From contig NZ_CP126101.1 of assembly GCF_030123245.1 (NCBI RefSeq), positions 4,648,501 to 4,712,500 on the forward strand: a DNA stretch of 64,000 nt. The letters run 5' to 3'. The position numbers and the translations under genes are program-made. Of this stretch, positions 1 to 64,000 are shown one piece after another; positions within the stretch are counted from its first letter, which is position 1, and each line of letters starts with the position of its first letter. The notes beneath the pieces are model-generated. The model searched no databases and was not told where the DNA came from. It saw only the letters and a program-made list of their open reading frames with translations. The DNA comes from Lysinibacillus pakistanensis (GTDB lineage: Bacteria; Bacillota; Bacilli; Bacillales_A; Planococcaceae).

Positions 1-588
1 TGCACAAAGTCCTGCTATCACAACATTTGTTACATGGGTATTAAGACGTTCCTTCTGTTTTGCATCCTTACGATTAAAACGATTTAATACTAATACCATA
101 TATAATGGTCCTAATCCAAACATAACGAATGGATTACGATAAAAACGGTACCATAATCGTTGACCTTTAGAAGCCTGTAAATATTCCTCTACTGTCATCA
201 TATCAATATCACCGATACCTCGCTTGTCTAAGTTCGAGCTAGTTGCGTGGTGAATTGTATGCTCACGTTTCCATTTTTCATATGGGAATGACGTTAATAC
301 TCCTGTAAAAAAGCCAACCCAATCGTTTGCTTTTTTACTTTTAAAAAATGAACCGTGTGTACAGTCGTGGAAAATTATAAATACCCTTACGACAAACCCA
401 GCCGAGATAACACTTAATCCAGCTGTTAACCATGGTGAAACATCTACAACCATATATCCAGCAATCCATAGTGCGATTAACGGTACAATCGTATTAATCA
501 TTTGAAAAATACTTTTAGCAGTATCTGATTTCGCAAATGGCGCTACATCTTGGCGCAGTTTTTTTGTTTTTTCTTTATCTGTTGCCAT
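1..588 (-). CDS. Fatty acid desaturase, N-terminal part (runs off the left edge)
   Basis: Membrane di-iron acyl-lipid desaturase, which introduces double bonds into membrane fatty acids. The first 196 codons are present and the rest lies outside the window. The ATG at 588 follows GAGGGAG at good spacing. Two of the three family histidine boxes are visible: HDCTH near residue 73 and HTIHH near residue 110. A long hydrophobic stretch lies just before the first box and another follows the second. The third box would be off the edge. The next gene upstream on the same strand ends in its own terminator, so this gene is probably transcribed separately. Family assignment is firm; regiospecificity cannot be told. 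Confidence 0.88.
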   Translation of the reverse strand, partial: MATDKEKTKKLRQDVAPFAKSDTAKSIFQMINTIVPLIALWIAGYMVVDVSPWLTAGLSVISAGFVVRVFIIFHDCTHGSFFKSKKANDWVGFFTGVLTSFPYEKWKREHTIHHATSSNLDKRGIGDIDMMTVEEYLQASKGQRLWYRFYRNPFVMFGLGPLYMVLVLNRFNRKDAKQKERLNTHVTNVVIAGLCA

Positions 589-670
589 TGTTTTGCTCCC
601 TCTTTTCTTTTTTTTCTTTATGACCTCATCATAAAACATGAGCATAAACTAGCAACAGACGCAAACATCA

Positions 671-703
671 TAAAAAGGATATGACAAATGTCATATCCTT
701 TTA
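671..703 (-). terminator. Rho-independent terminator of the GNAT gene
   Basis: Perfect inverted repeat with arms AAAAGGATATGAC and GTCATATCCTTTT around a 4-nt loop. On the minus strand it is followed by a T run. It overlaps the stop codon of the acetyltransferase gene. Confidence 0.8.
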
Positions 704-1198
704 TTTAGGTCCAGATAAATGAAGCTGATAAAACACCAGGTCCAGCCATTGTTCAAATTTATAGCCTGCATTCTTTATTGTACCTGCATACTCAAAGCCT
801 AATTTTTCATGTGCTTTAATACTACCAATATTTTCACCATCAATGCCTGCTACAAGTGTTTTCACACCCTGCTCCTCTGCAATTCGAATAAGCTTATGCA
901 TTAGCTTAGTAGCAATTCCCTTTTGATAATAATCCTTATGCACATACACAGAATGCTCCATCGTATGCTTATAACCAGGATAGGAACGGAACTGACTATA
1001 GGTAGCAAAGCCTGCTACTACACCATTCTCGTCAAAGACAAGGAGAGGATTATGAGAAGCCTGTTGGTCCTTAAACCATTGCAATTTCTCCTCTAACGAT
1101 TGCGTTTCGTAACGATAAACAGCCTTACTCGTTAAAATAATATCGTTGTAGATGTCTAAAACCTCAGGTATATCTTTTTCCTCCATGAAGCGTATCAT
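701..1198 (-). CDS. GNAT-family N-acetyltransferase (phosphinothricin acetyltransferase-like)
   Basis: Cytoplasmic acetyl-CoA-dependent N-acetyltransferase of the Pat/YwnH-like subgroup. The N-terminus IRFMEEKDIPEVLDIYNDI, the acetyl-CoA loop region KDYYQKGIATKLMHKLI and the C-terminal motif NIGSIKAHEKLGFEYAGTIK are typical. I chose the ATG at 1198 (MIRFMEEKD), which lies about 10 nt after GAAGGA. An upstream in-frame TTG at 1216 lacks a usable ribosome binding site. The protein is 165 residues, normal for the family. The substrate is unknown; glufosinate-like compounds, amino acids or sulfoximines are possible. Confidence 0.82.
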   Translation of the reverse strand: MIRFMEEKDIPEVLDIYNDIILTSKAVYRYETQSLEEKLQWFKDQQASHNPLLVFDENGVVAGFATYSQFRSYPGYKHTMEHSVYVHKDYYQKGIATKLMHKLIRIAEEQGVKTLVAGIDGENIGSIKAHEKLGFEYAGTIKNAGYKFEQWLDLVFYQLHLSGPK

Positions 1199-1269
1199 CC
1201 TGTTCACATCCTTCAATCAATTATGACAGTTTGCCAATCTTACCTCTATATCAATTTCTTATTTTAACC

Positions 1270-4200
1270 TTACACATTAAAATAGCGAGCATCTGGATGT
1301 GCAAAGACAATTGCAGAAACAGAAGCCTCTGGTTCCATCATAAAGCCTTCAGTTAAATGAACACCAATATCCTCCGGTTTTAATAAGCCAAACAACTTCT
1401 CCTGATCCTCTAAATTTGGACACGCAGGATAGCCGAATGAGAAGCGCTGTCCTTGATATTTAGCTGCAAAACGATCACGCATTGTAAAGTCTGTGGCATC
1501 TGGGAAGCCCCATTGATCACGAATTTCCTGATGCATTCTTTCTGCAAAGCCCTCTGCTAATTCTAGTGCTGTAGATTGTAATGCATGGCTTTCAAGGAAT
1601 TTCCCATCCTCCTTTAACTCACGCGCCTTTGCCATGACCCCCTGTCCTGCTGTAACAACCATTAGGGCAATATAGTCCATTTCCCCACTCTCAACCGTTT
1701 TTAAGAAATCTGCAAGGCATAAAAATGGTTCCACTTGCTGACGTGGGAAGGTAAAACGCTCAATTACTGTTTTATTATCTGCTGGATCATAGACGATTAC
1801 ATCATCTCCATCTGCCTGTGCAGGGAAAAACTGATACATTCCAGACGGTTTCAACAAGTCACTTTTTAAATAATCGTCCACTAAGTCCTTTAATTCTATT
1901 GCTCTTGTGTCTCCCGCATCAAGTAATTGTTGTACTTGCCCCTTCAAACCCAAGTGGTGACCAAGTAAAGTGCGCATGTTTACATAAGGATATAAATGAG
2001 ATACAGAATATTCCTTTTTCACATGTCGCCTTACATCGGCTGGTAAAAATACAGGTGCTTCCTTTACTGTGCGAGCAGGTTTTATAGCTGTTTCTTTTGC
2101 AGGGCGGGCAGCTCGTTTCTCATCTGCTTCTAAACGTTTTTTACGGGATTCATCAATTTTGGCTAGGAAATCTGCACGTGTTTCTGAACCCATTAAAAGA
2201 TTTGCCTGCTCTAATCCTTGCATCGCGTCCTTCGAATAGATGACTGGTCCATCATACTCATCCGCAATCTTAGTTTCTGTAAAACGTCGAGATAATGCTG
2301 CACCGCCCACTAAAATTGGGACGTCAATCCCCGCTTCTTTGAAATCCTGTGCCGTGATGACCATTTGCTGTGCTGATTTTACAAGTAAGCCTGAAAGCCC
2401 GATAAAGTCCGGCTTTTCTTTTCGAACAGCTTCAATTAATTGAGCAGGAGTTACTTTGATGCCAAGGTCAACCACCTTATAGCCATTATTGCTTAAAATA
2501 ATATCAACTAGGTTTTTCCCGATATCATGGACATCCCCTTTGACTGTTGCTAGCACCATCTTTCCTTTACCAGCACTCTCTTCATTTTTCTCCATAAATT
2601 GCTCCAAGTGAGCAACAGCAGCCTTCATAACCCCAGCGGATTGTAATACTTCAGCAACAATAAGCTGATTATTATTAAATAATCGACCAACCTCAGCCAT
2701 TCCATCCATTAATGGACCATTAATAATATCAAGAGGTGCTTCAAATATTTCACGAGCAGCTTCTAGATCCTCAATAAGACCTTCTTTTGTCCCCTCTAAA
2801 ATATAGTAAGCTAAACGACCTTCTACTGTTTTAGGGATGTCAGCCTCTGTTTTTTCTTTCTTTTTATCGCGATAAAAATCTGTGAATATGGCTAATGTCT
2901 CATCATTCGTATTAAATAATAAATTATTTGCAAGCTTAATTTCCTCTTCTGGAATGGAAGCGTAGCGCTCTAGCTTTTCAGTATTCACAATCGCATAGTC
3001 TAAGCCTGCCTGTGTACAATGATATAAATAAACTGCATTTAACACCTCACGGCCAACAGGCGGTAATCCAAATGAGATATTGCTGACACCAAGCACTGTT
3101 AATGTACGTGGCATTTTTTCTTTGATGAGTCGGATTCCTTCGATTGTTTCTAAAGCAGAACCAATATATTGCTCATCTCCTGTACCTACCGGAAACATTA
3201 ATGGATCAAAGATGATATCTTCTGGTGCAAGTCCCCATTTTTCTGTTAACAAGTAATAGGAACGTTCAGCAATCTCTAGCTTACGATGTCGATCAACTGC
3301 CATCCCTTGTTCATCTATCGTTCCAACAACCAAAGAGGCACCATATTTTTTCACAAGCGGCATCACAGCATCAAAACGCTCTTCCCCATCCTCTAAATTA
3401 ATAGAGTTGATTATAGCTTTCCCTTGCGAAAATTTGAGTGCTTCTTCGATAACTTTTTCATCCGTTGAGTCTATTACAAGAGGTACTTTTACTTTTTTCA
3501 CAACCTCCTGCATAAAGCCTCGCATATCTGCTAGTTCATCACGATCAGGATTTGCTAAACAAATATCAATAACATGGGCACCATTCCTTACTTGTGCACG
3601 AGCAATTTCTGCTGCTTCCTCAAATTTCCCATCAATAATTAGGTTTTTAAACTTACGAGAGCCAATTACATTTGTACGTTCTCCAATAAATAATGGACGC
3701 ATAGAATCGTCGTACACTAATGGCTCGATACCCGACACTACATGACCATGAGTTTTCTCAGGTAATTGGCGTGGCTTTTCGTCCTTTAGTACCTCACGAA
3801 TAGCAGCGATATGGGCCGGTGTTGTTCCACAGCAGCCTCCCACTATATTCAGCCAGCCCTTTTCTGCAAAGCCTTTTAGCTTTTGTGACAGTGACTCTGG
3901 TGATTCATGGTAGCATCCTTCCTCGTCAGGTAAGCCTGCATTCGGGTAACAGCTTATATATCCCGTAGAAAGCTCTGCTAATGAACGAATATGGTCCGTC
4001 ATAAATTCTGGCCCTGTCGCACAGTTCAGACCTACAGATAGTGGTTTAATATGCTCGATAGAAATGTAGAATGCATCTATGGATTGTCCTGCAAGTGTCG
4101 TTCCCATTGGTTCAATTGTTCCCGATATCATCACAGGAAGCACTTTGCCAGTCACTTCAAATGCGCGAGATACTCCTAAAGTGCCCGCCTTCACATTGAG

Positions 4201-4701
4201 CATATCCTGGCTGGTTTCAAGCAACAATACATCCGCTCCAGCTTCAATTAATGCCTTTGCCTGTACATAAAAGTTTTCTTCTAGCTCATCAAAGGTAATT
4301 CCACCTGTCACTGATAAGGTCTTTGTAGTAGGTCCCATCGCTCCTGCTACAAAACGTGGCCAATCAGAGGTAGTAAAATCATCCACTGCCTTACGTGCTA
4401 TTTCTACAGCACGCTTATTGATTTCCTCTGCTTTTGCTCCCAGATCATATTCATTTAATACAAGTGGAGTACCTCCAAATGTATTTGTGCAAATAATATC
4501 TGCCCCTGCTTCCAAATATTTTCTATGAACCTTTTCAAGCACATCAGGTCTAGTTAGTACAAGATTTTCATTACAGCCATCATATTCCTCGCCACCGAAA
4601 TCTTCAGCTGATAAGTTTTCGTTTTGTAGCATTGTTCCCATTGCGCCATCAAGAATTAAAATTCGTTTCTCAAGTTGCTCTTCAATCAAATGCTTAGCCA
4701 T
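1270..4701 (-). CDS. metH: Cobalamin-dependent methionine synthase
   Basis: Transfers the methyl group of 5-methyltetrahydrofolate to homocysteine through methylcobalamin in the cytoplasm. All modules are present in 1143 residues: homocysteine/zinc domain (Cys in GLNCATG near 226 and GGCCGTTP near 290), pterin-binding domain (about 330-600), cobalamin cap and binding domain with the DVHDIGKN loop near 723 that supplies the cobalt-ligating histidine, and the SAM-dependent reactivation domain (about 900-1143) with GYPACP near 1090. The start overlaps the end of the upstream yitJ-type gene by 8 bp, so the two are translationally linked and share the SAM riboswitch. Together they convert methylene-THF to methyl-THF and then make methionine. 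Confidence 0.97.
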   Translation of the reverse strand: MAKHLIEEQLEKRILILDGAMGTMLQNENLSAEDFGGEEYDGCNENLVLTRPDVLEKVHRKYLEAGADIICTNTFGGTPLVLNEYDLGAKAEEINKRAVEIARKAVDDFTTSDWPRFVAGAMGPTTKTLSVTGGITFDELEENFYVQAKALIEAGADVLLLETSQDMLNVKAGTLGVSRAFEVTGKVLPVMISGTIEPMGTTLAGQSIDAFYISIEHIKPLSVGLNCATGPEFMTDHIRSLAELSTGYISCYPNAGLPDEEGCYHESPESLSQKLKGFAEKGWLNIVGGCCGTTPAHIAAIREVLKDEKPRQLPEKTHGHVVSGIEPLVYDDSMRPLFIGERTNVIGSRKFKNLIIDGKFEEAAEIARAQVRNGAHVIDICLANPDRDELADMRGFMQEVVKKVKVPLVIDSTDEKVIEEALKFSQGKAIINSINLEDGEERFDAVMPLVKKYGASLVVGTIDEQGMAVDRHRKLEIAERSYYLLTEKWGLAPEDIIFDPLMFPVGTGDEQYIGSALETIEGIRLIKEKMPRTLTVLGVSNISFGLPPVGREVLNAVYLYHCTQAGLDYAIVNTEKLERYASIPEEEIKLANNLLFNTNDETLAIFTDFYRDKKKEKTEADIPKTVEGRLAYYILEGTKEGLIEDLEAAREIFEAPLDIINGPLMDGMAEVGRLFNNNQLIVAEVLQSAGVMKAAVAHLEQFMEKNEESAGKGKMVLATVKGDVHDIGKNLVDIILSNNGYKVVDLGIKVTPAQLIEAVRKEKPDFIGLSGLLVKSAQQMVITAQDFKEAGIDVPILVGGAALSRRFTETKIADEYDGPVIYSKDAMQGLEQANLLMGSETRADFLAKIDESRKKRLEADEKRAARPAKETAIKPARTVKEAPVFLPADVRRHVKKEYSVSHLYPYVNMRTLLGHHLGLKGQVQQLLDAGDTRAIELKDLVDDYLKSDLLKPSGMYQFFPAQADGDDVIVYDPADNKTVIERFTFPRQQVEPFLCLADFLKTVESGEMDYIALMVVTAGQGVMAKARELKEDGKFLESHALQSTALELAEGFAERMHQEIRDQWGFPDATDFTMRDRFAAKYQGQRFSFGYPACPNLEDQEKLFGLLKPEDIGVHLTEGFMMEPEASVSAIVFAHPDARYFNV

Positions 4702-6541
4702 TTATACTTACCCCTTTTTTCTGTTCATCCAATTGCTCTATAAATTTCATTAGTTCTAGTGTCATATCATAGCGTAGGAATGGTGTAATGAGGTAAATAC
4801 CATTGAAATATTCTGCGGCTACCTCTACTAATTCCTTAGCAATTGCAATTCCTTCTAGTGTCGCGTGCTCCTTATCCTCACCACAAGCCTTCATCCGTGC
4901 TAATGCGTTTTCAGATAATTTAATGCCGGGAACTTCATGATGTAAGAACTCCGCACTTTTATAGCTCGTAACTGGCATAATTCCTATATAAATTGGTGCT
5001 TCTAAATGCTTTGTCGCCTCATAAATTTCTACAATTTTTTCCTTTGTATAGACAGGCTGTGAAATAAAATAATCTGCCCCATGTTCAATTTTCTTTTCTA
5101 ATCGAGATACAGCTCGGTCTAATACACGTACATTCGGATTAAACGCTGCGGCTACAGAGAAATTTGCCTTTTGACGTAGTGGCTTCCCTGAAAAAGATAC
5201 ACCTTCATTTAACTGTTTGATTAATTGAATAAGCTCCATTGATGATACGTCATAAACACTCGTTGCCCCTGGGAAATCCCCAACCTTTGTTGGATCTCCA
5301 GTAACCGCTAAAATATCATGAATGCCTAGTGCATTTAAACCCATTAAATGAGATTGCAGCCCAATTAAATTACGATCTCGGCATGTAATATGTGTTAACG
5401 GGCGTACCCCATGTGTTTCTTTCAATAATGCGCCCATTGCCACATTACTTATTCTTGGCGATGCTAGGGAATTATCCGCCATCATGACCACATCTGCGCC
5501 TGCCTCATATAATTTTTTAGCACCTTTAATAAAACCATCGATTTCTAAATGTCTTGGTGTATCCAACTCTACTATAACCGAACGTTGACGTTTTACTTTT
5601 ATATGCAATGGCTCGAATCTTGAAGGTTCTGCCTCACGTACAATCTCTACTTTCTCAGGCTTCGCTAATTTTTCTTCTACTGGAGATAATTCCTCTAAGT
5701 ATTTTTTCGCTGCAGCAATATGCTTTGGTGTCGTACCACAGCACCCACCTATTAAACGAACGCCTTGATCTCGAAGTGCTACAGCAGCGCGACCAAAATA
5801 GTCTGTCTCTGACTCATAAACAACACGCCCGTCTTCTAAATCTAGAAGAGATGCATTTGGATAGGTAGACATAAATGCCTTTTCAGGAAGTTCTACACCC
5901 TCAAATGCCTGAATCGAATGGTATGGACCTAAACGACAGTTAACACCTACAATATCAGCACCCAGTGCCTCGAGCTCATGTAGGGCACTATTTAAACTCT
6001 TACCATTTTGCAGCACTCCCGGTTCATGCATTGAAACTTGCGCAATGATTGGCAACTTTGTTTTAGCTCGAAGCATTTTTAATGTTGCTGTTAATTCTTC
6101 AAAATCATAATAGGTTTCAAGTAAAAGGCCGTCTGGATTCCCTGCCAGTAACACAGTTGCTTGCTCTTCAACAGTCGCTAAAATTTCTTCTAAGGTTGCA
6201 TCGCTTTTCCGAATGCCTCGAATCCCCCCAATAGTCCCTAAAACAAATTGACCTCCATCTGCAGCTGCTCGCTTGGCAATCGTCATAGCTGCTTCATTAA
6301 ACTGCTGAACACGCGACTCTAATCCGTAACGTGCTAATTTTATAGCATTCGCTCCATAAGTATTTGTTTGAATAATATCGGCTCCAGCTGCTATATACTC
6401 TCTATGAATCTTTTCAATTAATTCTGGTCTTTGAACATTCATTTCCTCATGACAGTACTCCAAGCCATAGCCGTATAATACCGTACCAATTGCACCATCT
6501 GCTGTAAGAACATGCGTTTTTAACTTTTCAAGCAACCCCAT
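4694..6541 (-). CDS. yitJ: Bifunctional homocysteine S-methyltransferase / methylenetetrahydrofolate reductase
   Basis: A fusion of an N-terminal homocysteine S-methyltransferase domain (about 1-285, zinc cysteines in GVNCRLG and GGCCGTTP) with a C-terminal FAD-dependent MTHFR domain (about 315-600, ending ITPFLRYD). The reductase supplies 5-methyl-THF, which the downstream MetH uses. Length 615 is normal for YitJ. The ATG at 6541 follows GAGGGG. It is the first gene of the operon and lies directly behind a SAM-I riboswitch and terminator, so it should be expressed when SAM is low. Confidence 0.95.
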   Translation of the reverse strand: MGLLEKLKTHVLTADGAIGTVLYGYGLEYCHEEMNVQRPELIEKIHREYIAAGADIIQTNTYGANAIKLARYGLESRVQQFNEAAMTIAKRAAADGGQFVLGTIGGIRGIRKSDATLEEILATVEEQATVLLAGNPDGLLLETYYDFEELTATLKMLRAKTKLPIIAQVSMHEPGVLQNGKSLNSALHELEALGADIVGVNCRLGPYHSIQAFEGVELPEKAFMSTYPNASLLDLEDGRVVYESETDYFGRAAVALRDQGVRLIGGCCGTTPKHIAAAKKYLEELSPVEEKLAKPEKVEIVREAEPSRFEPLHIKVKRQRSVIVELDTPRHLEIDGFIKGAKKLYEAGADVVMMADNSLASPRISNVAMGALLKETHGVRPLTHITCRDRNLIGLQSHLMGLNALGIHDILAVTGDPTKVGDFPGATSVYDVSSMELIQLIKQLNEGVSFSGKPLRQKANFSVAAAFNPNVRVLDRAVSRLEKKIEHGADYFISQPVYTKEKIVEIYEATKHLEAPIYIGIMPVTSYKSAEFLHHEVPGIKLSENALARMKACGEDKEHATLEGIAIAKELVEVAAEYFNGIYLITPFLRYDMTLELMKFIEQLDEQKKGVSING

Positions 6542-6575
6542 AAAACTAGCCCCTCTTTCTATTTTTCTATAATAT

Positions 6576-6728
6576 AAAAAGCCTTCTTTAACACAAAGAA
6601 GGCTTTTACGTTTCGTAATTGTTGTTCCTTCTCATCTTCGACCATAGGGTCTTCTGGATTTAGCACCTGACAAAAAGTTGGTTGCTGAAGCGTCATTGGG
6701 CCAGTCCCTCAGCTTCTCTTGATAAGAA
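6576..6728 (-). promoter_or_regulatory. SAM-I (S-box) riboswitch with terminator
   Basis: The minus-strand leader carries the S-box core: GAAGCTGAGGGACTGGCCC, then TGACGCTTCAGCAACC and GGTGCTAAATCC. P1 pairs TTCTTATC (6721-6728) with GATGAGAA (6629-6636). It is followed by a terminator with 13-bp arms (6577-6589 and 6595-6607) and a T run. This fits transcription termination at high SAM, controlling the yitJ-metH operon. Confidence 0.96.
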
Positions 6729-6759
6729 TTTAGTATGAATTTTTTAAATAATTAAAAGA

Positions 6760-6788
6760 ATCATAACGTTAACAAACGTTTGAGTCAA
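6760..6788 (-). promoter_or_regulatory. Sigma-A promoter of the methionine operon
   Basis: TTGACT (6783-6788), 17-nt spacer, TATGAT (6760-6765) on the minus strand. The predicted start lies about 25 nt before the riboswitch P1 stem. Confidence 0.85.
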
Positions 6789-6853
6789 GACTATTTCACG
6801 TAACAAAGGATATTTCAAACGAAAAATATAATTTTTTGTCTTATATTCTGCAA

Positions 6854-8242
6854 TTAAGATAATTTTTCAGCAATATTATCCCCTATTTTTTTACCGTTTT
6901 GAATACAAGCACCTATACCTACACCAAAGTAAGAGCAGCCCGCAATGGATAAATTCGGATAGTTTGTTTCGAGCTCTTGTAATAAGCCCTGTAATGCCTC
7001 ACGATGTGCTAAATCATATTTCGGCATTTGATCAATCCATCTACTTACATTCACGACACTTGGTTTTTCTTTAATCCCCAAGCTTTTTCTTACATCCTCT
7101 AAGGCAACAACAGATAATTCTTCATCTGTCATCCTACGTAACTTCTCATATGCGGGGTTGATGCTTTTATAGAAGAGTCGAACAAGTAATTGCTCATTTG
7201 CTGAAGTATGCTTCCACTTACGGCTTGTCCATGTCGCTGCATTACAGATTACATCAGAATTATGAGACACAATAAAGCCTGTTCCATCAGCTGGTAATCT
7301 ACTATCGGGTACATCGAATCCTAAATAAATTGTAATAGCGGAGGCAGTATTGAATTGGTCAAAATAACGGTTCAATGTTTCATCCTTTAATAGGTACTGT
7401 ACAGTTTCATTAGGTAATGCTAAAACTACATGATCTGCTTCAATGATCGTATCATTTGCTAAAGTAACTTGGTAGTGGTTTTCCTGCTTGTTGACACTAG
7501 TAGTGGTAATTCCCTTTAAAATTTCTACATCAGTTAATGTTTCTTCAAGACGATCAATTAAAGACGATAAACCATTTTTAAATGAAATAAATTTTTTATT
7601 AGCAGCTTTTACAAATTGTTCTCGATTTGCGTCAAAACCTTTAATAATACTACCGTACTCATTTTTATAATCAATTAAATAAGGTAATGTGGAGGCAATC
7701 GATAGTTGATGTAAATCTCCTGAATACACACCTGCTAATACTGGCGCTATTTGGTTTTGAACAAGCTCCTCCCCTAAATAGTACGTTAAAAATTCTCCAA
7801 TTGAGCTGTCTTTTGTAAAGCCTACATTTGGCATTGTCAAATCCTTTAATGCTTCTTTTTTACCTTCTTCGGATACAAGTGTGCTTTCTTCCAGAGAGTG
7901 AAGGCTCATCGGAATACCGAATGTTGAATCTGCCGGAATCGCATGGAGCTCATTATTTGTGTATATATAAGAAATCCCCGTTTCGTTGTATACCAAATCT
8001 TGCTTAAAATTAACCTCTTCAACCAGCTCCATAACACCTTGATGACGGGCTACTATTGAATCTGCCCCTGTCTCCATAATGAATCCCTGTTCGTATTCAG
8101 AGTGCAACTTACCACCTAAATATGTATTTTTTTCAACAAGCACAAGCCTTACATTTAATTTTTTTTCCTTTACTTGGCGCTGTAAATAATGCATCGTACA
8201 TAAACCCGTAATTCCTCCACCTAATACAACCACTGTTTCCAT
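6854..8242 (-). CDS. hemY: HemY-type coproporphyrinogen/protoporphyrinogen oxidase
   Basis: FAD-dependent oxidase of haem synthesis. In Gram-positive bacteria this family (CgoX) mainly oxidises coproporphyrinogen III to coproporphyrin III. The Rossmann FAD motif VVLGGGITGL is at residues 5-14, followed by LVLVEKNTYLGGKLHSE and METGADSI; the C-terminal FAD segment is IAGCSYFGVGIGACIQNGK. Length 462 is typical. It stands alone here, not in the usual hemE-hemH-hemY operon, so it may be a second copy. The ATG at 8242 follows AGGGGCGG. Confidence 0.9.
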   Translation of the reverse strand: METVVVLGGGITGLCTMHYLQRQVKEKKLNVRLVLVEKNTYLGGKLHSEYEQGFIMETGADSIVARHQGVMELVEEVNFKQDLVYNETGISYIYTNNELHAIPADSTFGIPMSLHSLEESTLVSEEGKKEALKDLTMPNVGFTKDSSIGEFLTYYLGEELVQNQIAPVLAGVYSGDLHQLSIASTLPYLIDYKNEYGSIIKGFDANREQFVKAANKKFISFKNGLSSLIDRLEETLTDVEILKGITTTSVNKQENHYQVTLANDTIIEADHVVLALPNETVQYLLKDETLNRYFDQFNTASAITIYLGFDVPDSRLPADGTGFIVSHNSDVICNAATWTSRKWKHTSANEQLLVRLFYKSINPAYEKLRRMTDEELSVVALEDVRKSLGIKEKPSVVNVSRWIDQMPKYDLAHREALQGLLQELETNYPNLSIAGCSYFGVGIGACIQNGKKIGDNIAEKLS

Positions 8243-8323
8243 ATTAACCGCCCCTAATTTTTGTTGTCTTCCTTTAGTATAAACCCTTTTTATTGAAAAT
8301 TACGCTCAACCCTTTACAAATTT

Positions 8324-8362
8324 AGCAAAAATGGAGCTATCCCGTGGTGAGGATAGCTCCAT
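8324..8362 (-). terminator. Rho-independent terminator downstream of the HemAT gene
   Basis: Perfect 12-bp arms ATGGAGCTATCC and GGATAGCTCCAT with an 8-nt loop, followed on the minus strand by ATTTTTG. It lies about 180 nt past the stop of the HemAT-like gene and before hemY. The rest of 8243-8538 shows nothing else supportable. Confidence 0.75.
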
Positions 8363-8538
8363 TACTATGACTAAATATGTATCTTTTCATGATGAAACAA
8401 AAAATACCCTTGACTTAAAATTCCGGCAATATATTAGTTAATATTTACTGAAAAACCATTAAACACCATATATCAATGGTTGTTATAGTGTTTATAGGCT
8501 GTAGATTTCGGTTACCACAATAATATCTTTACTCTGAA

Positions 8539-9828
8539 TTAATTTAAGTGTTGGGCAACATTTGCTAATTTCTCAGCTGAATTCGTTACTTCTTCAAAGG
8601 CAATCCCTAGCTCATTAAGAACCTCCGCTATCGCTAATACTTCTTTTTCCATACTATCATTTTGCTCTTTTGCCTCTGTCATCGATTCTAATATTTTCGT
8701 AAATTGCCCTTCTGTTTGAACCATATTTTCCTTGCCAGATATGACCTCTTCTTGAATATTATTAAGAGAGTGTGTTAGCTTATCTGTCCGTTCATTTGTT
8801 TTTTGTAACAACATGGCTACTGAGGTCACAGAATCTTTTGTTTGAATCGATAGTTTTCGAACCTCATTAGCAACTATATTAAAGCCTTTACCCGCTTCTC
8901 CAGCACGGGCTGCTTCTATAGCTGCATTTAAAGCTAATAAATTGGTCTGGTTGGCAATTGTGGTAACAACATTCATAATTGATTCCATTTCTTTTGACAT
9001 ACCAGTCAACTGTTCAATATTTTCTGTTATATCCTTCAGCAAATCAATAATATTACACATATTTTGTGATTGACTCTTTATTCGTTCTCTTCCCTCTACT
9101 GCCTGCTTCTCAGCCTCCGCTGACACCAAAAGTGAGTTTTTTGCAAACTGTTTAATTTCATCTGATTGCTTGCTTATTCGATGAAATGAGTTATTTGTTT
9201 CTTGGGATATTGTAGCAAGACTTTCTGTAGACGTGACGATTTCCTTTTCCACGGCTTCCTTTTTCCGTTCCATATTCTCTTTGTGTTGCTCAACAGTATT
9301 TTCAAAGGCCTCTAATACTAATTGCTGCTCAAAGTTTGAAATTTTAGAAATGGCTCGTATAGTATTAAACTGATCTTTGGGATGATGAATGTGCTCTTCT
9401 ACTAAGTCCATGAATGATAAAAATAAATCTTGGAAGGCACAAATATACCATTGTGTTCTTAAACCAATATGAACATGTACTTTAGCAATATTAGTACGTC
9501 TTCGATAAAATTCATCATCAATTGTGCCGTTAAACATTTCTATAATATGGCGGCCAAGCGTTACTTTTAATTTTTCTACAGAACTGTGACTATTAATAAT
9601 ACTTACTAAACTACCCTCAGTTCCTATCATTCTATAAAATCTATCAACAATATCATTAATATTTTCTATAACAAATGGCTGAAAGGCTTTTAAATACTGT
9701 AAATCCTGCTTTGTTAAATTTAGCATTTCTATTTGCTTGACCATTGACTTGCAATTAGAAACATCCATTTTTACAACATATTGCTGAAGGTCTATCGCTG
9801 CTGTCTTTCTCTGTTTTTGAAAAATCAC
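8539..9828 (-). CDS. hemAT: HemAT-like haem-based aerotaxis transducer
   Basis: Soluble chemotaxis signal transducer with an N-terminal globin-coupled sensor that binds oxygen through haem. The predicted proximal histidine lies in [20 protein letters not shown], closely matching my recollection of B. subtilis HemAT. The C-terminal half is a methyl-accepting signalling hairpin with the tip [20 protein letters not shown]. There are no membrane segments. I chose the GTG at 9828 (product IFQKQRK...), 7 nt after AGAGGG, which matches the HemAT N-terminus; a longer frame to a TTG at 9876 has no good binding site. It should relay oxygen level to CheA/CheW. Confidence 0.92.
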
Positions 9829-10011
9829 ACATTTTCCCTCTTTCACGTGTACTTTTGCAAAGCTGAGAAAATCCAATTCCGTTTACAAAAATATATATTT
9901 CAAAATGTAAGAAAATAGGTTTAGGTTAATTTCTGTTCAAGTTCTAGTTGAACAAAATCCCAATTATCTTTTAGCCATAGCATGAACTACTCTTTTCAAA
10001 ATCACTCATAT

Positions 10012-10040
10012 ACCTTATCCATTTTATAAATAGCTGTCAA
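10012..10040 (-). promoter_or_regulatory. Candidate promoter for the HemAT gene
   Basis: On the minus strand TTGACA (10035-10040), 17 nt, TAAGGT (10012-10017). It leaves a leader of roughly 175 nt. The -10 is imperfect. No sigma-D (motility) consensus was recognised. The interval 9829-10346 otherwise holds only AT-rich DNA and the terminator described next. Confidence 0.35.
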
Positions 10041-10110
10041 TTTCCTATCATACATTTTTTACCATTAATTGTATAAAAAGTCCCTGTAGCCAAACTATTG
10101 GCTTAAAGCA

Positions 10111-10143
10111 GTAAAAAAGCTACCACTATATCTTTTGGTAGCT
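10111..10143 (-). terminator. Rho-independent terminator downstream of the Sel1-repeat gene
   Basis: Arms AGCTACCA and TGGTAGCT (10118-10143) followed on the minus strand by six T residues. It lies about 200 nt after the stop at 10347, leaving a long AT-rich 3' untranslated region. Confidence 0.7.
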
Positions 10144-10346
10144 AATTTGTATCAACTAATATTTCTTTTGCTTATTTTTTGTTTATTTTTCCTTTGTCTT
10201 TATTATCCCTTCACTATATTAATATTTTTACCGTTAGTTCTATGCATTAATATATACCTAAAACAAACAACAAAAACAACCTTTTATACCTATAAAACCA
10301 AGAGTGATAATAGAAACTAAATAACTATAATTTTTTTACGAAAAAT

Positions 10347-11633
10347 TTACATTCCTTTTAATTCATTCAGCAAAACGGCTGCTTCTTCTATTCCTGCCTC
10401 CGCAGCCAGTCCGTACCATTTAATAGCTTCTTTTACATTTCTAGTTATGCCCTCTCCATTATTATAAAGATGCCCAAGCTGTAATTTTGCCTCTGAGTCT
10501 CCTTGAAGAGCAGCCTGTTTAAACCAATGAATTCCTTTCTCAATATTACGTATACCCGTTAAACCTTGACTCCAAATAAACCCCAAATCATAAAATGCGT
10601 CTACATGGTATTGCTCTGCAGCTCTTTCATACCAATATAAACCACGATTCACATCTCGGGGCTGACCTAATCGCCCCTCAAAACAGATTCCGCCAAGCCT
10701 ATATTGTGCTTCAACATAGCCTGCTTCGGCAGATTTTTTATAATAGAAGTATGCGTGCTCCTCATCAATGTCGACACCTAACCCTTGCTCGTAAATTATT
10801 CCAAGAGTAAACATTGCTTCAGCAACACCCTGCTTGGCAGCGAAGTCAAACCATTTCTTCGCAAGAAGGATATTTTCTGATACTCCTTCACCGTTAAAAT
10901 ACATATCCGCCAAGTTATTCGCTGCATCTGGATGCCCTTGCTTTGCCGCCGCCTCATACAATGAAAAAGCTCTGCGATAATTTTCCTGTACACCTATACC
11001 TTCGAAATAAAAATTCCCAAGTTCATATTGTGCATCGGCATGCCCCTGCGATGCTGCTAATTCTAACCATTTTAAAGATTTTTCAGGCTGAAAACAGGAG
11101 CTTTCACTTGCACTATAATATTCTCCAAGCTGAAACTGTGCTTCTGCATCTTGTTCTTCTATTGACTCTTTATATAAATCAATAATGACCTCATGATCTA
11201 AATCTTCTTCATCAAATGCTTCAAACTGCTTATCTTGATTGATAAAATACCATTCCAATACATCGATTACATCGTCAGCAACCTCGTTACAATAGGCTAA
11301 CTTCTCAAGTGAAGAAATTTGCCAAATTAAAATATAAATAGGGAGTGGAATCGCTTCACGCAGTAAATCATCATACTCAGCTAAAAGCGTTAAGACATTT
11401 TCCTGTATTGATTGTGTCTGCTCTGGATGAACAATTTGTAAATGGCGTTGTTGATTTTTTTTTAAAAGTCCAAGCACAACTTGATACAGCATTTTATGCA
11501 AGGCTGTTAATGACACTTCTTCAAATGTTAGCAATTTGATGTTTTGTGCAAACCATGTACCTTGAGTCTGCGTGAGCATTAGTAAGGATTCAATTCGCTT
11601 TTTATTTCGTTCAGCTAAAAATTGTCCATACAT
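10347..11633 (-). CDS. Sel1-repeat (TPR-like) protein
   Basis: Cytoplasmic solenoid protein without signal peptide. From about residue 165 to the end it has about seven Sel1 repeats of 36-38 residues with the pattern A-x2-LG-x2-Y-x2-G-GV-x10-A-x3-F/Y-x2-AA, for example AQYELGNFYFEGIGVQENYR. The N-terminal 160 residues are helical and unrecognised. I chose the ATG at 11633 (MYGQFLAERNKK), 6-7 nt after AAGGGGGG; an ATG 18 nt upstream would lie ahead of this site. Sel1 proteins are usually scaffolds for protein-protein contacts. The partner is unknown. Confidence 0.8.
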   Translation of the reverse strand: MYGQFLAERNKKRIESLLMLTQTQGTWFAQNIKLLTFEEVSLTALHKMLYQVVLGLLKKNQQRHLQIVHPEQTQSIQENVLTLLAEYDDLLREAIPLPIYILIWQISSLEKLAYCNEVADDVIDVLEWYFINQDKQFEAFDEEDLDHEVIIDLYKESIEEQDAEAQFQLGEYYSASESSCFQPEKSLKWLELAASQGHADAQYELGNFYFEGIGVQENYRRAFSLYEAAAKQGHPDAANNLADMYFNGEGVSENILLAKKWFDFAAKQGVAEAMFTLGIIYEQGLGVDIDEEHAYFYYKKSAEAGYVEAQYRLGGICFEGRLGQPRDVNRGLYWYERAAEQYHVDAFYDLGFIWSQGLTGIRNIEKGIHWFKQAALQGDSEAKLQLGHLYNNGEGITRNVKEAIKWYGLAAEAGIEEAAVLLNELKGM

Positions 11634-11835
11634 TCGTTTCCCCCCTTGCATTATAAAAAAACCATCTTGCCAATATTATATGGAAGACAGTTTAAAATTG
11701 ATTACACATACGTTCTTAGTATTAACCTAATGAATAATATGGTAACTAAAAAAACATATTTATGAACTCATTTATACATGTTTAATAAACGAGAAAAGGC
11801 AGTCTTTGAGTCAATTCCTTGCGCATGTTTATCCA

Positions 11836-12093
11836 TCATGCCTTTGAAAATGCCATATTTTTTTCAGTATTCATTGATTGATCTTCCATTATTATCGTTT
11901 GAGTAGGTATTTGATATACTTCCACCATAAAATTTTTCATGGTATAGGCTTCCAATACTTTTTCATCTGTTTCCTGAACGACTAGCTGACCAATTAGCCC
12001 TGATCTCAGAACAATAATATAATTTGGTCCATAGCGAATAGATGTAAAATGATTGACTGTTGCAAATGACATTATACTTGTGTATACAAACAT
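11836..12093 (-). CDS. Small hypothetical protein (85 residues)
   Basis: An open frame of 85 codons without recognisable domain, signal peptide or membrane segment. The middle (IRYGPNYIIVLRSGLIGQLVV) looks protein-like, with alternating hydrophobic residues. No clear ribosome binding site precedes the ATG at 12093 or the internal ATG at 12072. It could be a degraded gene or chance, and it sits next to another broken gene. Confidence 0.3.
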   Translation of the reverse strand: MFVYTSIMSFATVNHFTSIRYGPNYIIVLRSGLIGQLVVQETDEKVLEAYTMKNFMVEVYQIPTQTIIMEDQSMNTEKNMAFSKA

Positions 12094-12180
12094 TGTATAA
12101 CCAAAAATTAAAAACGCATAGAAAAAAAGTTTATACCAATTTTCATATAATCATAAATATCACAAATACATACCAAATCA

Positions 12181-12418
12181 TCATGAACAATCGATAAAAT
12201 AAACATAATGCTCGAAAACTACCCCAAGTATAATGATGAATCCCATCTCCAAGACAACTCCCTGATTATCTGGTAGCAATAGAGGGTACTGAATGATGAT
12301 TGCTCTTGAAATATATAAAACTAATAGCCCTAGAACTACTGCATTGAAAAAAGCGTCTTTTTTCTGTCGTATATAATAGGAGGAAAATTGCTGTTAATAG
12401 CATCAATGTTTGTTTCAT
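12181..12418 (-). pseudogene. Small membrane protein interrupted by a one-base frameshift
   Basis: The ATG at 12418 follows GGATGGAG at 7 nt. Frame one reads MKQTLMLLTAIFLLLYTTEK and then fails. After dropping one A from the A6 run at 12358-12363, the frame continues KDAFFNAVVLGLLVLYISRA and through two more hydrophobic segments to a TGA at 12181. The joined product would be about 78 residues with three membrane helices. No family was recognised. Either the gene is broken or the assembly has one extra base. Confidence 0.6.
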
Positions 12419-12594
12419 CGTCTTACTCCATCCTATTGTCTTTATACCCTTTCTGCCGACACTGCTTGTTCAAATTTGTCGTTATTTCTAAATTAATGAC
12501 GGCTATTATTTTATTTTTTGAAAACGTTCATGTAAAATTAGTTGTAAGAACTAGTTTATGACAAAATGAAAAATTATATTGGAGGAATTAAGTA

Positions 12595-13062
12595 ATGAAA
12601 AAAATTCTTGCCGCTATTTTTGTAGCGACACTGATGTTTGCGACTGTTGGGGCAACATTATTTGTTTCTGATACACCAACTGCAGAAGCTAAATCCTATA
12701 AATCGGGGAAAAAAGGCTTTACAAACAATAATAATAGCTCAAATATCCAAAAATCTCAGGACAAATCTAAAGATCAAAATAATGCAACAACAAATAAAAA
12801 CAATACAACATCTACAAACAAAACAGATACAACAGCAAAAAAAGGCGGCTTCTTTTCTGGTGGTCTTATGAAAGGTCTAATGCTGGGTGGTTTAGCTGGT
12901 TTATTATTTGGTAGTCTCTTTAGCGGTATGGGTTTGTTAGGTAATATTTTAGGTTTATTAATTAACGTTGCAGCAATTGCAGTCATCATTATGCTTGTCG
13001 TAAAAATTATCAATATGTTTAAAGATAAGAAGCGTAAAGAGGAAGCACAATGGCACAAATAA
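12595..13062 (+). CDS. Secreted/membrane protein with low-complexity linker (Tim44-like annotation in relatives)
   Basis: 155 residues: an N-terminal signal sequence (MKKILAAIFVATLMFATVG, possible cleavage after AEA near residue 32), a basic Asn/Ser/Lys/Thr-rich linker (35-85), a Gly-rich segment (GGFFSGGLMKGLMLGGLAGL), a membrane helix (about 118-142), and a charged tail KDKKRKEEAQWHK. Relatives in Bacillales are often labelled Tim44-like, but the Tim44 core is not evident here. Strong site TTGGAGG before the ATG. It overlaps the next gene by 13 bp. Function unknown; the pairing with yxcD suggests a joint envelope role. Confidence 0.7.
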   Translation: MKKILAAIFVATLMFATVGATLFVSDTPTAEAKSYKSGKKGFTNNNNSSNIQKSQDKSKDQNNATTNKNNTTSTNKTDTTAKKGGFFSGGLMKGLMLGGLAGLLFGSLFSGMGLLGNILGLLINVAAIAVIIMLVVKIINMFKDKKRKEEAQWHK

Positions 13063-13337
13063 TTAATGAACAAGATATTATTAATGCTATATGCTTATCA
13101 CAGGCATATTATAAAAATATTCGCCCAGAAGAAGTGCTTGTAGAGCTAACCTACGATGATGATACAGGCTTTGGTGCTGAAGTTGAAGTGAATGGACAGA
13201 TAGAGTTATTCAATACAGCAGCGATGATTGGTGCATTACGCGTATGGATTAAAGATGTCCTACATGGTGATCCATTTTCAACTGGTATCGAGCTTGTATT
13301 AGATGATGAGGAAGGCATTATTGCTAGATTGTCGTAA
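13050..13337 (+). CDS. yxcD: YxcD family protein (DUF2653)
   Basis: Small acidic cytoplasmic protein of 95 residues matching the YxcD/DUF2653 type (MAQIINEQDIINAICL..., RPEEVLVELTYDDDTGFGAEV). Function unknown. It overlaps the preceding secreted-protein gene by 13 bp in another frame and is probably translated by coupling. Its terminator hairpin follows 8 nt after the stop but has been separated from its T-tract by a mobile element. Confidence 0.75.
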   Translation: MAQIINEQDIINAICLSQAYYKNIRPEEVLVELTYDDDTGFGAEVEVNGQIELFNTAAMIGALRVWIKDVLHGDPFSTGIELVLDDEEGIIARLS

Positions 13338-13344
13338 ATAAGTT

Positions 13345-13377
13345 AAGCGGTACAATAAATCCTTTATTGTACCGCTT
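13345..13377 (+). terminator. Gene-proximal copy of the yxcD terminator hairpin (33-bp target duplication)
   Basis: Palindrome with 15-nt arms AAGCGGTACAATAAA and TTTATTGTACCGCTT around TCC. The same 33 bp recur exactly at 14048-14080. This copy is followed by CATGTTGTTG (the element end) instead of T residues, so its terminator activity may be reduced. Confidence 0.85.
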
Positions 13378-14047
13378 CATGTTGTTGAAATACTATTAAG
13401 TCAATGAAATCAAGGTGACAAATTAAAAAGTATAGCCCTTTTTCAAAACGAGGGGTTGATCTCCGTTCCGACTGAGTGCTTTCCTGGGGGCGTCCGATGA
13501 GCCGCTTCACTCGCATGCTCGCTCCAGGGTCTCATCTGTGACGCTGAATCCCCGTCTACACTCCAATCAACCACTGCTCATAGTATTTTCATTGGCATTT
13601 CACATAAATGTTTAGTGATAAATTGAAGTCTTAGCCATCACTATTTTTCGCAAAAATGAAGCTGATAACATTTTTCTATGCGAAAGCAATATGTCAGCAA
13701 TAAGTGGCTTTATGTTTATTTATAAAGTAGTTTTATGCACAAAATGTAGGTTGACAGCTATAGAATTGTACTACTATTCTATCCATTTAATGATGGTGAG
13801 TAATATGCTTTTACTTTACTTTTGAAGGAAGAAAATATTTAAAGTTCTACACTATTGCTGATTGGAGTGCAAGGCTACTCGACTCCCGTGGGATAGCGAG
13901 ACAGACGAGACCCTGCACGGAGCGTCAGCGCAGGAAGCGGCTCGTAGCTCGCCCACTGGAAAGCGAGTAGCCTGGAACGGAAATCACCTTTATTTTGGCT
14001 AAATATTCACAAAGGGTCCCTTGACCATTTAGTTTTTCAACACTATG
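13378..14047 (-). mobile_element. Nonautonomous terminator-inserting element, copy 1 (670 bp)
   Basis: Noncoding 670-bp element between two identical 33-bp terminator palindromes. Its ends are imperfect inverted repeats of the form CAT-NN-TGTTGAAA. Inside each end lies a GC-rich arm of roughly 130 bp (13451-13560 and about 13860-13985). The two arms are diverged inverted copies sharing blocks such as GCCGCTTC, AGGGTCTC and ACTCCAATCA. The AT-rich centre has no credible gene. It is about 85 percent similar by eye to 57711-58436 and lies in the opposite orientation. Confidence 0.85.
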
Positions 14048-14080
14048 AAGCGGTACAATAAATCCTTTATTGTACCGCTT
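14048..14080 (+). terminator. Distal copy of the yxcD terminator, with T-tract
   Basis: Second copy of the 33-bp palindrome, here followed by TGTTTATG, the original T-rich tail. It can also serve minus-strand transcripts arriving from the esterase gene. Confidence 0.75.
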
Positions 14081-14088
14081 TGTTTATG

Positions 14089-14282
14089 TTAAACATGTTT
14101 TTTTATCTGTTTCTTTTTGTCGTCATCAATTATAAAATCGACTACTGAGCGTCCTAGCATTAATAACAACCCCGGTCCTAGCTATTAAAACGAGTTGGGT
14201 ACAGTCCTGTCTCACCCTCTGTTGGAATTAAACTAACCTCAGCAAAATACAAGGCATCAAGCCCATTTCGGTATAAAGACAT
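14089..14282 (-). pseudogene. Remnant of an unidentified gene
   Basis: Minus-strand frame MSLYRNGLDALYFAEVSLIP...YPTRFNS ends in TAG. Immediately after it another frame reads GPGLLLMLGRSVVDFIIDDD and a lysine-rich tail to a stop at 14089, just before the terminator. The two pieces look like one decayed coding end. The family is unknown and this could be chance. Confidence 0.3.
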
Positions 14283-14290
14283 TTGCTAAC

Positions 14291-15907
14291 TCAAAATAAA
14301 TCGCTGAAATTAACAAATATTTTCGCTGCATGGCTACGCTTTGTTGAGGATTCTGGTATAAATTTACCATCATTACCTGTAACAATGCCAAGCTCATATA
14401 ACATAGTAATCGCATGCTTTGTTTCTTCATTGTAGCCAGCAATATCCGTAAATGGCGTACTTCCTTTCATTACATATGGTTTCTTTTGTTGAAGTTCATA
14501 GGCCCGGCTAATCATTAATGCTAGCTGAGCACGAGTAATTGGCTGCCCTGGGTTAAATTTACCATCTGTTCCCTTTATAAGTCCATTTGTATATGCAGCT
14601 GCAATTTCAGACTGCGTTTTTGCATCATAGTTTGAAATATCCGTAAATGGTGCCTGTTTCTGCGTTGTTAAGCCTAAGCTTCTGACAAGTATAGACGCAG
14701 CCTGTGCACGAGTTACATTCTGTTCAGGTCTAAATGTTCCATCGGCATAGCCTTTCATAATACCTACTTTAGCAGTTTTTTGAATAAACTCCTTTGCCCA
14801 ATGATTCTCTATATCAGTAAAGCTTGAAGCACCCCCTAATGAAAAAGTTATAGTTGGACTTTGTACGCTTTCATTGCCTGCAGCGTCTACTGCTTTTACA
14901 GCGACAGTATATGCCGCATGATCAGCTAAATGTTCCAACGTAATTGTCGTTGTGTCGGCATTTTGCGTAGCAGTTAGCTCACCATTGACATAAACTTTGT
15001 AGCTTTGCACGCCTACATTGTCTGTAGCCTTCTGCCAATTTACCTGCACAGATGTATTATTTTGAATAGTTGTACTGATCACTTTTGATACATCCCATAA
15101 TGAGCTTGCTTTAATTGCTGGTAAAAATGCCTCATTTGCAACTGCCATATAACCAGCTTCACTTAAATGTATATTTTCTGGATTTGGTAAATAGCTTGGC
15201 ACATCTTTTGCCACAATATCGTATGTCGGAACAAATATACCTCCAGCCTTTTCAACAGTTGCTTTTATTGTGGAATTTACCGTAGTCAATAATAATTTAA
15301 ATTGTTTTTGTAAATCCTCACTATAGTAAGGGAAGGAATTATAATAACCCATCACATAAACCTGTGCGTTCGGATTTAGTTTTTTAATTTCTGCTAAAAT
15401 AGCAGTTATATTTTTGACTGCATCTTGTGAAGCCTTTAGGATTGCCACTGCATTAATACCTGTTGTTTGAGATTCCTTTAAAATTGGTATTAAATCATTG
15501 GCGCCTGCTGTTAAGGTAATAATTTCTGCCTCCTTAATAGACGTACGAAGCTTTACCTGTTCATTTGGATAACCAAAGCCAACCACTGGCTTCTCGACAT
15601 CATTTTGTAAATCTTCCAATACGTTTTTCGTAGTATAGCCTGTATAAGCAAAGCCCTTATTATATGAAGTAATGAGTCCCTCTTTCTGTAAAGCCTGTGC
15701 AACAAAATCGGCATACCCTAATCCGATAATCCCCACTTCATTCATACCATGGGCCAATGAATCCCCTAGTGCTACATAATCTACCTGAGTCACCCAGCTC
15801 GGTGCAATAAGATCTCTCTGCTCTTCAGCATTAGCACCTATTGGCACTAATAACTGCAATGCTAGTACACTACTAGCTAAAAATTGAAATTTCTTTGAAA
15901 ATTTCAT
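14291..15907 (-). CDS. Surface-anchored GDSL/SGNH esterase with fibronectin III and SLH domains
   Basis: 538 residues. Signal peptide 1-27 (ends GANA). SGNH hydrolase domain about 40-260: nucleophile in YVALGDSLAHG, Gly/Asn blocks GFGYPNEQ and LTAGANDLIP, and the catalytic His in NIHLSEAGY. One fibronectin type III domain follows (about 268-350). Three S-layer-homology repeats (about 358-538; FTDIENHWAKEFI, FRPEQNVTRAQAASI) should bind pyruvylated cell wall polymer. The ATG at 15907 follows AAGGAGTGAGGG. A secreted lipase or esterase displayed on the cell wall; substrate unknown. Confidence 0.9.
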   Translation of the reverse strand: MKFSKKFQFLASSVLALQLLVPIGANAEEQRDLIAPSWVTQVDYVALGDSLAHGMNEVGIIGLGYADFVAQALQKEGLITSYNKGFAYTGYTTKNVLEDLQNDVEKPVVGFGYPNEQVKLRTSIKEAEIITLTAGANDLIPILKESQTTGINAVAILKASQDAVKNITAILAEIKKLNPNAQVYVMGYYNSFPYYSEDLQKQFKLLLTTVNSTIKATVEKAGGIFVPTYDIVAKDVPSYLPNPENIHLSEAGYMAVANEAFLPAIKASSLWDVSKVISTTIQNNTSVQVNWQKATDNVGVQSYKVYVNGELTATQNADTTTITLEHLADHAAYTVAVKAVDAAGNESVQSPTITFSLGGASSFTDIENHWAKEFIQKTAKVGIMKGYADGTFRPEQNVTRAQAASILVRSLGLTTQKQAPFTDISNYDAKTQSEIAAAYTNGLIKGTDGKFNPGQPITRAQLALMISRAYELQQKKPYVMKGSTPFTDIAGYNEETKHAITMLYELGIVTGNDGKFIPESSTKRSHAAKIFVNFSDLF

Positions 15908-15994
15908 ACCCTCACTCCTTCAACATCTACTGATTACTATTTTAATAGATGAAGGCTAAAAAAGGGTTAAATAAGAACAAGCATTTTCTAGCTT

Positions 15995-17164
15995 CTATTC
16001 AGATTGAATTTTTCCGTATATACCCCCACCACCAACTTCAATTGCTAATTGACCTGTTCTTGCCAAATCAATCATCTTGGCAATTTTCGGTGGAACGATT
16101 TGTTCAAGCTGTTCTAGTGAGATGCGATGCAAAATATTCATCTCCGTACCAAAGGCATTTACTAATCGGTCCATCATTTTTGGTCCTAAGCCTGGAATAA
16201 AATCCAATGGAACTTGATGAATATACGGTGGACGAACACGTTGATTAACAAGGTGCTCTGACAACTCCTGAATACGTAAAGCGACTCCTTTTATAATTTG
16301 CATACTGTTACATTTAGGACAGACAGTCGTCATATTGTCTAGCTGTTCGCCACACTTTGCACAGACTGTTTGATGGTACTTACCAAGTAAAGGATTTAAA
16401 CCATAATTAGCCGTTATTGCTCTCCCTTGCTGCTCTTGAAGTGCCAATTGCAATTCAGAAAAATTGGCATCAGTTAATCGTAATTTTTGATATTCCCGAG
16501 CAATCTTCCCAAGAGAGTGTGCATCAGAATTGCTGACAAATGGATAGGCTTGGAGCTCCTTAATATTGTTTACCATGTAGGTATCCGAGCTTAATCCCAG
16601 TTCAATGGCGTCTATAAGCTGTGGATCGAAAACTTCTGTTAAACTCCGTTGTACGCCTTTACCAAACAGACTTTTAAATGGCGTAAATACGTGTGCAGGA
16701 ATAAAAAGTCCACTTAACTCATAAACTTTCTGTTGTAGCGTTCGTGCATCACAATATATTCGCTGAGAGCTTAAGTGGATATTTTTCATATGATTTGACA
16801 TCCAAGTTGAAAACTCTCTCATCAGATTAAGTGTTGGGAAATAGGCAAGCACATGGATAGGTCCTAAACAATTCTCATCATAAATCTCTATTTCACTTCC
16901 TGGGATCAGAGTAGTTTCCTGATAGCGTAGACCCCCTTGTTCCAGTTCCTTGAGTAAACCTTGTTCCATCATCCATGTCATCTCTTCTATTACTTCTGGA
17001 GAATGGCAATCAATTATTCCAATCATATCAAGACCCTTTCTTGCACTAGCAGTCTCTAAAATATTTGCTAATGTTAACGTTTTACTGCCTGTAATTTTAA
17101 CAGCACGTCCATTAAAAGTACGTCCAATATGAATATGTAAATCAGCATAAAATTCTTGCATCAT
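15995..17164 (-). CDS. Endonuclease Q family protein (PHP domain)
   Basis: 389 residues matching the EndoQ/YqxK type, a DNA repair endonuclease that cuts 5' of deaminated bases such as uracil and hypoxanthine. The N-terminal PHP metal motif is YADLHIHIG (residues 6-14), with IIDCHSP near 50 and SNSDAHSLGKIARE near 212. A four-cysteine zinc element follows (CAKC...CPKC, about 268-287). The C-terminus carries a helix-hairpin-helix (FIPGLGPKMMDRLVNAFG) for DNA binding. The ATG at 17164 follows GGGAGTG. Confidence 0.85.
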   Translation of the reverse strand: MMQEFYADLHIHIGRTFNGRAVKITGSKTLTLANILETASARKGLDMIGIIDCHSPEVIEEMTWMMEQGLLKELEQGGLRYQETTLIPGSEIEIYDENCLGPIHVLAYFPTLNLMREFSTWMSNHMKNIHLSSQRIYCDARTLQQKVYELSGLFIPAHVFTPFKSLFGKGVQRSLTEVFDPQLIDAIELGLSSDTYMVNNIKELQAYPFVSNSDAHSLGKIAREYQKLRLTDANFSELQLALQEQQGRAITANYGLNPLLGKYHQTVCAKCGEQLDNMTTVCPKCNSMQIIKGVALRIQELSEHLVNQRVRPPYIHQVPLDFIPGLGPKMMDRLVNAFGTEMNILHRISLEQLEQIVPPKIAKMIDLARTGQLAIEVGGGGIYGKIQSE

Positions 17165-17212
17165 TAAACTTCACTCCCTTTATTTCTTCAATTACGCCAT
17201 AGAGTAATTGTG

Positions 17213-17331
17213 TCCTGATTTTTTTGAGCTTGCTCGAAAAGCTCCTTTTCAAAATCTGTGCATCCGCCGGGGCTTTATGTTGATTCAACTGGTGCATATA
17301 CATCTGTTGAATCAACATAAAACAGAAAAAC
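17213..17331. repeat. Short interspersed repeat, copy A (with a 16-bp stem)
   Basis: Shares CCTGATTTTTT, TTCAAAAT and the ATCCGCCGGGG-type block with copy B and, more weakly, copy C. It ends in a perfect inverted repeat, TTTATGTTGATTCAAC (17274-17289) and its complement (17306-17321). Any reading frames through it look accidental. Confidence 0.55.
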
Positions 17332-17363
17332 CCCACATTGCTGCAAGGTATCTCTTTTGTTCA

Positions 17364-17540
17364 TTATGATGGATGGTTGTTATGCGTGCCATTATTTGCT
17401 TCAAAGGCACCTGAGCCCTGAGATGACATTGAAGAGGAGTCATAGGCCACTAATGTCACGCCAATTTTCTTTTCCAGTTCGTTAATTTTTTCAAGCTGCT
17501 GTTGATCTAATTGTGCAAACTTAATCTCTTCCACTATCAT
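17364..17540 (-). CDS. Small conserved-looking protein of 58 residues
   Basis: Starts MIVEEIKFAQLDQQQLEKIN, continues ELEKKIGVTLVAYDSSSMSS and ends in a Gly/Asn/His-rich tail. The helical N-terminal half followed by GVTLVAYD resembles short proteins seen in Bacillales, but I cannot name the family. The ATG at 17540 lies about 4 nt after AAAGGA. It sits upstream of the EndoQ gene on the same strand and between repeat copies A and B. Composition is coding-like, unlike the flanking repeats. Confidence 0.6.
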   Translation of the reverse strand: MIVEEIKFAQLDQQQLEKINELEKKIGVTLVAYDSSSMSSQGSGAFEANNGTHNNHPS

Positions 17541-17607
17541 CAAATCCTTTCATCCATAAAGTTCCCCGAGAAAGTGTTATTTATGCATATCAATAATCTC
17601 TCAGGCC

Positions 17608-17762
17608 TGATTTTTTCATGCTCCTCAAAAAGCCCTTCTTCAACTTCAAAATTCGTAACATCCATCGGGGATTTTATCTTGATTTCTGCACCTATCGCTT
17701 CGCTTTGAATACAATACATTTGTTGGTTTCGCAAAGTAAAGATCTGCTGAATCAAGATAAAA
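17608..17762. repeat. Short interspersed repeat, copy B
   Basis: Related to copy A (CCTGATTTTTTCATGCTC, TTCAAAATTCGTAACATCC, CGGGG) and to copy C (the CGCTTCGCTT block). It is bounded by a 13-bp inverted repeat, TTTTATCTTGATT (17672-17684) and AATCAAGATAAAA (17750-17762). It ends directly at the TetR operator. Confidence 0.55.
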
Positions 17763-17781
17763 ATGACTGACTATCAGTCAT
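17763..17781. promoter_or_regulatory. TetR operator 1
   Basis: Perfect palindrome ATGACTGA-CTA-TCAGTCAT just upstream of the -35 of the tetR gene. The same arms recur at 18451-18469. Confidence 0.85.
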
Positions 17782-17786
17782 TTTCT

Positions 17787-17815
17787 TTGACTTTATTTCA
17801 ACTATTTTGTAACAT
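17787..17815 (+). promoter_or_regulatory. Promoter of the TetR-family regulator gene
   Basis: TTGACT (17787-17792), 17-nt spacer, TAACAT (17810-17815). Operator 1 abuts its upstream side, consistent with autorepression. Confidence 0.7.
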
Positions 17816-17847
17816 ACTAATTAAGCAGGACAAAAGCGGGGGATATC

Positions 17848-18426
17848 ATGTCAAAGGAAGAGAAAATTATTCAAGCTGCAATTGAAGTTTTTCGTGAAAA
17901 GGGAATTGAAAAGACAAAAGTTTCGGATATCGTCAAAGCTGCAGGTATCGCACAAGGGACATTTTACCTTTATTTCCCATCTCGACTTTCAGTCATGCCG
18001 GCTATTGCGAAAGTTATGGTTGAGAAAATAATTGCTGCCATTAAAGAAGGAATTTCCTTACAGGAACCTTTTGCAAAGCAGCTTGAAAAAGTAGTCGATA
18101 TTGTTTTTTCACTAACTGAAGACTATCGAGATGTATTTGCCCTTATCTACGCTGGTATTACTCAAACTGAACATATGAAAGAATGGGAAAATATTTATGC
18201 GCCCTATTACGAATGGATGAATAATTTCTTATATGAGGCTCAACAACAAGGAATAATTCGTCCTTCATTAAATACTACTCGATCTTCTAAGCTTATTATT
18301 GGATTAATAGAATCTGCAGCTGAGCAAATTTACTTGTATGATGACAGTGAAGAAGAAACCATCAAAATGCAAAAGCTTGAACTCCTTGACTTTTTACATC
18401 ATGCACTTGGCTTACGTCACACATAA
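17848..18426 (+). CDS. TetR-family transcriptional repressor (YvdT-like)
   Basis: 192 residues. The N-terminal helix-turn-helix is typical of the family (IIQAAIEVFREKGIEKTKVS, IAQGTFYLYFPSR, about 6-50). The C-terminal ligand domain resembles B. subtilis YvdT as I remember it. It is followed by two SMR exporter genes, like yvdT-yvdS-yvdR. Identical operators lie in front of tetR and in front of the exporter pair, so it likely represses both and is released by an exported cation or drug. Site GCGGGGGATATC precedes the ATG. Confidence 0.88.
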   Translation: MSKEEKIIQAAIEVFREKGIEKTKVSDIVKAAGIAQGTFYLYFPSRLSVMPAIAKVMVEKIIAAIKEGISLQEPFAKQLEKVVDIVFSLTEDYRDVFALIYAGITQTEHMKEWENIYAPYYEWMNNFLYEAQQQGIIRPSLNTTRSSKLIIGLIESAAEQIYLYDDSEEETIKMQKLELLDFLHHALGLRHT

Positions 18427-18450
18427 GTGGCGTTCTTTTTCACACTATAA

Positions 18451-18469
18451 ATGACTGAATGTCAGTCAT
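18451..18469. promoter_or_regulatory. TetR operator 2
   Basis: Palindrome ATGACTGA-ATG-TCAGTCAT in front of the SMR pair. It ends 4 nt before a TATGAT -10-like hexamer (18473-18478), so it would cover the -35 region. Confidence 0.85.
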
Positions 18470-18499
18470 AAATATGATTAAACGAAAGGACATTGAACA

Positions 18500-18853
18500 A
18501 TGAAAAGAGATTGGCTGTATGTTGGACTAACAAGTTTATTTGAATTATTTTGGATTTTTGGCTTTAATACCGCATATTCTTGGTGGCATTGGATTATTAT
18601 CATAGCCTTAATCGCTACGGACTTCCATTTCTTATCGAAAGCATGTGAAAACCTACCTACTGGCACAGTTTATGCGATCTTTGCTGGGGCAGGAACAATT
18701 GGTACCACATTAATGGACATTTTCATTTTTGAAGGAGAGTTTCACACTATGAAAGCGATTTTTATGTTTATTTTAGTTCTAGGGGTTATTGGTCTTAAAT
18801 TAGCCGATAACACTGCTAGAGATCATGATGATAAGAAAGGAGCTAATGCATAA
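18500..18853 (+). CDS. SMR-family exporter subunit 1 (paired SMR)
   Basis: 117 residues with four membrane helices, a small multidrug resistance/guanidinium exporter subunit. The conserved membrane glutamate is E15 in SLFELFW, and LPTGTVYAIFAGAGTIGTTL is the second SMR signature. Its polar tail and 1-bp overlap with the next SMR gene indicate a heterodimer, as in YkkCD or YvdRS. Expression is probably controlled by the upstream TetR protein. Confidence 0.9.
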   Translation: MKRDWLYVGLTSLFELFWIFGFNTAYSWWHWIIIIALIATDFHFLSKACENLPTGTVYAIFAGAGTIGTTLMDIFIFEGEFHTMKAIFMFILVLGVIGLKLADNTARDHDDKKGANA

Positions 18854-19167
18854 TGGGCTGGTTACTTGTATTATTAGCTGCAGTATCAGAAATTATCGGG
18901 GTGGTAGGCTTACGCTTCTACAGTCAGAAAAAAACGCTTCGTAATTTATTTATATATGTGGGTGGGTTTGGGTTATCCTTTGCGCTATTATATGCCTCCT
19001 TTAACTATTTACAGTTAAGCATCGCCTATGTTGTATGGATTGGTATTGGGACTGTTGGGGCTGTCCTTGTAAATATTATATTTTTCGGCGAATCCAAAAA
19101 CCGTACCCGTTTGATTAGTATCGTTGCCATTATCATTGGTGTAGCAGGTTTAAAAGCCATATCTTAA
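18853..19167 (+). CDS. SMR-family exporter subunit 2 (paired SMR)
   Basis: 104 residues with four membrane helices. The essential glutamate is E13 in AAVSEIIGVVGL, and the signature AYVVWIGIGTVGAVLVNIIF is present. It starts one base before the end of subunit 1 and forms the second half of the proton-coupled exporter in the cytoplasmic membrane. Substrate unknown: quaternary cations or guanidinium compounds are typical. Confidence 0.9.
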   Translation: MGWLLVLLAAVSEIIGVVGLRFYSQKKTLRNLFIYVGGFGLSFALLYASFNYLQLSIAYVVWIGIGTVGAVLVNIIFFGESKNRTRLISIVAIIIGVAGLKAIS

Positions 19168-19268
19168 TTTATTTTGCTGCTAGCTTCGGTAGAATTTATT
19201 AATAATGTTTGCAGTAAATGAAGCATTATCCTCCATTAACCACAGTCCTATTAATGATAAACAACATG

Positions 19269-19300
19269 GCGTATCCGTACTAAGTGATACGCCTTTTTTC
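19269..19300 (+). terminator. Rho-independent terminator of the tetR-SMR operon
   Basis: Arms GGCGTATC and GATACGCC with a 10-nt loop, followed by six T residues on the plus strand. Confidence 0.85.
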
Positions 19301-19306
19301 ATACTA

Positions 19307-20098
19307 TCAATATTTTAATATTTTCCTTGTATATTGCTCCGATACATACGTTAAATACGGCTTACCTGTAAGAGGATGAGTTTGTATATCGGCATAAACA
19401 CCAAATACATCTTGTAACAATGCTGGTGTAAGCACTTCTTCCGGTGTACCAAAGCAAACGATTTGACCTTGCTGTAAAACATAAATTTGATCGCAATACA
19501 TAGCCGCAATATTTAGGTCATGCAAAGCAGCAACAACGGTTAAATGCAAAGTTTGAATTAAATCCATTAGCTGTAATTGATGCTGTATATCTAAATGATT
19601 TGTTGGCTCGTCTAAAATAAGTATCTGTGCTTGCTGAGCAAGTGCACGTGCTACCATCACCCGTTTTTTTTCTCCACCTGACAAAGAGCTGAAGCTACGT
19701 TTTTCTAAATGTGTGATACCTGTTTGATTTAATGCATCCTTCACAATTTGAAAATCTCGTTCTTGATCAAGTTCCAATAGTTTTTTGTGAGGTGTTCTTC
19801 CCATACTTACTAAGTCATGTACTGTAAAGTCAAATAAAACCGGTGTTTCTTGACTTACTACCGCCAAATTTTTAGCAATGTTTTTACTTGATTGCTTAAA
19901 AATATCCTGCTCATTTAACAGAACCGTACCATTTTCAGGCTTTAATAGGCGGTACATATTTTTTAATAAGGTTGACTTCCCGCTACCGTTTGGACCAATT
20001 AGCCCAACAAATTGCTTTTCCCTTATTTGCATACTAACCTCATGCAATATGCGTTGATCCTGAATGGAATAGGATACCTGCCTTGCTTCTAATGTCAT
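19307..20098 (-). CDS. Cobalamin/iron-type ABC transporter ATPase
   Basis: 263-residue FecE/BtuD-type ATPase. Walker A GPNGSGKST (about 35-43), signature LSGGEKKRV, Walker B LILDEPTNHLD, and the switch histidine in ALHDLN. I chose the ATG at 20098 because GAAGGAG precedes it; a longer in-frame extension reads back into the permease gene and is not plausible. It lies downstream of its permease, behind a cobalamin riboswitch, so it probably energises corrinoid uptake. No binding-protein gene accompanies it here. Confidence 0.9.
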   Translation of the reverse strand: MTLEARQVSYSIQDQRILHEVSMQIREKQFVGLIGPNGSGKSTLLKNMYRLLKPENGTVLLNEQDIFKQSSKNIAKNLAVVSQETPVLFDFTVHDLVSMGRTPHKKLLELDQERDFQIVKDALNQTGITHLEKRSFSSLSGGEKKRVMVARALAQQAQILILDEPTNHLDIQHQLQLMDLIQTLHLTVVAALHDLNIAAMYCDQIYVLQQGQIVCFGTPEEVLTPALLQDVFGVYADIQTHPLTGKPYLTYVSEQYTRKILKY

Positions 20099-20102
20099 AG
20101 GT

Positions 20103-21149
20103 TTAATCTCCTTCACCGAAAGAATAATTATTACGGCGCAGTAGCCAAATGAAAAATGGTCCTCCACAAAAAGCAGTAATAATTCCAATCGGCATTTCTT
20201 CAGGAGCTATCAAAATTCGAGCAATCGCATCTGCCCAAACTAAAAAAATACCTCCTAATAAAGCACTAATTGGTATTACATATTTATAGTTAGAACCTAC
20301 AATTATGCGAACAATATGTGGAATAATTAAGCCAACAAATCCAATAGAGCCGCTTACTGCAACAAGCACACCCGTTAATAAAGATACTAGTAGGATAAGC
20401 TGTAAACGAAACTGTTGGATATTGACGCCTAATGTAACTGCTGCCTCTTCCCCAAGCAATAATAAATTTAAATGACGATAATGGAGCCACAGTAAGGCAA
20501 ACACGACGATGAAAATGGCTGTAGGAATAATTATATTACTCCATTTTGCACCAGCCAGACTTCCAAGCATCCAATACATAACTGCCTTAATTCCACCCTC
20601 TTGCTTTGCCATCATTAAAATAAAATTCGAAATAGCAGATAAAATAAACGATACTGCCATTCCAGCAAGTAAAAGTCTAAAGACAGATATTTTTCCTCCA
20701 ACACGAGCAAGGAAAAACACTAACAATATGGCAAGTAGTGATCCTAAAAATGCAGATACTGAAAGAGCAAAAATTCCTAGGAATGAAAATGCACCTAAAA
20801 TAATAACAGCTGTAGCACCGACTGTTGCCCCTGAAGATATTCCTAATATGTATGGTTCAGCTATAGAATTACGCACAAGGGCCTGTATAGCTGCTCCTGC
20901 AATTGCTAAGCCTGCTCCTACGATGGCAGCCAACAAGACGCGTGGCACCCGTATTTGCCAAATGATAATTTCTTGCGAGCGACTCCAATCCTGCTCTATA
21001 AAATTTTGGACGATTGGAATTTTGGACAGGATAACCTGCCACACATAAAGTGGTGTGATGGAAACAGATCCAACCATAACAGCCAAAGTCATAGAAATGA
21101 TTAGAATTAGAAACAGAGACAGTGATAATAGTATAAATTTTTTATTCAT
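20103..21149 (-). CDS. Cobalamin/iron-type ABC transporter permease (BtuC/FecCD family)
   Basis: 348 residues with about ten membrane helices. Family motifs include VPRVLLAAIVGAGLAIAGAA, EPYILGISSGATVGA and GSIGFVGLIIPHIVR. I chose the ATG at 21149 (MNKKFILLSL) after TTAGGAG; an upstream in-frame ATG at 21221 would start inside the riboswitch terminator. First gene after the cobalamin riboswitch, pointing to vitamin B12 or a precursor as substrate. Confidence 0.92.
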   Translation of the reverse strand: MNKKFILLSLSLFLILIISMTLAVMVGSVSITPLYVWQVILSKIPIVQNFIEQDWSRSQEIIIWQIRVPRVLLAAIVGAGLAIAGAAIQALVRNSIAEPYILGISSGATVGATAVIILGAFSFLGIFALSVSAFLGSLLAILLVFFLARVGGKISVFRLLLAGMAVSFILSAISNFILMMAKQEGGIKAVMYWMLGSLAGAKWSNIIIPTAIFIVVFALLWLHYRHLNLLLLGEEAAVTLGVNIQQFRLQLILLVSLLTGVLVAVSGSIGFVGLIIPHIVRIIVGSNYKYVIPISALLGGIFLVWADAIARILIAPEEMPIGIITAFCGGPFFIWLLRRNNYSFGEGD

Positions 21150-21191
21150 ATGTATAATACTCCTAATCAACCGTAATAGATATGAAGCAAT

Positions 21192-21230
21192 AAAAAAGAG
21201 TATTTCATGCATAGTATGCATAGAAATACC
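21192..21230 (-). terminator. Terminator of the cobalamin riboswitch
   Basis: On the minus strand GGTATTTCTATGCATA pairs with TATGCATGAAATACTC and is followed by six T residues. It lies between the aptamer and the permease start, so it is the likely expression platform. Confidence 0.7.
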
Positions 21231-21310
21231 CTAGAATCATCAACAAAGTCAGAAAGATTTCCTTCTATTATCCGTAAATGCGTTCATCCTCGTGGGCATT
21301 ACAACTATCA

Positions 21311-21478
21311 CTAAATGGCAGGTCTCCTGGCTTCGAATCAACGTTTTATGATTACCTTCCCGTTCCTTAAACAGTGGCTAAATCATCATAAAACTCCTCA
21401 TTACAGTTGCGGGACAGCGTCGGATTTTCACCGACTTCCCTTTTAAGTGACACTTTGTATAAGATGTCACACCATTAG
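21311..21478 (-). promoter_or_regulatory. Cobalamin (B12) riboswitch aptamer
   Basis: Minus strand holds AAGGGAAGTCGGTGAAAATC, then GCTGTCCCGCAACTGTAATG, and near the 3' end the B12 box AGCCAGGAGACCTGCC (21317-21332). Closing strands CTAATGG and CCATTTAG can pair. It controls the permease-ATPase operon downstream. Confidence 0.95.
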
Positions 21479-21545
21479 TATCCAAACTATTAAAATTATG
21501 ACGATTCTATCATACATTTAAGTAGTTAGTCTATTAATTATCATT

Positions 21546-21577
21546 GAGTTAACCTAATATAAATTATAGGTTGACAC
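21546..21577. promoter_or_regulatory. BirA (biotin repressor) operator
   Basis: GTTAACC (21548-21554), 14-nt spacer, GGTTGAC (21569-21575), matching the Gram-positive BirA pattern GTTAACC-N14-16-GGTTAAC with one mismatch. Its right half overlaps the -35 box of the bioY promoter. Confidence 0.8.
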
Positions 21578-21599
21578 AAATATTTTATTTTCATACACT
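21571..21599 (+). promoter_or_regulatory. bioY promoter
   Basis: Consensus TTGACA (21571-21576), 17 nt, TACACT (21594-21599). The overlap with the BirA site implies direct repression when biotin is plentiful. Confidence 0.85.
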
Positions 21600-21630
21600 A
21601 TTAATAACTTTAATAGACAGGAGTGAAATT

Positions 21631-22227
21631 ATGGCAACAGTTGCAGAACACTCTCATCATAGATTAAGAACAGTAGATATTGCCTATATTGGATTATTTT
21701 CAACATTAATGATGATTGGTGCAAATATTACTTCTATTGTCCCTTTCATGTCTGTAGGCGGAGTCCCCATCACATTGCAAACTTTCTTTGCTATATTAGC
21801 TGGACTCGTTCTTGGTAGTAGAAAGGGGGCACTTGCTTGTACGGTATATATGTGCATTGGCTTAGCTGGTGCACCTGTATTTGCACGTTTTGGTGGCGGC
21901 TTTGGACAAATCTTGAGCCCTACATTTGGCTTTATTGTCACATTTATTTTAGCTGCATTTATCGCAGGACTGATTGTTGAGCGTAGCGGAACAAAGAAAA
22001 GCTATATTGTTGCTGCAGTAATTGCTACAGCTATTAATTATTTACTAGGGACAAATTGGATGTACTTTGCTTATAAGCTATGGGCTAGCGCTCCAGATGC
22101 TTTCAATTATAAGATGGCCTGGCTTTGGATGATGCCACCTTTGCCAAAGGATATTATTTTAGCAGTCTTTGCTGGTATTTTTGCGCATCGTCTACAAAGG
22201 ATATTAAAAATAATACCAATAAAATAG
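21631..22227 (+). CDS. bioY: Biotin transporter BioY (ECF S-component)
   Basis: 198 residues with about six membrane helices. Substrate-binding S subunit that works with a shared EcfAT module. Family motifs include PFMSVGGVPITLQTFFAILA, GSRKGAL and GLAGAPVFARFGGGFG. I chose the ATG at 21631 after ACAGGAG; the upstream TTG at 21571 is the -35 box itself. Transcribed alone and, from the operator, biotin-repressed. Confidence 0.95.
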   Translation: MATVAEHSHHRLRTVDIAYIGLFSTLMMIGANITSIVPFMSVGGVPITLQTFFAILAGLVLGSRKGALACTVYMCIGLAGAPVFARFGGGFGQILSPTFGFIVTFILAAFIAGLIVERSGTKKSYIVAAVIATAINYLLGTNWMYFAYKLWASAPDAFNYKMAWLWMMPPLPKDIILAVFAGIFAHRLQRILKIIPIK

Positions 22228-22334
22228 TTGAATTCTTAAAACGCCAATCCTACTAGATGGTGTATTTCTTTTAATCCTTCCATTATTTCTGCACATTTAT
22301 TTGCTACATTAGATGTAAATAGTGAGGAGGAATA

Positions 22335-22914
22335 ATGGAGGAAGATAAAAAGAAGTTGGTATATTAGTTTCCTAACAGTAATTACTTTACTAGCGTTATC
22401 AGCTTGCTCTGACAAGACAGAATCAGGAACTAAAAAGGACAATGACATTGAGCAGAATACAAAGATGGATCATTCAACAATGGACCATTCTAGCTCGGGT
22501 GAGGTGCCCGTAGCGTTGAAAACTGCCATAAATCCTAAATTTCCAGTAGGAAGCACAGCTATTATTACCGATGGACATATGGAAGGTATGGAGGGAGCAA
22601 AAGCAACAATTGTAGGCGCATATGATTCTACTGCATATATTGTCTCCTATGATCCAGTTACAGGTGGTCAGCGTGTAGAAAATCATAAGTGGGTTATTCA
22701 TGAGGAATTGATTAATCCAGATTTAGCTCCATTAGCCTCTGGCACTGAGGTTAAGACAAATGCATCTCATATGACGGGCATGGAAAATGCGACTGCTCGG
22801 ATTGATAAAGCAGTCCAAACAACTGTTTATATGATTGATTATACAGCTACTACAAATGGAGAGTCTGTAAAAAATCATAAATGGGTAACTGAGGACGAAT
22901 TAAAAGCAGAATAA
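22335..22914 (+). pseudogene. YdhK/CopL-type DUF1541 lipoprotein gene with a 5' frameshift
   Basis: The ATG at 22335 follows GAGGAGG but its frame stops after ten codons. Skipping one A in the run at 22347-22351 joins it to a frame reading SWYISFLTVITLLALSACSD, a lipoprotein signal with lipobox, then His/Met-rich MDHSTMDHSS and two DUF1541 repeats (each ending KNHKWVxxxEL). The 149-codon remainder from 22465 is open. DUF1541 proteins such as CopL bind copper at the cell surface. The frameshift could be genuine or a homopolymer error. Confidence 0.75.
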
Positions 22915-22920
22915 GCCGCT

Positions 22921-22955
22921 GAACCTCTGTAGACTTCTAGCAGAGGTTCTTCTAG
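22921..22955 (+). terminator. Terminator of the DUF1541 lipoprotein gene
   Basis: Arms GAACCTCTG and CAGAGGTTC around an 11-nt loop, then TTCTAG. The weak T-tract lowers confidence. The convergent response regulator gene ends inside it. Confidence 0.6.
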
Positions 22956-23653
22956 CTTCTAAGCTCTAAAGCATTTCTTCCTGCCGACTTAAGCCATTTA
23001 TAGCCAAGCCCCCAAACAGTTTGTAAATAATCATCAGCAGGAAAACCACTTTTCCGTAGTTTCTCTCGTAAATTACGTACATGTGAATCAATTGTTCGAT
23101 CCTCTATCGAATCATTGTAACCCCATACAGTATTAATAAGATGCTCCCTAGTAAAAACCTTATTTTGATGCGCTAAAAATAAGGCTAGCATCTCAAATTC
23201 CTTAGGCGTTAAGGATATTTCCTTCTGTCTAAAACCCACTTCAAAGGATTCCTTGTTTAAATGTAATCCCTCAAACGACACAATATTTTCATCACTTTTT
23301 GCCCTCCTTAGAACAGCATTAATACGTGCTAGTAACACTTCTTCATCGAAGGGTTTCAGAATGTAATCATCTGCTCCTAGATTTAGACCTTTTACCATAT
23401 CAGTATGCTCCCCTTTTGCTGTTAGCATGATGATGGGCACATCCCAAAATTTCCTTATTTCTTTACAGACCTGCCAACCATCCATTTCTGGCATCATGAT
23501 ATCTAAAAGTACCAGATCTACATGATTTTCTTCTAAATAGATCAGAGCCTTCTGAACGGATACCATTTCCTTACATGTGAAAACAGGCTCTAAATAAAGC
23601 TTAAGCAAGTCTAACATTCTAGGTTCATCATCAATGAGTAGTATTGTTTTCAT
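22952..23653 (-). CDS. OmpR/PhoB-family response regulator
   Basis: 233 residues. Receiver domain 1-120 with phospho-acceptor D51 (LVLLDIMMP), acidic D8/D9 and the lysine in LKPFDEE. Winged-helix DNA-binding domain about 130-225 (TPKEFEMLALFL, REHLINTVWGY, VRNLREKL). It follows the sensor kinase gene and overlaps it by 23 bp. Target genes unknown; the convergent lipoprotein gene is a neighbour only. Confidence 0.93.
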   Translation of the reverse strand: MKTILLIDDEPRMLDLLKLYLEPVFTCKEMVSVQKALIYLEENHVDLVLLDIMMPEMDGWQVCKEIRKFWDVPIIMLTAKGEHTDMVKGLNLGADDYILKPFDEEVLLARINAVLRRAKSDENIVSFEGLHLNKESFEVGFRQKEISLTPKEFEMLALFLAHQNKVFTREHLINTVWGYNDSIEDRTIDSHVRNLREKLRKSGFPADDYLQTVWGLGYKWLKSAGRNALELRS

Positions 23654-25025
23654 ACTTTTTGACTCCTTTAAACGTTAAGATAAAAGTTGTTCCTTTATTT
23701 TCTTTACTCTGGGCTGTTATTTCTCCTCCATGCGCCTGAACAAGCTCTTTTACAATTGAAAGCCCCAGTCCAACGCCCCCTAATGCACGACTACGAGATT
23801 TTTCAACACGATAAAATCGTTCAAAAATATGAGGTAAATCCTTTTGGGGAATTCCCTTTCCAGTATCTTTAACGAGTATAGATACTAAATCGTCCTGTCT
23901 TTTTGCTATGACGGAGATAACGTCACCTGATGAACAATATGATAAAGCATTTTTGAGGAGATTCATTAATATTTGTTCCAGTCTTGCAGCATCAGCCATT
24001 AAAGTTAATCCTTCTTCGCAATGAACGTTAAAATGCAGCTGTTTTTCTTGAAATGCAGGACTCAATTTCCCTCTAATATTTTCCAAAAACTCATTCAATT
24101 GAAGACATTCTTTTTCAATAATAAAGGAGTTTTCGTCCATTTTAGCTAGTTCAAATAATTCCCTTATTAAATGTGAAAGCCGATTTGTTTCTTCTATAAT
24201 AATACCTAAATATTTTTGCCGATCCTGCTCCGTCAAATTACGTTTATAGAGAATATCCGCATAGCCTTTTATAAAAGTTAAGGGCGTTCTAAGCTCATGG
24301 GCAATGCTTGATAAAAAATCTTTTCGATCCTGTCTTAAATGATTCAACTCATCTGATAAATGCTGAATTGCTATAGCAAGATCACTTAGTTCATCCCTAC
24401 CGTTCGAAGAAAGTGTCACGGAAAAGTCACCATTACTCATTTTCATAGTAGCTTCTTTCATCTGAATTAAAGGGTGAGCTAGCTTTCTAGATAAAACAAT
24501 AATGACAGCAATGGTTACAAGACCTGAAACAAATCCAACAATTAAAAAATGCTTATTTAAGCGCTCCATTAATGCATGGATTGAAACTGTATTTTGAAAC
24601 ATAAAAACATATCCAACTGTTCTCTGCTGCTTTTGAATTGGACTAATGGTTGCAATATATTTTTCATTTTGCCAATGACGCTGCAGTATTTCCCCATTAT
24701 AAGGAACAGTATTCTCTAATTGATTTATATAATCTTTGATTTCAGGATGTGGGTTTGAAGACGCCAGTATTTTTCCTGATATATTTGTAATAACTACATC
24801 TGTATCTTCCTCTGACTCCATTAATACAATATGAGCTAGGGTCTCCTTGTCAAAATTTCGCTCTAATATTGTTCTATGAGAGTTTCCTCTTGCCTGCAAG
24901 CTTGTTAGTTCCTCTTCAACCCTTGAATTGGTTAAAGAAGTATGCAAAAAGAACATCATAAATGTTTCAATGCAAAATAATGTAATAAAAAAAATGATTC
25001 CAAGCTTTAGTGAAAGTTTTCTCAT
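23631..25025 (-). CDS. Membrane sensor histidine kinase
   Basis: 464 residues: TM1 about 7-29, extracytoplasmic sensor about 30-158, TM2 about 160-179, HAMP about 180-232, HisKA with phospho-acceptor H243 (SIAHELRTPL), HATPase with N box LMNLLKNALSYC, G1 KDTGKGIP and G2 GGVGLGLSIVKELV. Order kinase then regulator is the reverse of many Bacillus pairs. The binding site before the ATG is weak (GGTGG). Signal unknown. Confidence 0.93.
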   Translation of the reverse strand: MRKLSLKLGIIFFITLFCIETFMMFFLHTSLTNSRVEEELTSLQARGNSHRTILERNFDKETLAHIVLMESEEDTDVVITNISGKILASSNPHPEIKDYINQLENTVPYNGEILQRHWQNEKYIATISPIQKQQRTVGYVFMFQNTVSIHALMERLNKHFLIVGFVSGLVTIAVIIVLSRKLAHPLIQMKEATMKMSNGDFSVTLSSNGRDELSDLAIAIQHLSDELNHLRQDRKDFLSSIAHELRTPLTFIKGYADILYKRNLTEQDRQKYLGIIIEETNRLSHLIRELFELAKMDENSFIIEKECLQLNEFLENIRGKLSPAFQEKQLHFNVHCEEGLTLMADAARLEQILMNLLKNALSYCSSGDVISVIAKRQDDLVSILVKDTGKGIPQKDLPHIFERFYRVEKSRSRALGGVGLGLSIVKELVQAHGGEITAQSKENKGTTFILTFKGVKKYENNTTH

Positions 25026-25039
25026 TTGCTAACCACCAT

Positions 25040-25190
25040 TTTGAGATTTCCAAAAATTCCGTGACATCTGCAGGGCATTATCATGCGTTTATATGTTCGC
25101 TGAATAGGAAAAATACAACATCTAGTATTCTGTACCTGACGCTTCGCTTGCGGTACAAAACATTTGGCTGAATCACGTCAAAAGTATAAC
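25040..25190. repeat. Short interspersed repeat, copy C (diverged)
   Basis: Aligns by eye with copy B: TTCCAAAAATTCCGTGACAT, GCAGGGCATTATCATG, TGACGCTTCGCTT, GGCTGAATCA. It lies upstream of the sensor kinase gene. The bases 25191-25296 show nothing else. Confidence 0.45.
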
Positions 25191-25296
25191 GTAAAAATAT
25201 GAAGATTTTATGCAGTAGTACAGCATTTTTAATCGAGCATCTCTTTTAACATTCTACCACCATTCAAGTGCTTTATTCGTTTCAGCAGAAGTTAAA

Positions 25297-25331
25297 AAGT
25301 CCTGTAAGTATACCTAGTACTTACAGGACTT
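25297..25331 (-). terminator. Distal terminator copy with T-tract (35-bp target duplication)
   Basis: Palindrome with 14-nt arms AAGTCCTGTAAGTA and TACTTACAGGACTT around a 7-nt loop. On the minus strand it is followed by TTTAAC, keeping the original T-tract. Identical to 25711-25745. Confidence 0.8.
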
Positions 25332-25710
25332 CATAGTGTTGAAAAACTAAATGGTCAAGGGACCCTTTGTGAATATTTAGCCAAAATAAAGGTGATTTCC
25401 GTTCCAGGCTACTCGCTTTCCTGTGGGCGAGCGACGAGCCGCTTCCTGCGCTGACGCTCCGTGCAGGGTCTCGTCTGTCTCGCTATGAACTGCACCCAAA
25501 ATATTGGACTTAAAAAATCTAATATAAGGGGGTGCAGTTCACAGCGTCACAGATGAGACCCTGGAGCGAGCATGCGAGTGAAGCGGCTCATCGGACGCCC
25601 CCAGGAAAGCACTCAGTCGGAACGGAGATCAACCCCTCGTTTTGAAAAAGGGCTATACTTTTTAATTTGTCACCTTGATTTCATTGACTTAATAGTATTT
25701 CAACAACATG
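25332..25710 (+). mobile_element. Nonautonomous terminator-inserting element, copy 2 (379 bp, internally deleted)
   Basis: Starts CATAGTGTTGAAAAAC and ends TTTCAACAACATG, the same ends as the other copies. Both GC-rich arms are kept, but the AT-rich centre is missing. The deletion point holds a 56-bp fragment with IS3-type ends (25486-25541). No coding potential. Confidence 0.85.
25486..25541. repeat. 56-bp miniature IS3-family-like remnant inside copy 2
   Basis: Begins TGAACTGCACCC and ends GGGGTGCAGTTCA: a 12-bp perfect inverted repeat with TG...CA termini, typical of IS3/IS150-group ends. Only 31 nt separate the repeats, so it is either a deletion product or a tiny MITE. Confidence 0.6.
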
Positions 25711-25745
25711 AAGTCCTGTAAGTATACCTAGTACTTACAGGACTT
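25711..25745 (-). terminator. Gene-proximal copy of the terminator hairpin
   Basis: Second exact 35-bp copy, directly after the reductase gene. On the minus strand it runs into CATGTTGTTG of the element instead of a T-tract. Confidence 0.8.
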
Positions 25746-25753
25746 TCGTTATG

Positions 25754-26296
25754 TTAAACGTATTTTTTTGCCCAGTTTAAGAAGTTATCGATAACTAAAT
25801 CAAGGAATTTTACAGTACCTTCATCTGTTAGATTACCTTCTGCATCAAATTTTGTGTGCACAGCACCAATATAAACATCATTCCCACTAAGTAATGGTGA
25901 ATTAATACCTGGGGAGAATAAAATATCTCTCAAATGTAATTGTGCTTTAACAGTACCAAGGTTCCCCATCGATGCACCCATAATAATAGATGGTTTTCCA
26001 ATCATTACTTTGTCTACACGAGATAACCAGTCAATTGCATTAACCATCACACCTGGTACAGTACCATTATATTCAGGTGTCACCCAAAGCACTGCATCTG
26101 CAGCTTTCACTTTTGCTTTAAAATCAAGCACGGCTTGTGGTGCATCATTTTCAATATCTTGATTATACATTGGTAACTCATTTAAGCTTAAAACCTCAAG
26201 TTCAAACTTCTCAGCATATTGTTTTTGAATAAACTTAGCTAACTGCATATTATAAGATTCTTTTCGGATACTACCTACGATAGCTACTACTTTCAT
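25754..26296 (-). CDS. NAD(P)H-dependent FMN reductase
   Basis: 180-residue flavodoxin-fold oxidoreductase of the chromate/azo/quinone reductase type. FMN phosphate loop GSIRKESYNMQLAKF (8-22) and the second flavin loop VTPEYNGTVPGVMVNAIDWL. Two-electron reduction of quinones is a likely role. It lies downstream of the nitroreductase and ring-cleaving dioxygenase genes, all on one strand, fitting the same electrophile-response cluster. Confidence 0.88.
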   Translation of the reverse strand: MKVVAIVGSIRKESYNMQLAKFIQKQYAEKFELEVLSLNELPMYNQDIENDAPQAVLDFKAKVKAADAVLWVTPEYNGTVPGVMVNAIDWLSRVDKVMIGKPSIIMGASMGNLGTVKAQLHLRDILFSPGINSPLLSGNDVYIGAVHTKFDAEGNLTDEGTVKFLDLVIDNFLNWAKKYV

Positions 26297-26363
26297 GATG
26301 TTATTTCCTCCTAAAATGTCTATTATTCTTAGTATTTGTATAGCAATTCTATTTTATACCACG

Positions 26364-26981
26364 TTAATAATAAGTGGCAAATTCTTCAACCGGCTTACGA
26401 TAACCTCGTAAACGACGACTGCTTTCTTTTTCCTTACCTATTGTTATCATAAGTGCAATTTCATGTGTTTCTGGCACATTAAAAAGTTCACGCATTTTTT
26501 CATTATCGAACCCAATCATTGGGCAAGTATCCCAACCGCGATTTTTTGCAGCAAGCATAAATAACATGGCTGATAATGAAGCATTACGAATCGCCTCGTC
26601 CTTCATAAAATCCTTGCCACGATCTTCATAAAATTTAGTATTCTCTGCTACAATTTCTTCTAATTCGCTAGAGGTAATTATACCTAAATCCACCATCCCT
26701 TGAGTTAGGTTAGCCGTGTTTTTATAGGCCTCTTTATCACCTAATACTAGAATCACCCCAGATGCTGAATGTACCTTATATTGACCAAATGCTGCCTCTC
26801 TTACTTTTTCCTTCATCTCTTCATCCAACACAACGATATAGTTAGCATGTTGTAAGTTAAAAGCCGATGGAGCAAGCTTAACATCCTCTAAAATAGGGCG
26901 TATGTCTTCTTCAGTCATATTAACGTCCTTCAAAAAATTATTAGCTGAACGACGCTTATCAATTAGTTTGGAAAATTCCAT
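26364..26981 (-). CDS. Nitroreductase family protein (MhqN-like)
   Basis: 205 residues, FMN-dependent nitro/quinone reductase. The N-terminal flavin motif is IDKRRSANNFL; KLAPSAFNLQHANYIVV and the C-terminal GKEKESSRRLRGYRKPVEEF are also typical. I chose the ATG at 26981 after TTGGGGG; a longer in-frame start at 27014 lacks a site. It lies between the dioxygenase and FMN reductase genes, like the mhqN position in B. subtilis mhqNOP. Confidence 0.88.
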   Translation of the reverse strand: MEFSKLIDKRRSANNFLKDVNMTEEDIRPILEDVKLAPSAFNLQHANYIVVLDEEMKEKVREAAFGQYKVHSASGVILVLGDKEAYKNTANLTQGMVDLGIITSSELEEIVAENTKFYEDRGKDFMKDEAIRNASLSAMLFMLAAKNRGWDTCPMIGFDNEKMRELFNVPETHEIALMITIGKEKESSRRLRGYRKPVEEFATYY

Positions 26982-27053
26982 TTTTAAACCCCCAATGCAG
27001 TTATGTAAATCCATCCAGTAAACAACTTATTTCTGTTACTGGATGAATTAGTA

Positions 27054-28037
27054 TTACTCATATTCTTTATCGAACTTTTTTGTACTTCTTACAGTGTCAA
27101 TAGGACGAACAAGTTCTTCAATCTGAGCACGCTTTGGCTCTAAAAATGGTGGCAATGAAAGTTTTTCACCTAAAGTTTCATAAGGCTCATCCCCCATAAA
27201 TCCTGGCCCATCGGTGGCTAGTTCAAATAAAATTTGTGGGGCTACTCGTGCATAAAGTGATTCAAAGAAGTGACGATTAACATAACCAGAAGTATGGAAG
27301 CCGAAGCTATCAAATCGTTCAGTCCATTCGTTCAACACAGCACGATCCTCTACTCGGAATGCGGCATGATGAACTGTACCAAAGCCTTGACGTGCTAAAG
27401 GTAGAACACTGTTGTATTCAACAACAAGTTGAGCACCGTTGCCTCCCTCTCCTACCTCAAATAAATGGAAATCTCCTTCCTCAGCAATTTCAGAAAAAAG
27501 CATCACCTTTTCTAGCACATCTTTGAAATATTTAAAATTAGCAACTCGAACAAATACTGGCCCTAATCCTGTTATTGCATATTCCAAAGGGATTGGCCCA
27601 TCTTTCCATGGAGTCCCAGATGCAACACCATTATTGTGCTCATCAGAAATAAGTTGATATTGCTGATCGTCGAAATCAACGAAAGATAAAGTTTTCTTAC
27701 CAAATTGTTCTTTAATGCCAGTATGATTAACCTGTAATCGGTCAAAACGTTTCACCCAATAGTCCAAAGCGGCATCCGTTGGTACACGGAAGGAGGTTTT
27801 TGAAATCTCATTTGTTCCATGCACGCCTTTTGGAATGTTCGGAAAATCAAAGAACGTCATATCTGTACCTGCGTTGCCCTTATCATCCGCAAAGAATAAA
27901 TGATATGTTTGAATGTCGTCCTGATTAACTGTTTTTTTCACTAAACGCATTCCTAACACAAAAGTAAAAAATTTATAATTTTCTTCGGCACTACTAGTAA
28001 TTGCTGTAACATGATGAATCCCTTTTAAATGATTCAT
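27054..28037 (-). CDS. Ring-cleaving dioxygenase of the vicinal oxygen chelate family (MhqO/MhqA-like)
   Basis: 327 residues with two glyoxalase-fold halves. Metal-ligand candidates are the His of GIHHVTAI (8-9), the His of TVHHAAFRVED and the Glu of LFELATDGPGF. Family members open (methyl)hydroquinone or catechol-like rings. The start lies about 15 nt downstream of an MhqR-type palindrome and follows the mhqR-like gene, so it should be induced by quinones. Confidence 0.9.
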   Translation of the reverse strand: MNHLKGIHHVTAITSSAEENYKFFTFVLGMRLVKKTVNQDDIQTYHLFFADDKGNAGTDMTFFDFPNIPKGVHGTNEISKTSFRVPTDAALDYWVKRFDRLQVNHTGIKEQFGKKTLSFVDFDDQQYQLISDEHNNGVASGTPWKDGPIPLEYAITGLGPVFVRVANFKYFKDVLEKVMLFSEIAEEGDFHLFEVGEGGNGAQLVVEYNSVLPLARQGFGTVHHAAFRVEDRAVLNEWTERFDSFGFHTSGYVNRHFFESLYARVAPQILFELATDGPGFMGDEPYETLGEKLSLPPFLEPKRAQIEELVRPIDTVRSTKKFDKEYE

Positions 28038-28052
28038 TTAAAACCCTCCTAT

Positions 28053-28070
28053 TATCTCGATTTCGAGATA
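28053..28070. promoter_or_regulatory. MhqR-type operator in front of the dioxygenase gene
   Basis: Perfect palindrome TATCTCGATTTCGAGATA. Its arms match the B. subtilis MhqR operator as I remember it. It lies in the 48-bp gap between the regulator stop and the dioxygenase start. Confidence 0.85.
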
Positions 28071-28085
28071 TTAATGTAAATTTGT

Positions 28086-28520
28086 TCATTTATTAATCGC
28101 ATTAAAACCAATCTTCTTTAAAGATAGAATCATTGTTTTCAGTTCTTCAGGGTCTAATACTTCAAAAATTTCATTAATTTTTTGTTCATGCTTTGGGAAA
28201 ATTTCTTCCAATAATGCTCGTCCCTCATCTGTTAAAAAAATATAAGTGACACGGCGATCCTTCGCACAAGCAAATCGATAGACATAGCCTTTTTGTTCAA
28301 GCTTATCAATAACATAGGTAATACTGCTACTTGCAATTAATATTCTCTTTCCAATCACTTGAATCGGTTGTTCCCCACGATGGTATAAAAATTCAAGCAC
28401 TGAAAATTCGGTTTGATTTAAATCATATTGTAGTAAATCTCTTCTTGTTGCTTCCTGAATCGTTTGATATGCACGGAACAAGACCGTAAAAGCCTTTAAA
28501 TTACGATTGTCTTCCCTCAT
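28086..28520 (-). CDS. mhqR: MarR-family regulator, MhqR-like
   Basis: 144 residues. Winged helix with QTEFSVLEFLYHRGEQPIQV, recognition helix region IASSSITYVIDKLEQKGYVY and wing CAKDRRVTYIFLTDEG. A quinone-sensing repressor in B. subtilis controls the same enzymes that follow here. Palindromes occur before the gene and before the dioxygenase gene, suggesting autorepression and control of the cluster. Confidence 0.82.
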   Translation of the reverse strand: MREDNRNLKAFTVLFRAYQTIQEATRRDLLQYDLNQTEFSVLEFLYHRGEQPIQVIGKRILIASSSITYVIDKLEQKGYVYRFACAKDRRVTYIFLTDEGRALLEEIFPKHEQKINEIFEVLDPEELKTMILSLKKIGFNAINK

Positions 28521-28542
28521 ACCACTCCCTCTTTCTATTTAC

Positions 28543-28572
28543 CTCGAATTTAATTATCTTTAATTCGAGATA
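28543..28572. promoter_or_regulatory. MhqR-type inverted repeats upstream of the regulator gene
   Basis: CTCGAATT (28543-28550) and AATTCGAG (28562-28569) form one inverted repeat with an 11-nt spacer. TATCT...TCGAGATA (28555-28572) overlaps it with the same half-site as the 28053 operator. Confidence 0.65.
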
Positions 28573-28662
28573 ATAATAACATATATTTCTTTATACGACA
28601 ATTAATTTGTTTTACTCAGAAATTGACTTTCCCCTTTATAGCACTACTTACTTCTAAGAAAT

Positions 28663-28697
28663 AAAATCCACCCATTAATAGATAGCTGGATTTTAAT
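28663..28697 (-). terminator. Possible terminator of the YusW-like lipoprotein gene
   Basis: Arms AAAATCCA and TGGATTTT with a long loop; on the minus strand TTTTATTTC follows. Moderate support only. Confidence 0.45.
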
Positions 28698-28719
28698 GGA
28701 TGAATTCAGCCTGCATCAT

Positions 28720-29181
28720 TTACTTTAGACGTTTAAATTCTTTTTCATTCCCATCAACAAATTCTACTTCAATCTCAATTGATTGGAAGTCCTCTGCAAT
28801 ATGGAATACGGAAATAACCTGATCTATTACTTCATCATTTGGTGTAGTGGAATCAAACGTCAGCTGCTTAAAAAGAGGTTCCAGCTTCGTATAAGCTGCA
28901 TCTCCCTGAAGATTTTCATTATTTCGGGTATCCTGTAATTTTGCTGCTATGCCGGACTTTTTATTTTCGTATTCAGCTTCATAGGAATCTGTCGCAGAAT
29001 AGTCAACATCCAACGAAAACTCTAAAAAATTGAAGGGTACTTGATCTGTTGCGGTATCTCCGACTTGTTGATTATTTTGTTGAACTGGAGCATTTGTCGG
29101 CATATCTTGCGCCTTTTCTTTTGTACAGCCATAGAGCGTGATAGTCGTAAAAAGAATAGCCATAAAAAATTTAATTCTCAT
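28720..29181 (-). CDS. Lipoprotein of the YusW-like type
   Basis: 153 residues. Lipoprotein signal with Cys19 (TTITLYGC), a Gln/Asn/Thr linker, then a globular domain with FLEFSLDVDYSATDSYEAEY and YENKKSGIAAKL, which resembles the YusW family. It acts on the outer face of the membrane; function unknown. Single gene with its own hairpin downstream. Confidence 0.7.
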   Translation of the reverse strand: MRIKFFMAILFTTITLYGCTKEKAQDMPTNAPVQQNNQQVGDTATDQVPFNFLEFSLDVDYSATDSYEAEYENKKSGIAAKLQDTRNNENLQGDAAYTKLEPLFKQLTFDSTTPNDEVIDQVISVFHIAEDFQSIEIEVEFVDGNEKEFKRLK

Positions 29182-29232
29182 CCTTACACTCCTTTCTTCT
29201 GTTATTATTTCACCTTTGTTTAAAAATTAACC

Positions 29233-29272
29233 CAAAAAGGGTATCTCCAATAATCAGGAGATACCCTTTCTA
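29233..29272 (-). terminator. Terminator of the YcdB/SLH protein gene
   Basis: Arms AAAGGGTATCTCC and GGAGATACCCTTT, 8-nt loop, followed on the minus strand by a short T run. Strong stem. Confidence 0.85.
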
Positions 29273-29275
29273 TTT

Positions 29276-31498
29276 TTAAAAGAAGCGACTGTTATTACCT
29301 TCGCCAATAGCTTTAGCTAATCGCATTGTTGAAACAGCTAAATCTGCATATGATACTTTCTCAGTAGCGTTGAAGCTATTTTGCTGTGCATCTATTAATC
29401 CCATTGCACTTGCTAAAGCCACATAGCCAGAGTATGCTGGATCAATTGAGCCTGCATCAGCAAAGTTTAATTTATAAATATCGCTATGCTTAGCAGCTTT
29501 CTCTAATCCTAATACACGAATATACCATTCTGCAAGCTCTTGACGAGTCAATGTTGCATCAACATCAAATCGATCTGCTGGCTTTAAAACGCCCATTCTT
29601 ACGGCTTCTTCAACTACTCCATATAATGGATGGTTTTTATCAATATTTGTGAAGGATTGCTTTTCATCACCTTCTCCATATCCACCAAAATAGCCATATG
29701 TGAGAGATTTAAGCATAATTTTTAGTGCTTCTCCCTTAGTCACGCCAGTATCAGCATTAAAAGTAGCTGGGTCTTTAATCTCTAACACATTTTGACTAAC
29801 CAAATAATTTAACTCTTTTGCTGCTGTAGGATGTGAAATCAATGGTTGCTCTTTTTTATCCTCAATATTAATTAACCACTCACCAGTAGTTGCATCAATT
29901 TGATTAAGTAAATTACCACCATAAGTTGGTGAATACACTAGATCATAATGATTCTTATCCTCACCACTTTGTTTAGCGTATTGCAATTGTAATTTAAGTG
30001 CCTCACGATAAGATTCTTTTGCTTTATCAGCAGAAATCGCCTTATCTACAGATGGCCAATTATCGATTTTTTGGTTAGAAATATACAATGAACGTAATGA
30101 GCCATCAGAACCAATACTTACAGATATTTCATCTCCTACCACAGCGATATCATTTACAACACGCGGGAATGAGAAGTAATATTCTTTACTATAATCAGCT
30201 AATACAGCATCCTCTAATGGTTTAGAATAATTATGCACATAGGAAGGAGCCCATTGCTTTAAGTATTCAATCGCCTTGTTCAATGCTGCATCCTTAGAAA
30301 TGGTTGTAGTCTTATCATTAGACTTTACGAAATCTCTAGTTAAATCATGATATTGAATAATTTCGCCTGTTGCCTTATTTAATTCAAATGAGGAGCCTAT
30401 GCCACCATTATCATACATATACGTATAATTTACAGAGTAAATTGTTTCCCCATTTTGGTTTTCTCTTTCATCAATCATATCAATTTGTAACTTAGCTTTA
30501 TCAGGATCAACCTTTAAGAAGGATTTTGCAAATTCTTCTACTTCAGCTAATGTCATACCCTTCTTTCTTGGTTCAAGCGGTTGTGAGGATAGCTTTTCTA
30601 CGCGTTTTACTTTCGGTACCTGTGCCGAGAAGCCATTCACTGTTTGCCATTGACCATTTAAAGCATGTACCCCATTAAAGCCTATTGCTGGTGCATAAAC
30701 AAGCTTCACTTTACGCTGATCTGTTTGGAAATCATAATCGACTGTGTAACGCAATTCAACTGCTAAATTATCACGAATTTGGGCAAGAATATCCGCTTCA
30801 GTCTTCTTCTGCTCTACACTATCAAATGTTGCCTTGCTAAGAGGCTCTGTATTGCGATAAACACTTGTAATTTCGCCATTCGCAAGGACTTCAATAGTAA
30901 AATATTGCTCGCTGATTGCCACACCATTTTGAGTTGGTGAATAGACAAACGAATAAGCAATTGGCTGTGATAATGGTCTGCTCATATTAAAATAGTAGTC
31001 AGAGCCAATACCATTTTCCTGAAGCTTATAGTTTTCAGTATTTGGGAATTTAGCTAAGAATTCCTTTGCAATTTTTTGTGCATCAGCTTCAGAATACTTT
31101 GCTGGATACATTGCATCTGAAATATCAGAAGGTTGATAATAGAAATTCTCTAGTTCTAAATCGTCTCCCTTAAATGTGAAGCTACCATAAATCTCCTTAC
31201 CATTTACAGTCTTATGGAAACTTATATCATAACGAATTGTTGTATCATCTGTATAGTAGTGTCCGCTTCCTACATTTAAATCTTTCTCTGTTAAGAAATT
31301 AAACTTATCAGGGAATATTGCATGCAATTTATTGATAAGCATACTCTTTGTGACTTTTGTCTCCGTTGAAGCTACTTGAATTTCAATTCTCTCTGAAGAT
31401 TCCTTTACATTGGCAGATGCTTGTGAAATTGGTGAAAGTACCCCGACAGTAAATGCTGTAGATGTTAGTATAATACCTAACTTTTTAAACTTACCCAA
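29276..31498 (-). CDS. Secreted YcdB/PepSY-like repeat protein with C-terminal SLH domains
   Basis: 740 residues. Signal peptide 1-29 (ends SQASA). Several alpha/beta repeats of the YcdB/YcdC (PepSY-related) type, each with a helix such as ADAQKIAKEFLAKF and strands ending ITSVYRN or IIQYHDLTR. The C-terminal third (about 555-735) has three S-layer-homology repeats (FNADTGVTKGEALKIMLKSL, LTRQELAEWYIRVLG). Wall-bound; exact function unknown, possibly protease inhibition. TTG start at 31498 with AGGAGGG 5 nt upstream. Confidence 0.85.
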   Translation of the reverse strand: MGKFKKLGIILTSTAFTVGVLSPISQASANVKESSERIEIQVASTETKVTKSMLINKLHAIFPDKFNFLTEKDLNVGSGHYYTDDTTIRYDISFHKTVNGKEIYGSFTFKGDDLELENFYYQPSDISDAMYPAKYSEADAQKIAKEFLAKFPNTENYKLQENGIGSDYYFNMSRPLSQPIAYSFVYSPTQNGVAISEQYFTIEVLANGEITSVYRNTEPLSKATFDSVEQKKTEADILAQIRDNLAVELRYTVDYDFQTDQRKVKLVYAPAIGFNGVHALNGQWQTVNGFSAQVPKVKRVEKLSSQPLEPRKKGMTLAEVEEFAKSFLKVDPDKAKLQIDMIDERENQNGETIYSVNYTYMYDNGGIGSSFELNKATGEIIQYHDLTRDFVKSNDKTTTISKDAALNKAIEYLKQWAPSYVHNYSKPLEDAVLADYSKEYYFSFPRVVNDIAVVGDEISVSIGSDGSLRSLYISNQKIDNWPSVDKAISADKAKESYREALKLQLQYAKQSGEDKNHYDLVYSPTYGGNLLNQIDATTGEWLINIEDKKEQPLISHPTAAKELNYLVSQNVLEIKDPATFNADTGVTKGEALKIMLKSLTYGYFGGYGEGDEKQSFTNIDKNHPLYGVVEEAVRMGVLKPADRFDVDATLTRQELAEWYIRVLGLEKAAKHSDIYKLNFADAGSIDPAYSGYVALASAMGLIDAQQNSFNATEKVSYADLAVSTMRLAKAIGEGNNSRFF

Positions 31499-31600
31499 AA
31501 TATCCCTCCTAGAAAACTATTTACCATTTATTATAATATACATTTCCAAATTTGGAAACTCTATTTACAGAATATTACCGCTTAAAAGAAAATAGAATAG

Positions 31601-32962
31601 TTATTTTTTCACCACATCGAAATTGGAGCCTATTAATAACCAATTTTGTGGGAATGGTAAACCTAGTTTCCAATAACCCACTCCTCGAAGTTTATATCGC
31701 TTTATTAAATCGAATTTGGCTTGAATGGATCTTGCATCTTCAAACCAAACAACATGTGCCCTGCCCTGTTCGTCATAGTATTCAAAGAAAGGAGCTTGGG
31801 CTCTCCTATCATACTGAATAGCTGCATTATATTTTTTAGCAATTTCAATAGCTCTTTGTGGACTAACTGCTTCAGCAATAGGACCTCCTTGTACAAAAGG
31901 CAGTGTCCAGTCATAGCCATATAAATTTTGTCCTAGGATAATTTTATTTCTAGGAATTTCACTAATAGCATATTTAACAACTGCCTCTACCTCAGGAAGT
32001 GGAGATACTGCCATAGGAGGACCAGCAGAATATCCCCATTCATAGGTCATTAACATCACAAAATCCACAATTTCTCCATGTGCTCTATAATCATGTGCCT
32101 CTGTCCAAGGACCACGCTCATTTGCACTCGTTTTTGGCGCAAGTGCTGTGGATACTGTGTACCCTTGTGGATGGAATCTACTTACAGCTCTTCTTAAAAA
32201 ATTGTTATACGCCTCACGTTGATCCCCTGGCAAATTTTCAAAATCAAAATGGATATCTTTAATGCTCCCTAAACGCCTTGCTTCTTCAAGAATATTATCG
32301 AAAAGCAAATCCTGTACAGCTGTACTTTGAAAAATATCTCGTGCTAAATCACCGCTAAAGCTAAAATTCTCTAAATTTGAGATAACCATTGCTAAGGAGG
32401 CTCCTGTATCATTAGCAATTTGCGTCACACCCTGACTTGGTGGTTTTTTAAGTGTCCCATCCCGCCTTGCTTCATAGCTAAATAAAGCAAGATACGTTAA
32501 AAATGGTCCTGCTTCTCTAGCCTGACTCAATAATGGCTCGCTAACAGATGTTCCTCTCGGCTCCAAATATGCCAAAGTTTCAGCTCTTGTTTTAGGTGAA
32601 GATGGAATATATAGTCGCACCCCAACAGATAACGGCTGGTTTGGATTCATATTGTTGACCTGTGCAAGTGTTGCATAATTAATACCGAAGCGCTGACCAA
32701 TGGACCATAAACTATCTCCTGGCTGCACATAATAAAAGCTTCCGATAATCGGAATAACAAGAGCTTGCCCTACGACTAGTCGATTTGGCTCTGGAATTTG
32801 ATTGGCATCTACTATACTTTGAACCGTTGTCCCATACGCCTGTGCAATCCCCCATAAAGACTCCCCAGCTCGTACAACATGTATTTGAATGACATTGCCT
32901 CCTTCAAGCGTCATGAAATCATACCTATAAAGCTTATGAAATAAGGAAGGAAAAGATGCCAT
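31601..32962 (-). CDS. LysM-GH18 hydrolase of the SleL/YaaH spore-germination type
   Basis: Two LysM domains (IQIHVVRAGESLWGIAQAYG about 25-70; YYVQPGDSLWSIGQRFG about 76-120) bind peptidoglycan. A GH18 domain follows (about 125-445) with IHFDFENLPG, in which the Glu is the acid/base; this type cuts N-acetylglucosaminyl bonds of cortex fragments during germination. The printed start gives an extra 24 residues. AAGGAGG (32898-32904) lies 7 nt before an ATT at 32890 that would start IQIHVVRAGE, the natural start of LysM homologues, so the true start may be that ATT or the ATG at 32914. Confidence 0.88.
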   Translation of the reverse strand: MASFPSLFHKLYRYDFMTLEGGNVIQIHVVRAGESLWGIAQAYGTTVQSIVDANQIPEPNRLVVGQALVIPIIGSFYYVQPGDSLWSIGQRFGINYATLAQVNNMNPNQPLSVGVRLYIPSSPKTRAETLAYLEPRGTSVSEPLLSQAREAGPFLTYLALFSYEARRDGTLKKPPSQGVTQIANDTGASLAMVISNLENFSFSGDLARDIFQSTAVQDLLFDNILEEARRLGSIKDIHFDFENLPGDQREAYNNFLRRAVSRFHPQGYTVSTALAPKTSANERGPWTEAHDYRAHGEIVDFVMLMTYEWGYSAGPPMAVSPLPEVEAVVKYAISEIPRNKIILGQNLYGYDWTLPFVQGGPIAEAVSPQRAIEIAKKYNAAIQYDRRAQAPFFEYYDEQGRAHVVWFEDARSIQAKFDLIKRYKLRGVGYWKLGLPFPQNWLLIGSNFDVVKK

Positions 32963-33011
32963 TGCTCAGTAAGAACAGATTCCCTGAAACAAAATAAAGT
33001 GCATTCACTTA

Positions 33012-33572
33012 TTATTGCGAATGTACCTTGTTTTCTTTGATTCTCTTATAATATTTATTACACGTTCGACAAAGATTTAAAAATAGGAAAAAGGAAAGCA
33101 ACTGTAATAGAGAACCTATAAAATGAACATTTTCCCGCATACTTGCATTTAAATTTATTGAAAATGCCTGTATCACAAAGCCGCAAAGCATAAATGCCAT
33201 GAATTTCTGGTATGTTCTAAATGTTTTAGCTTCTAGAGGCTTATTTTTATGAATGTGCAATAATAATTGGAAAACAAAATACATAAAGACTATGAATAAA
33301 AATTGCATAAACTGTACCCCAATGTCTCCTAGTATCTTATAGCCTAGCCATCGATCTAGCTCTACGAAAAAAGACATTATCATTAAAATAATGGCAAAAT
33401 TTTTCGATAAAGGCTTTAAGTTATGAAAAGACGGCAACAGATGAATACCGTATGCAAAAGATAGATAGCCAATAAAATCTGGTAATATATCAGTATCAGC
33501 TTTTCCCAAAAACAATAAATCTATAAAAATAAAACCCACTCCATTAACTAAATAATCGTAAGGATTTTTCAT
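33012..33572 (-). CDS. Polytopic membrane protein of the sigma-factor operon
   Basis: 186 residues with about five or six hydrophobic helices and a basic C-terminus; no family recognised. It is the third gene after an ECF sigma factor and its putative anti-sigma, separated by 35 bp, so it may be a regulator of the anti-sigma or a target of the sigma factor. Site AGGAGGTAG precedes the ATG. Confidence 0.65.
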   Translation of the reverse strand: MKNPYDYLVNGVGFIFIDLLFLGKADTDILPDFIGYLSFAYGIHLLPSFHNLKPLSKNFAIILMIMSFFVELDRWLGYKILGDIGVQFMQFLFIVFMYFVFQLLLHIHKNKPLEAKTFRTYQKFMAFMLCGFVIQAFSINLNASMRENVHFIGSLLQLLSFFLFLNLCRTCNKYYKRIKENKVHSQ

Positions 33573-33607
33573 TATTTTCTACCTCCTTCAATTGTACTTT
33601 TCATCAA

Positions 33608-34123
33608 TTACTTATCATGCTCCAGTTGAATTTCATCTATTTTGTCTTGCTTAATCGAATAATCGTAGGATTCACTATAGCTCGGTTTAACAATAGATTC
33701 ATCGATGTTTTGATTCTCTGCATAGACTAGGTTCCCAACCCATGCCAGGAAAGACAATGCGAATGTCATGTAAACAAGTTTTCCTCTCGTAAGCCCCTTG
33801 AAATAAACGAACAATATAAAAAATGAGAGCGCAGACATTAGGAAAATGAACAATATATTTGAAAGATTTTTCTCCTGATTGATGGTTAACAATGCAGCGT
33901 TTTTCAAATTGAATGACTGCTCGGTACCAATTCTGAATACAAATAACAGAACGGCCAGTGTCACTGGAATAGTTAATATTGTCGCTATAGAAAATCGTTT
34001 TATCTTCTTTATAGGAGTTTTTTCAAGGCTCTGACGCAATTGCTTTGAGAAATCTATATTTGGATCTTTATCAGGACGTTTTTTTAGTGCGTCAAATAAC
34101 TCATAATCACGTTCTTCCATCAA
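33608..34123 (-). CDS. Putative anti-sigma factor (membrane protein)
   Basis: 171 residues. A cytoplasmic N-terminal part (1-45, charged, DYELFDALKKRPDKDPNIDF) is followed by three membrane helices (about 46-66, 88-107, 117-135) and a polar tail. Its ATG overlaps the stop of the ECF sigma gene by 4 bp (ATGA), the usual arrangement for a sigma/anti-sigma pair. No zinc-type HxxxCxxC motif was seen. Role inferred from position. Confidence 0.65.
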   Translation of the reverse strand: MMEERDYELFDALKKRPDKDPNIDFSKQLRQSLEKTPIKKIKRFSIATILTIPVTLAVLLFVFRIGTEQSFNLKNAALLTINQEKNLSNILFIFLMSALSFFILFVYFKGLTRGKLVYMTFALSFLAWVGNLVYAENQNIDESIVKPSYSESYDYSIKQDKIDEIQLEHDK

Positions 34124-34629
34124 TCGTCCCTCCCTACTTTTTTTCGAAGCCTTGTCATTGCCCGATGAAAATCAACCCGTACCTTCACTTCCGAAATGCC
34201 CAAAATTTCAGCGGTTTCCTGAATCGTGTAGTCTTTTAGCATTCTGCAAATAATGATTGTTCGATCATGTGATTTTAATGTCATTAACGCCTCTTGTACT
34301 ATTTGCCATTGCTCATTTTTCTCTATAAATTCCAGAGGTTTTGATACTTCTTTCAATACCGGCTGCCAGCTAAGTTTTTCTATTAAAAGTCTCTTTACTT
34401 TTTCCCTTCTATGTATATCTACTGCTGTATTTCGTGCAATTGACAATATCCAGGTTTTTACTTTATCCATATCCCTTAAATTATCTAACTGCTTCATCAC
34501 CTTGAAAAATGTCTCCTGTGTAATATCCTCCGCCTCTTCTCTACTATTTGTATAATAAAGCGCAAAATGATACACATCTAGATAATAAGAATCGTACAAA
34601 TGTTCTATTTTTACTAGACTCTTATCCAA
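34120..34629 (-). CDS. ECF-type RNA polymerase sigma factor
   Basis: 169 residues. Region 2: LYDSYYLDVYHFALYYTNSR, EDITQETFFKVMKQL and WILSIARNTAVDIHRR. Region 4: LKSHDRTIIICRMLKDYTIQ and ETAEILGISEVKVRVDFHRA. TTG start at 34629 after GGGGTGAAG. An ECF-like promoter lies directly upstream, so it is probably autoregulated and held inactive by the membrane protein encoded next. Stimulus unknown; envelope stress is common for such pairs. Confidence 0.92.
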   Translation of the reverse strand: MDKSLVKIEHLYDSYYLDVYHFALYYTNSREEAEDITQETFFKVMKQLDNLRDMDKVKTWILSIARNTAVDIHRREKVKRLLIEKLSWQPVLKEVSKPLEFIEKNEQWQIVQEALMTLKSHDRTIIICRMLKDYTIQETAEILGISEVKVRVDFHRAMTRLRKKVGRDD

Positions 34630-34660
34630 AGCTTCACCCCACTTTCTACACTCAGAAATA

Positions 34661-34687
34661 AGTCGTTACAACAAATAATTCGTTACA
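34661..34687 (-). promoter_or_regulatory. ECF-sigma-type autoregulatory promoter candidate
   Basis: Minus strand TGTAAC (34682-34687), 16-nt spacer, CGACT (34661-34665). This fits the sigma-X/W group pattern (an AAC-containing -35 and a CGAC/CGTC -10) and lies about 30 nt before the sigma gene start. Confidence 0.65.
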
Positions 34688-34784
34688 CTTTTCCCACTTT
34701 TTTTTATATAACTAGCGTAAAATGCCTTATTCTTTTCATGATTTACTCTCTTGTATAATGAAATTACTGTAAGGAGGTGTTAGT

Positions 34785-35204
34785 TTGCGTTTATTTTACC
34801 AGCAAAAAACAATTGGAAAAAAGTCGCGTAAACTTCAAAAGATTGCATTTACAATTGAAGAGCCTGTCCATACCTTGAAAGACTTACTACTACAGCTCGT
34901 CACACAGGAGGTTCAGAATTTTAACGAAAAGGCGTTGGATACACCGCTTCATATTTATCTAACTGAGGAACTATTAGAGGATGCTGTTCATCATGGCAAG
35001 ATACATTTTGGTGAGAAAAAAAATGCCACTGTTCAGTCTTTAGAACAGGCTAAATCGACAGTGATTCAAGCTTTTGAAGATGAACTGTTTTTAGTAGTCC
35101 AAAATGAGGAGCAATTAAATTCACTTACAACACCACTAACAATTCAAGAAGATGACGTTTTTACCTTTATAAAATTAACGATGCTAGCAGGACGAATTTG
35201 GTAA
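34785..35204 (+). CDS. Small partner protein of the DUF4132 protein
   Basis: 139 residues, mixed alpha/beta, soluble, no recognised domain (MRLFYQQKTIGKKSRKLQKI; ILQEDDVFTF-type C-terminus). TTG start at 34785 preceded by AAGGAGGTG. It ends 11 bp before the start of the giant DUF4132 gene, so the two form an operon. Function unknown; a role in the same complex is inferred from position only. Confidence 0.7.
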   Translation: MRLFYQQKTIGKKSRKLQKIAFTIEEPVHTLKDLLLQLVTQEVQNFNEKALDTPLHIYLTEELLEDAVHHGKIHFGEKKNATVQSLEQAKSTVIQAFEDELFLVVQNEEQLNSLTTPLTIQEDDVFTFIKLTMLAGRIW

Positions 35205-35215
35205 GGAGGAATCCC

Positions 35216-38200
35216 ATGACACTTTCTCATGAACAAAAACTACAATTTCAAAGTAAAATTGATACCGCACCATCGGCTATTCAACCAATAGCTACAGCAT
35301 TGCTTCAATATATGGATACACGTGATTATAATATTGAGCAGCAAATTGCTGATTTGAAAATCTCAACACTTGAGGAGCTATTTACAGGTCCACTAATTGA
35401 TGTACTAACACTCTTTTCTTCACAGGAACGAGCACAAAATATTAAGAAGCTGGCATTACGTTATGATACAGCAATGTTTCAGACTGGTATTTTGCGTAGA
35501 TCGTTTCGTTCCGCACAACCAGTACAGGATCACCTTTTTCAATGTCTACAATTAATTGAAGAAATGCTAACATTTGAAGAAATCAATTTACAGGAATTAT
35601 TGACGAACCACGGTCAATATGAACATGGTACATATCCTAACTATAGCTCCTATGTGATGAAGCAAGAGAATATAAAGGTAATGCCATTTAATGTTTTTGA
35701 GCAATTGCTTGCTGAGGAGCTATCATTACAAAACCCAGCTATTGAGGAAGCTATTGAAAATATCCTATTTGATGAACATCAAAGTAGCTTTTTTGGCTAT
35801 CCACTAATACGAGGGATTTTTAAATCAACCAATAGTCGCCTGCATGAAGCACTTGGAAAGCTATTAGTTGCGGCAGCAAGGCAAGAGGGGCTACGTCAAG
35901 CTATTGTTGAGAATATCGATCATGGTACCTTAGATGCACAGCTTACAATCATGAAGCTTATTCAAGAGCACCAGCTAACTCGCTTCTCCTCAGTTATTCG
36001 TGCTGTCGATACTTGGATGGGACTTGGCTATAATAGCTTTGAAAATCAAAAGATTACAGAGGAAGTCTTGTCATTAGCGATTCAAGCTATTGAAAACGAC
36101 AATTTCACTAAGGAATTACTGCAAAGCGAACGAACAATAGATATTTACGTGGCACTCTGGGCAATTTCTACAAAAGATTACATGCAGCTTGATATGGTTT
36201 TGCCAGAGTTGCTAGGACGCCAAAAGCATGTCCAGCTTACAACACTTGCGTTCTTAAAAAATTTAGGAAAAACTTCCTTTACTGCACAATATGTCAAAGA
36301 TATTATTTTAACAACAAAGGATATTGAGCTCTTTACTTTTGCTTGGGGGAATTTCCTCCATGTAAATAACTATATTAACAGTGAATATGCTAGGGATAAC
36401 GATTGGTCTAAAGATTTACAAACGTACATGCAAGAAAATACACAGCTTCAAAACATTGAATATCCGCTATTTAATCAGCTCGAATGGGCAAAGAGTGAGG
36501 TTTCAAAGGATGGTCTAACAATTGCAGGAAAACCCCTATCTTTCGTATATGCGCACATATCTTTAGAGGACATTATTTCAACACAAATTATTTTGGCCCA
36601 TCATTTACAAGATGAAGAATTATTTCAACGTATTATTGCGAATGCGGATGCCTACTCACCTACTAGCAGAATTGGACTTCTTAATATTTATTGCCTTGAT
36701 AATTCTACACAAGGAAAGCGCGATTTTCTATTTAGCTCTTTACGAGACCGAAGCTCTATTAATCGTTCCCTCGCGCTCAAAAAGATACAGCTATTAACAC
36801 CTACTGATCATGAAATTTTAAAAATTGAGGATCTTTTAGCAAATAAATCTGGCTCACTTCGTAAAGAGGCTATTTCTCTCTTAAAGCTACAGTCACAAGA
36901 GAAAATATTGCAAAGTGCCGAGCGACTTATACAAGACAAGAAGCAATTAAAAAGACTTGGTGGACTTGAGTTGTTATTAGAAGCCTCAAAAGAATATCAC
37001 TTATCAAATGAACAAATTACAGCTTTATGCAAGACGCTACCAAAAGTTACTGCAACAGAGCAAGTGCTTTTAGATCAATTGTTAACAAGCGATATTCCAG
37101 AATATAACGAGGAAAATGGCTTTGGCTTATATACACCACACCCGCCTATTCAATACCAAAACATTTCTAATATTGATATCAAGGTAGACGGTGAAGAGGC
37201 ATGGAAGCAGCTAATTCCAATTTATTTGCAGGCACAAATGCCACTTGAGAAATTTTTTGACTATGATGTTCATAAACTTTTAGCAAAGCTTGAGCGACTG
37301 ATTCAATTAATTGATGTTCATGCTCATTATGAGTATGAGACATACCAGTGGAATGATACTCTAATGACAACAACCTTAGGACAAGACTATAACATTATAG
37401 CCTCCAAAAAAGAGAATAGTAAAAACGCTAGTCTTGACGTCCATCCAATACCTGAGGAAATCATACAGTGGATAAAAGAAGAAAAATTCAGCACAGAGGA
37501 TTTAGCTTATTTCAACTTTTATAGTAATCTGTCTCAATACCCTGCTGTCCACGAAATTAGCGAAGCAGCACACGCTCTTATCGCTCCAATCCTTAACTAT
37601 GCACAAATTAAAGAATATATTGCTAAGTTCAATGCGTTAAAGCATGAGCAAACACTGGATCGAATTTTTACTGTGCTTTCACAGGATTTAGACAATTTGT
37701 CTGGGGAGCAGGAGCTTCATAAACAAGCAGTCGAACTTTTAGAACAACATTCACAAGGGTTCAATGTTTTCGAGCAAGCAATTGGTATAATGCTTCAGCT
37801 GTTATCTCAAATACCACCTGAACAGTGGAAGCTCGAAGTAAGAGATAAGGGGTATTATTATTATCGTTCGACTTCCACTATAGTAGATTTAGATGTAATC
37901 GATGCCTTTGTTGATAGATGCTTCTCAGGCTATACGACGTATGGCGAATATGTCAAAATGCTCGCTATTAACGAAGAATTAACAAAGCGCATGCAAAAGG
38001 AACAGTACAACCCAAGTGTATATAATTTAAGCTTATTCCAATATTTAGATGCCCTTCAGGCAGGCTTATTCACACAGGATCATTTATTTGAGGCCATTTT
38101 CACGAATACATTAGCTTCTGAGGTATTGATAGCACCTAATAAATTAATCGAAAAGTATCAAAAGTCATTTGAAGATTTATCGACTCTTCTTGCTATACGT

Positions 38201-40306
38201 GAGCAGGCAATCAAGCGAATTTTAGAAATTGAGCTTAAGCGCGGCGATATTCCTACTGCCGTAACGAAGCTTGCAAGCAGTATATCCTATATAGAAGGTA
38301 TTGATTATTTCTTTAAAATTTTACAGGCACTTGATGGAGAAAAGCTTGCTCGGGGCTATATTTGGCAGGCAGAAACGAAAAAGGATGTTTTCTCACGTCT
38401 TCTTGCAAACTGCTATCCTAAAAAAGAGGAATCTGCACAGCAGTTAAAAGATGCATGGGAAAAAACAGATATTTCAAAAGAGCGATTAATTGAAGCAATG
38501 ATGTATAACCAGCATTGGATCGATCTAGTTAGTGAAGTAATTGGCTGGGAAGGCTTAAAAGAATCTGCATGGTACTTTATCGCCCATACAACCGACTACT
38601 TATCGGATTTTGCTAAAGATCAAATTGCCCTCTTCTCAAGCATCACTTCCGACGATTTCCGAGATGGTGCATTTGATTTAGGTTGGTTCCAAAGTGCCTA
38701 TCAAACAATTGGTGCAAAAAATTTCAAGCTTGTTTATGATGCCGCAAAATATGCATCAGAAGGAGCAAATCATCGTCGAGCACAGCTTTATGCCGATACT
38801 GCAATTGGAAAACTCAGTCCAAAGCCATTAATGAAAGAAATACAAGATAAACGTAATAAAGACAAGCTTCGTGCACTTGGTCTTATCCCATTAAAGAAAT
38901 CAGATGAAAAGGATGCTCTAATACGTTATCAGTTTATTCAACAATTTTTAAAGGAAAGTAAGCAATTCGGAGCCCAACGTCGTGCAAGCGAAGCACGAGC
39001 AGCAAGTATTGCACTTGAAAATCTAGCACGCAATGCTGGTGATGGAGAAACAACAAGATTTACATGGCGAATGGAGCTATCCGCCTTTCATGAAATGAAA
39101 CATTTATTTGAAGCACAGCAAATCGAGCATATTACGGCTCATTTGCAGATTAAAGATGATGCTGATGTGGAAATTATCGTGACAAAGGATGGAAAACTTC
39201 TTAAAAATATCCCAACAGCATTGAAGAAAAATACACAGGTCATTGCATTACAAGAGGCACGAAAAGAGTTGAAGGAGCAATATAAACGAGCACGGCCAGC
39301 GCTTGAACAGGCAATGGAGTTAGAAACAGTCTTCCATGCTGAAGAGCTCATCAATTTATTAAAGCATCCGATCCTAGCTCCTCTTCTACAAAAGCTTGTC
39401 TTTAAAAGCGATGTGTATATAGGAATGCTCACTGCAGAGGGCATAAGGCTACTATCAGGTGACATCATTTCACTTGCACCAACGACAACATTAAAAATTG
39501 CCCATCCATATCACCTACTTGAAAGTGGTCAATGGCGTCAATGGCAGGCTTATATGTTTGAGCACAAAATAAAGCAACCGTTTAAGCAAGTGCTCCGTGA
39601 GCTATATGTGATAAATGAAGATGAAAAAGGGCAAAAAAGATCATTGCGCTATGCAGGACACCAAGTAAATCCATCTCAAACGGTAGCCCTTTTAAAAACA
39701 AGAGGCTGGCAAATTAGTTATGATGAAGGACCTCGTAAAGTGTATTATAAGGAAAATATTGTGGCCTCGTTATATGCACAGGCAGATTGGTTTACCCCAG
39801 CAGAAATTGAAGCGCCTGCAATTGAGGGTGTTTATTTCTATAATCGTTTAACTGGCAAAAGCATAGTCTTAGATGATATTCCTGCAGCAATTTTCTCTGA
39901 GATTATGCGAGATATCGATCTCGTTGTTAGTGTTGCGCATGTTGGTGGTGTAGATCCCGAGGCAAGTCATTCTACAGTTGAAATGCGTAGTGTGATTGTG
40001 GAAGAATTAACAAAGCTATTAAAACTTACAAACGTAGAAGTGAAAAAACAGCATGCTCTTATTGAAGGTAAACTTGCTAGCTATTCACTACATTTAGGTA
40101 GTGGTGTTGTCCATCAAATGGGTGGATCAATGATTCCAATAATCGCTGTACAAGCGCAGCATCGTGGACGTATTTTCCTACCAATGGTGGATGATGACCC
40201 TCGTACAGCCGAAATCATGTCGAAGCTATTACTACTAAGTGAAGATACTAAAATTAAGGATCCTGCCATTTTAGGGCATATCCGTAGCTATGAACAACAG
40301 CGTTAA
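35216..40306 (+). CDS. Giant DUF4132 protein (1697 residues)
   Basis: Soluble, mostly helical solenoid without signal peptide. The DUF4132 region lies about residues 1120-1420 (FDLGWFQSAYQTIGAKNFKL, ASEARAASIALENLARNAGD), followed by a conserved C-terminal module (AHVGGVDPEASHSTVEMRSV, YSLHLGSGVVHQMGG). E. coli YehI/MolR are family members with no firmly known function. I chose the ATG at 35216 after AAGGAGG. A single continuous frame of this length shows it is maintained. It is followed by a strong bidirectional terminator. Confidence 0.85.
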   Translation: MTLSHEQKLQFQSKIDTAPSAIQPIATALLQYMDTRDYNIEQQIADLKISTLEELFTGPLIDVLTLFSSQERAQNIKKLALRYDTAMFQTGILRRSFRSAQPVQDHLFQCLQLIEEMLTFEEINLQELLTNHGQYEHGTYPNYSSYVMKQENIKVMPFNVFEQLLAEELSLQNPAIEEAIENILFDEHQSSFFGYPLIRGIFKSTNSRLHEALGKLLVAAARQEGLRQAIVENIDHGTLDAQLTIMKLIQEHQLTRFSSVIRAVDTWMGLGYNSFENQKITEEVLSLAIQAIENDNFTKELLQSERTIDIYVALWAISTKDYMQLDMVLPELLGRQKHVQLTTLAFLKNLGKTSFTAQYVKDIILTTKDIELFTFAWGNFLHVNNYINSEYARDNDWSKDLQTYMQENTQLQNIEYPLFNQLEWAKSEVSKDGLTIAGKPLSFVYAHISLEDIISTQIILAHHLQDEELFQRIIANADAYSPTSRIGLLNIYCLDNSTQGKRDFLFSSLRDRSSINRSLALKKIQLLTPTDHEILKIEDLLANKSGSLRKEAISLLKLQSQEKILQSAERLIQDKKQLKRLGGLELLLEASKEYHLSNEQITALCKTLPKVTATEQVLLDQLLTSDIPEYNEENGFGLYTPHPPIQYQNISNIDIKVDGEEAWKQLIPIYLQAQMPLEKFFDYDVHKLLAKLERLIQLIDVHAHYEYETYQWNDTLMTTTLGQDYNIIASKKENSKNASLDVHPIPEEIIQWIKEEKFSTEDLAYFNFYSNLSQYPAVHEISEAAHALIAPILNYAQIKEYIAKFNALKHEQTLDRIFTVLSQDLDNLSGEQELHKQAVELLEQHSQGFNVFEQAIGIMLQLLSQIPPEQWKLEVRDKGYYYYRSTSTIVDLDVIDAFVDRCFSGYTTYGEYVKMLAINEELTKRMQKEQYNPSVYNLSLFQYLDALQAGLFTQDHLFEAIFTNTLASEVLIAPNKLIEKYQKSFEDLSTLLAIREQAIKRILEIELKRGDIPTAVTKLASSISYIEGIDYFFKILQALDGEKLARGYIWQAETKKDVFSRLLANCYPKKEESAQQLKDAWEKTDISKERLIEAMMYNQHWIDLVSEVIGWEGLKESAWYFIAHTTDYLSDFAKDQIALFSSITSDDFRDGAFDLGWFQSAYQTIGAKNFKLVYDAAKYASEGANHRRAQLYADTAIGKLSPKPLMKEIQDKRNKDKLRALGLIPLKKSDEKDALIRYQFIQQFLKESKQFGAQRRASEARAASIALENLARNAGDGETTRFTWRMELSAFHEMKHLFEAQQIEHITAHLQIKDDADVEIIVTKDGKLLKNIPTALKKNTQVIALQEARKELKEQYKRARPALEQAMELETVFHAEELINLLKHPILAPLLQKLVFKSDVYIGMLTAEGIRLLSGDIISLAPTTTLKIAHPYHLLESGQWRQWQAYMFEHKIKQPFKQVLRELYVINEDEKGQKRSLRYAGHQVNPSQTVALLKTRGWQISYDEGPRKVYYKENIVASLYAQADWFTPAEIEAPAIEGVYFYNRLTGKSIVLDDIPAAIFSEIMRDIDLVVSVAHVGGVDPEASHSTVEMRSVIVEELTKLLKLTNVEVKKQHALIEGKLASYSLHLGSGVVHQMGGSMIPIIAVQAQHRGRIFLPMVDDDPRTAEIMSKLLLLSEDTKIKDPAILGHIRSYEQQR

Positions 40307-40336
40307 CCTGTGCACACAAACAACTGGTAACATTTT

Positions 40337-40372
40337 AAAGTGCCCTCCTTGAACATTGGAGGGCACTTTTAT
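40337..40372. terminator. Bidirectional terminator between the DUF4132 gene and the TOPRIM-like gene
   Basis: Arms AAAGTGCCCTCC and GGAGGGCACTTT with a 9-nt loop. T-rich tails lie on both strands. The convergent minus-strand gene ends inside it. Confidence 0.85.
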
Positions 40373-41100
40373 TGTACATCAGATTTAATCATTTCAAATA
40401 ACAACGGGACATTGGTTCCTCTTTGCAATGAATGACAGCCATCCATTAAAAATGCCCAGCTTTTTTTCATTTTTTCTCTATATGGCAGCTCTTGACTAAC
40501 TGGTAGAAATTCTCTTAAATACTCCTCAATAGTACCAGTGAGATTTTCCATAAAATCATCGGTCTTATGCACTTTTTCTGTTGGAATTTCATTGCGCTCA
40601 TTCCATAGTACATGTTCTAAGTTCGTAGAAAAATAAAATAATTGATAGGGTACTTTTAAACGGTTAATGCTGAAGTGGTCATTCGCCACTAAGATCCTAG
40701 CATTATTCGCTTTCATTTCATTACGTTGCTCAATTTGCTCTTTGCGTTTATCCGAATTCACTAAGATTGCATCCTCCGTATAAAACAAATTTTGCTCGAT
40801 ATCCTCCTTCACCTTAACAAATTCTGGTGCAATAAAGCAGCCATCTGCATCTGTGATATGAACAACAGCCGTTAAATCCTTTGCTAAAAATTTATATTTA
40901 TTTAAATAGCCCTGGATTACTTTAACAACACTATTTTTGATATTTGGGATACGCTTATTGGCATCCCATTTTGTCAAAATATCCTCACGCTGAACGTCAA
41001 AGCGAATCATTGAGTTTGCAAAATATTCATCTAAATAATCCTCTAAGATAATCTGCTCTGTCTGTCCCTCAACAATAATTAGGAGAATTTTTTTAGTCAT
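40369..41100 (-). CDS. TOPRIM-like (RloB/DUF4435-like) effector candidate paired with an AAA ATPase
   Basis: 243 residues. The N-terminus KKILLIIVEGQTEQIILEDY carries the glutamate of a TOPRIM fold, and VVHITDADGCFI supplies the DxD acidic pair about 75 residues later. The rest is helical with a conserved-looking FSTNLEHVLW. I chose the ATG at 41100, which overlaps the end of the ATPase gene by 8 bp. ATPase + TOPRIM pairs include OLD/Gabija-like and PARIS (AriA/AriB) defence systems; this one looks closest to PARIS by size and order. Not proven. Confidence 0.6.
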   Translation of the reverse strand: MTKKILLIIVEGQTEQIILEDYLDEYFANSMIRFDVQREDILTKWDANKRIPNIKNSVVKVIQGYLNKYKFLAKDLTAVVHITDADGCFIAPEFVKVKEDIEQNLFYTEDAILVNSDKRKEQIEQRNEMKANNARILVANDHFSINRLKVPYQLFYFSTNLEHVLWNERNEIPTEKVHKTDDFMENLTGTIEEYLREFLPVSQELPYREKMKKSWAFLMDGCHSLQRGTNVPLLFEMIKSDVQ

Positions 41101-42430
41101 GCTGCACACCTGCTTTTCTAAATGCACGCTTCATTTTAAATGATTTTGTTTCCTTATAAACTTCCTCATCCTGACCACCAAGCTGGATAGCACGTAGGTA
41201 GACATCCCTAGCATTATTTACTTCCTTTATTCCTTTTAGCTGTATATAGCGGTGATCTTCATTTGTTGTTGTAAACCATAAATTTTTAATGGCTAGCACC
41301 TCTAACACACGTAAATTATGAGATGTAAAGATAAGCTGACCTTTTCCATCCTCATCTATCACTGTTAACAACTCACCTAACAAATATTCAAAAACACCAG
41401 AATCTAATTCATCAATAACGACACATGCATTAGGATTGTTGTATACCGCAATAAGCAAGCTAAGGACAGAAATAATTTTTAATATCCCCTCTGACTCCGT
41501 ACGAAGCGGTAATTCACGTTTTCCCCGCTTGGATAAAAATTCAAAACGAACCCCTTTTGCCCCACTATCCATCATTTGTTTCGTAATAACATTAATTTTT
41601 ATGGTCAGACCTGGGATAATTGCTGACAATACTTGATTACTTTGTTCGACAACCTCACATAACACATAGAAGGTCTCTTCTGGCAATACTGCTGGTCCCT
41701 TTAAATCATATGGTATTAAGCCTCTAGTTCTCTCTAAATGGATACTAAAGGGCATGATTCGCTCCTCAAACAATGGTGCGATATTTTGATTATTGATAAC
41801 ATGAAAATCTTGAGTAAAATCAATCGCTATATTTTGAAGAAGCTGCATCTCCAGCTCCGAAAGCTGTTCTTGTAATAGAGGCTTTAAATCTTTATGGAAA
41901 ATAAATGACATATATTGTCTTCTAGCTAATTGCTGTACAACTAGCAATTGAATACGTGCTTGTTCATTCAAATCAGTCAGTTTAGCATTACGTAGCTGCA
42001 CATCATCATCTGTAACAGCAATTAATATCTTCGTACGTTTACCCTTGTCATTTTCTCGGTACGTAAGTCGTTCATGTACTGTGTATAGTCGATGCTCATC
42101 CTCTTGTAGCTCTACATAATAATTGACAAAAAATGTACCAAACTGATTTTCCACAAGAAACTCAAAATCTATGCTAGCCTTACCCTCTCCTGCCATCACT
42201 AAGCGTTTTTCTTGTACAGGTAATTTCACCTCTGCTATCCAGCCTGAAATTAGTGCCTTCAATATACTGAAGGCATCGACAATCGTTGTTTTACCTGAAC
42301 CATTCTGTCCATATAAGCCTACAACATTGGCCTGTAAAAATGACTCGAAATTTACTGCAATGGAAATCTCCCCATGACGAACATTTCGTAAATTATGCAA
42401 TATTATTTTCTTAATCTTGATAATTGCCAT
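41093..42430 (-). CDS. AAA/ABC-type ATPase (AriA/OLD-like), first gene of a putative defence pair
   Basis: 445 residues of the SMC-like AAA_15/AAA_21 type. Walker A GLYGQNGSGKTTIVDAF (about 37-53), signature-like RTESEGILKIISVLSLL, Walker B CVVIDELDSGVFEYLL, and the H-loop FTSHNLRVLEVL. No membrane segments. It is co-transcribed with the overlapping TOPRIM-like gene. In related systems the ATPase senses a phage trigger and releases the nuclease. Site AAGGGTG precedes the ATG. Confidence 0.75.
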   Translation of the reverse strand: MAIIKIKKIILHNLRNVRHGEISIAVNFESFLQANVVGLYGQNGSGKTTIVDAFSILKALISGWIAEVKLPVQEKRLVMAGEGKASIDFEFLVENQFGTFFVNYYVELQEDEHRLYTVHERLTYRENDKGKRTKILIAVTDDDVQLRNAKLTDLNEQARIQLLVVQQLARRQYMSFIFHKDLKPLLQEQLSELEMQLLQNIAIDFTQDFHVINNQNIAPLFEERIMPFSIHLERTRGLIPYDLKGPAVLPEETFYVLCEVVEQSNQVLSAIIPGLTIKINVITKQMMDSGAKGVRFEFLSKRGKRELPLRTESEGILKIISVLSLLIAVYNNPNACVVIDELDSGVFEYLLGELLTVIDEDGKGQLIFTSHNLRVLEVLAIKNLWFTTTNEDHRYIQLKGIKEVNNARDVYLRAIQLGGQDEEVYKETKSFKMKRAFRKAGVQHD

Positions 42431-42700
42431 TATGCAAACACCCTTTTTTTCTTATTATAATGAAAATCAGTATATTTTATAACAATTTCAATTTTAAGTA
42501 TACTCGTCTAAAAACTAGTGGAATTTTGAATATAGGCATAAAAATAAAGAAGGTGTGTTTCATTGGTATATGTTACTCCCGACGATTTTAATCAACAATT
42601 TTATTCTGGTATAAAAGAATTTGGGTACTCTCTCTACTGGCACTAATCAAGGCAATAACAGATTTTTGAATCAGAAGGAAGAACTGATGATGAAATCCTG

Positions 42701-42863
42701 TTAAATATAGGGACAGTAGAGGTCAATCAAATAAGGGACAGCCTCTATCCTCGATATAATTCTCTCTATCCCCTCCTCAGCTACATCATAGCGAACAATA
42801 GCCTAATTTCCGGGGCTTACCAGGAATAGTGTCTGGCATTTTAGGGAACTCAAGATCAAATAA
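42701..42863 (-). pseudogene. Decayed gene fragment
   Basis: Minus-strand frame FDLEFPKMPDTIPGKPRKLG breaks near 42790 and resumes in another frame as VRYDVAEEGIERIISRIEAV followed by PYLIDLYCPYI and a stop at 42701. Both pieces look protein-like. The family is unknown. On the plus strand a 27-codon piece from 42563 (TTG, VYVTPDDFNQQFYSGIKEFG) may be another remnant. Confidence 0.4.
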
Positions 42864-42906
42864 AAATGCTTTCTACTAGTTCATTTTAAACTAATGGAAA
42901 GCATTT
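42862..42906. terminator. Terminator-like hairpin in the gap before the chemoreceptor
   Basis: Arms ATGCTTTC and GAAAGCAT with a further inner pairing (CTAGTT with AACTA), flanked by A and T runs on both sides. Function uncertain. The remaining gap to 43399 is very AT-rich and shows no gene or confident promoter. Confidence 0.4.
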
Positions 42907-43399
42907 TATATAAAAATAGGCTATATGCTTCACCTATTTCTATCATAATAATATTTGTAATTGAAAAGACCCAATTTAAAAAATAAAAGATGTTTTTCAC
43001 CTACAATTTAATTCCTAAAAACAACTTCATGAATGTCACTTCTTATAATTAAATATTTAAAAATTAATAAATTTTTATAAAAATATCAACACGAAACAGA
43101 TATCCTTGTACTATTATACTGTTTTTTAAAATTTTATTTTAAAGATCATAAGTCGAAATAGTAAGTTTTTTGGGTTGTGAATCATTTTTTTTGGCAGTAT
43201 AGTTGTTTAATGTTAGGGGATGTTTGGATTATTTTCCATTCATAAATATTTTAATAAAAAGGTATACATATCTTCCACGAAAATTACATCAGGACTGCCA
43301 AATGTAATGTTCTCTACTATTTACTTTTGACCATCTCAGCTGTGAATGTCTATTTTTTTACTTAAAATATGTTTTGTATATAATTATAGGAGGAAGAAC

Positions 43400-45148
43400 A
43401 TGAAAAAAAGTAAGAAACAGAACATGTCCATCAGTAGAAAATTAACAACTGTTGTAATAAGTATTTTACTACTATTCGGATTAGTCAATCTAGGTCTTTC
43501 CTATTATATAGTAAAGAATAGTAATTTAAAAGATATGAATCAATCTCTTTTCGATAAAGGAATGATCTTAGCAAAGTCAATAGACCTAAAAACATTGCAA
43601 TCTGTTATCAAGGAGCCTAATGCTAGCAATCCAGATGTTCTTCGTTTAACAAAAGAAATGGACGCTATAAACGATCATTCGGATATTATCACAAATCTAT
43701 TCCTTATAACAGTCGACGGAAAAAATATAAACGCGCCGGTTCTATCTTCAAGCGTACTGGATTTTGGGGCAGAGTATAACCAAGATATGATAGCTATGGG
43801 CTTATCAGATGACTTTTTAGCGAGAATTAAAGAAGTCTTTGAAACAAAAGAAGCGACCGCTACGAGCATCTATTCAGATGAGTATGGTAGCTATAAAACA
43901 GGCCTTACACCAATTTTGGATGAAAACGGAACAATTTTAGCCGCATATGCAATTGACTATGATGTTTCAATGGTAACGGCTAAGGCGATGACAGAGGTAT
44001 CATGGATTCTTTTAGTGACAATAATTTTCTTAATTGGTTCATCCATTGCTGTTTATACAGTTTTAAAAAGAAAATTAACACCGATTCAACATCTCTCCCT
44101 ACAATCTAAAAAAGTGGCAGATGGTAATTTAGAGCTAGAGCCCTTACCTGTGATATCAACAGATGAAGTGGGCCTTCTTACAGAAAACTTTAATTCCATG
44201 ATTGAAAATTTGAAAGCAGTTATTAAAAGTACTACAAATGTTTCAGCACGTGTTTCGAACACTGCCAATGTACTATCTACAAATATGCAAGAAGCAACAG
44301 ATTCATACAATAGTGTAGCTTCATCGATGCAAGAGATTGCAGGGGGCGCTGATTTACAAGTCCAAAAAGCAAAAGAAAGCTCGATTACCATTGAGGAAAT
44401 GAGCATAGGTATTCAACGAATTGCCATGACTTCCAACAAAATATCGGAATCTTCCATTCAAGCATCTGAGGAAGCTGAAAAAGGAAATGACTCGACAAAT
44501 AAATCTGTGGCTCAAATGAATGCAATTAGTAAAGCAGTGAATCAATCAGCAGCATCCGTAAAAATGCTTGGCGAACATTCAGGAAAAATTGAAGAAATAG
44601 TGGGTATTATTACTGGTATTGCCTCCCAAACAAATTTACTGGCATTGAATGCAGCCATAGAAGCAGCACGTGCTGGAGAAGCTGGAAGTGGCTTTGCTGT
44701 TGTAGCTGACGAAGTACGCAAGCTTGCTGAGCAATCTGAGGCATCCGCTCGCGAAATTTCCACACTTATCTCACATATTCAGCATGATACAAATACATCT
44801 GTAAACGTGATGATGCGTGCTGTGGAGGAAGTGGATAATGGTTTAGTCATGATCAATGATTCTGAGAAGTCATTTAGTCATATATTAACTTCAATCCACC
44901 ATGTTACTGGACAAATACAAGAACTATCCGCAACAATAGAGGAAATGGCAGCCGGCATGGAGGAAGTAACCTCCGCTGTAAAGGATATGGAAGATTTCTC
45001 TGTGAGTTCAAGAGATAATACACGAGCAGTCGCTGAAACTTCCTCTTCTCAACTGAATACCGTACAAAGAGTTTCTGAAGAAGCACAAGTATTAACTGAT
45101 TTGTCCAGCGAATTATTAAATGTTGTTAACACATTTGTCGTGAAATAA
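43400..45148 (+). CDS. Methyl-accepting chemotaxis protein (membrane chemoreceptor)
   Basis: 582 residues. TM1 about 17-37, extracellular Cache-like sensor about 38-205, TM2 about 208-230, HAMP about 232-285, then the signalling hairpin with tip [20 protein letters not shown] and methylation helices around it. I chose the ATG at 43400, 6 nt after AGGAGG; an in-frame ATG at 43346 lacks a site. It stands alone. Ligand unknown. Confidence 0.93.
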
Positions 45149-45186
45149 AAATGAAATGAGGCTTTCTATAAGCAGGTTCTCAATAT

Positions 45187-45212
45187 CCCGCAGATTTATG
45201 AAAATCTGCGGG
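45187..45212 (+). terminator. Hairpin after the chemoreceptor gene
   Basis: Arms CCCGCAGATTT and AAATCTGCGGG with a short loop. No T-tract follows, so termination is uncertain. Confidence 0.4.
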
Positions 45213-45264
45213 AGTTAATCGCTAAAATCTATTTTTAATATTCGGATAATAGGAGTTGTTATGA

Positions 45265-48200
45265 TTGAATAATACACGAGATTTTAATATTTATTTATCA
45301 CATCATCAAACACAACTATTTGAGCACCAACTGCCCGTCTCTCAGTGTACAGAACTGTTAAATGAACAGGATTTACTAGCATACCAAGCATTAAATCAAA
45401 CTAAAGCCTATTACGATACACAAATCACAGTACCTGAAGTCTTTTATCAGGTTGCACACCAGTTTGCTGATAAAATTGCACTATCCTTCGAATGTGGTAC
45501 GATGACCTATCATCAACTAAATGAACAATCTAATCAAATTGCTCATATGTTAGTAGACAAAGGTCTGCAAAAGGGGGATTTTGTAGCTATTATAATGGAG
45601 CGTAGTAAGGAAACAATTATTAGTCTTCTAGGTGTACTAAAAGCAGGTGGTGCCTATGTTCCCATTGATCCAAGCTATCCACGAGAACGTTGCCAATACC
45701 TTTTGAACGACACTAGCGCCCCATTTGTATTGACGAAAGATGAACATATAAACTTACTGAAACAACTTATACATAATGATGAACAACCTCGGATGGTGTT
45801 GACCGTCAATCAGAAGGATAGTTTTACAAAAGAAAATATCCACAGCGATCTACACCCATCCGATTTAGCCTATATTATTTATACATCTGGATCCACAGGT
45901 AAACCAAAAGGTGTCATGCTCAAACATGAGGCTGTTATTAACTTAATAACAGATAATCAGAGAATTTACCAATCCACTAAAGATGACGTCTATTCTCAGT
46001 TTATCTCCTACAGTTTTGACCCTTCAGTCACAGAAACATTTACGGCTTTTTTTTCAGGTGCAAGACTACATATGCTCACAAGTATTGAACGTCTATCCAT
46101 CGAAGCATTTGCTAATATGATTGCACGGGAAAAGATTACTACCGCAACAGTACCAAATGCTTTCTTTACACAGCTTGCCACATATCTACCTGTAGAATAT
46201 CAAGAAAAATTATCGACTCTTAAATATTTATCAGTCGGCGGTGAAGCACTAATGCCCGCTGTTGTACAAAGATGGCAAGAGAAATTCGGTAAAAATACTG
46301 AAATTGTTAATGTTTATGGACCAACTGAATGCACAGTGCTATCCTCCTACTTCAGGATAAAAGATACGATAACAGACAATCAAGGGAGTATGCCAATTGG
46401 CAGACCGATTGCCAACTATGAAATGTATATTGTTAATAGCAATCATCAGCTTTGTCCAATCAATGTCACAGGTGAATTATGTATTGCAGGCATTGGTTTA
46501 GCAGCAGGTTATTTACACCAGCCTGAAAAAACAGCCGAGGTTTTTGTTCCACATCTATTCAAAACCGAGGAATTGATGTATCGAACAGGCGATTTAGTTC
46601 GTTTATTGCCAAGTGGTGTCATTGAATTTATTGGACGGAAAGATTCCCAAATTAAAGTTAGAGGATTTCGTATTGAGCTTGGGGAAATTGAAGCTGTATT
46701 AAGTAATTTCCCTAGCATACAAGAGGCAATCATTGTAGCGAAGAAAAAGGCTGATGGAAATAATAGTTTATTAGCCTATTATACTGTGTCAGGCGGCATG
46801 CAAATAGAACAAATGACCATTAGAGAGTATTTATCAAATAATTTACCAGAATATATGGTTCCTGAGCGATTCTTTGAATTACCAGAAATGCCTCTGTCTC
46901 CAACAGGTAAAATTGACAGAAAGCAATTACTGGAGATAGAAGAAACTACATCTCTAAATAGCAAATATGTAGCCCCAGAAAATGATAGACAGAAATTGCT
47001 AGCTAAGGCATGGGAGTACGTTCTTGGTGTAAGACAAGTTGGCATTCATGATAACTTTTTCCACATCGGTGGACATTCGTTGAAAGTTTTAGAGATTCTT
47101 GTACAAGTGAAGAGGCATATTCCCTTCTTAAAAATACAGGACTTCTTCCAATATCAAACTATTGCAGAGCTTGATTATTACATTCGTAACTATCAGTCTG
47201 AGAATCACGAAAATCCTAAGATGACTTCTACTGCCCTATTAAAGGAATTAAAGGAACCGAACTCCCTACCAGTTTCAAAACTAGTAAAACCATTACCGAT
47301 GAACACTGTTTTACTAACTGGCGCAACTGGCTTTTTAGGAAGTCATGTATTATACGAGCTGCTAATGACAACAAATGTCCAGGTTTACTGTCTCATTAGA
47401 CCTAATGCACGTATATCCCTTGAAGAAAAGCTTAATGAGACTATGCAATTTTATTTCGGAGATGGTATCACTACACGTTTGAAAGATCGAGTGACAGTGA
47501 TACAAGGAGATTTAGGACATCAAAGGCTGGGCTTATCTAACAAAGATGAGAATGCCATTATTAATCAAATTGATGCAATTATTCATTGCGGAGCAGATGT
47601 AAGACATTTTGGTGCAGCGGAACAATTTAAAGATGTTAACGTCGAGGGCACTAAATATTTGCTGGAACTAGCTAAACGTAAAAAAGGTATTCATTTCCAT
47701 TATGTTTCAACAATGGGGATTCCGGAGGAGCTTGCCGCAAATAATTGGGGACCCAATGAAGCACAAGGTAATTTTAATTATGACTACCAGCTCAACAATG
47801 TTTATACGCAGAGTAAGCTAGAGGCTGAGAATCTCGTACGTCAGGCCAGCAAGCTTGATATTCCTATATCCATCTATCGTGTTGGGAATTTAACCTGTCA
47901 TTCTGAAACTGGTAAATTCCAACGCAATATCGATGACAATGCTTTTTATCGTATGATTAAATCCATGCTTTATTTGGGTAAGACTCCTATTGCTCATTGG
48001 CACGTTGATTTTACACCAATTAATTATGCAAGCCAAGCGCTAGTGGCTCTCGCAGGTCAGCCTACTTCAAACGGACATGTATTCCATTTATGTAACCCAA
48101 CTCCGCTACGTTATCTAGACTTTATTGACGTGATTAAGGATCTTGGCTATGAGCTTGAAACTGTGACTGCTCAGGAATATACGAATTGGCTTTTATATAA

Positions 48201-48429
48201 CGAGCATACAGAGGAAGCACAGGCGTTTTTATCATTAGCCATTGCACAGCTAGAAGGTGATGGAGCAAGTGATTCACCATTTATCTTTAATTGCGATAAA
48301 ACACAAGCATTTTTAGCACATACAGAGATTTCATGTGCAGTGCCCAATGCAGCCTTTATTCGCAAGATGGTTCATTATGGCATAAAAATGGAGTACTTCC
48401 CTGAGCCAGAGTCTATAAAAATCATATGA
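45265..48429 (+). CDS. NRPS-like enzyme: adenylation - carrier - reductase (A-PCP-R)
   Basis: 1054 residues, no condensation domain. Adenylation domain about 60-575: YIIYTSGSTGKPKGVM, FDPSVTETFTAFF, VYGPTECTV, YRTGDLVR, GRKDSQIKVRGFRIELGEIE, and PTGKIDRKQL. Carrier domain with the phosphopantetheine serine in DNFFHIGGHSLKVLE. Terminal thioester reductase about 670-1050 with VLLTGATGFLGSHVLYELL and the catalytic YTQSKLEAE. It should activate one carboxylic or amino acid and release it as an aldehyde or alcohol. TTG start at 45265, overlapping a three-codon ATG frame at 45261. The next gene encodes its likely activating transferase. Confidence 0.88.
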   Translation: MNNTRDFNIYLSHHQTQLFEHQLPVSQCTELLNEQDLLAYQALNQTKAYYDTQITVPEVFYQVAHQFADKIALSFECGTMTYHQLNEQSNQIAHMLVDKGLQKGDFVAIIMERSKETIISLLGVLKAGGAYVPIDPSYPRERCQYLLNDTSAPFVLTKDEHINLLKQLIHNDEQPRMVLTVNQKDSFTKENIHSDLHPSDLAYIIYTSGSTGKPKGVMLKHEAVINLITDNQRIYQSTKDDVYSQFISYSFDPSVTETFTAFFSGARLHMLTSIERLSIEAFANMIAREKITTATVPNAFFTQLATYLPVEYQEKLSTLKYLSVGGEALMPAVVQRWQEKFGKNTEIVNVYGPTECTVLSSYFRIKDTITDNQGSMPIGRPIANYEMYIVNSNHQLCPINVTGELCIAGIGLAAGYLHQPEKTAEVFVPHLFKTEELMYRTGDLVRLLPSGVIEFIGRKDSQIKVRGFRIELGEIEAVLSNFPSIQEAIIVAKKKADGNNSLLAYYTVSGGMQIEQMTIREYLSNNLPEYMVPERFFELPEMPLSPTGKIDRKQLLEIEETTSLNSKYVAPENDRQKLLAKAWEYVLGVRQVGIHDNFFHIGGHSLKVLEILVQVKRHIPFLKIQDFFQYQTIAELDYYIRNYQSENHENPKMTSTALLKELKEPNSLPVSKLVKPLPMNTVLLTGATGFLGSHVLYELLMTTNVQVYCLIRPNARISLEEKLNETMQFYFGDGITTRLKDRVTVIQGDLGHQRLGLSNKDENAIINQIDAIIHCGADVRHFGAAEQFKDVNVEGTKYLLELAKRKKGIHFHYVSTMGIPEELAANNWGPNEAQGNFNYDYQLNNVYTQSKLEAENLVRQASKLDIPISIYRVGNLTCHSETGKFQRNIDDNAFYRMIKSMLYLGKTPIAHWHVDFTPINYASQALVALAGQPTSNGHVFHLCNPTPLRYLDFIDVIKDLGYELETVTAQEYTNWLLYNEHTEEAQAFLSLAIAQLEGDGASDSPFIFNCDKTQAFLAHTEISCAVPNAAFIRKMVHYGIKMEYFPEPESIKII

Positions 48430-49082
48430 AGATTCACAAAGTATACTTATTTGCGTTACCTCTTGGTCAACAACTGGTACAAGCAGAATGGAATACGCTT
48501 TTCCATCCGCTATCACTGGCAGAGCAACATAGAATTTTACAATATAAGCATTGGCAGGACAGGCAAAGAGCCTTATTAGGAAACACGCTTATTCAATGGG
48601 CGCTTCAAAAGGTCCTCGGCAATTACCGAATTCAAATGGAAAGAGATGCTAACGGACGTCCATATATAATAAATGATAATTGGAAAGGCGATATAAATCT
48701 ATCACATTCGGGAAAGTGGATAGTTGTGGCACTAACTACAAAGGGGCGCGTGGGAATTGATGTAGAAGAAATAATACCTTTGAGTGAAGAGGTCATATTT
48801 TCTGCAATGACACAGGCTGAATTAGCTATAGTTAATTCAGAAGACAATCCCAATCGATTACAAGCCTTTTATGAGCTATGGACATTAAAGGAAGCCATCT
48901 TTAAAACAGGTCTATTTTTGAATTCCTCGCCAAATTTGATAGATACAAGTACTATAAATAACAATCTTACTACTCGGTTAATCTATCTTGATAAGCAGCA
49001 TCCCGTTTCTATTTGTTGGGATAGTATGCTTACATATTTATCAATCATAATATTGAATAGAAACCAATTACTGATTCATTAA
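48426..49082 (+). CDS. Sfp-type 4'-phosphopantetheinyl transferase
   Basis: 218 residues. Motifs: DANGRPYIIN, INLSHSGKWIVVAL, GIDVEEI (magnesium-binding Asp/Glu) and FYELWTLKEAIFKTG, where the usual Ser after KE is Ala. It converts apo-carrier domains to the holo form. Its ATG overlaps the NRPS-like stop by 4 bp, so the carrier domain of that enzyme is its probable substrate. Confidence 0.88.
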   Translation: MKIHKVYLFALPLGQQLVQAEWNTLFHPLSLAEQHRILQYKHWQDRQRALLGNTLIQWALQKVLGNYRIQMERDANGRPYIINDNWKGDINLSHSGKWIVVALTTKGRVGIDVEEIIPLSEEVIFSAMTQAELAIVNSEDNPNRLQAFYELWTLKEAIFKTGLFLNSSPNLIDTSTINNNLTTRLIYLDKQHPVSICWDSMLTYLSIIILNRNQLLIH

Positions 49083-49085
49083 AAA

Positions 49086-49124
49086 TAGGAATAGCCACTA
49101 GAAAATTTCTAGCGTGCTATTCCT
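49086..49124. terminator. Bidirectional terminator
   Basis: Arms AGGAATAGC and GCTATTCCT with an inner stem CTAGAAA/TTTCTAG. T runs lie on both strands. It separates the convergent NRPS-like and siderophore-transport operons. Confidence 0.75.
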
Positions 49125-49158
49125 TTAAAAATTGGGGATTAACCTTCTTACCATTCAC

Positions 49159-50169
49159 TTATTTAAATAAAACTGGATACATTTCTTTTGCTAAAGCTTC
49201 CATACCGTCAATTGTATTATAGCCATAACCGAACATGTAATTATAATCTACAATATAAATTTGTTTATTTTGAATAGCCTTCATGCTTGAAAGTTTAGGA
49301 TTGGCATAAATTTCTTCCCGCACTTTTGTAAGATCTGATCCATCCCAGTTTGGTAGAATTAAAACATCTGGATTTGTAGCAATTAAAGTCTCGATGCTAA
49401 TATCACCTGTTTCATCCTTAAAGATATTATCTAGTTTAATCATATTAAAAGCATCGTTAAAGAATGATTCACCATGTGCTGACCATACGAAAAGATCTTT
49501 TGGATCATTCGTATGCAAATAAGCAAATGTTTTGTGATCTTTAATGCTCTCTAATTTAGTAGAGATAGTCTTTTGTCTATCTTTTAATTCCTTAATAAAG
49601 CTAGCTGCTTTGTCTTGAACATTAAAAATTTCCCCAACATTCTCTATATCTTTGTAGATGGATTCATAGGTTCCTCCTGTTATAGAAGATTCTAAAACAT
49701 ATGTTTTAACGCCCATATCATTAAGAGAATCTACAGTACCTACACCCCATTCAGCATTATCAAATAATCCACCCCGTCCAAAAACTAAATCTGGATCAGT
49801 TCCTAATGTAACCTCTTTGCCAACATATCCATCGCTTAAAATATTTAACTTTTCATATTCTTTCTCTACAGATGTATCAGGTGCACCAAAGTTTGCACCA
49901 ACTCCAACAATTTTGTCCCCTAGGCCTAAGTGTAATAATAGTTCTGCTGCTGGGCGTGTGTTAGCCATAATTCTTTCAGGTGCTTTATCGAATTTTTGTT
50001 CTTTCTTTTCCCAAGTTGATCCACCTTCAGCCTTTGTATAGTTTTCTATGGTTAGTGGATAATGTTCATTCGCTTCTGATTCCTCAGATGTATTTTTTGC
50101 TGTGCCACCGCAAGCTGTTAACAGTAACATAGCTGCTAAGCTCATTCCTACTAATAATCTCTTCTTCAT
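49159..50169 (-). CDS. Iron-siderophore ABC transporter substrate-binding lipoprotein
   Basis: 336 residues, FepB/FhuD/FecB class. Lipobox LLTAC at Cys20. The periplasmic-binding core includes PERIMANTRPAAELLLHLGL and DPDLVFGRGGL; the C-terminal lobe contains TNPDVLILPNWDG. It binds a ferric siderophore outside the cell and hands it to the permease. Third gene of a three-gene operon (permease, ATPase, binding protein) behind a Fur box. Confidence 0.92.
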   Translation of the reverse strand: MKKRLLVGMSLAAMLLLTACGGTAKNTSEESEANEHYPLTIENYTKAEGGSTWEKKEQKFDKAPERIMANTRPAAELLLHLGLGDKIVGVGANFGAPDTSVEKEYEKLNILSDGYVGKEVTLGTDPDLVFGRGGLFDNAEWGVGTVDSLNDMGVKTYVLESSITGGTYESIYKDIENVGEIFNVQDKAASFIKELKDRQKTISTKLESIKDHKTFAYLHTNDPKDLFVWSAHGESFFNDAFNMIKLDNIFKDETGDISIETLIATNPDVLILPNWDGSDLTKVREEIYANPKLSSMKAIQNKQIYIVDYNYMFGYGYNTIDGMEALAKEMYPVLFK

Positions 50170-50180
50170 TTATAACCCTC

Positions 50181-50942
50181 CTAAAATCCATATGCAAAGC
50201 TTAATCCATTCGTCACTGGATTAGTAAATGTTTGGCACTTTATTTGATATAAAGCTTCTATTGTATCAGGTGTTAAAACTTCCTCTGGTGTGCCATGCGC
50301 ATAAATTTCACCATCTTTCACTGCGTAAAGATAGTCACAATAATGTGCTGCCATCTCTAAATCATGAAGAGCTGCAAGAACGCCTATATTTAATTCCTTC
50401 ACACAGGATAAAATTTCAATTTGATAGCGGATATCTAAATGATTGGTCGGTTCATCCAATATCATAAATTTAGGTTGCTGTGCAATCGTTCTTGCTAAAA
50501 TAACCCTTTGCTTTTCCCCACCTGATAACGATAGATAACTGCGATCCTTATAATCTTGCAAATTTGTACGTTTCAGCGCTTCCTCAACAATTCCATAATC
50601 ATGCTTCGTGTCTGACTCTAACATTTTCTTATGCGGAGTTCTGCCTAATAGCACCATCTGATGCACAGTTAAATCAAAATGCATTTCATTAAATTGCCCT
50701 ACTACACCTAAGTGCTGAGAAATCTTTTTCTCTGGACTTTTTAAAACATCTAAATCGTCTAAAAAGACCATTCCCTTTTGTGGTGAAATGCTTTTATAGA
50801 TACTTTTCAGTAAAGTTGACTTTCCGCATCCATTTGGTCCGATTAAGCCCACAAATTGTTGCTTTTTTACATGAATAGAAACGTTTTTAACAATTTCTTT
50901 TTTGCCTATCTTGACTTCCATTTCCTTAGCAATTAATTCCAT
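50181..50942 (-). CDS. Siderophore ABC transporter ATPase
   Basis: 253 residues, FecE class. Walker A GPNGCGKST, signature LSGGEKQRV, Walker B MILDEPTNHLD, and the switch in ALHDLEMA. It starts 4 bp after the permease gene ends. Close paralogue of the ATPase at 19307-20098, sharing TVHQMVLLGRTPHKKMLE-like segments. Confidence 0.93.
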   Translation of the reverse strand: MELIAKEMEVKIGKKEIVKNVSIHVKKQQFVGLIGPNGCGKSTLLKSIYKSISPQKGMVFLDDLDVLKSPEKKISQHLGVVGQFNEMHFDLTVHQMVLLGRTPHKKMLESDTKHDYGIVEEALKRTNLQDYKDRSYLSLSGGEKQRVILARTIAQQPKFMILDEPTNHLDIRYQIEILSCVKELNIGVLAALHDLEMAAHYCDYLYAVKDGEIYAHGTPEEVLTPDTIEALYQIKCQTFTNPVTNGLSFAYGF

Positions 50943-50946
50943 TGTT

Positions 50947-52026
50947 CTACCCTCCGAAGTTGTAACCTTTTTTTACAATCATGTAGATAAATAATGGTGA
51001 TCCAATGACAGAGGTAATGATTCCTATAGGTAATTCAACATTTTGGATTAAAGTTCTAGATAAGATATCTGCCCAGATCATAAATAATCCTCCTAACAGT
51101 AACGTCCCCAACATTAAGCGTTTATGATCTGCACCAAAAATACCCCTTGTAATATGAGGAATAATTAAACCAACAAAGCCAATCATTCCCGCATAGGCAA
51201 CCATAGTTCCTGCTATTAAAGAAGTAAGAATCATATATAACTTTCGATAAATACTTAAATTGATTCCTAATGTAATAGCTGATTCATCACCTAATAGCAT
51301 TGTATTTAATATACGGTGTTGGAAAAGAAATAACGCAGCACCTATCACAACGACAACTGTTAAGATTGGTGTCTTGTCCCAGCTAGCAGTGGCGAGACTC
51401 CCCATTGACCAAAATGTAACAGCTTTAATGGCATCCGTATTTTTAGCAAAAAATATCATAAGGCTTGAGAACGAACTACATAGCGCACCTATCACAACCC
51501 CTGATAACACGAGTTTAATGGAGGTTGCTTTACCACCAATACTTGATAAAAGAAGAACGGCCATCGATGTCAACATTGCACCTGCAAAAGCGCCAAAAGC
51601 TACACCAAACTGAGCTAAGAACGCACTACCACCAAAGCCAATTAGAATAGCGAAGGTTGCACCCAATGTTGCACCTGAAGAAATGCCCAAAATATATGGA
51701 TCAGCAAGCGGATTTTGAACAATCGCCTGCATGACCACCCCACATAAGGCAAGTCCAATACCAATCAATAAGGCAAAAACCACACGAGGCATTCTTACCT
51801 GCAAAATAATATTTAAATACGATTGATTTTGAATATGATCAAGTGACCCTAACTTTCCATTGGTAATCGTATGTAAAAGAATATCCATAGATTGCTTGAA
51901 CGGAATACTAACCTGCCCTATTGATACGGATAACACAGCAGATAATAAAATTGCTCCAATGATAAGTAAGATCATGACATAATACATGTTACCTATGCCT
52001 ATTCTCTTAGCATCCTGTTTATCCAA
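50947..52026 (-). CDS. Siderophore ABC transporter permease (FecCD family)
   Basis: 359 residues with about ten membrane helices. Motifs: VRMPRVVFALLIGIGLALCG, DPYILGISSGATLGATFAIL, GMIGFVGLIIPHITRG. TTG start at 52026 after GAGGTG. First gene of the operon; the Fur box lies 32-50 bp upstream, so the operon should be iron-repressed. Confidence 0.93.
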   Translation of the reverse strand: MDKQDAKRIGIGNMYYVMILLIIGAILLSAVLSVSIGQVSIPFKQSMDILLHTITNGKLGSLDHIQNQSYLNIILQVRMPRVVFALLIGIGLALCGVVMQAIVQNPLADPYILGISSGATLGATFAILIGFGGSAFLAQFGVAFGAFAGAMLTSMAVLLLSSIGGKATSIKLVLSGVVIGALCSSFSSLMIFFAKNTDAIKAVTFWSMGSLATASWDKTPILTVVVVIGAALFLFQHRILNTMLLGDESAITLGINLSIYRKLYMILTSLIAGTMVAYAGMIGFVGLIIPHITRGIFGADHKRLMLGTLLLGGLFMIWADILSRTLIQNVELPIGIITSVIGSPLFIYMIVKKGYNFGG

Positions 52027-52057
52027 GATATCACCTCTATCTATAACATTTTCCCTT

Positions 52058-52076
52058 AATGATAACGATTATCATT
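52058..52076. promoter_or_regulatory. Fur box
   Basis: Perfect 8-3-8 palindrome AATGATAA-CGA-TTATCATT, matching the Fur core. A diverged second site (GTGATAATC) lies about 20 bp farther upstream. Confidence 0.88.
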
Positions 52077-52158
52077 TTCAATATGTATTGTAAGTGATAA
52101 TCTATTGAAAAACAACAGGAAAATTAATTTAATAGCTTTCTCCATGTTCAATCAGTAC

Positions 52159-52200
52159 AAAAAAAAGCCTGTTCTCAAATTATAAATTTGAAAGCAGACC
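52159..52200 (-). terminator. Terminator of the coiled-coil protein gene
   Basis: On the minus strand GTCTGCTTTCAAATT pairs with AATTTGAGAACAGGC (two G-T pairs), followed by eight T residues. Confidence 0.75.
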
Positions 52201-52208
52201 GTTGATTT

Positions 52209-52685
52209 TTAAATTTTTATATCTACCGTTGAGCTAGAATTATCCTGACTTGTTGGTTCGCTTATTTCTTCAGATATACCTGACTGTTGCTTATTTTGAC
52301 TCTCCTCATCCTCAGACAATTGTTTGTACTCCTTTGGATCCTCTTTGGGTATACGCATAGTCAGGGCTTTCCCATATAATGCTGGGTCATGCTTGACCAA
52401 AAATTGATGATCCTTCGTTGGAACTTTATCTCCAGAGGAAATACGTCTTGCAATTTCTAAACATGTTGTATAAATTTTTAATGCGTCTTCCTCTGCCTTC
52501 ACTCGCTCCTTAGCAGCCTCAGTTTCTCTCTTTAGTTGCTCTGCTATCTTTTTTTGCCTTTCTAGTTCTTGCTCCCTCTTTTGCTTCTGCATCAATTGTT
52601 TTTCCTCTTCAGTTACTTGTGTTGCTGACTTCGTTAGTTTATGATCAGTGACTGGCTGATGATATTGGTTATATTCAATGCGCAT
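52209..52685 (-). CDS. Coiled-coil protein of unknown function
   Basis: 158 residues. A strongly charged coiled coil (about 22-70, QKQKREQELERQKKIAEQLK) is followed by a small globular stretch (IYTTCLEIARRISSGDKVP...KDHQFLVKHDPALYGKALTM) and an acidic Ser/Gln tail. No signal peptide. The middle motif is reminiscent of short proteins seen in Bacillus genomes but I cannot name it. Site GAAAGGAGG precedes the ATG; single gene with its own terminator. Confidence 0.7.
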   Translation of the reverse strand: MRIEYNQYHQPVTDHKLTKSATQVTEEEKQLMQKQKREQELERQKKIAEQLKRETEAAKERVKAEEDALKIYTTCLEIARRISSGDKVPTKDHQFLVKHDPALYGKALTMRIPKEDPKEYKQLSEDEESQNKQQSGISEEISEPTSQDNSSSTVDIKI

Positions 52686-52835
52686 CTATTTTCCTCCTTT
52701 CAATATTAAAAGAGCTGCTTAATTTAATATTCGGTAAAAACCATATCAAATGAACTACAAATTTAGATATTTTGCCAGTTAGTAACTAAGAGGAATCATA
52801 AACTCTTAATTACTCTCTAAAAGATGAAGAAATGA

Positions 52836-52878
52836 AAAAAAGGCTTCTCAAAAGTTTACACAACTAATGAGAAGCCTC
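52836..52878 (-). terminator. Terminator of the groES-groEL operon
   Basis: Arms AGGCTTCTCA and TGAGAAGCCT with a 17-nt loop; seven T residues follow on the minus strand. Confidence 0.85.
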
Positions 52879-52957
52879 TATTAAAATCCATTATATTATC
52901 AAAATGTTAGCATTTCGCCTTTTATTTACCCTTTATATTAAGGGCTAAAGCGAGTGA

Positions 52958-54595
<1,638 letters not shown>

Positions 54596-54713
54596 TTACC
54601 CTCCTGAAATGGAATATTCGTTAAGCTTCATCAATATATTTATATCAATTTCACCATACTGTTATTGTCATATGTGACAATCATTATAGGCATTGCTTTA
54701 TTAAAGCATTGAA

Positions 54714-54998
54714 TTATTCAATAATTGCAAGAATATCGCTTTCGCGTAAGATTAGGTATTCATTACCCTCATACTTAACCTCTGTACCAGCGTATTTTGA
54801 GAAAATAATGCGGTCGTCAACTTTAACGTCAAGCTCTACACGTTGTCCGTTTTCTAACACACGACCTGTCCCAACTGCTACAACTTTACCCTCTTGTGGC
54901 TTTTCTTTTGCAGAGTCTGGCAGTACAATACCGAATGCAGATTTTTCTTCTACCTCGATTAATTCAATTACAATACGATCTCCTAGTGGTCTTAACAA
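54714..54998 (-). CDS. groES: Co-chaperonin GroES
   Basis: 94 residues. [20 protein letters not shown] begins the protein. The mobile-loop region is [20 protein letters not shown], then [21 protein letters not shown] chose the TTG at 54998, which lies 9 nt after AGGAGG and gives the normal N-terminus; the next TTG upstream at 55007 touches the binding site. First gene of the operon, repressed through CIRCE. Confidence 0.98.
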
Positions 54999-55040
54999 GT
55001 GAAACAACCTCCTATTAATTAAATGTTTGTTGAGAGTTTA

Positions 55041-55067
55041 TTAGCACTCTATCCAGTTGAGTGCTAA
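55041..55067. promoter_or_regulatory. CIRCE element (HrcA operator)
   Basis: Exact TTAGCACTC-N9-GAGTGCTAA just downstream of the groES promoter. Confidence 0.98.
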
Positions 55068-55077
55068 CACAATTATT

Positions 55078-55106
55078 ATGATAATCAATCACACTTTTTT
55101 TTGCAA
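55078..55106 (-). promoter_or_regulatory. groES-groEL promoter
   Basis: Minus strand TTGCAA (55101-55106), 17 nt, TATCAT (55078-55083). The predicted start is next to CIRCE. Confidence 0.8.
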
Positions 55107-55189
55107 GTCAGAACTTCGAAAAATTTTGTTTTCTTTCCAAATTCCTCTACAATAGAAAAGTAGCATAATGAATGGAAAGGATTTTGACT

Positions 55190-55936
55190 GTGACTAATTC
55201 TCAAAAAGTAAATAAACATAAAAAAACAGCCCTATATGTTTTATTGATTTATATTCTCATGCAAATATCAGGCAAATGGCTGATAGAACCGTTTCACAAG
55301 CTTGTTATGAGTACTACTGGTTTAGCTAGTGCACAAGCCGCTCCACTTACACAAGGCTGGTATATTGCACTAAGCTTTGCCATTGCATTAATCCTTAGCT
55401 TATTCCTAACATCCCGCGATAAAACGTTTTGGGATATTTATCAGGGAAAGAAAGAAACTATACCGCTATCAATTATGTGGGGAATTATTGGTTTTTTCTT
55501 AGTTTTCATCGGCCAAATGATTGGTGTAGCTATCGAAATGGCTGTATTTGGTATCCAAGGTGGTTCGCAAAACACGGCTGATATTGTAGCTATTGCTAAA
55601 GGTGCTCCCATTGCAATATTAGCGATTGTCGTATTTGGACCTATATTAGAAGAGTTCATCTTCCGCCGTGTTATTTTTGGATCGCTTGTCCAAACAACGA
55701 ATTTCTGGATAGCAGCAATAGTAAGTGCCATTTTCTTTGCTCTTATTCATAGGGACTTCTCACATATCTTGCTTTATACAATTTGTGGATTAATTTTTGC
55801 CTTCTTATACCACAAGACAAAACGCATTTGGACGTCCATTATCGCCCATGTCATGCTGAATGGTTTTGTGACACTTGTACAAGTGTATGCAGAACAGTTA
55901 CAAAAGTTGCTTGATGAACTACAAAAAATGCAATAA
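55190..55936 (+). CDS. ydiL: CPBP-family intramembrane metalloprotease (YdiL-like)
   Basis: About 248 residues with several membrane helices. The CPBP/Abi catalytic motifs are GPILEEFIFRRVIFGSL (EE and R), FFALIHRD (His) and IIAHVMLNGF (His/Asn). I favour the GTG at 55190 (TNSQKVNKHKK...), 9 nt after AAAGG; an ATG 18 nt upstream has no site. In B. subtilis ydiL also neighbours groES, supporting the name. Its terminator has been split by mobile elements. Confidence 0.85.
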   Translation: MTNSQKVNKHKKTALYVLLIYILMQISGKWLIEPFHKLVMSTTGLASAQAAPLTQGWYIALSFAIALILSLFLTSRDKTFWDIYQGKKETIPLSIMWGIIGFFLVFIGQMIGVAIEMAVFGIQGGSQNTADIVAIAKGAPIAILAIVVFGPILEEFIFRRVIFGSLVQTTNFWIAAIVSAIFFALIHRDFSHILLYTICGLIFAFLYHKTKRIWTSIIAHVMLNGFVTLVQVYAEQLQKLLDELQKMQ

Positions 55937-56092
55937 ATATTTATAAAGTTCAAAAGGTAATACACAAAAATAGACTTAGTTGAGTATTGTATAACTGCCG
56001 ATTATTGATAACTTAGTTACATCACGATTGATTTCGGCATAAAAGGCTTCCTTTATCAAAAAAAGGACAATAGGATTGATCCCAAATAAAAA

Positions 56093-56125
56093 TAGCAACA
56101 GAAAACTATTCGTTCTCTGTTGCTA
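56093..56125 (+). terminator. Gene-proximal copy of the ydiL-like gene terminator (33-bp target duplication)
   Basis: Arms TAGCAACAGA and TCTGTTGCTA. An identical 33-bp copy lies at 58437-58469. Here it runs into CATAGTGTTG instead of T residues. The stretch 55937-56092 before it shows no gene. Confidence 0.8.
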
Positions 56126-57677
56126 CATAGTGTTGAAATAAGATTATGTCAATGAAAATGCCACAAATTTTTTATGGCATTTTTATGATTCTATTTGTTT
56201 TTTTAAACAGATTCTTCTATAATTTCATGTGTTAGGTGTAGACCAATTTGCTTGAGTGAGCGGAGTTTGGTCCACTTTTTCAAGTTTTGTATGATGGCTG
56301 TCATCAAAACTTGTCTTTTTACTTTTTGGACTCCACGGTAACGCGCATAGCGTAAACCGTGGAGTTCTTTACTATGTGCGAAGCTAAGTTCGACAGTGGC
56401 TGGACGTACAGAACGAAGGATTTTCCCCCGATACGACAAGCGTTGCCCTCGTAATTGATTATAAATTTCTTGGTGAATCGAAATTCGTAACACACGGTCT
56501 TCGTTTTCCCTTTTTACAAAAGGGCAGAATTGACAACTTCCTTTTGGTGGTTTGAATTCGTGATAGCCCTGTCGATTCGTTGTTTTATAATAAAATGGTA
56601 CACCACATGGACAGGCATAGAGATCCTCATTCACCTGTTTAAACTGATAACGGCGACAATTCGGGTGGTCCTTCGTTGCGAATCGTCGATAAGACATATA
56701 AACGAAGAATTTCCTTTCAAACAATCTTCGGGCAAGAGGGGCATTGTAGTAACCTGAGTCGAGCGCTATTTCCTTCGCGTATTGCCCAAATAATTGCTTT
56801 AATTGATCCACTTGTCCTACTAATTTACGATGCCCTGGTACATTCGCAGCTGTGACATCTGTCGCAATGATAAAGTTATGTAACGAATCCACAATACGGT
56901 GCTCAAAATACGCAAAGCGCCCACGTTCATCATGTTTAACAGACAAACGTGCTTCCGGATCCACAGGGCTACTATTTGTTCGCTTTTCTTCTACCTTTGG
57001 CTCTTTTGTCATAAGAAGTTTCTTCCCATGACGCGCACGGTGTTCATTAATAAGCGTTAAATCATCCTCTTTTTCTTCTATGATTTTCTCTTCAATCTGT
57101 ACGTTACGCACCCGTTTATTGGCATTCGCTTTTAATTCCGTTTCATCTGCCACCCATGTTTCGTTCGCAATAAATCCTTCATCGTGAATGGAAAGAAGAC
57201 AATGTTGAAAAAGTTCCTCCCAAAACGCCACACCCTGCAGACGTTGCGAAAGAAACTTAGAGATGGTTGAGTGATCTGGAATTTTTTCTGTAGGAGAAAT
57301 GCCTAAAAACCAGCGATACGTTGCGTGTTGCTTCACTTGCTTACACGTAAAACGAACTGAACGAAAGCCTTCTAAATACTGAATCAATAAGATTTTCACC
57401 AACATGATCGGATCTTTTGTTGGGCGACCAATACTGTATGGATAAAAAACTTCCAATTGTTTCGATACAAAATTCCAGTCCATCACTTGATCCATCTTCA
57501 CTAACTGATGCGAGGGGTCGTACATCATCTCGTAGAACTTTCGATTCTCTTCAATCTCTCTTCTGGAGTATGTAACGTACATAAAAAATCCCCTCACTTC
57601 ACTTATTTCATTAATGAGAGGATTTTATTGGAATGTTCACATTTTGTCTATAGACGATTTTGTTTTTCAACAGAATG
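56126..57677 (-). mobile_element. IS1182-family insertion sequence (1552 bp)
   Basis: Begins CATAGTGTTGAAATAAG and ends TTTTTCAACAGAATG, imperfect inverted repeats with the CAT-NN-TGTTGAAA core. It contains one transposase gene and a small internal hairpin (56155-56182) past its stop. The left end shares TGTTGAAATA and ATTATGTCAATGAAA with the right end of the nonautonomous elements. Flanked by a terminator palindrome on each side, but two different ones. Confidence 0.88.
56203..57582 (-). CDS. IS1182-family transposase
   Basis: 459 residues, an intact DDE transposase. N-terminal DUF772-type domain (MVLVKILLIQYLEG-like segment and RWFLGISPTEKIPDHSTISK), acidic residues in WVADETELKANANK and EIALDSGYYNAPL, and the C-terminal glutamate in ATVELSFAHSKELHG. 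A four-cysteine patch (CPCG...CQFCPF) precedes the last motif. I chose the ATG at 57582 after GAGGGG. Probably active; it could also act on the related nonautonomous elements. Confidence 0.92.
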   Translation of the reverse strand: MYVTYSRREIEENRKFYEMMYDPSHQLVKMDQVMDWNFVSKQLEVFYPYSIGRPTKDPIMLVKILLIQYLEGFRSVRFTCKQVKQHATYRWFLGISPTEKIPDHSTISKFLSQRLQGVAFWEELFQHCLLSIHDEGFIANETWVADETELKANANKRVRNVQIEEKIIEEKEDDLTLINEHRARHGKKLLMTKEPKVEEKRTNSSPVDPEARLSVKHDERGRFAYFEHRIVDSLHNFIIATDVTAANVPGHRKLVGQVDQLKQLFGQYAKEIALDSGYYNAPLARRLFERKFFVYMSYRRFATKDHPNCRRYQFKQVNEDLYACPCGVPFYYKTTNRQGYHEFKPPKGSCQFCPFVKRENEDRVLRISIHQEIYNQLRGQRLSYRGKILRSVRPATVELSFAHSKELHGLRYARYRGVQKVKRQVLMTAIIQNLKKWTKLRSLKQIGLHLTHEIIEESV

Positions 57678-57710
57678 AAAGTAGTATGCTGATTATTAGC
57701 ATACTATTTT
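57678..57710. terminator. Orphan 33-bp terminator palindrome between the IS and copy 3
   Basis: Arms AAAGTAGTATGCT and AGCATACTATTTT (one G-T pair) with a 7-nt loop, 33 bp in all. It exactly fills the gap between two element ends and differs from the flanking terminators, so it probably came from an earlier insertion site. Confidence 0.75.
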
Positions 57711-58436
57711 CATAGTGTTGAAAAACTAAATGGTCAAGGATACCTTTGTGAATATTTAGTCAAAATGAAGATGATTTCCGTTCCAGGCTACTCGCTTTGT
57801 TGCTGACGCTTCGCTTTCGCACAGAGCAAAGCTTCCTGTGGGCGAGCGACGAGCCGCTTCCTGCGCTGACGCTCCGTGCAGGGTCTCATCTGTCTCGCTA
57901 TCCCACGGGAGTCGAGTAGCCTTGCACTCCAATCAGCAATAGTGTAGAACTTTAAATATTTTCTTCCCTCAAAAGTAAAATAAAAACATGTTACTCACCA
58001 TCATTAAATGGATAGAATAGTGGTACAATTCTATAGCTGTTAACCTACATTCTATGCATAAAACTACTTTTTCATTTTACATAAAAAGCCACTTATTACT
58101 GTCGCTCTGCATTCACATAGAAAAATGTTATCAAAGCTCCATTTTTGCACAATATAGTGATGGCTAAGACTTCAAATTTATCACTATTAATTTGTGTGAA
58201 ATGCCAGAAGAAAATACTATGAGCAGTGGTTGATTGGAGTGTAGACTGAGTGACTCCTCGGGGATTCAGCGTCACAGATGAGACCCTGGAGCGAGCAGCG
58301 CGAGTGAAGCGGCTCCATCGGACGCCCCCAGGAAAGCACTCAGTCGGAACGGAGATCAACCCCTCGTTTTGAAAAAGGACTATACTTTTAATTTGTCACC
58401 TTGATTTCATTGACATAATAGTATTTCAACAACATG
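57711..58436 (+). mobile_element. Nonautonomous terminator-inserting element, copy 3 (726 bp)
   Basis: Begins CATAGTGTTGAAAAACTAAA and ends TTTCAACAACATG. Full-length relative of copy 1 with both GC-rich arms and the AT-rich centre. It carries an extra ~36 bp near 57796-57831 containing TGACGCTTCGCTTTCG. No credible gene. Confidence 0.85.
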
Positions 58437-58469
58437 TAGCAACAGAAAACTATTCGTTCTCTGTTGCTA
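58437..58469 (+). terminator. Distal copy of the ydiL-like gene terminator, with T-tract
   Basis: Identical to 56093-56125 but followed by TTTTTTTATTTT, the original tail. The following 58470-58673 is AT-rich leader of the next gene. Confidence 0.8.
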
Positions 58470-58673
58470 TTTTTTTATTTTGGGAAACAAAATTTATACA
58501 AGTCCAATAATTCTATATAGTTTATACATAGATAAAATAGTAAATATTCACAAAAATCCAAATTTACTGTAAATTAGTATTGATTAGCCATAATGAAAGT
58601 GATAGACTTGATTTAACTTGAGTGTAGATAACTTTTATATAGCGCTTTAAAAGGATTAAAGGAGGAATTAAAT

Positions 58674-59033
58674 ATGCAACCGAAAAAAATGATTAGTGGT
58701 GTTTTACTAGGATTATCAGTAACTCTATCAGGAGCACTAATTTCTTCAGCAGAAGAAATAGAGAATAATGGTATTAATAATGTAAGAACTGAAAGTAATA
58801 GTAAGATTTTACAAAACTCTGGAGAAATAACTCCTTATGCTGTACATGAAAGATGGGTTTCAGGAATTAGAAAACCTTACTCACAATTCTCAACTGTCGA
58901 AAAACAAGTAATTTATATTAACGGCGATTGGGCTGGTGTACTAAATTTAGTAGCTGTTGAAGATTCATATGACGTTTTCACAGGAAAATTCATTAAAGTT
59001 GGTATTTATGAGGGTTGGGTATATCCAAGATAG
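58674..59033 (+). CDS. Small secreted protein of unknown function
   Basis: 119 residues. Signal peptide about 1-26 (KKMISGVLLGLSVTLSGALI, cleavage near SSA-E). The mature part is an Asn/Ser-rich propeptide-like segment and a beta-rich domain (HERWVSGIRKPYSQFSTVEK, VIYINGDWAGVLNLV, YEGWVYPR). No family recognised. Excellent site AAAGGAGG before the ATG. It sits alone in a zone of insertions and gene remnants between ydiL-like and tatC, so it is probably acquired. Confidence 0.65.
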   Translation: MQPKKMISGVLLGLSVTLSGALISSAEEIENNGINNVRTESNSKILQNSGEITPYAVHERWVSGIRKPYSQFSTVEKQVIYINGDWAGVLNLVAVEDSYDVFTGKFIKVGIYEGWVYPR

Positions 59034-59137
59034 TATAAAAATTCATATACTTCCAAGGAAATTTGAACTATTTTCCTTTATTGTAAAAACTCCAGCACTA
59101 TAAGACAATAATTTCAAGAAAATCTATTTAGTATTTG

Positions 59138-59169
59138 AACTGCATCCCAATTGGAGGTGTAGTTTTTTT
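59138..59169 (+). terminator. Terminator-like hairpin after the small secreted protein gene
   Basis: AACTGCATCCCA pairs with TGGAGGTGTAGTT (two G-T pairs), followed by seven T residues. Its arms also resemble the IS3-type ends at 25486-25541. Confidence 0.5.
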
Positions 59170-59331
59170 ATGAATAAATTTAGAATAAAAGAAAAACTAG
59201 AAGCAACTAATTGCTTAATAGTAAATAAGTATTATTACCTTGATATTGTTTATCAATGGGAACAAATCGACAATTTACTGTTAAACCGGATAAACAATAT
59301 AAACATATCCAAATTACACATCACAGTTTAA
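59170..59331 (+). CDS. Short open frame of 53 codons, uncertain
   Basis: ATG at 59170, about 10 nt after GGAGGTG. Product MNKFRIKEKLEATNCLIVNK then YYYLDIVYQWEQIDNLLLNR, mixed hydrophobic/polar, no known domain. The binding site is part of the terminator-like hairpin, and the region downstream is decayed, so it may not be expressed. Confidence 0.3.
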   Translation: MNKFRIKEKLEATNCLIVNKYYYLDIVYQWEQIDNLLLNRINNINISKLHITV

Positions 59332-59349
59332 ATTAGAGTACTAAATTTT

Positions 59350-59658
59350 ATGATTGAAAACCACTGGGTTACGATGCCAAGATGGGCGCACATCCATGAA
59401 AAAAGATTTACACAAACAACCTTACTAGCAAGAGTAGCAGGCTATTCCTGAAGCAATTAAAGCTAGTCAAACGTTGACATATGGAAATCGAGTATTTCGG
59501 TGCACAAATTCTACTCAGTAGCACGCATTACGATTTAATAAAAATATGAAGCGTCAAGTTCCTACATGTAGATTTAAAGGCTGAAATTCAAGCTATTTAT
59601 ACGGATGTTATAGCTATTGTTGTATTCGCGATAAACCAACATTTCAAGGGCAAAAGTG
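59350..59658 (+). pseudogene. Decayed gene of unknown origin
   Basis: ATG at 59350 opens MIENHWVTMPRWAHIHEKRF, continuing to a stop at 59449. A neighbouring frame then reads EAIKASQTLTYGNRVFRCTN with later in-frame stops, and the fragment YSYCCIRDKPTFQGQK ends near 59658. The coherent peptide pieces broken by stops indicate an old coding region. Family not recognised. 59659-60003 shows only scraps. Confidence 0.45.
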
Positions 59659-60003
59659 AGTCATAATATATAGCGGAAACGCCTAATGAGAAATGGTAGG
59701 GATATTACGGAGTTAAGATTGTTTGGTAAGAAGATTTATTTAACTGTGAAATTTATTACGTATACAATTGGCTCTCTACCTATTCACTGGTTTCAGATAG
59801 TTATAAAAAGCCTATAGAACATTTACCTGAGGATTACTGGATACTGATGCATTCGGGTATTAAGGTTGTTATTATTAAATAGAGAAGTATCTTATGAATA
59901 CTTGAATCAAAATGAATCAAACAAGGTATGTCTCATTAAGTGAACTGTGAAGATAACGCCATGATAAAGTGTATTTCTTTGGTATCACGAAGTCAAAATT
60001 CCT

Positions 60004-60184
60004 TTATTTATTTGTTGCTTTTGGATTAGCTACAATTTGAAGTACACGATAATAATCGGAATCATTCTTCTTAGAGTTCTAATGTCAACGTTGATTCTGC
60101 TTTTCGAGGTAAGAACCCTGATTCTTCTACGTAATCACTAGGATTACTATACTTCTTGGCTAATTCCCAATAAGAAATGATGTC
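60004..60184 (-). pseudogene. Frameshifted gene fragment
   Basis: Minus strand: DIISYWELAKKYSNPSDYVE then ESGFLPRKAESTLT in one frame, and KKNDSDYYRVLQIVANPKAT ending at 60004 one base away. It lacks an N-terminus. Probably the tail of a deleted gene. Confidence 0.45.
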
Positions 60185-60229
60185 TTAAATATTCTTATAA
60201 ATTAAAATATACTGCTATACTTTGACATA

Positions 60230-60271
60230 TAAAATACCCAAAAGTTAGATTTTTGACACTAACTTTTGGGT
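60230..60271 (-). terminator. Terminator of the tat operon
   Basis: Arms ACCCAAAAGTTAG and CTAACTTTTGGGT, 10-nt loop, followed on the minus strand by ATTTTATAT. Confidence 0.8.
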
Positions 60272-60294
60272 GTCACTTCAATTCTAAAAATTGA

Positions 60295-61119
60295 TTATTG
60301 ATTATTTAATTCTTCAATTTGTTTCCGTTGTAACTCAAGTGCCTCTTCAATCTGCCGCTTTTGCTCAGCTTCCTGCTCCTCTTTCAATCGCATTTCCTCT
60401 GATTTCAAATATTTTTTATAGCCAATACGCGAAATCATAATACTAATTTCATAAAGAACAAACAAAGGTACTGAAACCATTAAATGTGAAGCCAGCTCAG
60501 GTGGAGCGATTATGGCAGCACATACAAACAAACCAAAATAGGAATACTTTCTAAAACGAACTAGTATTTCAGGTGATAGCATTCCGATACGTGAAAAGAA
60601 TAGGACTACTACCGGTAATTGGAAAAGGAAACCAAATGGTATTGTAAGTCTAAATAAAAATGAAAAATACTCCTTTATGCCAATTGTCGGCAGTACCTCT
60701 AATTCATTCGATAAACTCATCATAAATTTTAGGACATAAGGAAAGAAGTAAAAGAAAGAAAAGGACAACCCTGCTAAAAACAATAAAAACGAATACGGAA
60801 TATACTTTAAGGTTGCTTTTCGTTCTATGTCCCTTAGTCCTGGACTTATAAATGCCCACAATTGGTACATCAATATCGGCGATGAAACAATAAATGATAT
60901 TAAAAAAATAACTTGGATATAAATTGAAAGTGGTGTCACTACATCAAATGAATGGAGTTCTATATTATAGGATTCCCCAGTAATTTGAAGATATTTAACA
61001 ATTGGCTTTGCAACAAAAAAGCCAGCAATCATAGCAAGAACAAAGAAAACGGCAACAATGAAAAGCCGCTTTCTTAATTCTTCTATATGTTCAATAACAG
61101 TTAGATCTTTTGGATTCAT
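60295..61119 (-). CDS. tatC: Twin-arginine translocase subunit TatC
   Basis: 274 residues with six membrane helices. Conserved N-terminus VIEHIEELRKRLFIV and periplasmic loop with FEVVTPLS-type segment (HSFDVVTPLSIYIQVIFL), then YQLWAFISPGL. The C-terminal tail is a long charged helix (LKEEQEAEQKRQIEEALELQ). It receives folded twin-arginine precursors and works with TatA, 17 bp upstream. Confidence 0.97.
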   Translation of the reverse strand: MNPKDLTVIEHIEELRKRLFIVAVFFVLAMIAGFFVAKPIVKYLQITGESYNIELHSFDVVTPLSIYIQVIFLISFIVSSPILMYQLWAFISPGLRDIERKATLKYIPYSFLLFLAGLSFSFFYFFPYVLKFMMSLSNELEVLPTIGIKEYFSFLFRLTIPFGFLFQLPVVVLFFSRIGMLSPEILVRFRKYSYFGLFVCAAIIAPPELASHLMVSVPLFVLYEISIMISRIGYKKYLKSEEMRLKEEQEAEQKRQIEEALELQRKQIEELNNQ

Positions 61120-61135
61120 TCCTCAACATCCTAAC

Positions 61136-61321
61136 TTACTTATCTAGTTCTTTCTTTTTCTTATCATCATCTTCATCGTCCGCTAAACCTTTAGTAGCAT
61201 TTTTGAATTCACGTAGTGTTGAACCGAATGCCTTACCAAGCTCTGGTAATTTCTTAGGGCCAAAAATTAGTAACGCGACAACTCCGATAATAATGAGGCT
61301 CATTGGACCTATTGGACCCAT
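61136..61321 (-). CDS. tatA: Twin-arginine translocase subunit TatA (TatAy-like)
   Basis: 61 residues. Membrane helix about 6-22, hinge [14 protein letters not shown], amphipathic helix [13 protein letters not shown], acidic/basic tail [11 protein letters not shown] chose the ATG at 61321, 8 nt after AGGAGG; a GTG three codons earlier overlaps the binding site. Oligomers form the Tat pore. Order tatA-tatC next to rex matches B. subtilis tatAy-tatCy. Confidence 0.95.
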
Positions 61322-61475
61322 TTCAGCCACCTCCTCTTTATATCCATCATTTTAACGCATAATTCGCCATTTTGCTAACTAATTATATGTGAAAGTTTTT
61401 CGTCACTCTTATAGATTACTTCTTATTTTATTTCATATTTCTATTTGACAGAAACTGTGAACTATACTTGGAATT

Positions 61476-62111
61476 TCACTCTTCCTGATTACGAATTAAA
61501 TAAATAAGTGCCTGTAATTCGACAGACAAATCTATTGTTAAGAGTTGCATTTTATCTGGGACAGTAATGCGCTCTGGGGTAAAATTTAAGATTCCCTTAG
61601 CATTCATGGCTGCTAGACGATCAGCCATCTTTTGTGCTGAGCGTGGTGAAACTGTTAAAATGGCTAGCTCTGCGCCATATTCTGCATATTTTTCCTCCAA
61701 TAGATCAGGGTGAAAAACGGGGATATTACTAATCATTTTGCCATCCTTTGGAGCTTTAGAATCGAATGCTACAACGATATGTGTATTATGGTTCTTTTGA
61801 AAATTATATTTTAATAGAGCACTACCTAAATTCCCTACACCGATTAACGCTACTTTTGTCGTTTCATGTTGATCTAGCGTCTGACTAAAAAATTTTAATA
61901 AATGTTGAACATCATAGCCATATCCTTTTTTCCCAAGCGCACCAAAATAAGAAAAGTCACGGCGAATGGTTGCTGAATCTATTTTCATCGCCTCACTTAG
62001 CTCCTTCGATGAAATTCGTTCCATGCCTTCGTGCGCAAAGTTTTGGATAAATCGATAGTAAAGAGGAAGTCTTTTAGTAGTGGCTTGTGGAATTTTTAGT
62101 TCTTGTTTCAA
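61476..62111 (-). CDS. rex: Redox-sensing transcriptional repressor Rex
   Basis: 211 residues. N-terminal winged helix ([37 protein letters not shown]), Rossmann NAD(H)-binding domain ([14 protein letters not shown]) and a C-terminal swapped helix. Senses the NADH/NAD ratio and represses fermentation and respiration genes. TTG start at 62111 after GAGGAGG. No Rex box was seen in its own leader. Confidence 0.96.
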
Positions 62112-62210
62112 ACTTTTTCCTCCTCGTATGTATCAAAATTCGCCTAAACATATTTTAAATAATACATGCTTATTGAACTACTTACAAAGTTTATTATTTC
62201 TAATTGGAGA

Positions 62211-62259
62211 ATTTCCCTTTAGTTAATGGCGCCATTTACGCTACTAACTAAAGGGAAAT
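62211..62259. repeat. 15-bp perfect inverted repeat in the rex / ABC-F divergent region
   Basis: ATTTCCCTTTAGTTA (62211-62225) and its exact complement (62245-62259) with a 19-nt loop. No T-tract on either strand. It lies in the leader of the ABC-F gene and may be a regulatory stem or an operator. Confidence 0.6.
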
Positions 62260-62356
62260 CGTTTCAATCTTACATGACTGCTCGGAATAAGTAAAGCATC
62301 GACATTGCAAGCACATCGTTCATCCATTACACTAAGGAAGAATTGAGGTGTCAAGA

Positions 62357-64000
62357 ATGATTGTTTTACAGGTCAATCAACTATATAAATCCTTCCTTGC
62401 AGATGAAATATTAAGTGGCGTTAAGTTAGAAGTTCAACATCGTGATCGCGTTGCATTAGTGGGACGAAATGGCGCAGGTAAGTCTACTCTACTAAAAATA
62501 ATTGCTGGTCAAATGTCATATGATGCGGGCGATATTATTATTCCTAAGGGCATACAAATCGGCTATTTAGAGCAGCACGCTGGATTAAACTCAACCTTGT
62601 CGATTTGGGATGAAATGCTAACCATTTTTGAACCGCTTTTAGCACAAGAAAAGACCCTTCGCTCACTAGAACAAAAAATGGCTGATCCAGCAGTTTATGA
62701 AGATACTATTTTATATGCCAAAATAATGTCTGAGTACGATCAATTACAGCATAATTTTAAGGATGCAGGTGGCTATCAATATGAATCTGATATCCGTTCA
62801 GTGCTTCATGGCATGCAGTTTTATCCTGAGGATTACGAAAAATCCATTCGCTCATTATCAGGAGGACAACGAACTCGTTTAGCACTTGCTAAGCTTCTCT
62901 TAAGTAAACCAGATCTTTTAATACTAGATGAGCCTACAAACCATTTAGATATCGAAACGTTATCCTGGCTGGAATCTTATTTAAAAGGCTATGAAGGCGC
63001 GATTCTTATTGTTTCCCACGATCGCTATTTCTTAGATCAAGTTGTATCGATTGTCTATGAAGTTTCACGTCATCGTGTAACAAAATATACAGGCAATTAT
63101 AGTGCTTATTTGGATGAAAAAGCAAAAAATTATGAGCGAGACATGAAAATGTTCGAACGCCAACAGGATGAAAAAGCCAAGCTTGAAGAATTTATTCAAA
63201 AAAATATTGCGCGTGCTTCTACGACAAAGATGGCACAAAGTCGTCGTAAGATGTTAGAACGAACAGAATGGATGGAATCTCCTGATGGCGATGAAAAATC
63301 GGCAAGCTTTGGTTTCACAATCGATCGTCAAAGTGGAAATGATGTATTATCTGTGGATGATTTAACAATAGGTTATAATGCCAAAAAAATATCAAGTGGC
63401 ATTCATTTGCGTACCTATAGAGAAGATAGAATTGCGCTTGTTGGGCCAAACGGCGTAGGTAAATCCACTCTATTAAAAACCATTGTAAAAGATTTATCTC
63501 CACTCTCTGGAGAAATTCGTTATGGAACAAATGTTCAAATTGGTTACTATGATCAGGAGCAGGCAAAGCTCACAAGCAATAAAAGTGTTTTAAAAGAGCT
63601 TTGGGACGAATGGCCATTAATGAATGAAAAGGATATTCGGACTGTTCTAGGCCGCTTCCTATTTAGTGGTGAGGATGTAGATAAAGCTGTGTCCTCTTTA
63701 TCTGGCGGTGAAAAGGCTAGGCTTGCTCTTGCTAAATTAATGATGCAAAAGGCAAATTTCTTAATTTTAGATGAACCTACTAACCATCTAGACTTAGATA
63801 GCAAAGAGGTCTTAGAAAATGCGTTGATTGATTATCCTGGAACATTATTATTTGTATCACATGACAGATATTTTATTAATCGAATTGCTACGAAAGTAGT
63901 TGAGCTATCTGGTGATGGTTCCTTCGAGTACTTAGGTGACTATGATTACTATCTAGAAAAGAAACAGGAACTATTAGAACTCGCACAAATGAAGGTAGCT
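62357..64000 (+). CDS. ydiF: ABC-F ATPase (YdiF-like), truncated by the right edge
   Basis: 548 codons are present; the C-terminus is outside. Two ATPase domains without membrane segments: Walker A GRNGAGKST and GPNGVGKST, signatures LSGGQRTRLALAKLL and LSGGEKARLALAKLM, Walker B LLILDEPTNHLD and FLILDEPTNHLD. The linker between them is charged and helical (KNYERDMKMFERQQDEKAKL), the P-site tRNA interaction motif. ABC-F proteins act on stalled or antibiotic-bound ribosomes. The ATG follows GAGGTG. Synteny with rex supports YdiF. Confidence 0.92.
   Translation, partial: MIVLQVNQLYKSFLADEILSGVKLEVQHRDRVALVGRNGAGKSTLLKIIAGQMSYDAGDIIIPKGIQIGYLEQHAGLNSTLSIWDEMLTIFEPLLAQEKTLRSLEQKMADPAVYEDTILYAKIMSEYDQLQHNFKDAGGYQYESDIRSVLHGMQFYPEDYEKSIRSLSGGQRTRLALAKLLLSKPDLLILDEPTNHLDIETLSWLESYLKGYEGAILIVSHDRYFLDQVVSIVYEVSRHRVTKYTGNYSAYLDEKAKNYERDMKMFERQQDEKAKLEEFIQKNIARASTTKMAQSRRKMLERTEWMESPDGDEKSASFGFTIDRQSGNDVLSVDDLTIGYNAKKISSGIHLRTYREDRIALVGPNGVGKSTLLKTIVKDLSPLSGEIRYGTNVQIGYYDQEQAKLTSNKSVLKELWDEWPLMNEKDIRTVLGRFLFSGEDVDKAVSSLSGGEKARLALAKLMMQKANFLILDEPTNHLDLDSKEVLENALIDYPGTLLFVSHDRYFINRIATKVVELSGDGSFEYLGDYDYYLEKKQELLELAQMKVA

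Follow-up and report, generated by a model that had tools for sequence, protein, structure and literature searches.

Whole target hairpins as base-exact direct repeats of IS1182-family elements in Lysinibacillus pakistanensis, and the outcomes at similar targets in related transposase clades

The window analyzed here, a stretch of 64,000 nucleotides from contig NZ_CP126101.1 of Lysinibacillus pakistanensis, contains a 670-bp element lying between two exact copies of a 33-bp palindrome. The original prediction had described this arrangement, together with like ones at 25297-25745 (35 bp) and 56093-58469 (33 bp), and all three are present to the base. This raises the question of how a mobile element chooses such a target, by its sequence or by its ability to form a hairpin, and how the entire hairpin comes to be duplicated. 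The features concerned are as follows (strand in brackets).

13345..13377 (no strand): left target hairpin of element 1, 33 bp, resembling a terminator and following the DUF2653 gene; sister species have it once
13378..14047 (+): element 1, non-autonomous (MITE-like), 670 bp, tips CATGTTGTTGAAAT.. / CATAGTGTTGAAAA..
14048..14080 (no strand): right copy of this hairpin, 33 bp, exact match to the left one
25297..25331 (no strand): left target hairpin of element 2, 35 bp
25332..25710 (-): element 2, copy of the MITE-like element with an internal deletion, 379 bp
25711..25745 (no strand): right copy of the 35-bp hairpin; single in sister genome G021
56093..56125 (no strand): left target hairpin of element 3, 33 bp; single in genome G002
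56126-58436: element 3 as a whole (composite), between exact 33-bp copies
56126..57677 (-): autonomous IS1182-family insertion sequence of element 3, 1552 bp, tips CATAGTGTTGAAAT.. / CATTCTGTTGAAAA..
56203..57597 (-): IS1182-family DDE transposase (tnp), 464 aa from GTG / 459 aa from ATG; NF033551, DUF772, DDE_Tnp_1_6
57678..57710 (no strand): inner hairpin of element 3, 33 bp, separating the IS from the MITE-like element
57711..58436 (-): second half of element 3, MITE-like element, 726 bp
58437..58469 (no strand): right copy of the 33-bp hairpin of element 3, bounding the composite as one unit

The flanking repeat pairs are exact for all three elements (33, 35 and 33 bp). The repeats of elements 1, 2 and 3 fold end to end with -18.6, -20.8 and -15.0 kcal/mol (RNA parameters) and folding z-scores of -9.0, -6.3 and -6.8, and for each repeat none of 200 shuffles folded as well. 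The gene before the hairpin of element 1 encodes a DUF2653 protein, and its stop codon ends 7 nt upstream of the hairpin. Rfam gave no match at gathering thresholds in the region of element 1.

A hint at IS1182-type elements in the original prediction was right: the window transposase reaches 289.8 bits against the IS1182 family model NF033551 (cut-off 270), which places it in the family, and its gene is bounded by terminal inverted repeats with the tips CATAGTGTTGAAA / CATTCTGTTGAAA. In an alignment of 22 transposases from two clades, residues D146, D275 and E398 do not vary and presumably represent the catalytic DDE residues. The structure model of the transposase (mean pLDDT 74, built with 17 sequences) and its best Foldseek match, piggyBac 6x67 (E 1.5e-5, TM 0.27), only agree with a predicted DDE-type fold. 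The genome (5.25 Mb, one contig) carries three full IS copies of 1552 bp and one partial copy; the non-autonomous element is present about 40 times. MITE and IS have common tips, CATNNTGTTGAAA, with 92 genome matches vs. 9 for the reversed control pattern, and no frame of at least 100 aa was found inside the 670-bp copy. The window element is a non-autonomous relative of the IS1182-family IS.

Composite copies connect the two more closely. Element 3 has the order hairpin-IS-other hairpin-MITE-hairpin, and its outer bounds, the end of an IS on one side and that of a MITE on the other, share a single 33-bp hairpin repeat; thus, it moved as a unit. In copy L055, the order is hairpin-MITE-hairpin-IS-hairpin with three identical hairpins, and its MITE part also contains another transposase gene. 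Two IS copies of another locus pair (L161/L162, one genome), about 5.9 kb apart from start to start, have a common outer 26-bp hairpin. Since the outer ends of two different elements stand under one hairpin repeat, the MITE ends are tied to the window transposase, and this anatomy supports the IS1182 transposase as the probable mobilizer of the MITE. The inner hairpin of element 3 is identical to the 33 bp flanking a copy at genome positions 369813-370586 (also the hairpin around L038). No single source copy of the MITE half could be identified, as the inner hairpin is that of L038 but the body is closest to L036 (98.3% vs. 90.7% to L038).

To what extent the arrangement holds for other copies was assessed in 55 fetched genome regions, from which 43 insertion units were analyzed; 12 loci with a partial IS or lone tips (L079-L090) were left out. 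The number of element copies is a lower bound, as 40 of 95 candidates were scored and copies with decayed tips may be missed. An ungapped duplicated hairpin of 18-49 bp (median 31) flanks 37 of the 43 units, as the original prediction would have it for most copies; 26 of these 37 pairs are exact copies, and all 37 hairpins differ from one another in sequence. Three further units (L037, L049, L052) have a diverged duplicated hairpin in gapped alignment, and no matching hairpin pair was found in the remaining three of the 43 (L075, L077, L078). L078 is a full IS copy with two different end hairpins, about 5 kb from the truncated IS L079, possibly a rearrangement between copies. In 32 of the 37 units, the two terminal bases of the repeat make up the outermost base pair. 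A net stem of at least 7 bp is reached by 35 of 37 repeats vs. 13 of 860 equal-length control windows from the same loci, where the repeats were preselected for a net stem of at least 5, a value which 70 of the 860 controls reach. According to crude frames in 400-base flanks, no open frame of at least 150 codons contains any of the 37 sites, and at 26 of them a long frame ends within 150 nt. Chance palindromes were rejected as an explanation, with control windows and mismatched flank pairs far below the observed hairpin duplication, and so was a fixed target sequence, given 37 different hairpins. The claim that hairpin structure and not a fixed sequence is recognized is thereby supported.

Joined flanks of 12 sites were queried against 32 genomes of the genus (the window's own included). 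Tandem hairpins without the element in sister strains would have spoken against the original prediction; instead, among the matches listed, in 17 of 20 fetched regions the alignment runs through the site with a single hairpin and without the element, and a single-hairpin empty allele exists at 10 of the 12 queried sites, including all three in the window. Of the remaining three regions, L112 has the element, L113 has a different insert and L122 gave no clear result. For L038 and L048, no full-span match was present among the matches listed.

Next to the window clade, relatives were compared using 107 IS1182-type loci, three of them from the window genome besides L214; 106 gave a transposase frame (L104 none). 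They were scored by profile search with a profile of the window-clade (A1) transposases, taking 150 bits as the dividing score. A hairpin repeat is found in 27 of 56 loci scoring at least 150 bits and in none of the 50 below (counting L192, which has no score). In 280 mismatched flank pairs no hairpin repeat occurred, and one non-palindromic repeat (score 31) did. The 29 of 56 high-scoring relatives which were not flagged include some that are truncated, at contig ends or rearranged; among them, L070 is explained by its outer ends, L103 is positive in a wider search and L127 has a 7-bp repeat only.

IS1272-like elements (tips GAGGCTGGGACA) are without hairpin repeats. At all four sites queried (two elements, two genera), sister species have a hairpin in place of the insertion; 10 of the 15 region alignments are clean (that of L183 with a diverged right flank), two have another insert at one locus and three are uninformative. 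A third clade (tips such as GAGGGCACTGAAAAA), with copy L214 in the window's genome, has repeats of 5-10 bp. Its 51 loci gave 41 rows, since 7 are without paired tips and, of the 44 left, 3 have no repeat of at least 5 bp; L255 and L279 are one place counted twice, and neither attains 8 bp. The repeat lies between stem arms of net at least 8 bp in 14 of 41 rows vs. 130 of 1640 permuted pairs, so that permuted terminator flanks pair fairly often too (8%); at net 10 bp the numbers are 12 of 41 vs. 46 of 1640, and with one copy per IS 13 of 26 attain 8 bp. No flanking stem of 8 bp was found in 27 of the 41 rows, and therefore loop targeting is a preference and no rule. Sister genomes have intact hairpins at L240, L290 and L294 (3 of 6 sites queried), one sister genome has, at the L214 site, a short MITE that shares the tips and the loop of L214, and L289 and L292 were not aligned.

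In a tree of 37 transposases, each of the three outcome groups forms one side of a branch, with support (ultrafast bootstrap/SH-aLRT) of 93/92 for whole-hairpin duplication, 100/100 for replacement and 100/99 for the loop clade. The three outcomes need two changes on this tree, which is the minimum; 7 of 9 replacing and 3 of 15 loop rows are labeled by tips and clade, without a tested empty site or stem, and the tree program warned that the long branches L209 and L140 meet. A previous 39-row tree, limited to the duplication and replacement groups, required one change. Between the first conserved Asp and the next invariant Asp, three additional blocks of 9, 35 and 24 columns distinguish the replacing transposases. 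As these sequence comparisons show, with support from sister-species sites for each clade, the window clade duplicates the whole hairpin, the IS1272-like clade replaces it, and the third clade duplicates 5-10 bp, often in the loop. At the site of window element 1 in genome G021 (L113, 195-395), a small insert with IS1272-like tips replaces the expected hairpin by eye, as if this terminator had been struck by two clades.

IS elements of other families target REP palindromes, a defined repeated sequence and not any hairpin; the window element resembles them in its palindromic targets. IS1272/TnSha1 have a transposase of the same family and likewise use hairpin or terminator targets without sequence consensus, but they delete the hairpin wholly or partly and leave no direct repeat, whereas the window element duplicates the whole hairpin (PMC5678879, PMC4923244). 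With duplication at 37 of 43 units, the window element falls outside the IS1272 type, which is defined by a deleted hairpin and no target repeat. Hairpin deletion was reported by Furi (2016; PMC4923244), and Wan (2017; PMC5678879) proposed replacement for IS1272, with whole-hairpin (Figure 13 legend) and loop-only duplication drawn as hypothetical alternatives; three IS1272 copies had non-palindromic targets (PMC5678879, PMC4923244). Insertions of ISCbo5 / ISBma2-type IS1182 elements (Clostridium, Burkholderia) are described as lying, all but one, at gene-end hairpins, with a “surrounding hairpin” (PMC3098183). This is like the sites of our element, but base-exact duplication is not stated in the accessible part of that text (PMC3098183). 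IS1182 is also described as over-represented between convergent genes (PMC9208149). ISPse1, ISCaa15 and MITEPye1 have the family name in common, some with MITEs, but 4-bp target repeats are reported for them, unlike the hairpin-length duplication of the window element (PMC3281130, PMC3196728, PMC11578231). The view that no description of such an element is known was thus correct in part: hairpin targeting by the IS1182 family is published and whole-hairpin duplication has been drawn as hypothetical (PMC5678879, PMC4923244, PMC3098183), but a report of base-exact duplication was not found in the portions accessible. In published reports outside subscription papers, supplements and ISfinder, neither base-exact whole-hairpin duplication nor a clade-by-clade split was found. 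Hence, hairpin-targeting IS1182 elements are already known; new is whole-hairpin duplication as an outcome, confined, among the elements examined, to one clade beside two others.

How could a hairpin be duplicated as a whole? We consider it highly probable that the non-autonomous element is moved by the IS1182-family DDE transposase (56203-57597), which would choose its target by shape, and that the whole hairpin is copied by fill-in. The transposase would select a palindrome able to extrude as a hairpin or cruciform before attack, in most cases directly behind a gene. It would then link the element's 3′ ends to the cruciform's two 5′ feet, which are 18-49 bp apart in sequence but would be neighbors in space. 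Repair fill-in would copy the entire hairpin, so that the direct repeat would equal the hairpin at any length. Which strands get joined at the cruciform would decide the outcome.

That the target is a single-stranded hairpin (e.g., on the lagging strand of forks or in transcriptionally opened DNA) and not a duplex cruciform seems unlikely to us. Many struck hairpins lie just after genes, where transcription opens DNA (the 26 of 37 sites mentioned, by crude frames), and the data show just that pairing matters. However, single-stranded targets predict an orientation bias, and none is apparent by chromosome half (13:9 vs. 13:6, p 0.75, 41 of 42 units, presuming the contig start to be near the origin), a lack which fits the expectation for a two-strand target; in addition, the clean direct repeat of the whole hairpin suggests joins on both strands. 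It is quite improbable that the transposase reads a short motif common to terminators (A-tract, stem foot, T-tract) and duplicates the hairpin merely as what lies between motifs. All 37 repeats begin with A or T, 33 of them with A, as such a motif would have it, but repeat length tracks hairpin length from 18 to 49 bp, A-poor/T-poor sites are used too (L042 and L058, with at most 2 of 8 A before and at most 2 of 8 T after), and sister clades cut similar targets at the stem foot or in the loop.

We can hardly give credence to hairpins that belong to the element and are carried along, or to tandem hairpins predating the insertion. The inner hairpin of element 3 did travel with the composite or got trapped in it, but 37 different hairpins are involved and, among the matches listed, at 10 of 12 queried sites sister species have the hairpin once and lack the element; where such an empty allele exists, carried or pre-existing tandem hairpins are refuted. 

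Target choice by DNA shape and not sequence is an unusual, poorly understood mode. It is likely that one family with one DNA-shape target, the extruded hairpin or cruciform, has evolved three stable resolutions, one per clade: replacement of the hairpin, duplication of its entirety and duplication of the loop alone. If true, the strand pair attacked at a four-way junction would be a heritable enzyme property, and all three pathways drawn by Wan (2017) would be real. Related enzymes with three outcomes on a like target make the question of strand joining testable by domain swaps between clades. Duplication of a terminator keeps the terminator of the upstream gene and may shield the element from read-through, which probably explains the tolerance of such insertions. 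The 5′ terminators upstream of ISBma2-type transposases were reported as intrinsic IS parts, and some of them could be duplicated host terminators (PMC2965389).

Some minor observations concern the bodies of the elements. Long element copies with other inserts are L041, L043, L053, L054, L055, L061 and L065; the inserts encode a DDE transposase, an integrase-core transposase and a group II intron reverse transcriptase (L065), with one protein per kind searched. The middle of element 2 contains a 56-bp insert (25486-25541) with inverted ends TGAACTGCACCC / GGGTGCAGTTCA, which resembles another small mobile repeat. GC-rich modules are located near each MITE end in element 1 (13450-13572 and 13859-13988); strong folding is seen for the latter (z -3.6 on one strand and -4.1 on the other) but not for the former (0.5, -1.1). 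Of the 32 genomes of the genus, 31 contain partial matches to the 670-bp element, in many cases just to a GC-rich module, and the third-clade copies L295-L300 sit, by eye, in repeats similar to these modules. Elsewhere in the window, a SAM riboswitch (6629-6728) and a cobalamin riboswitch (21300-21491) were detected.
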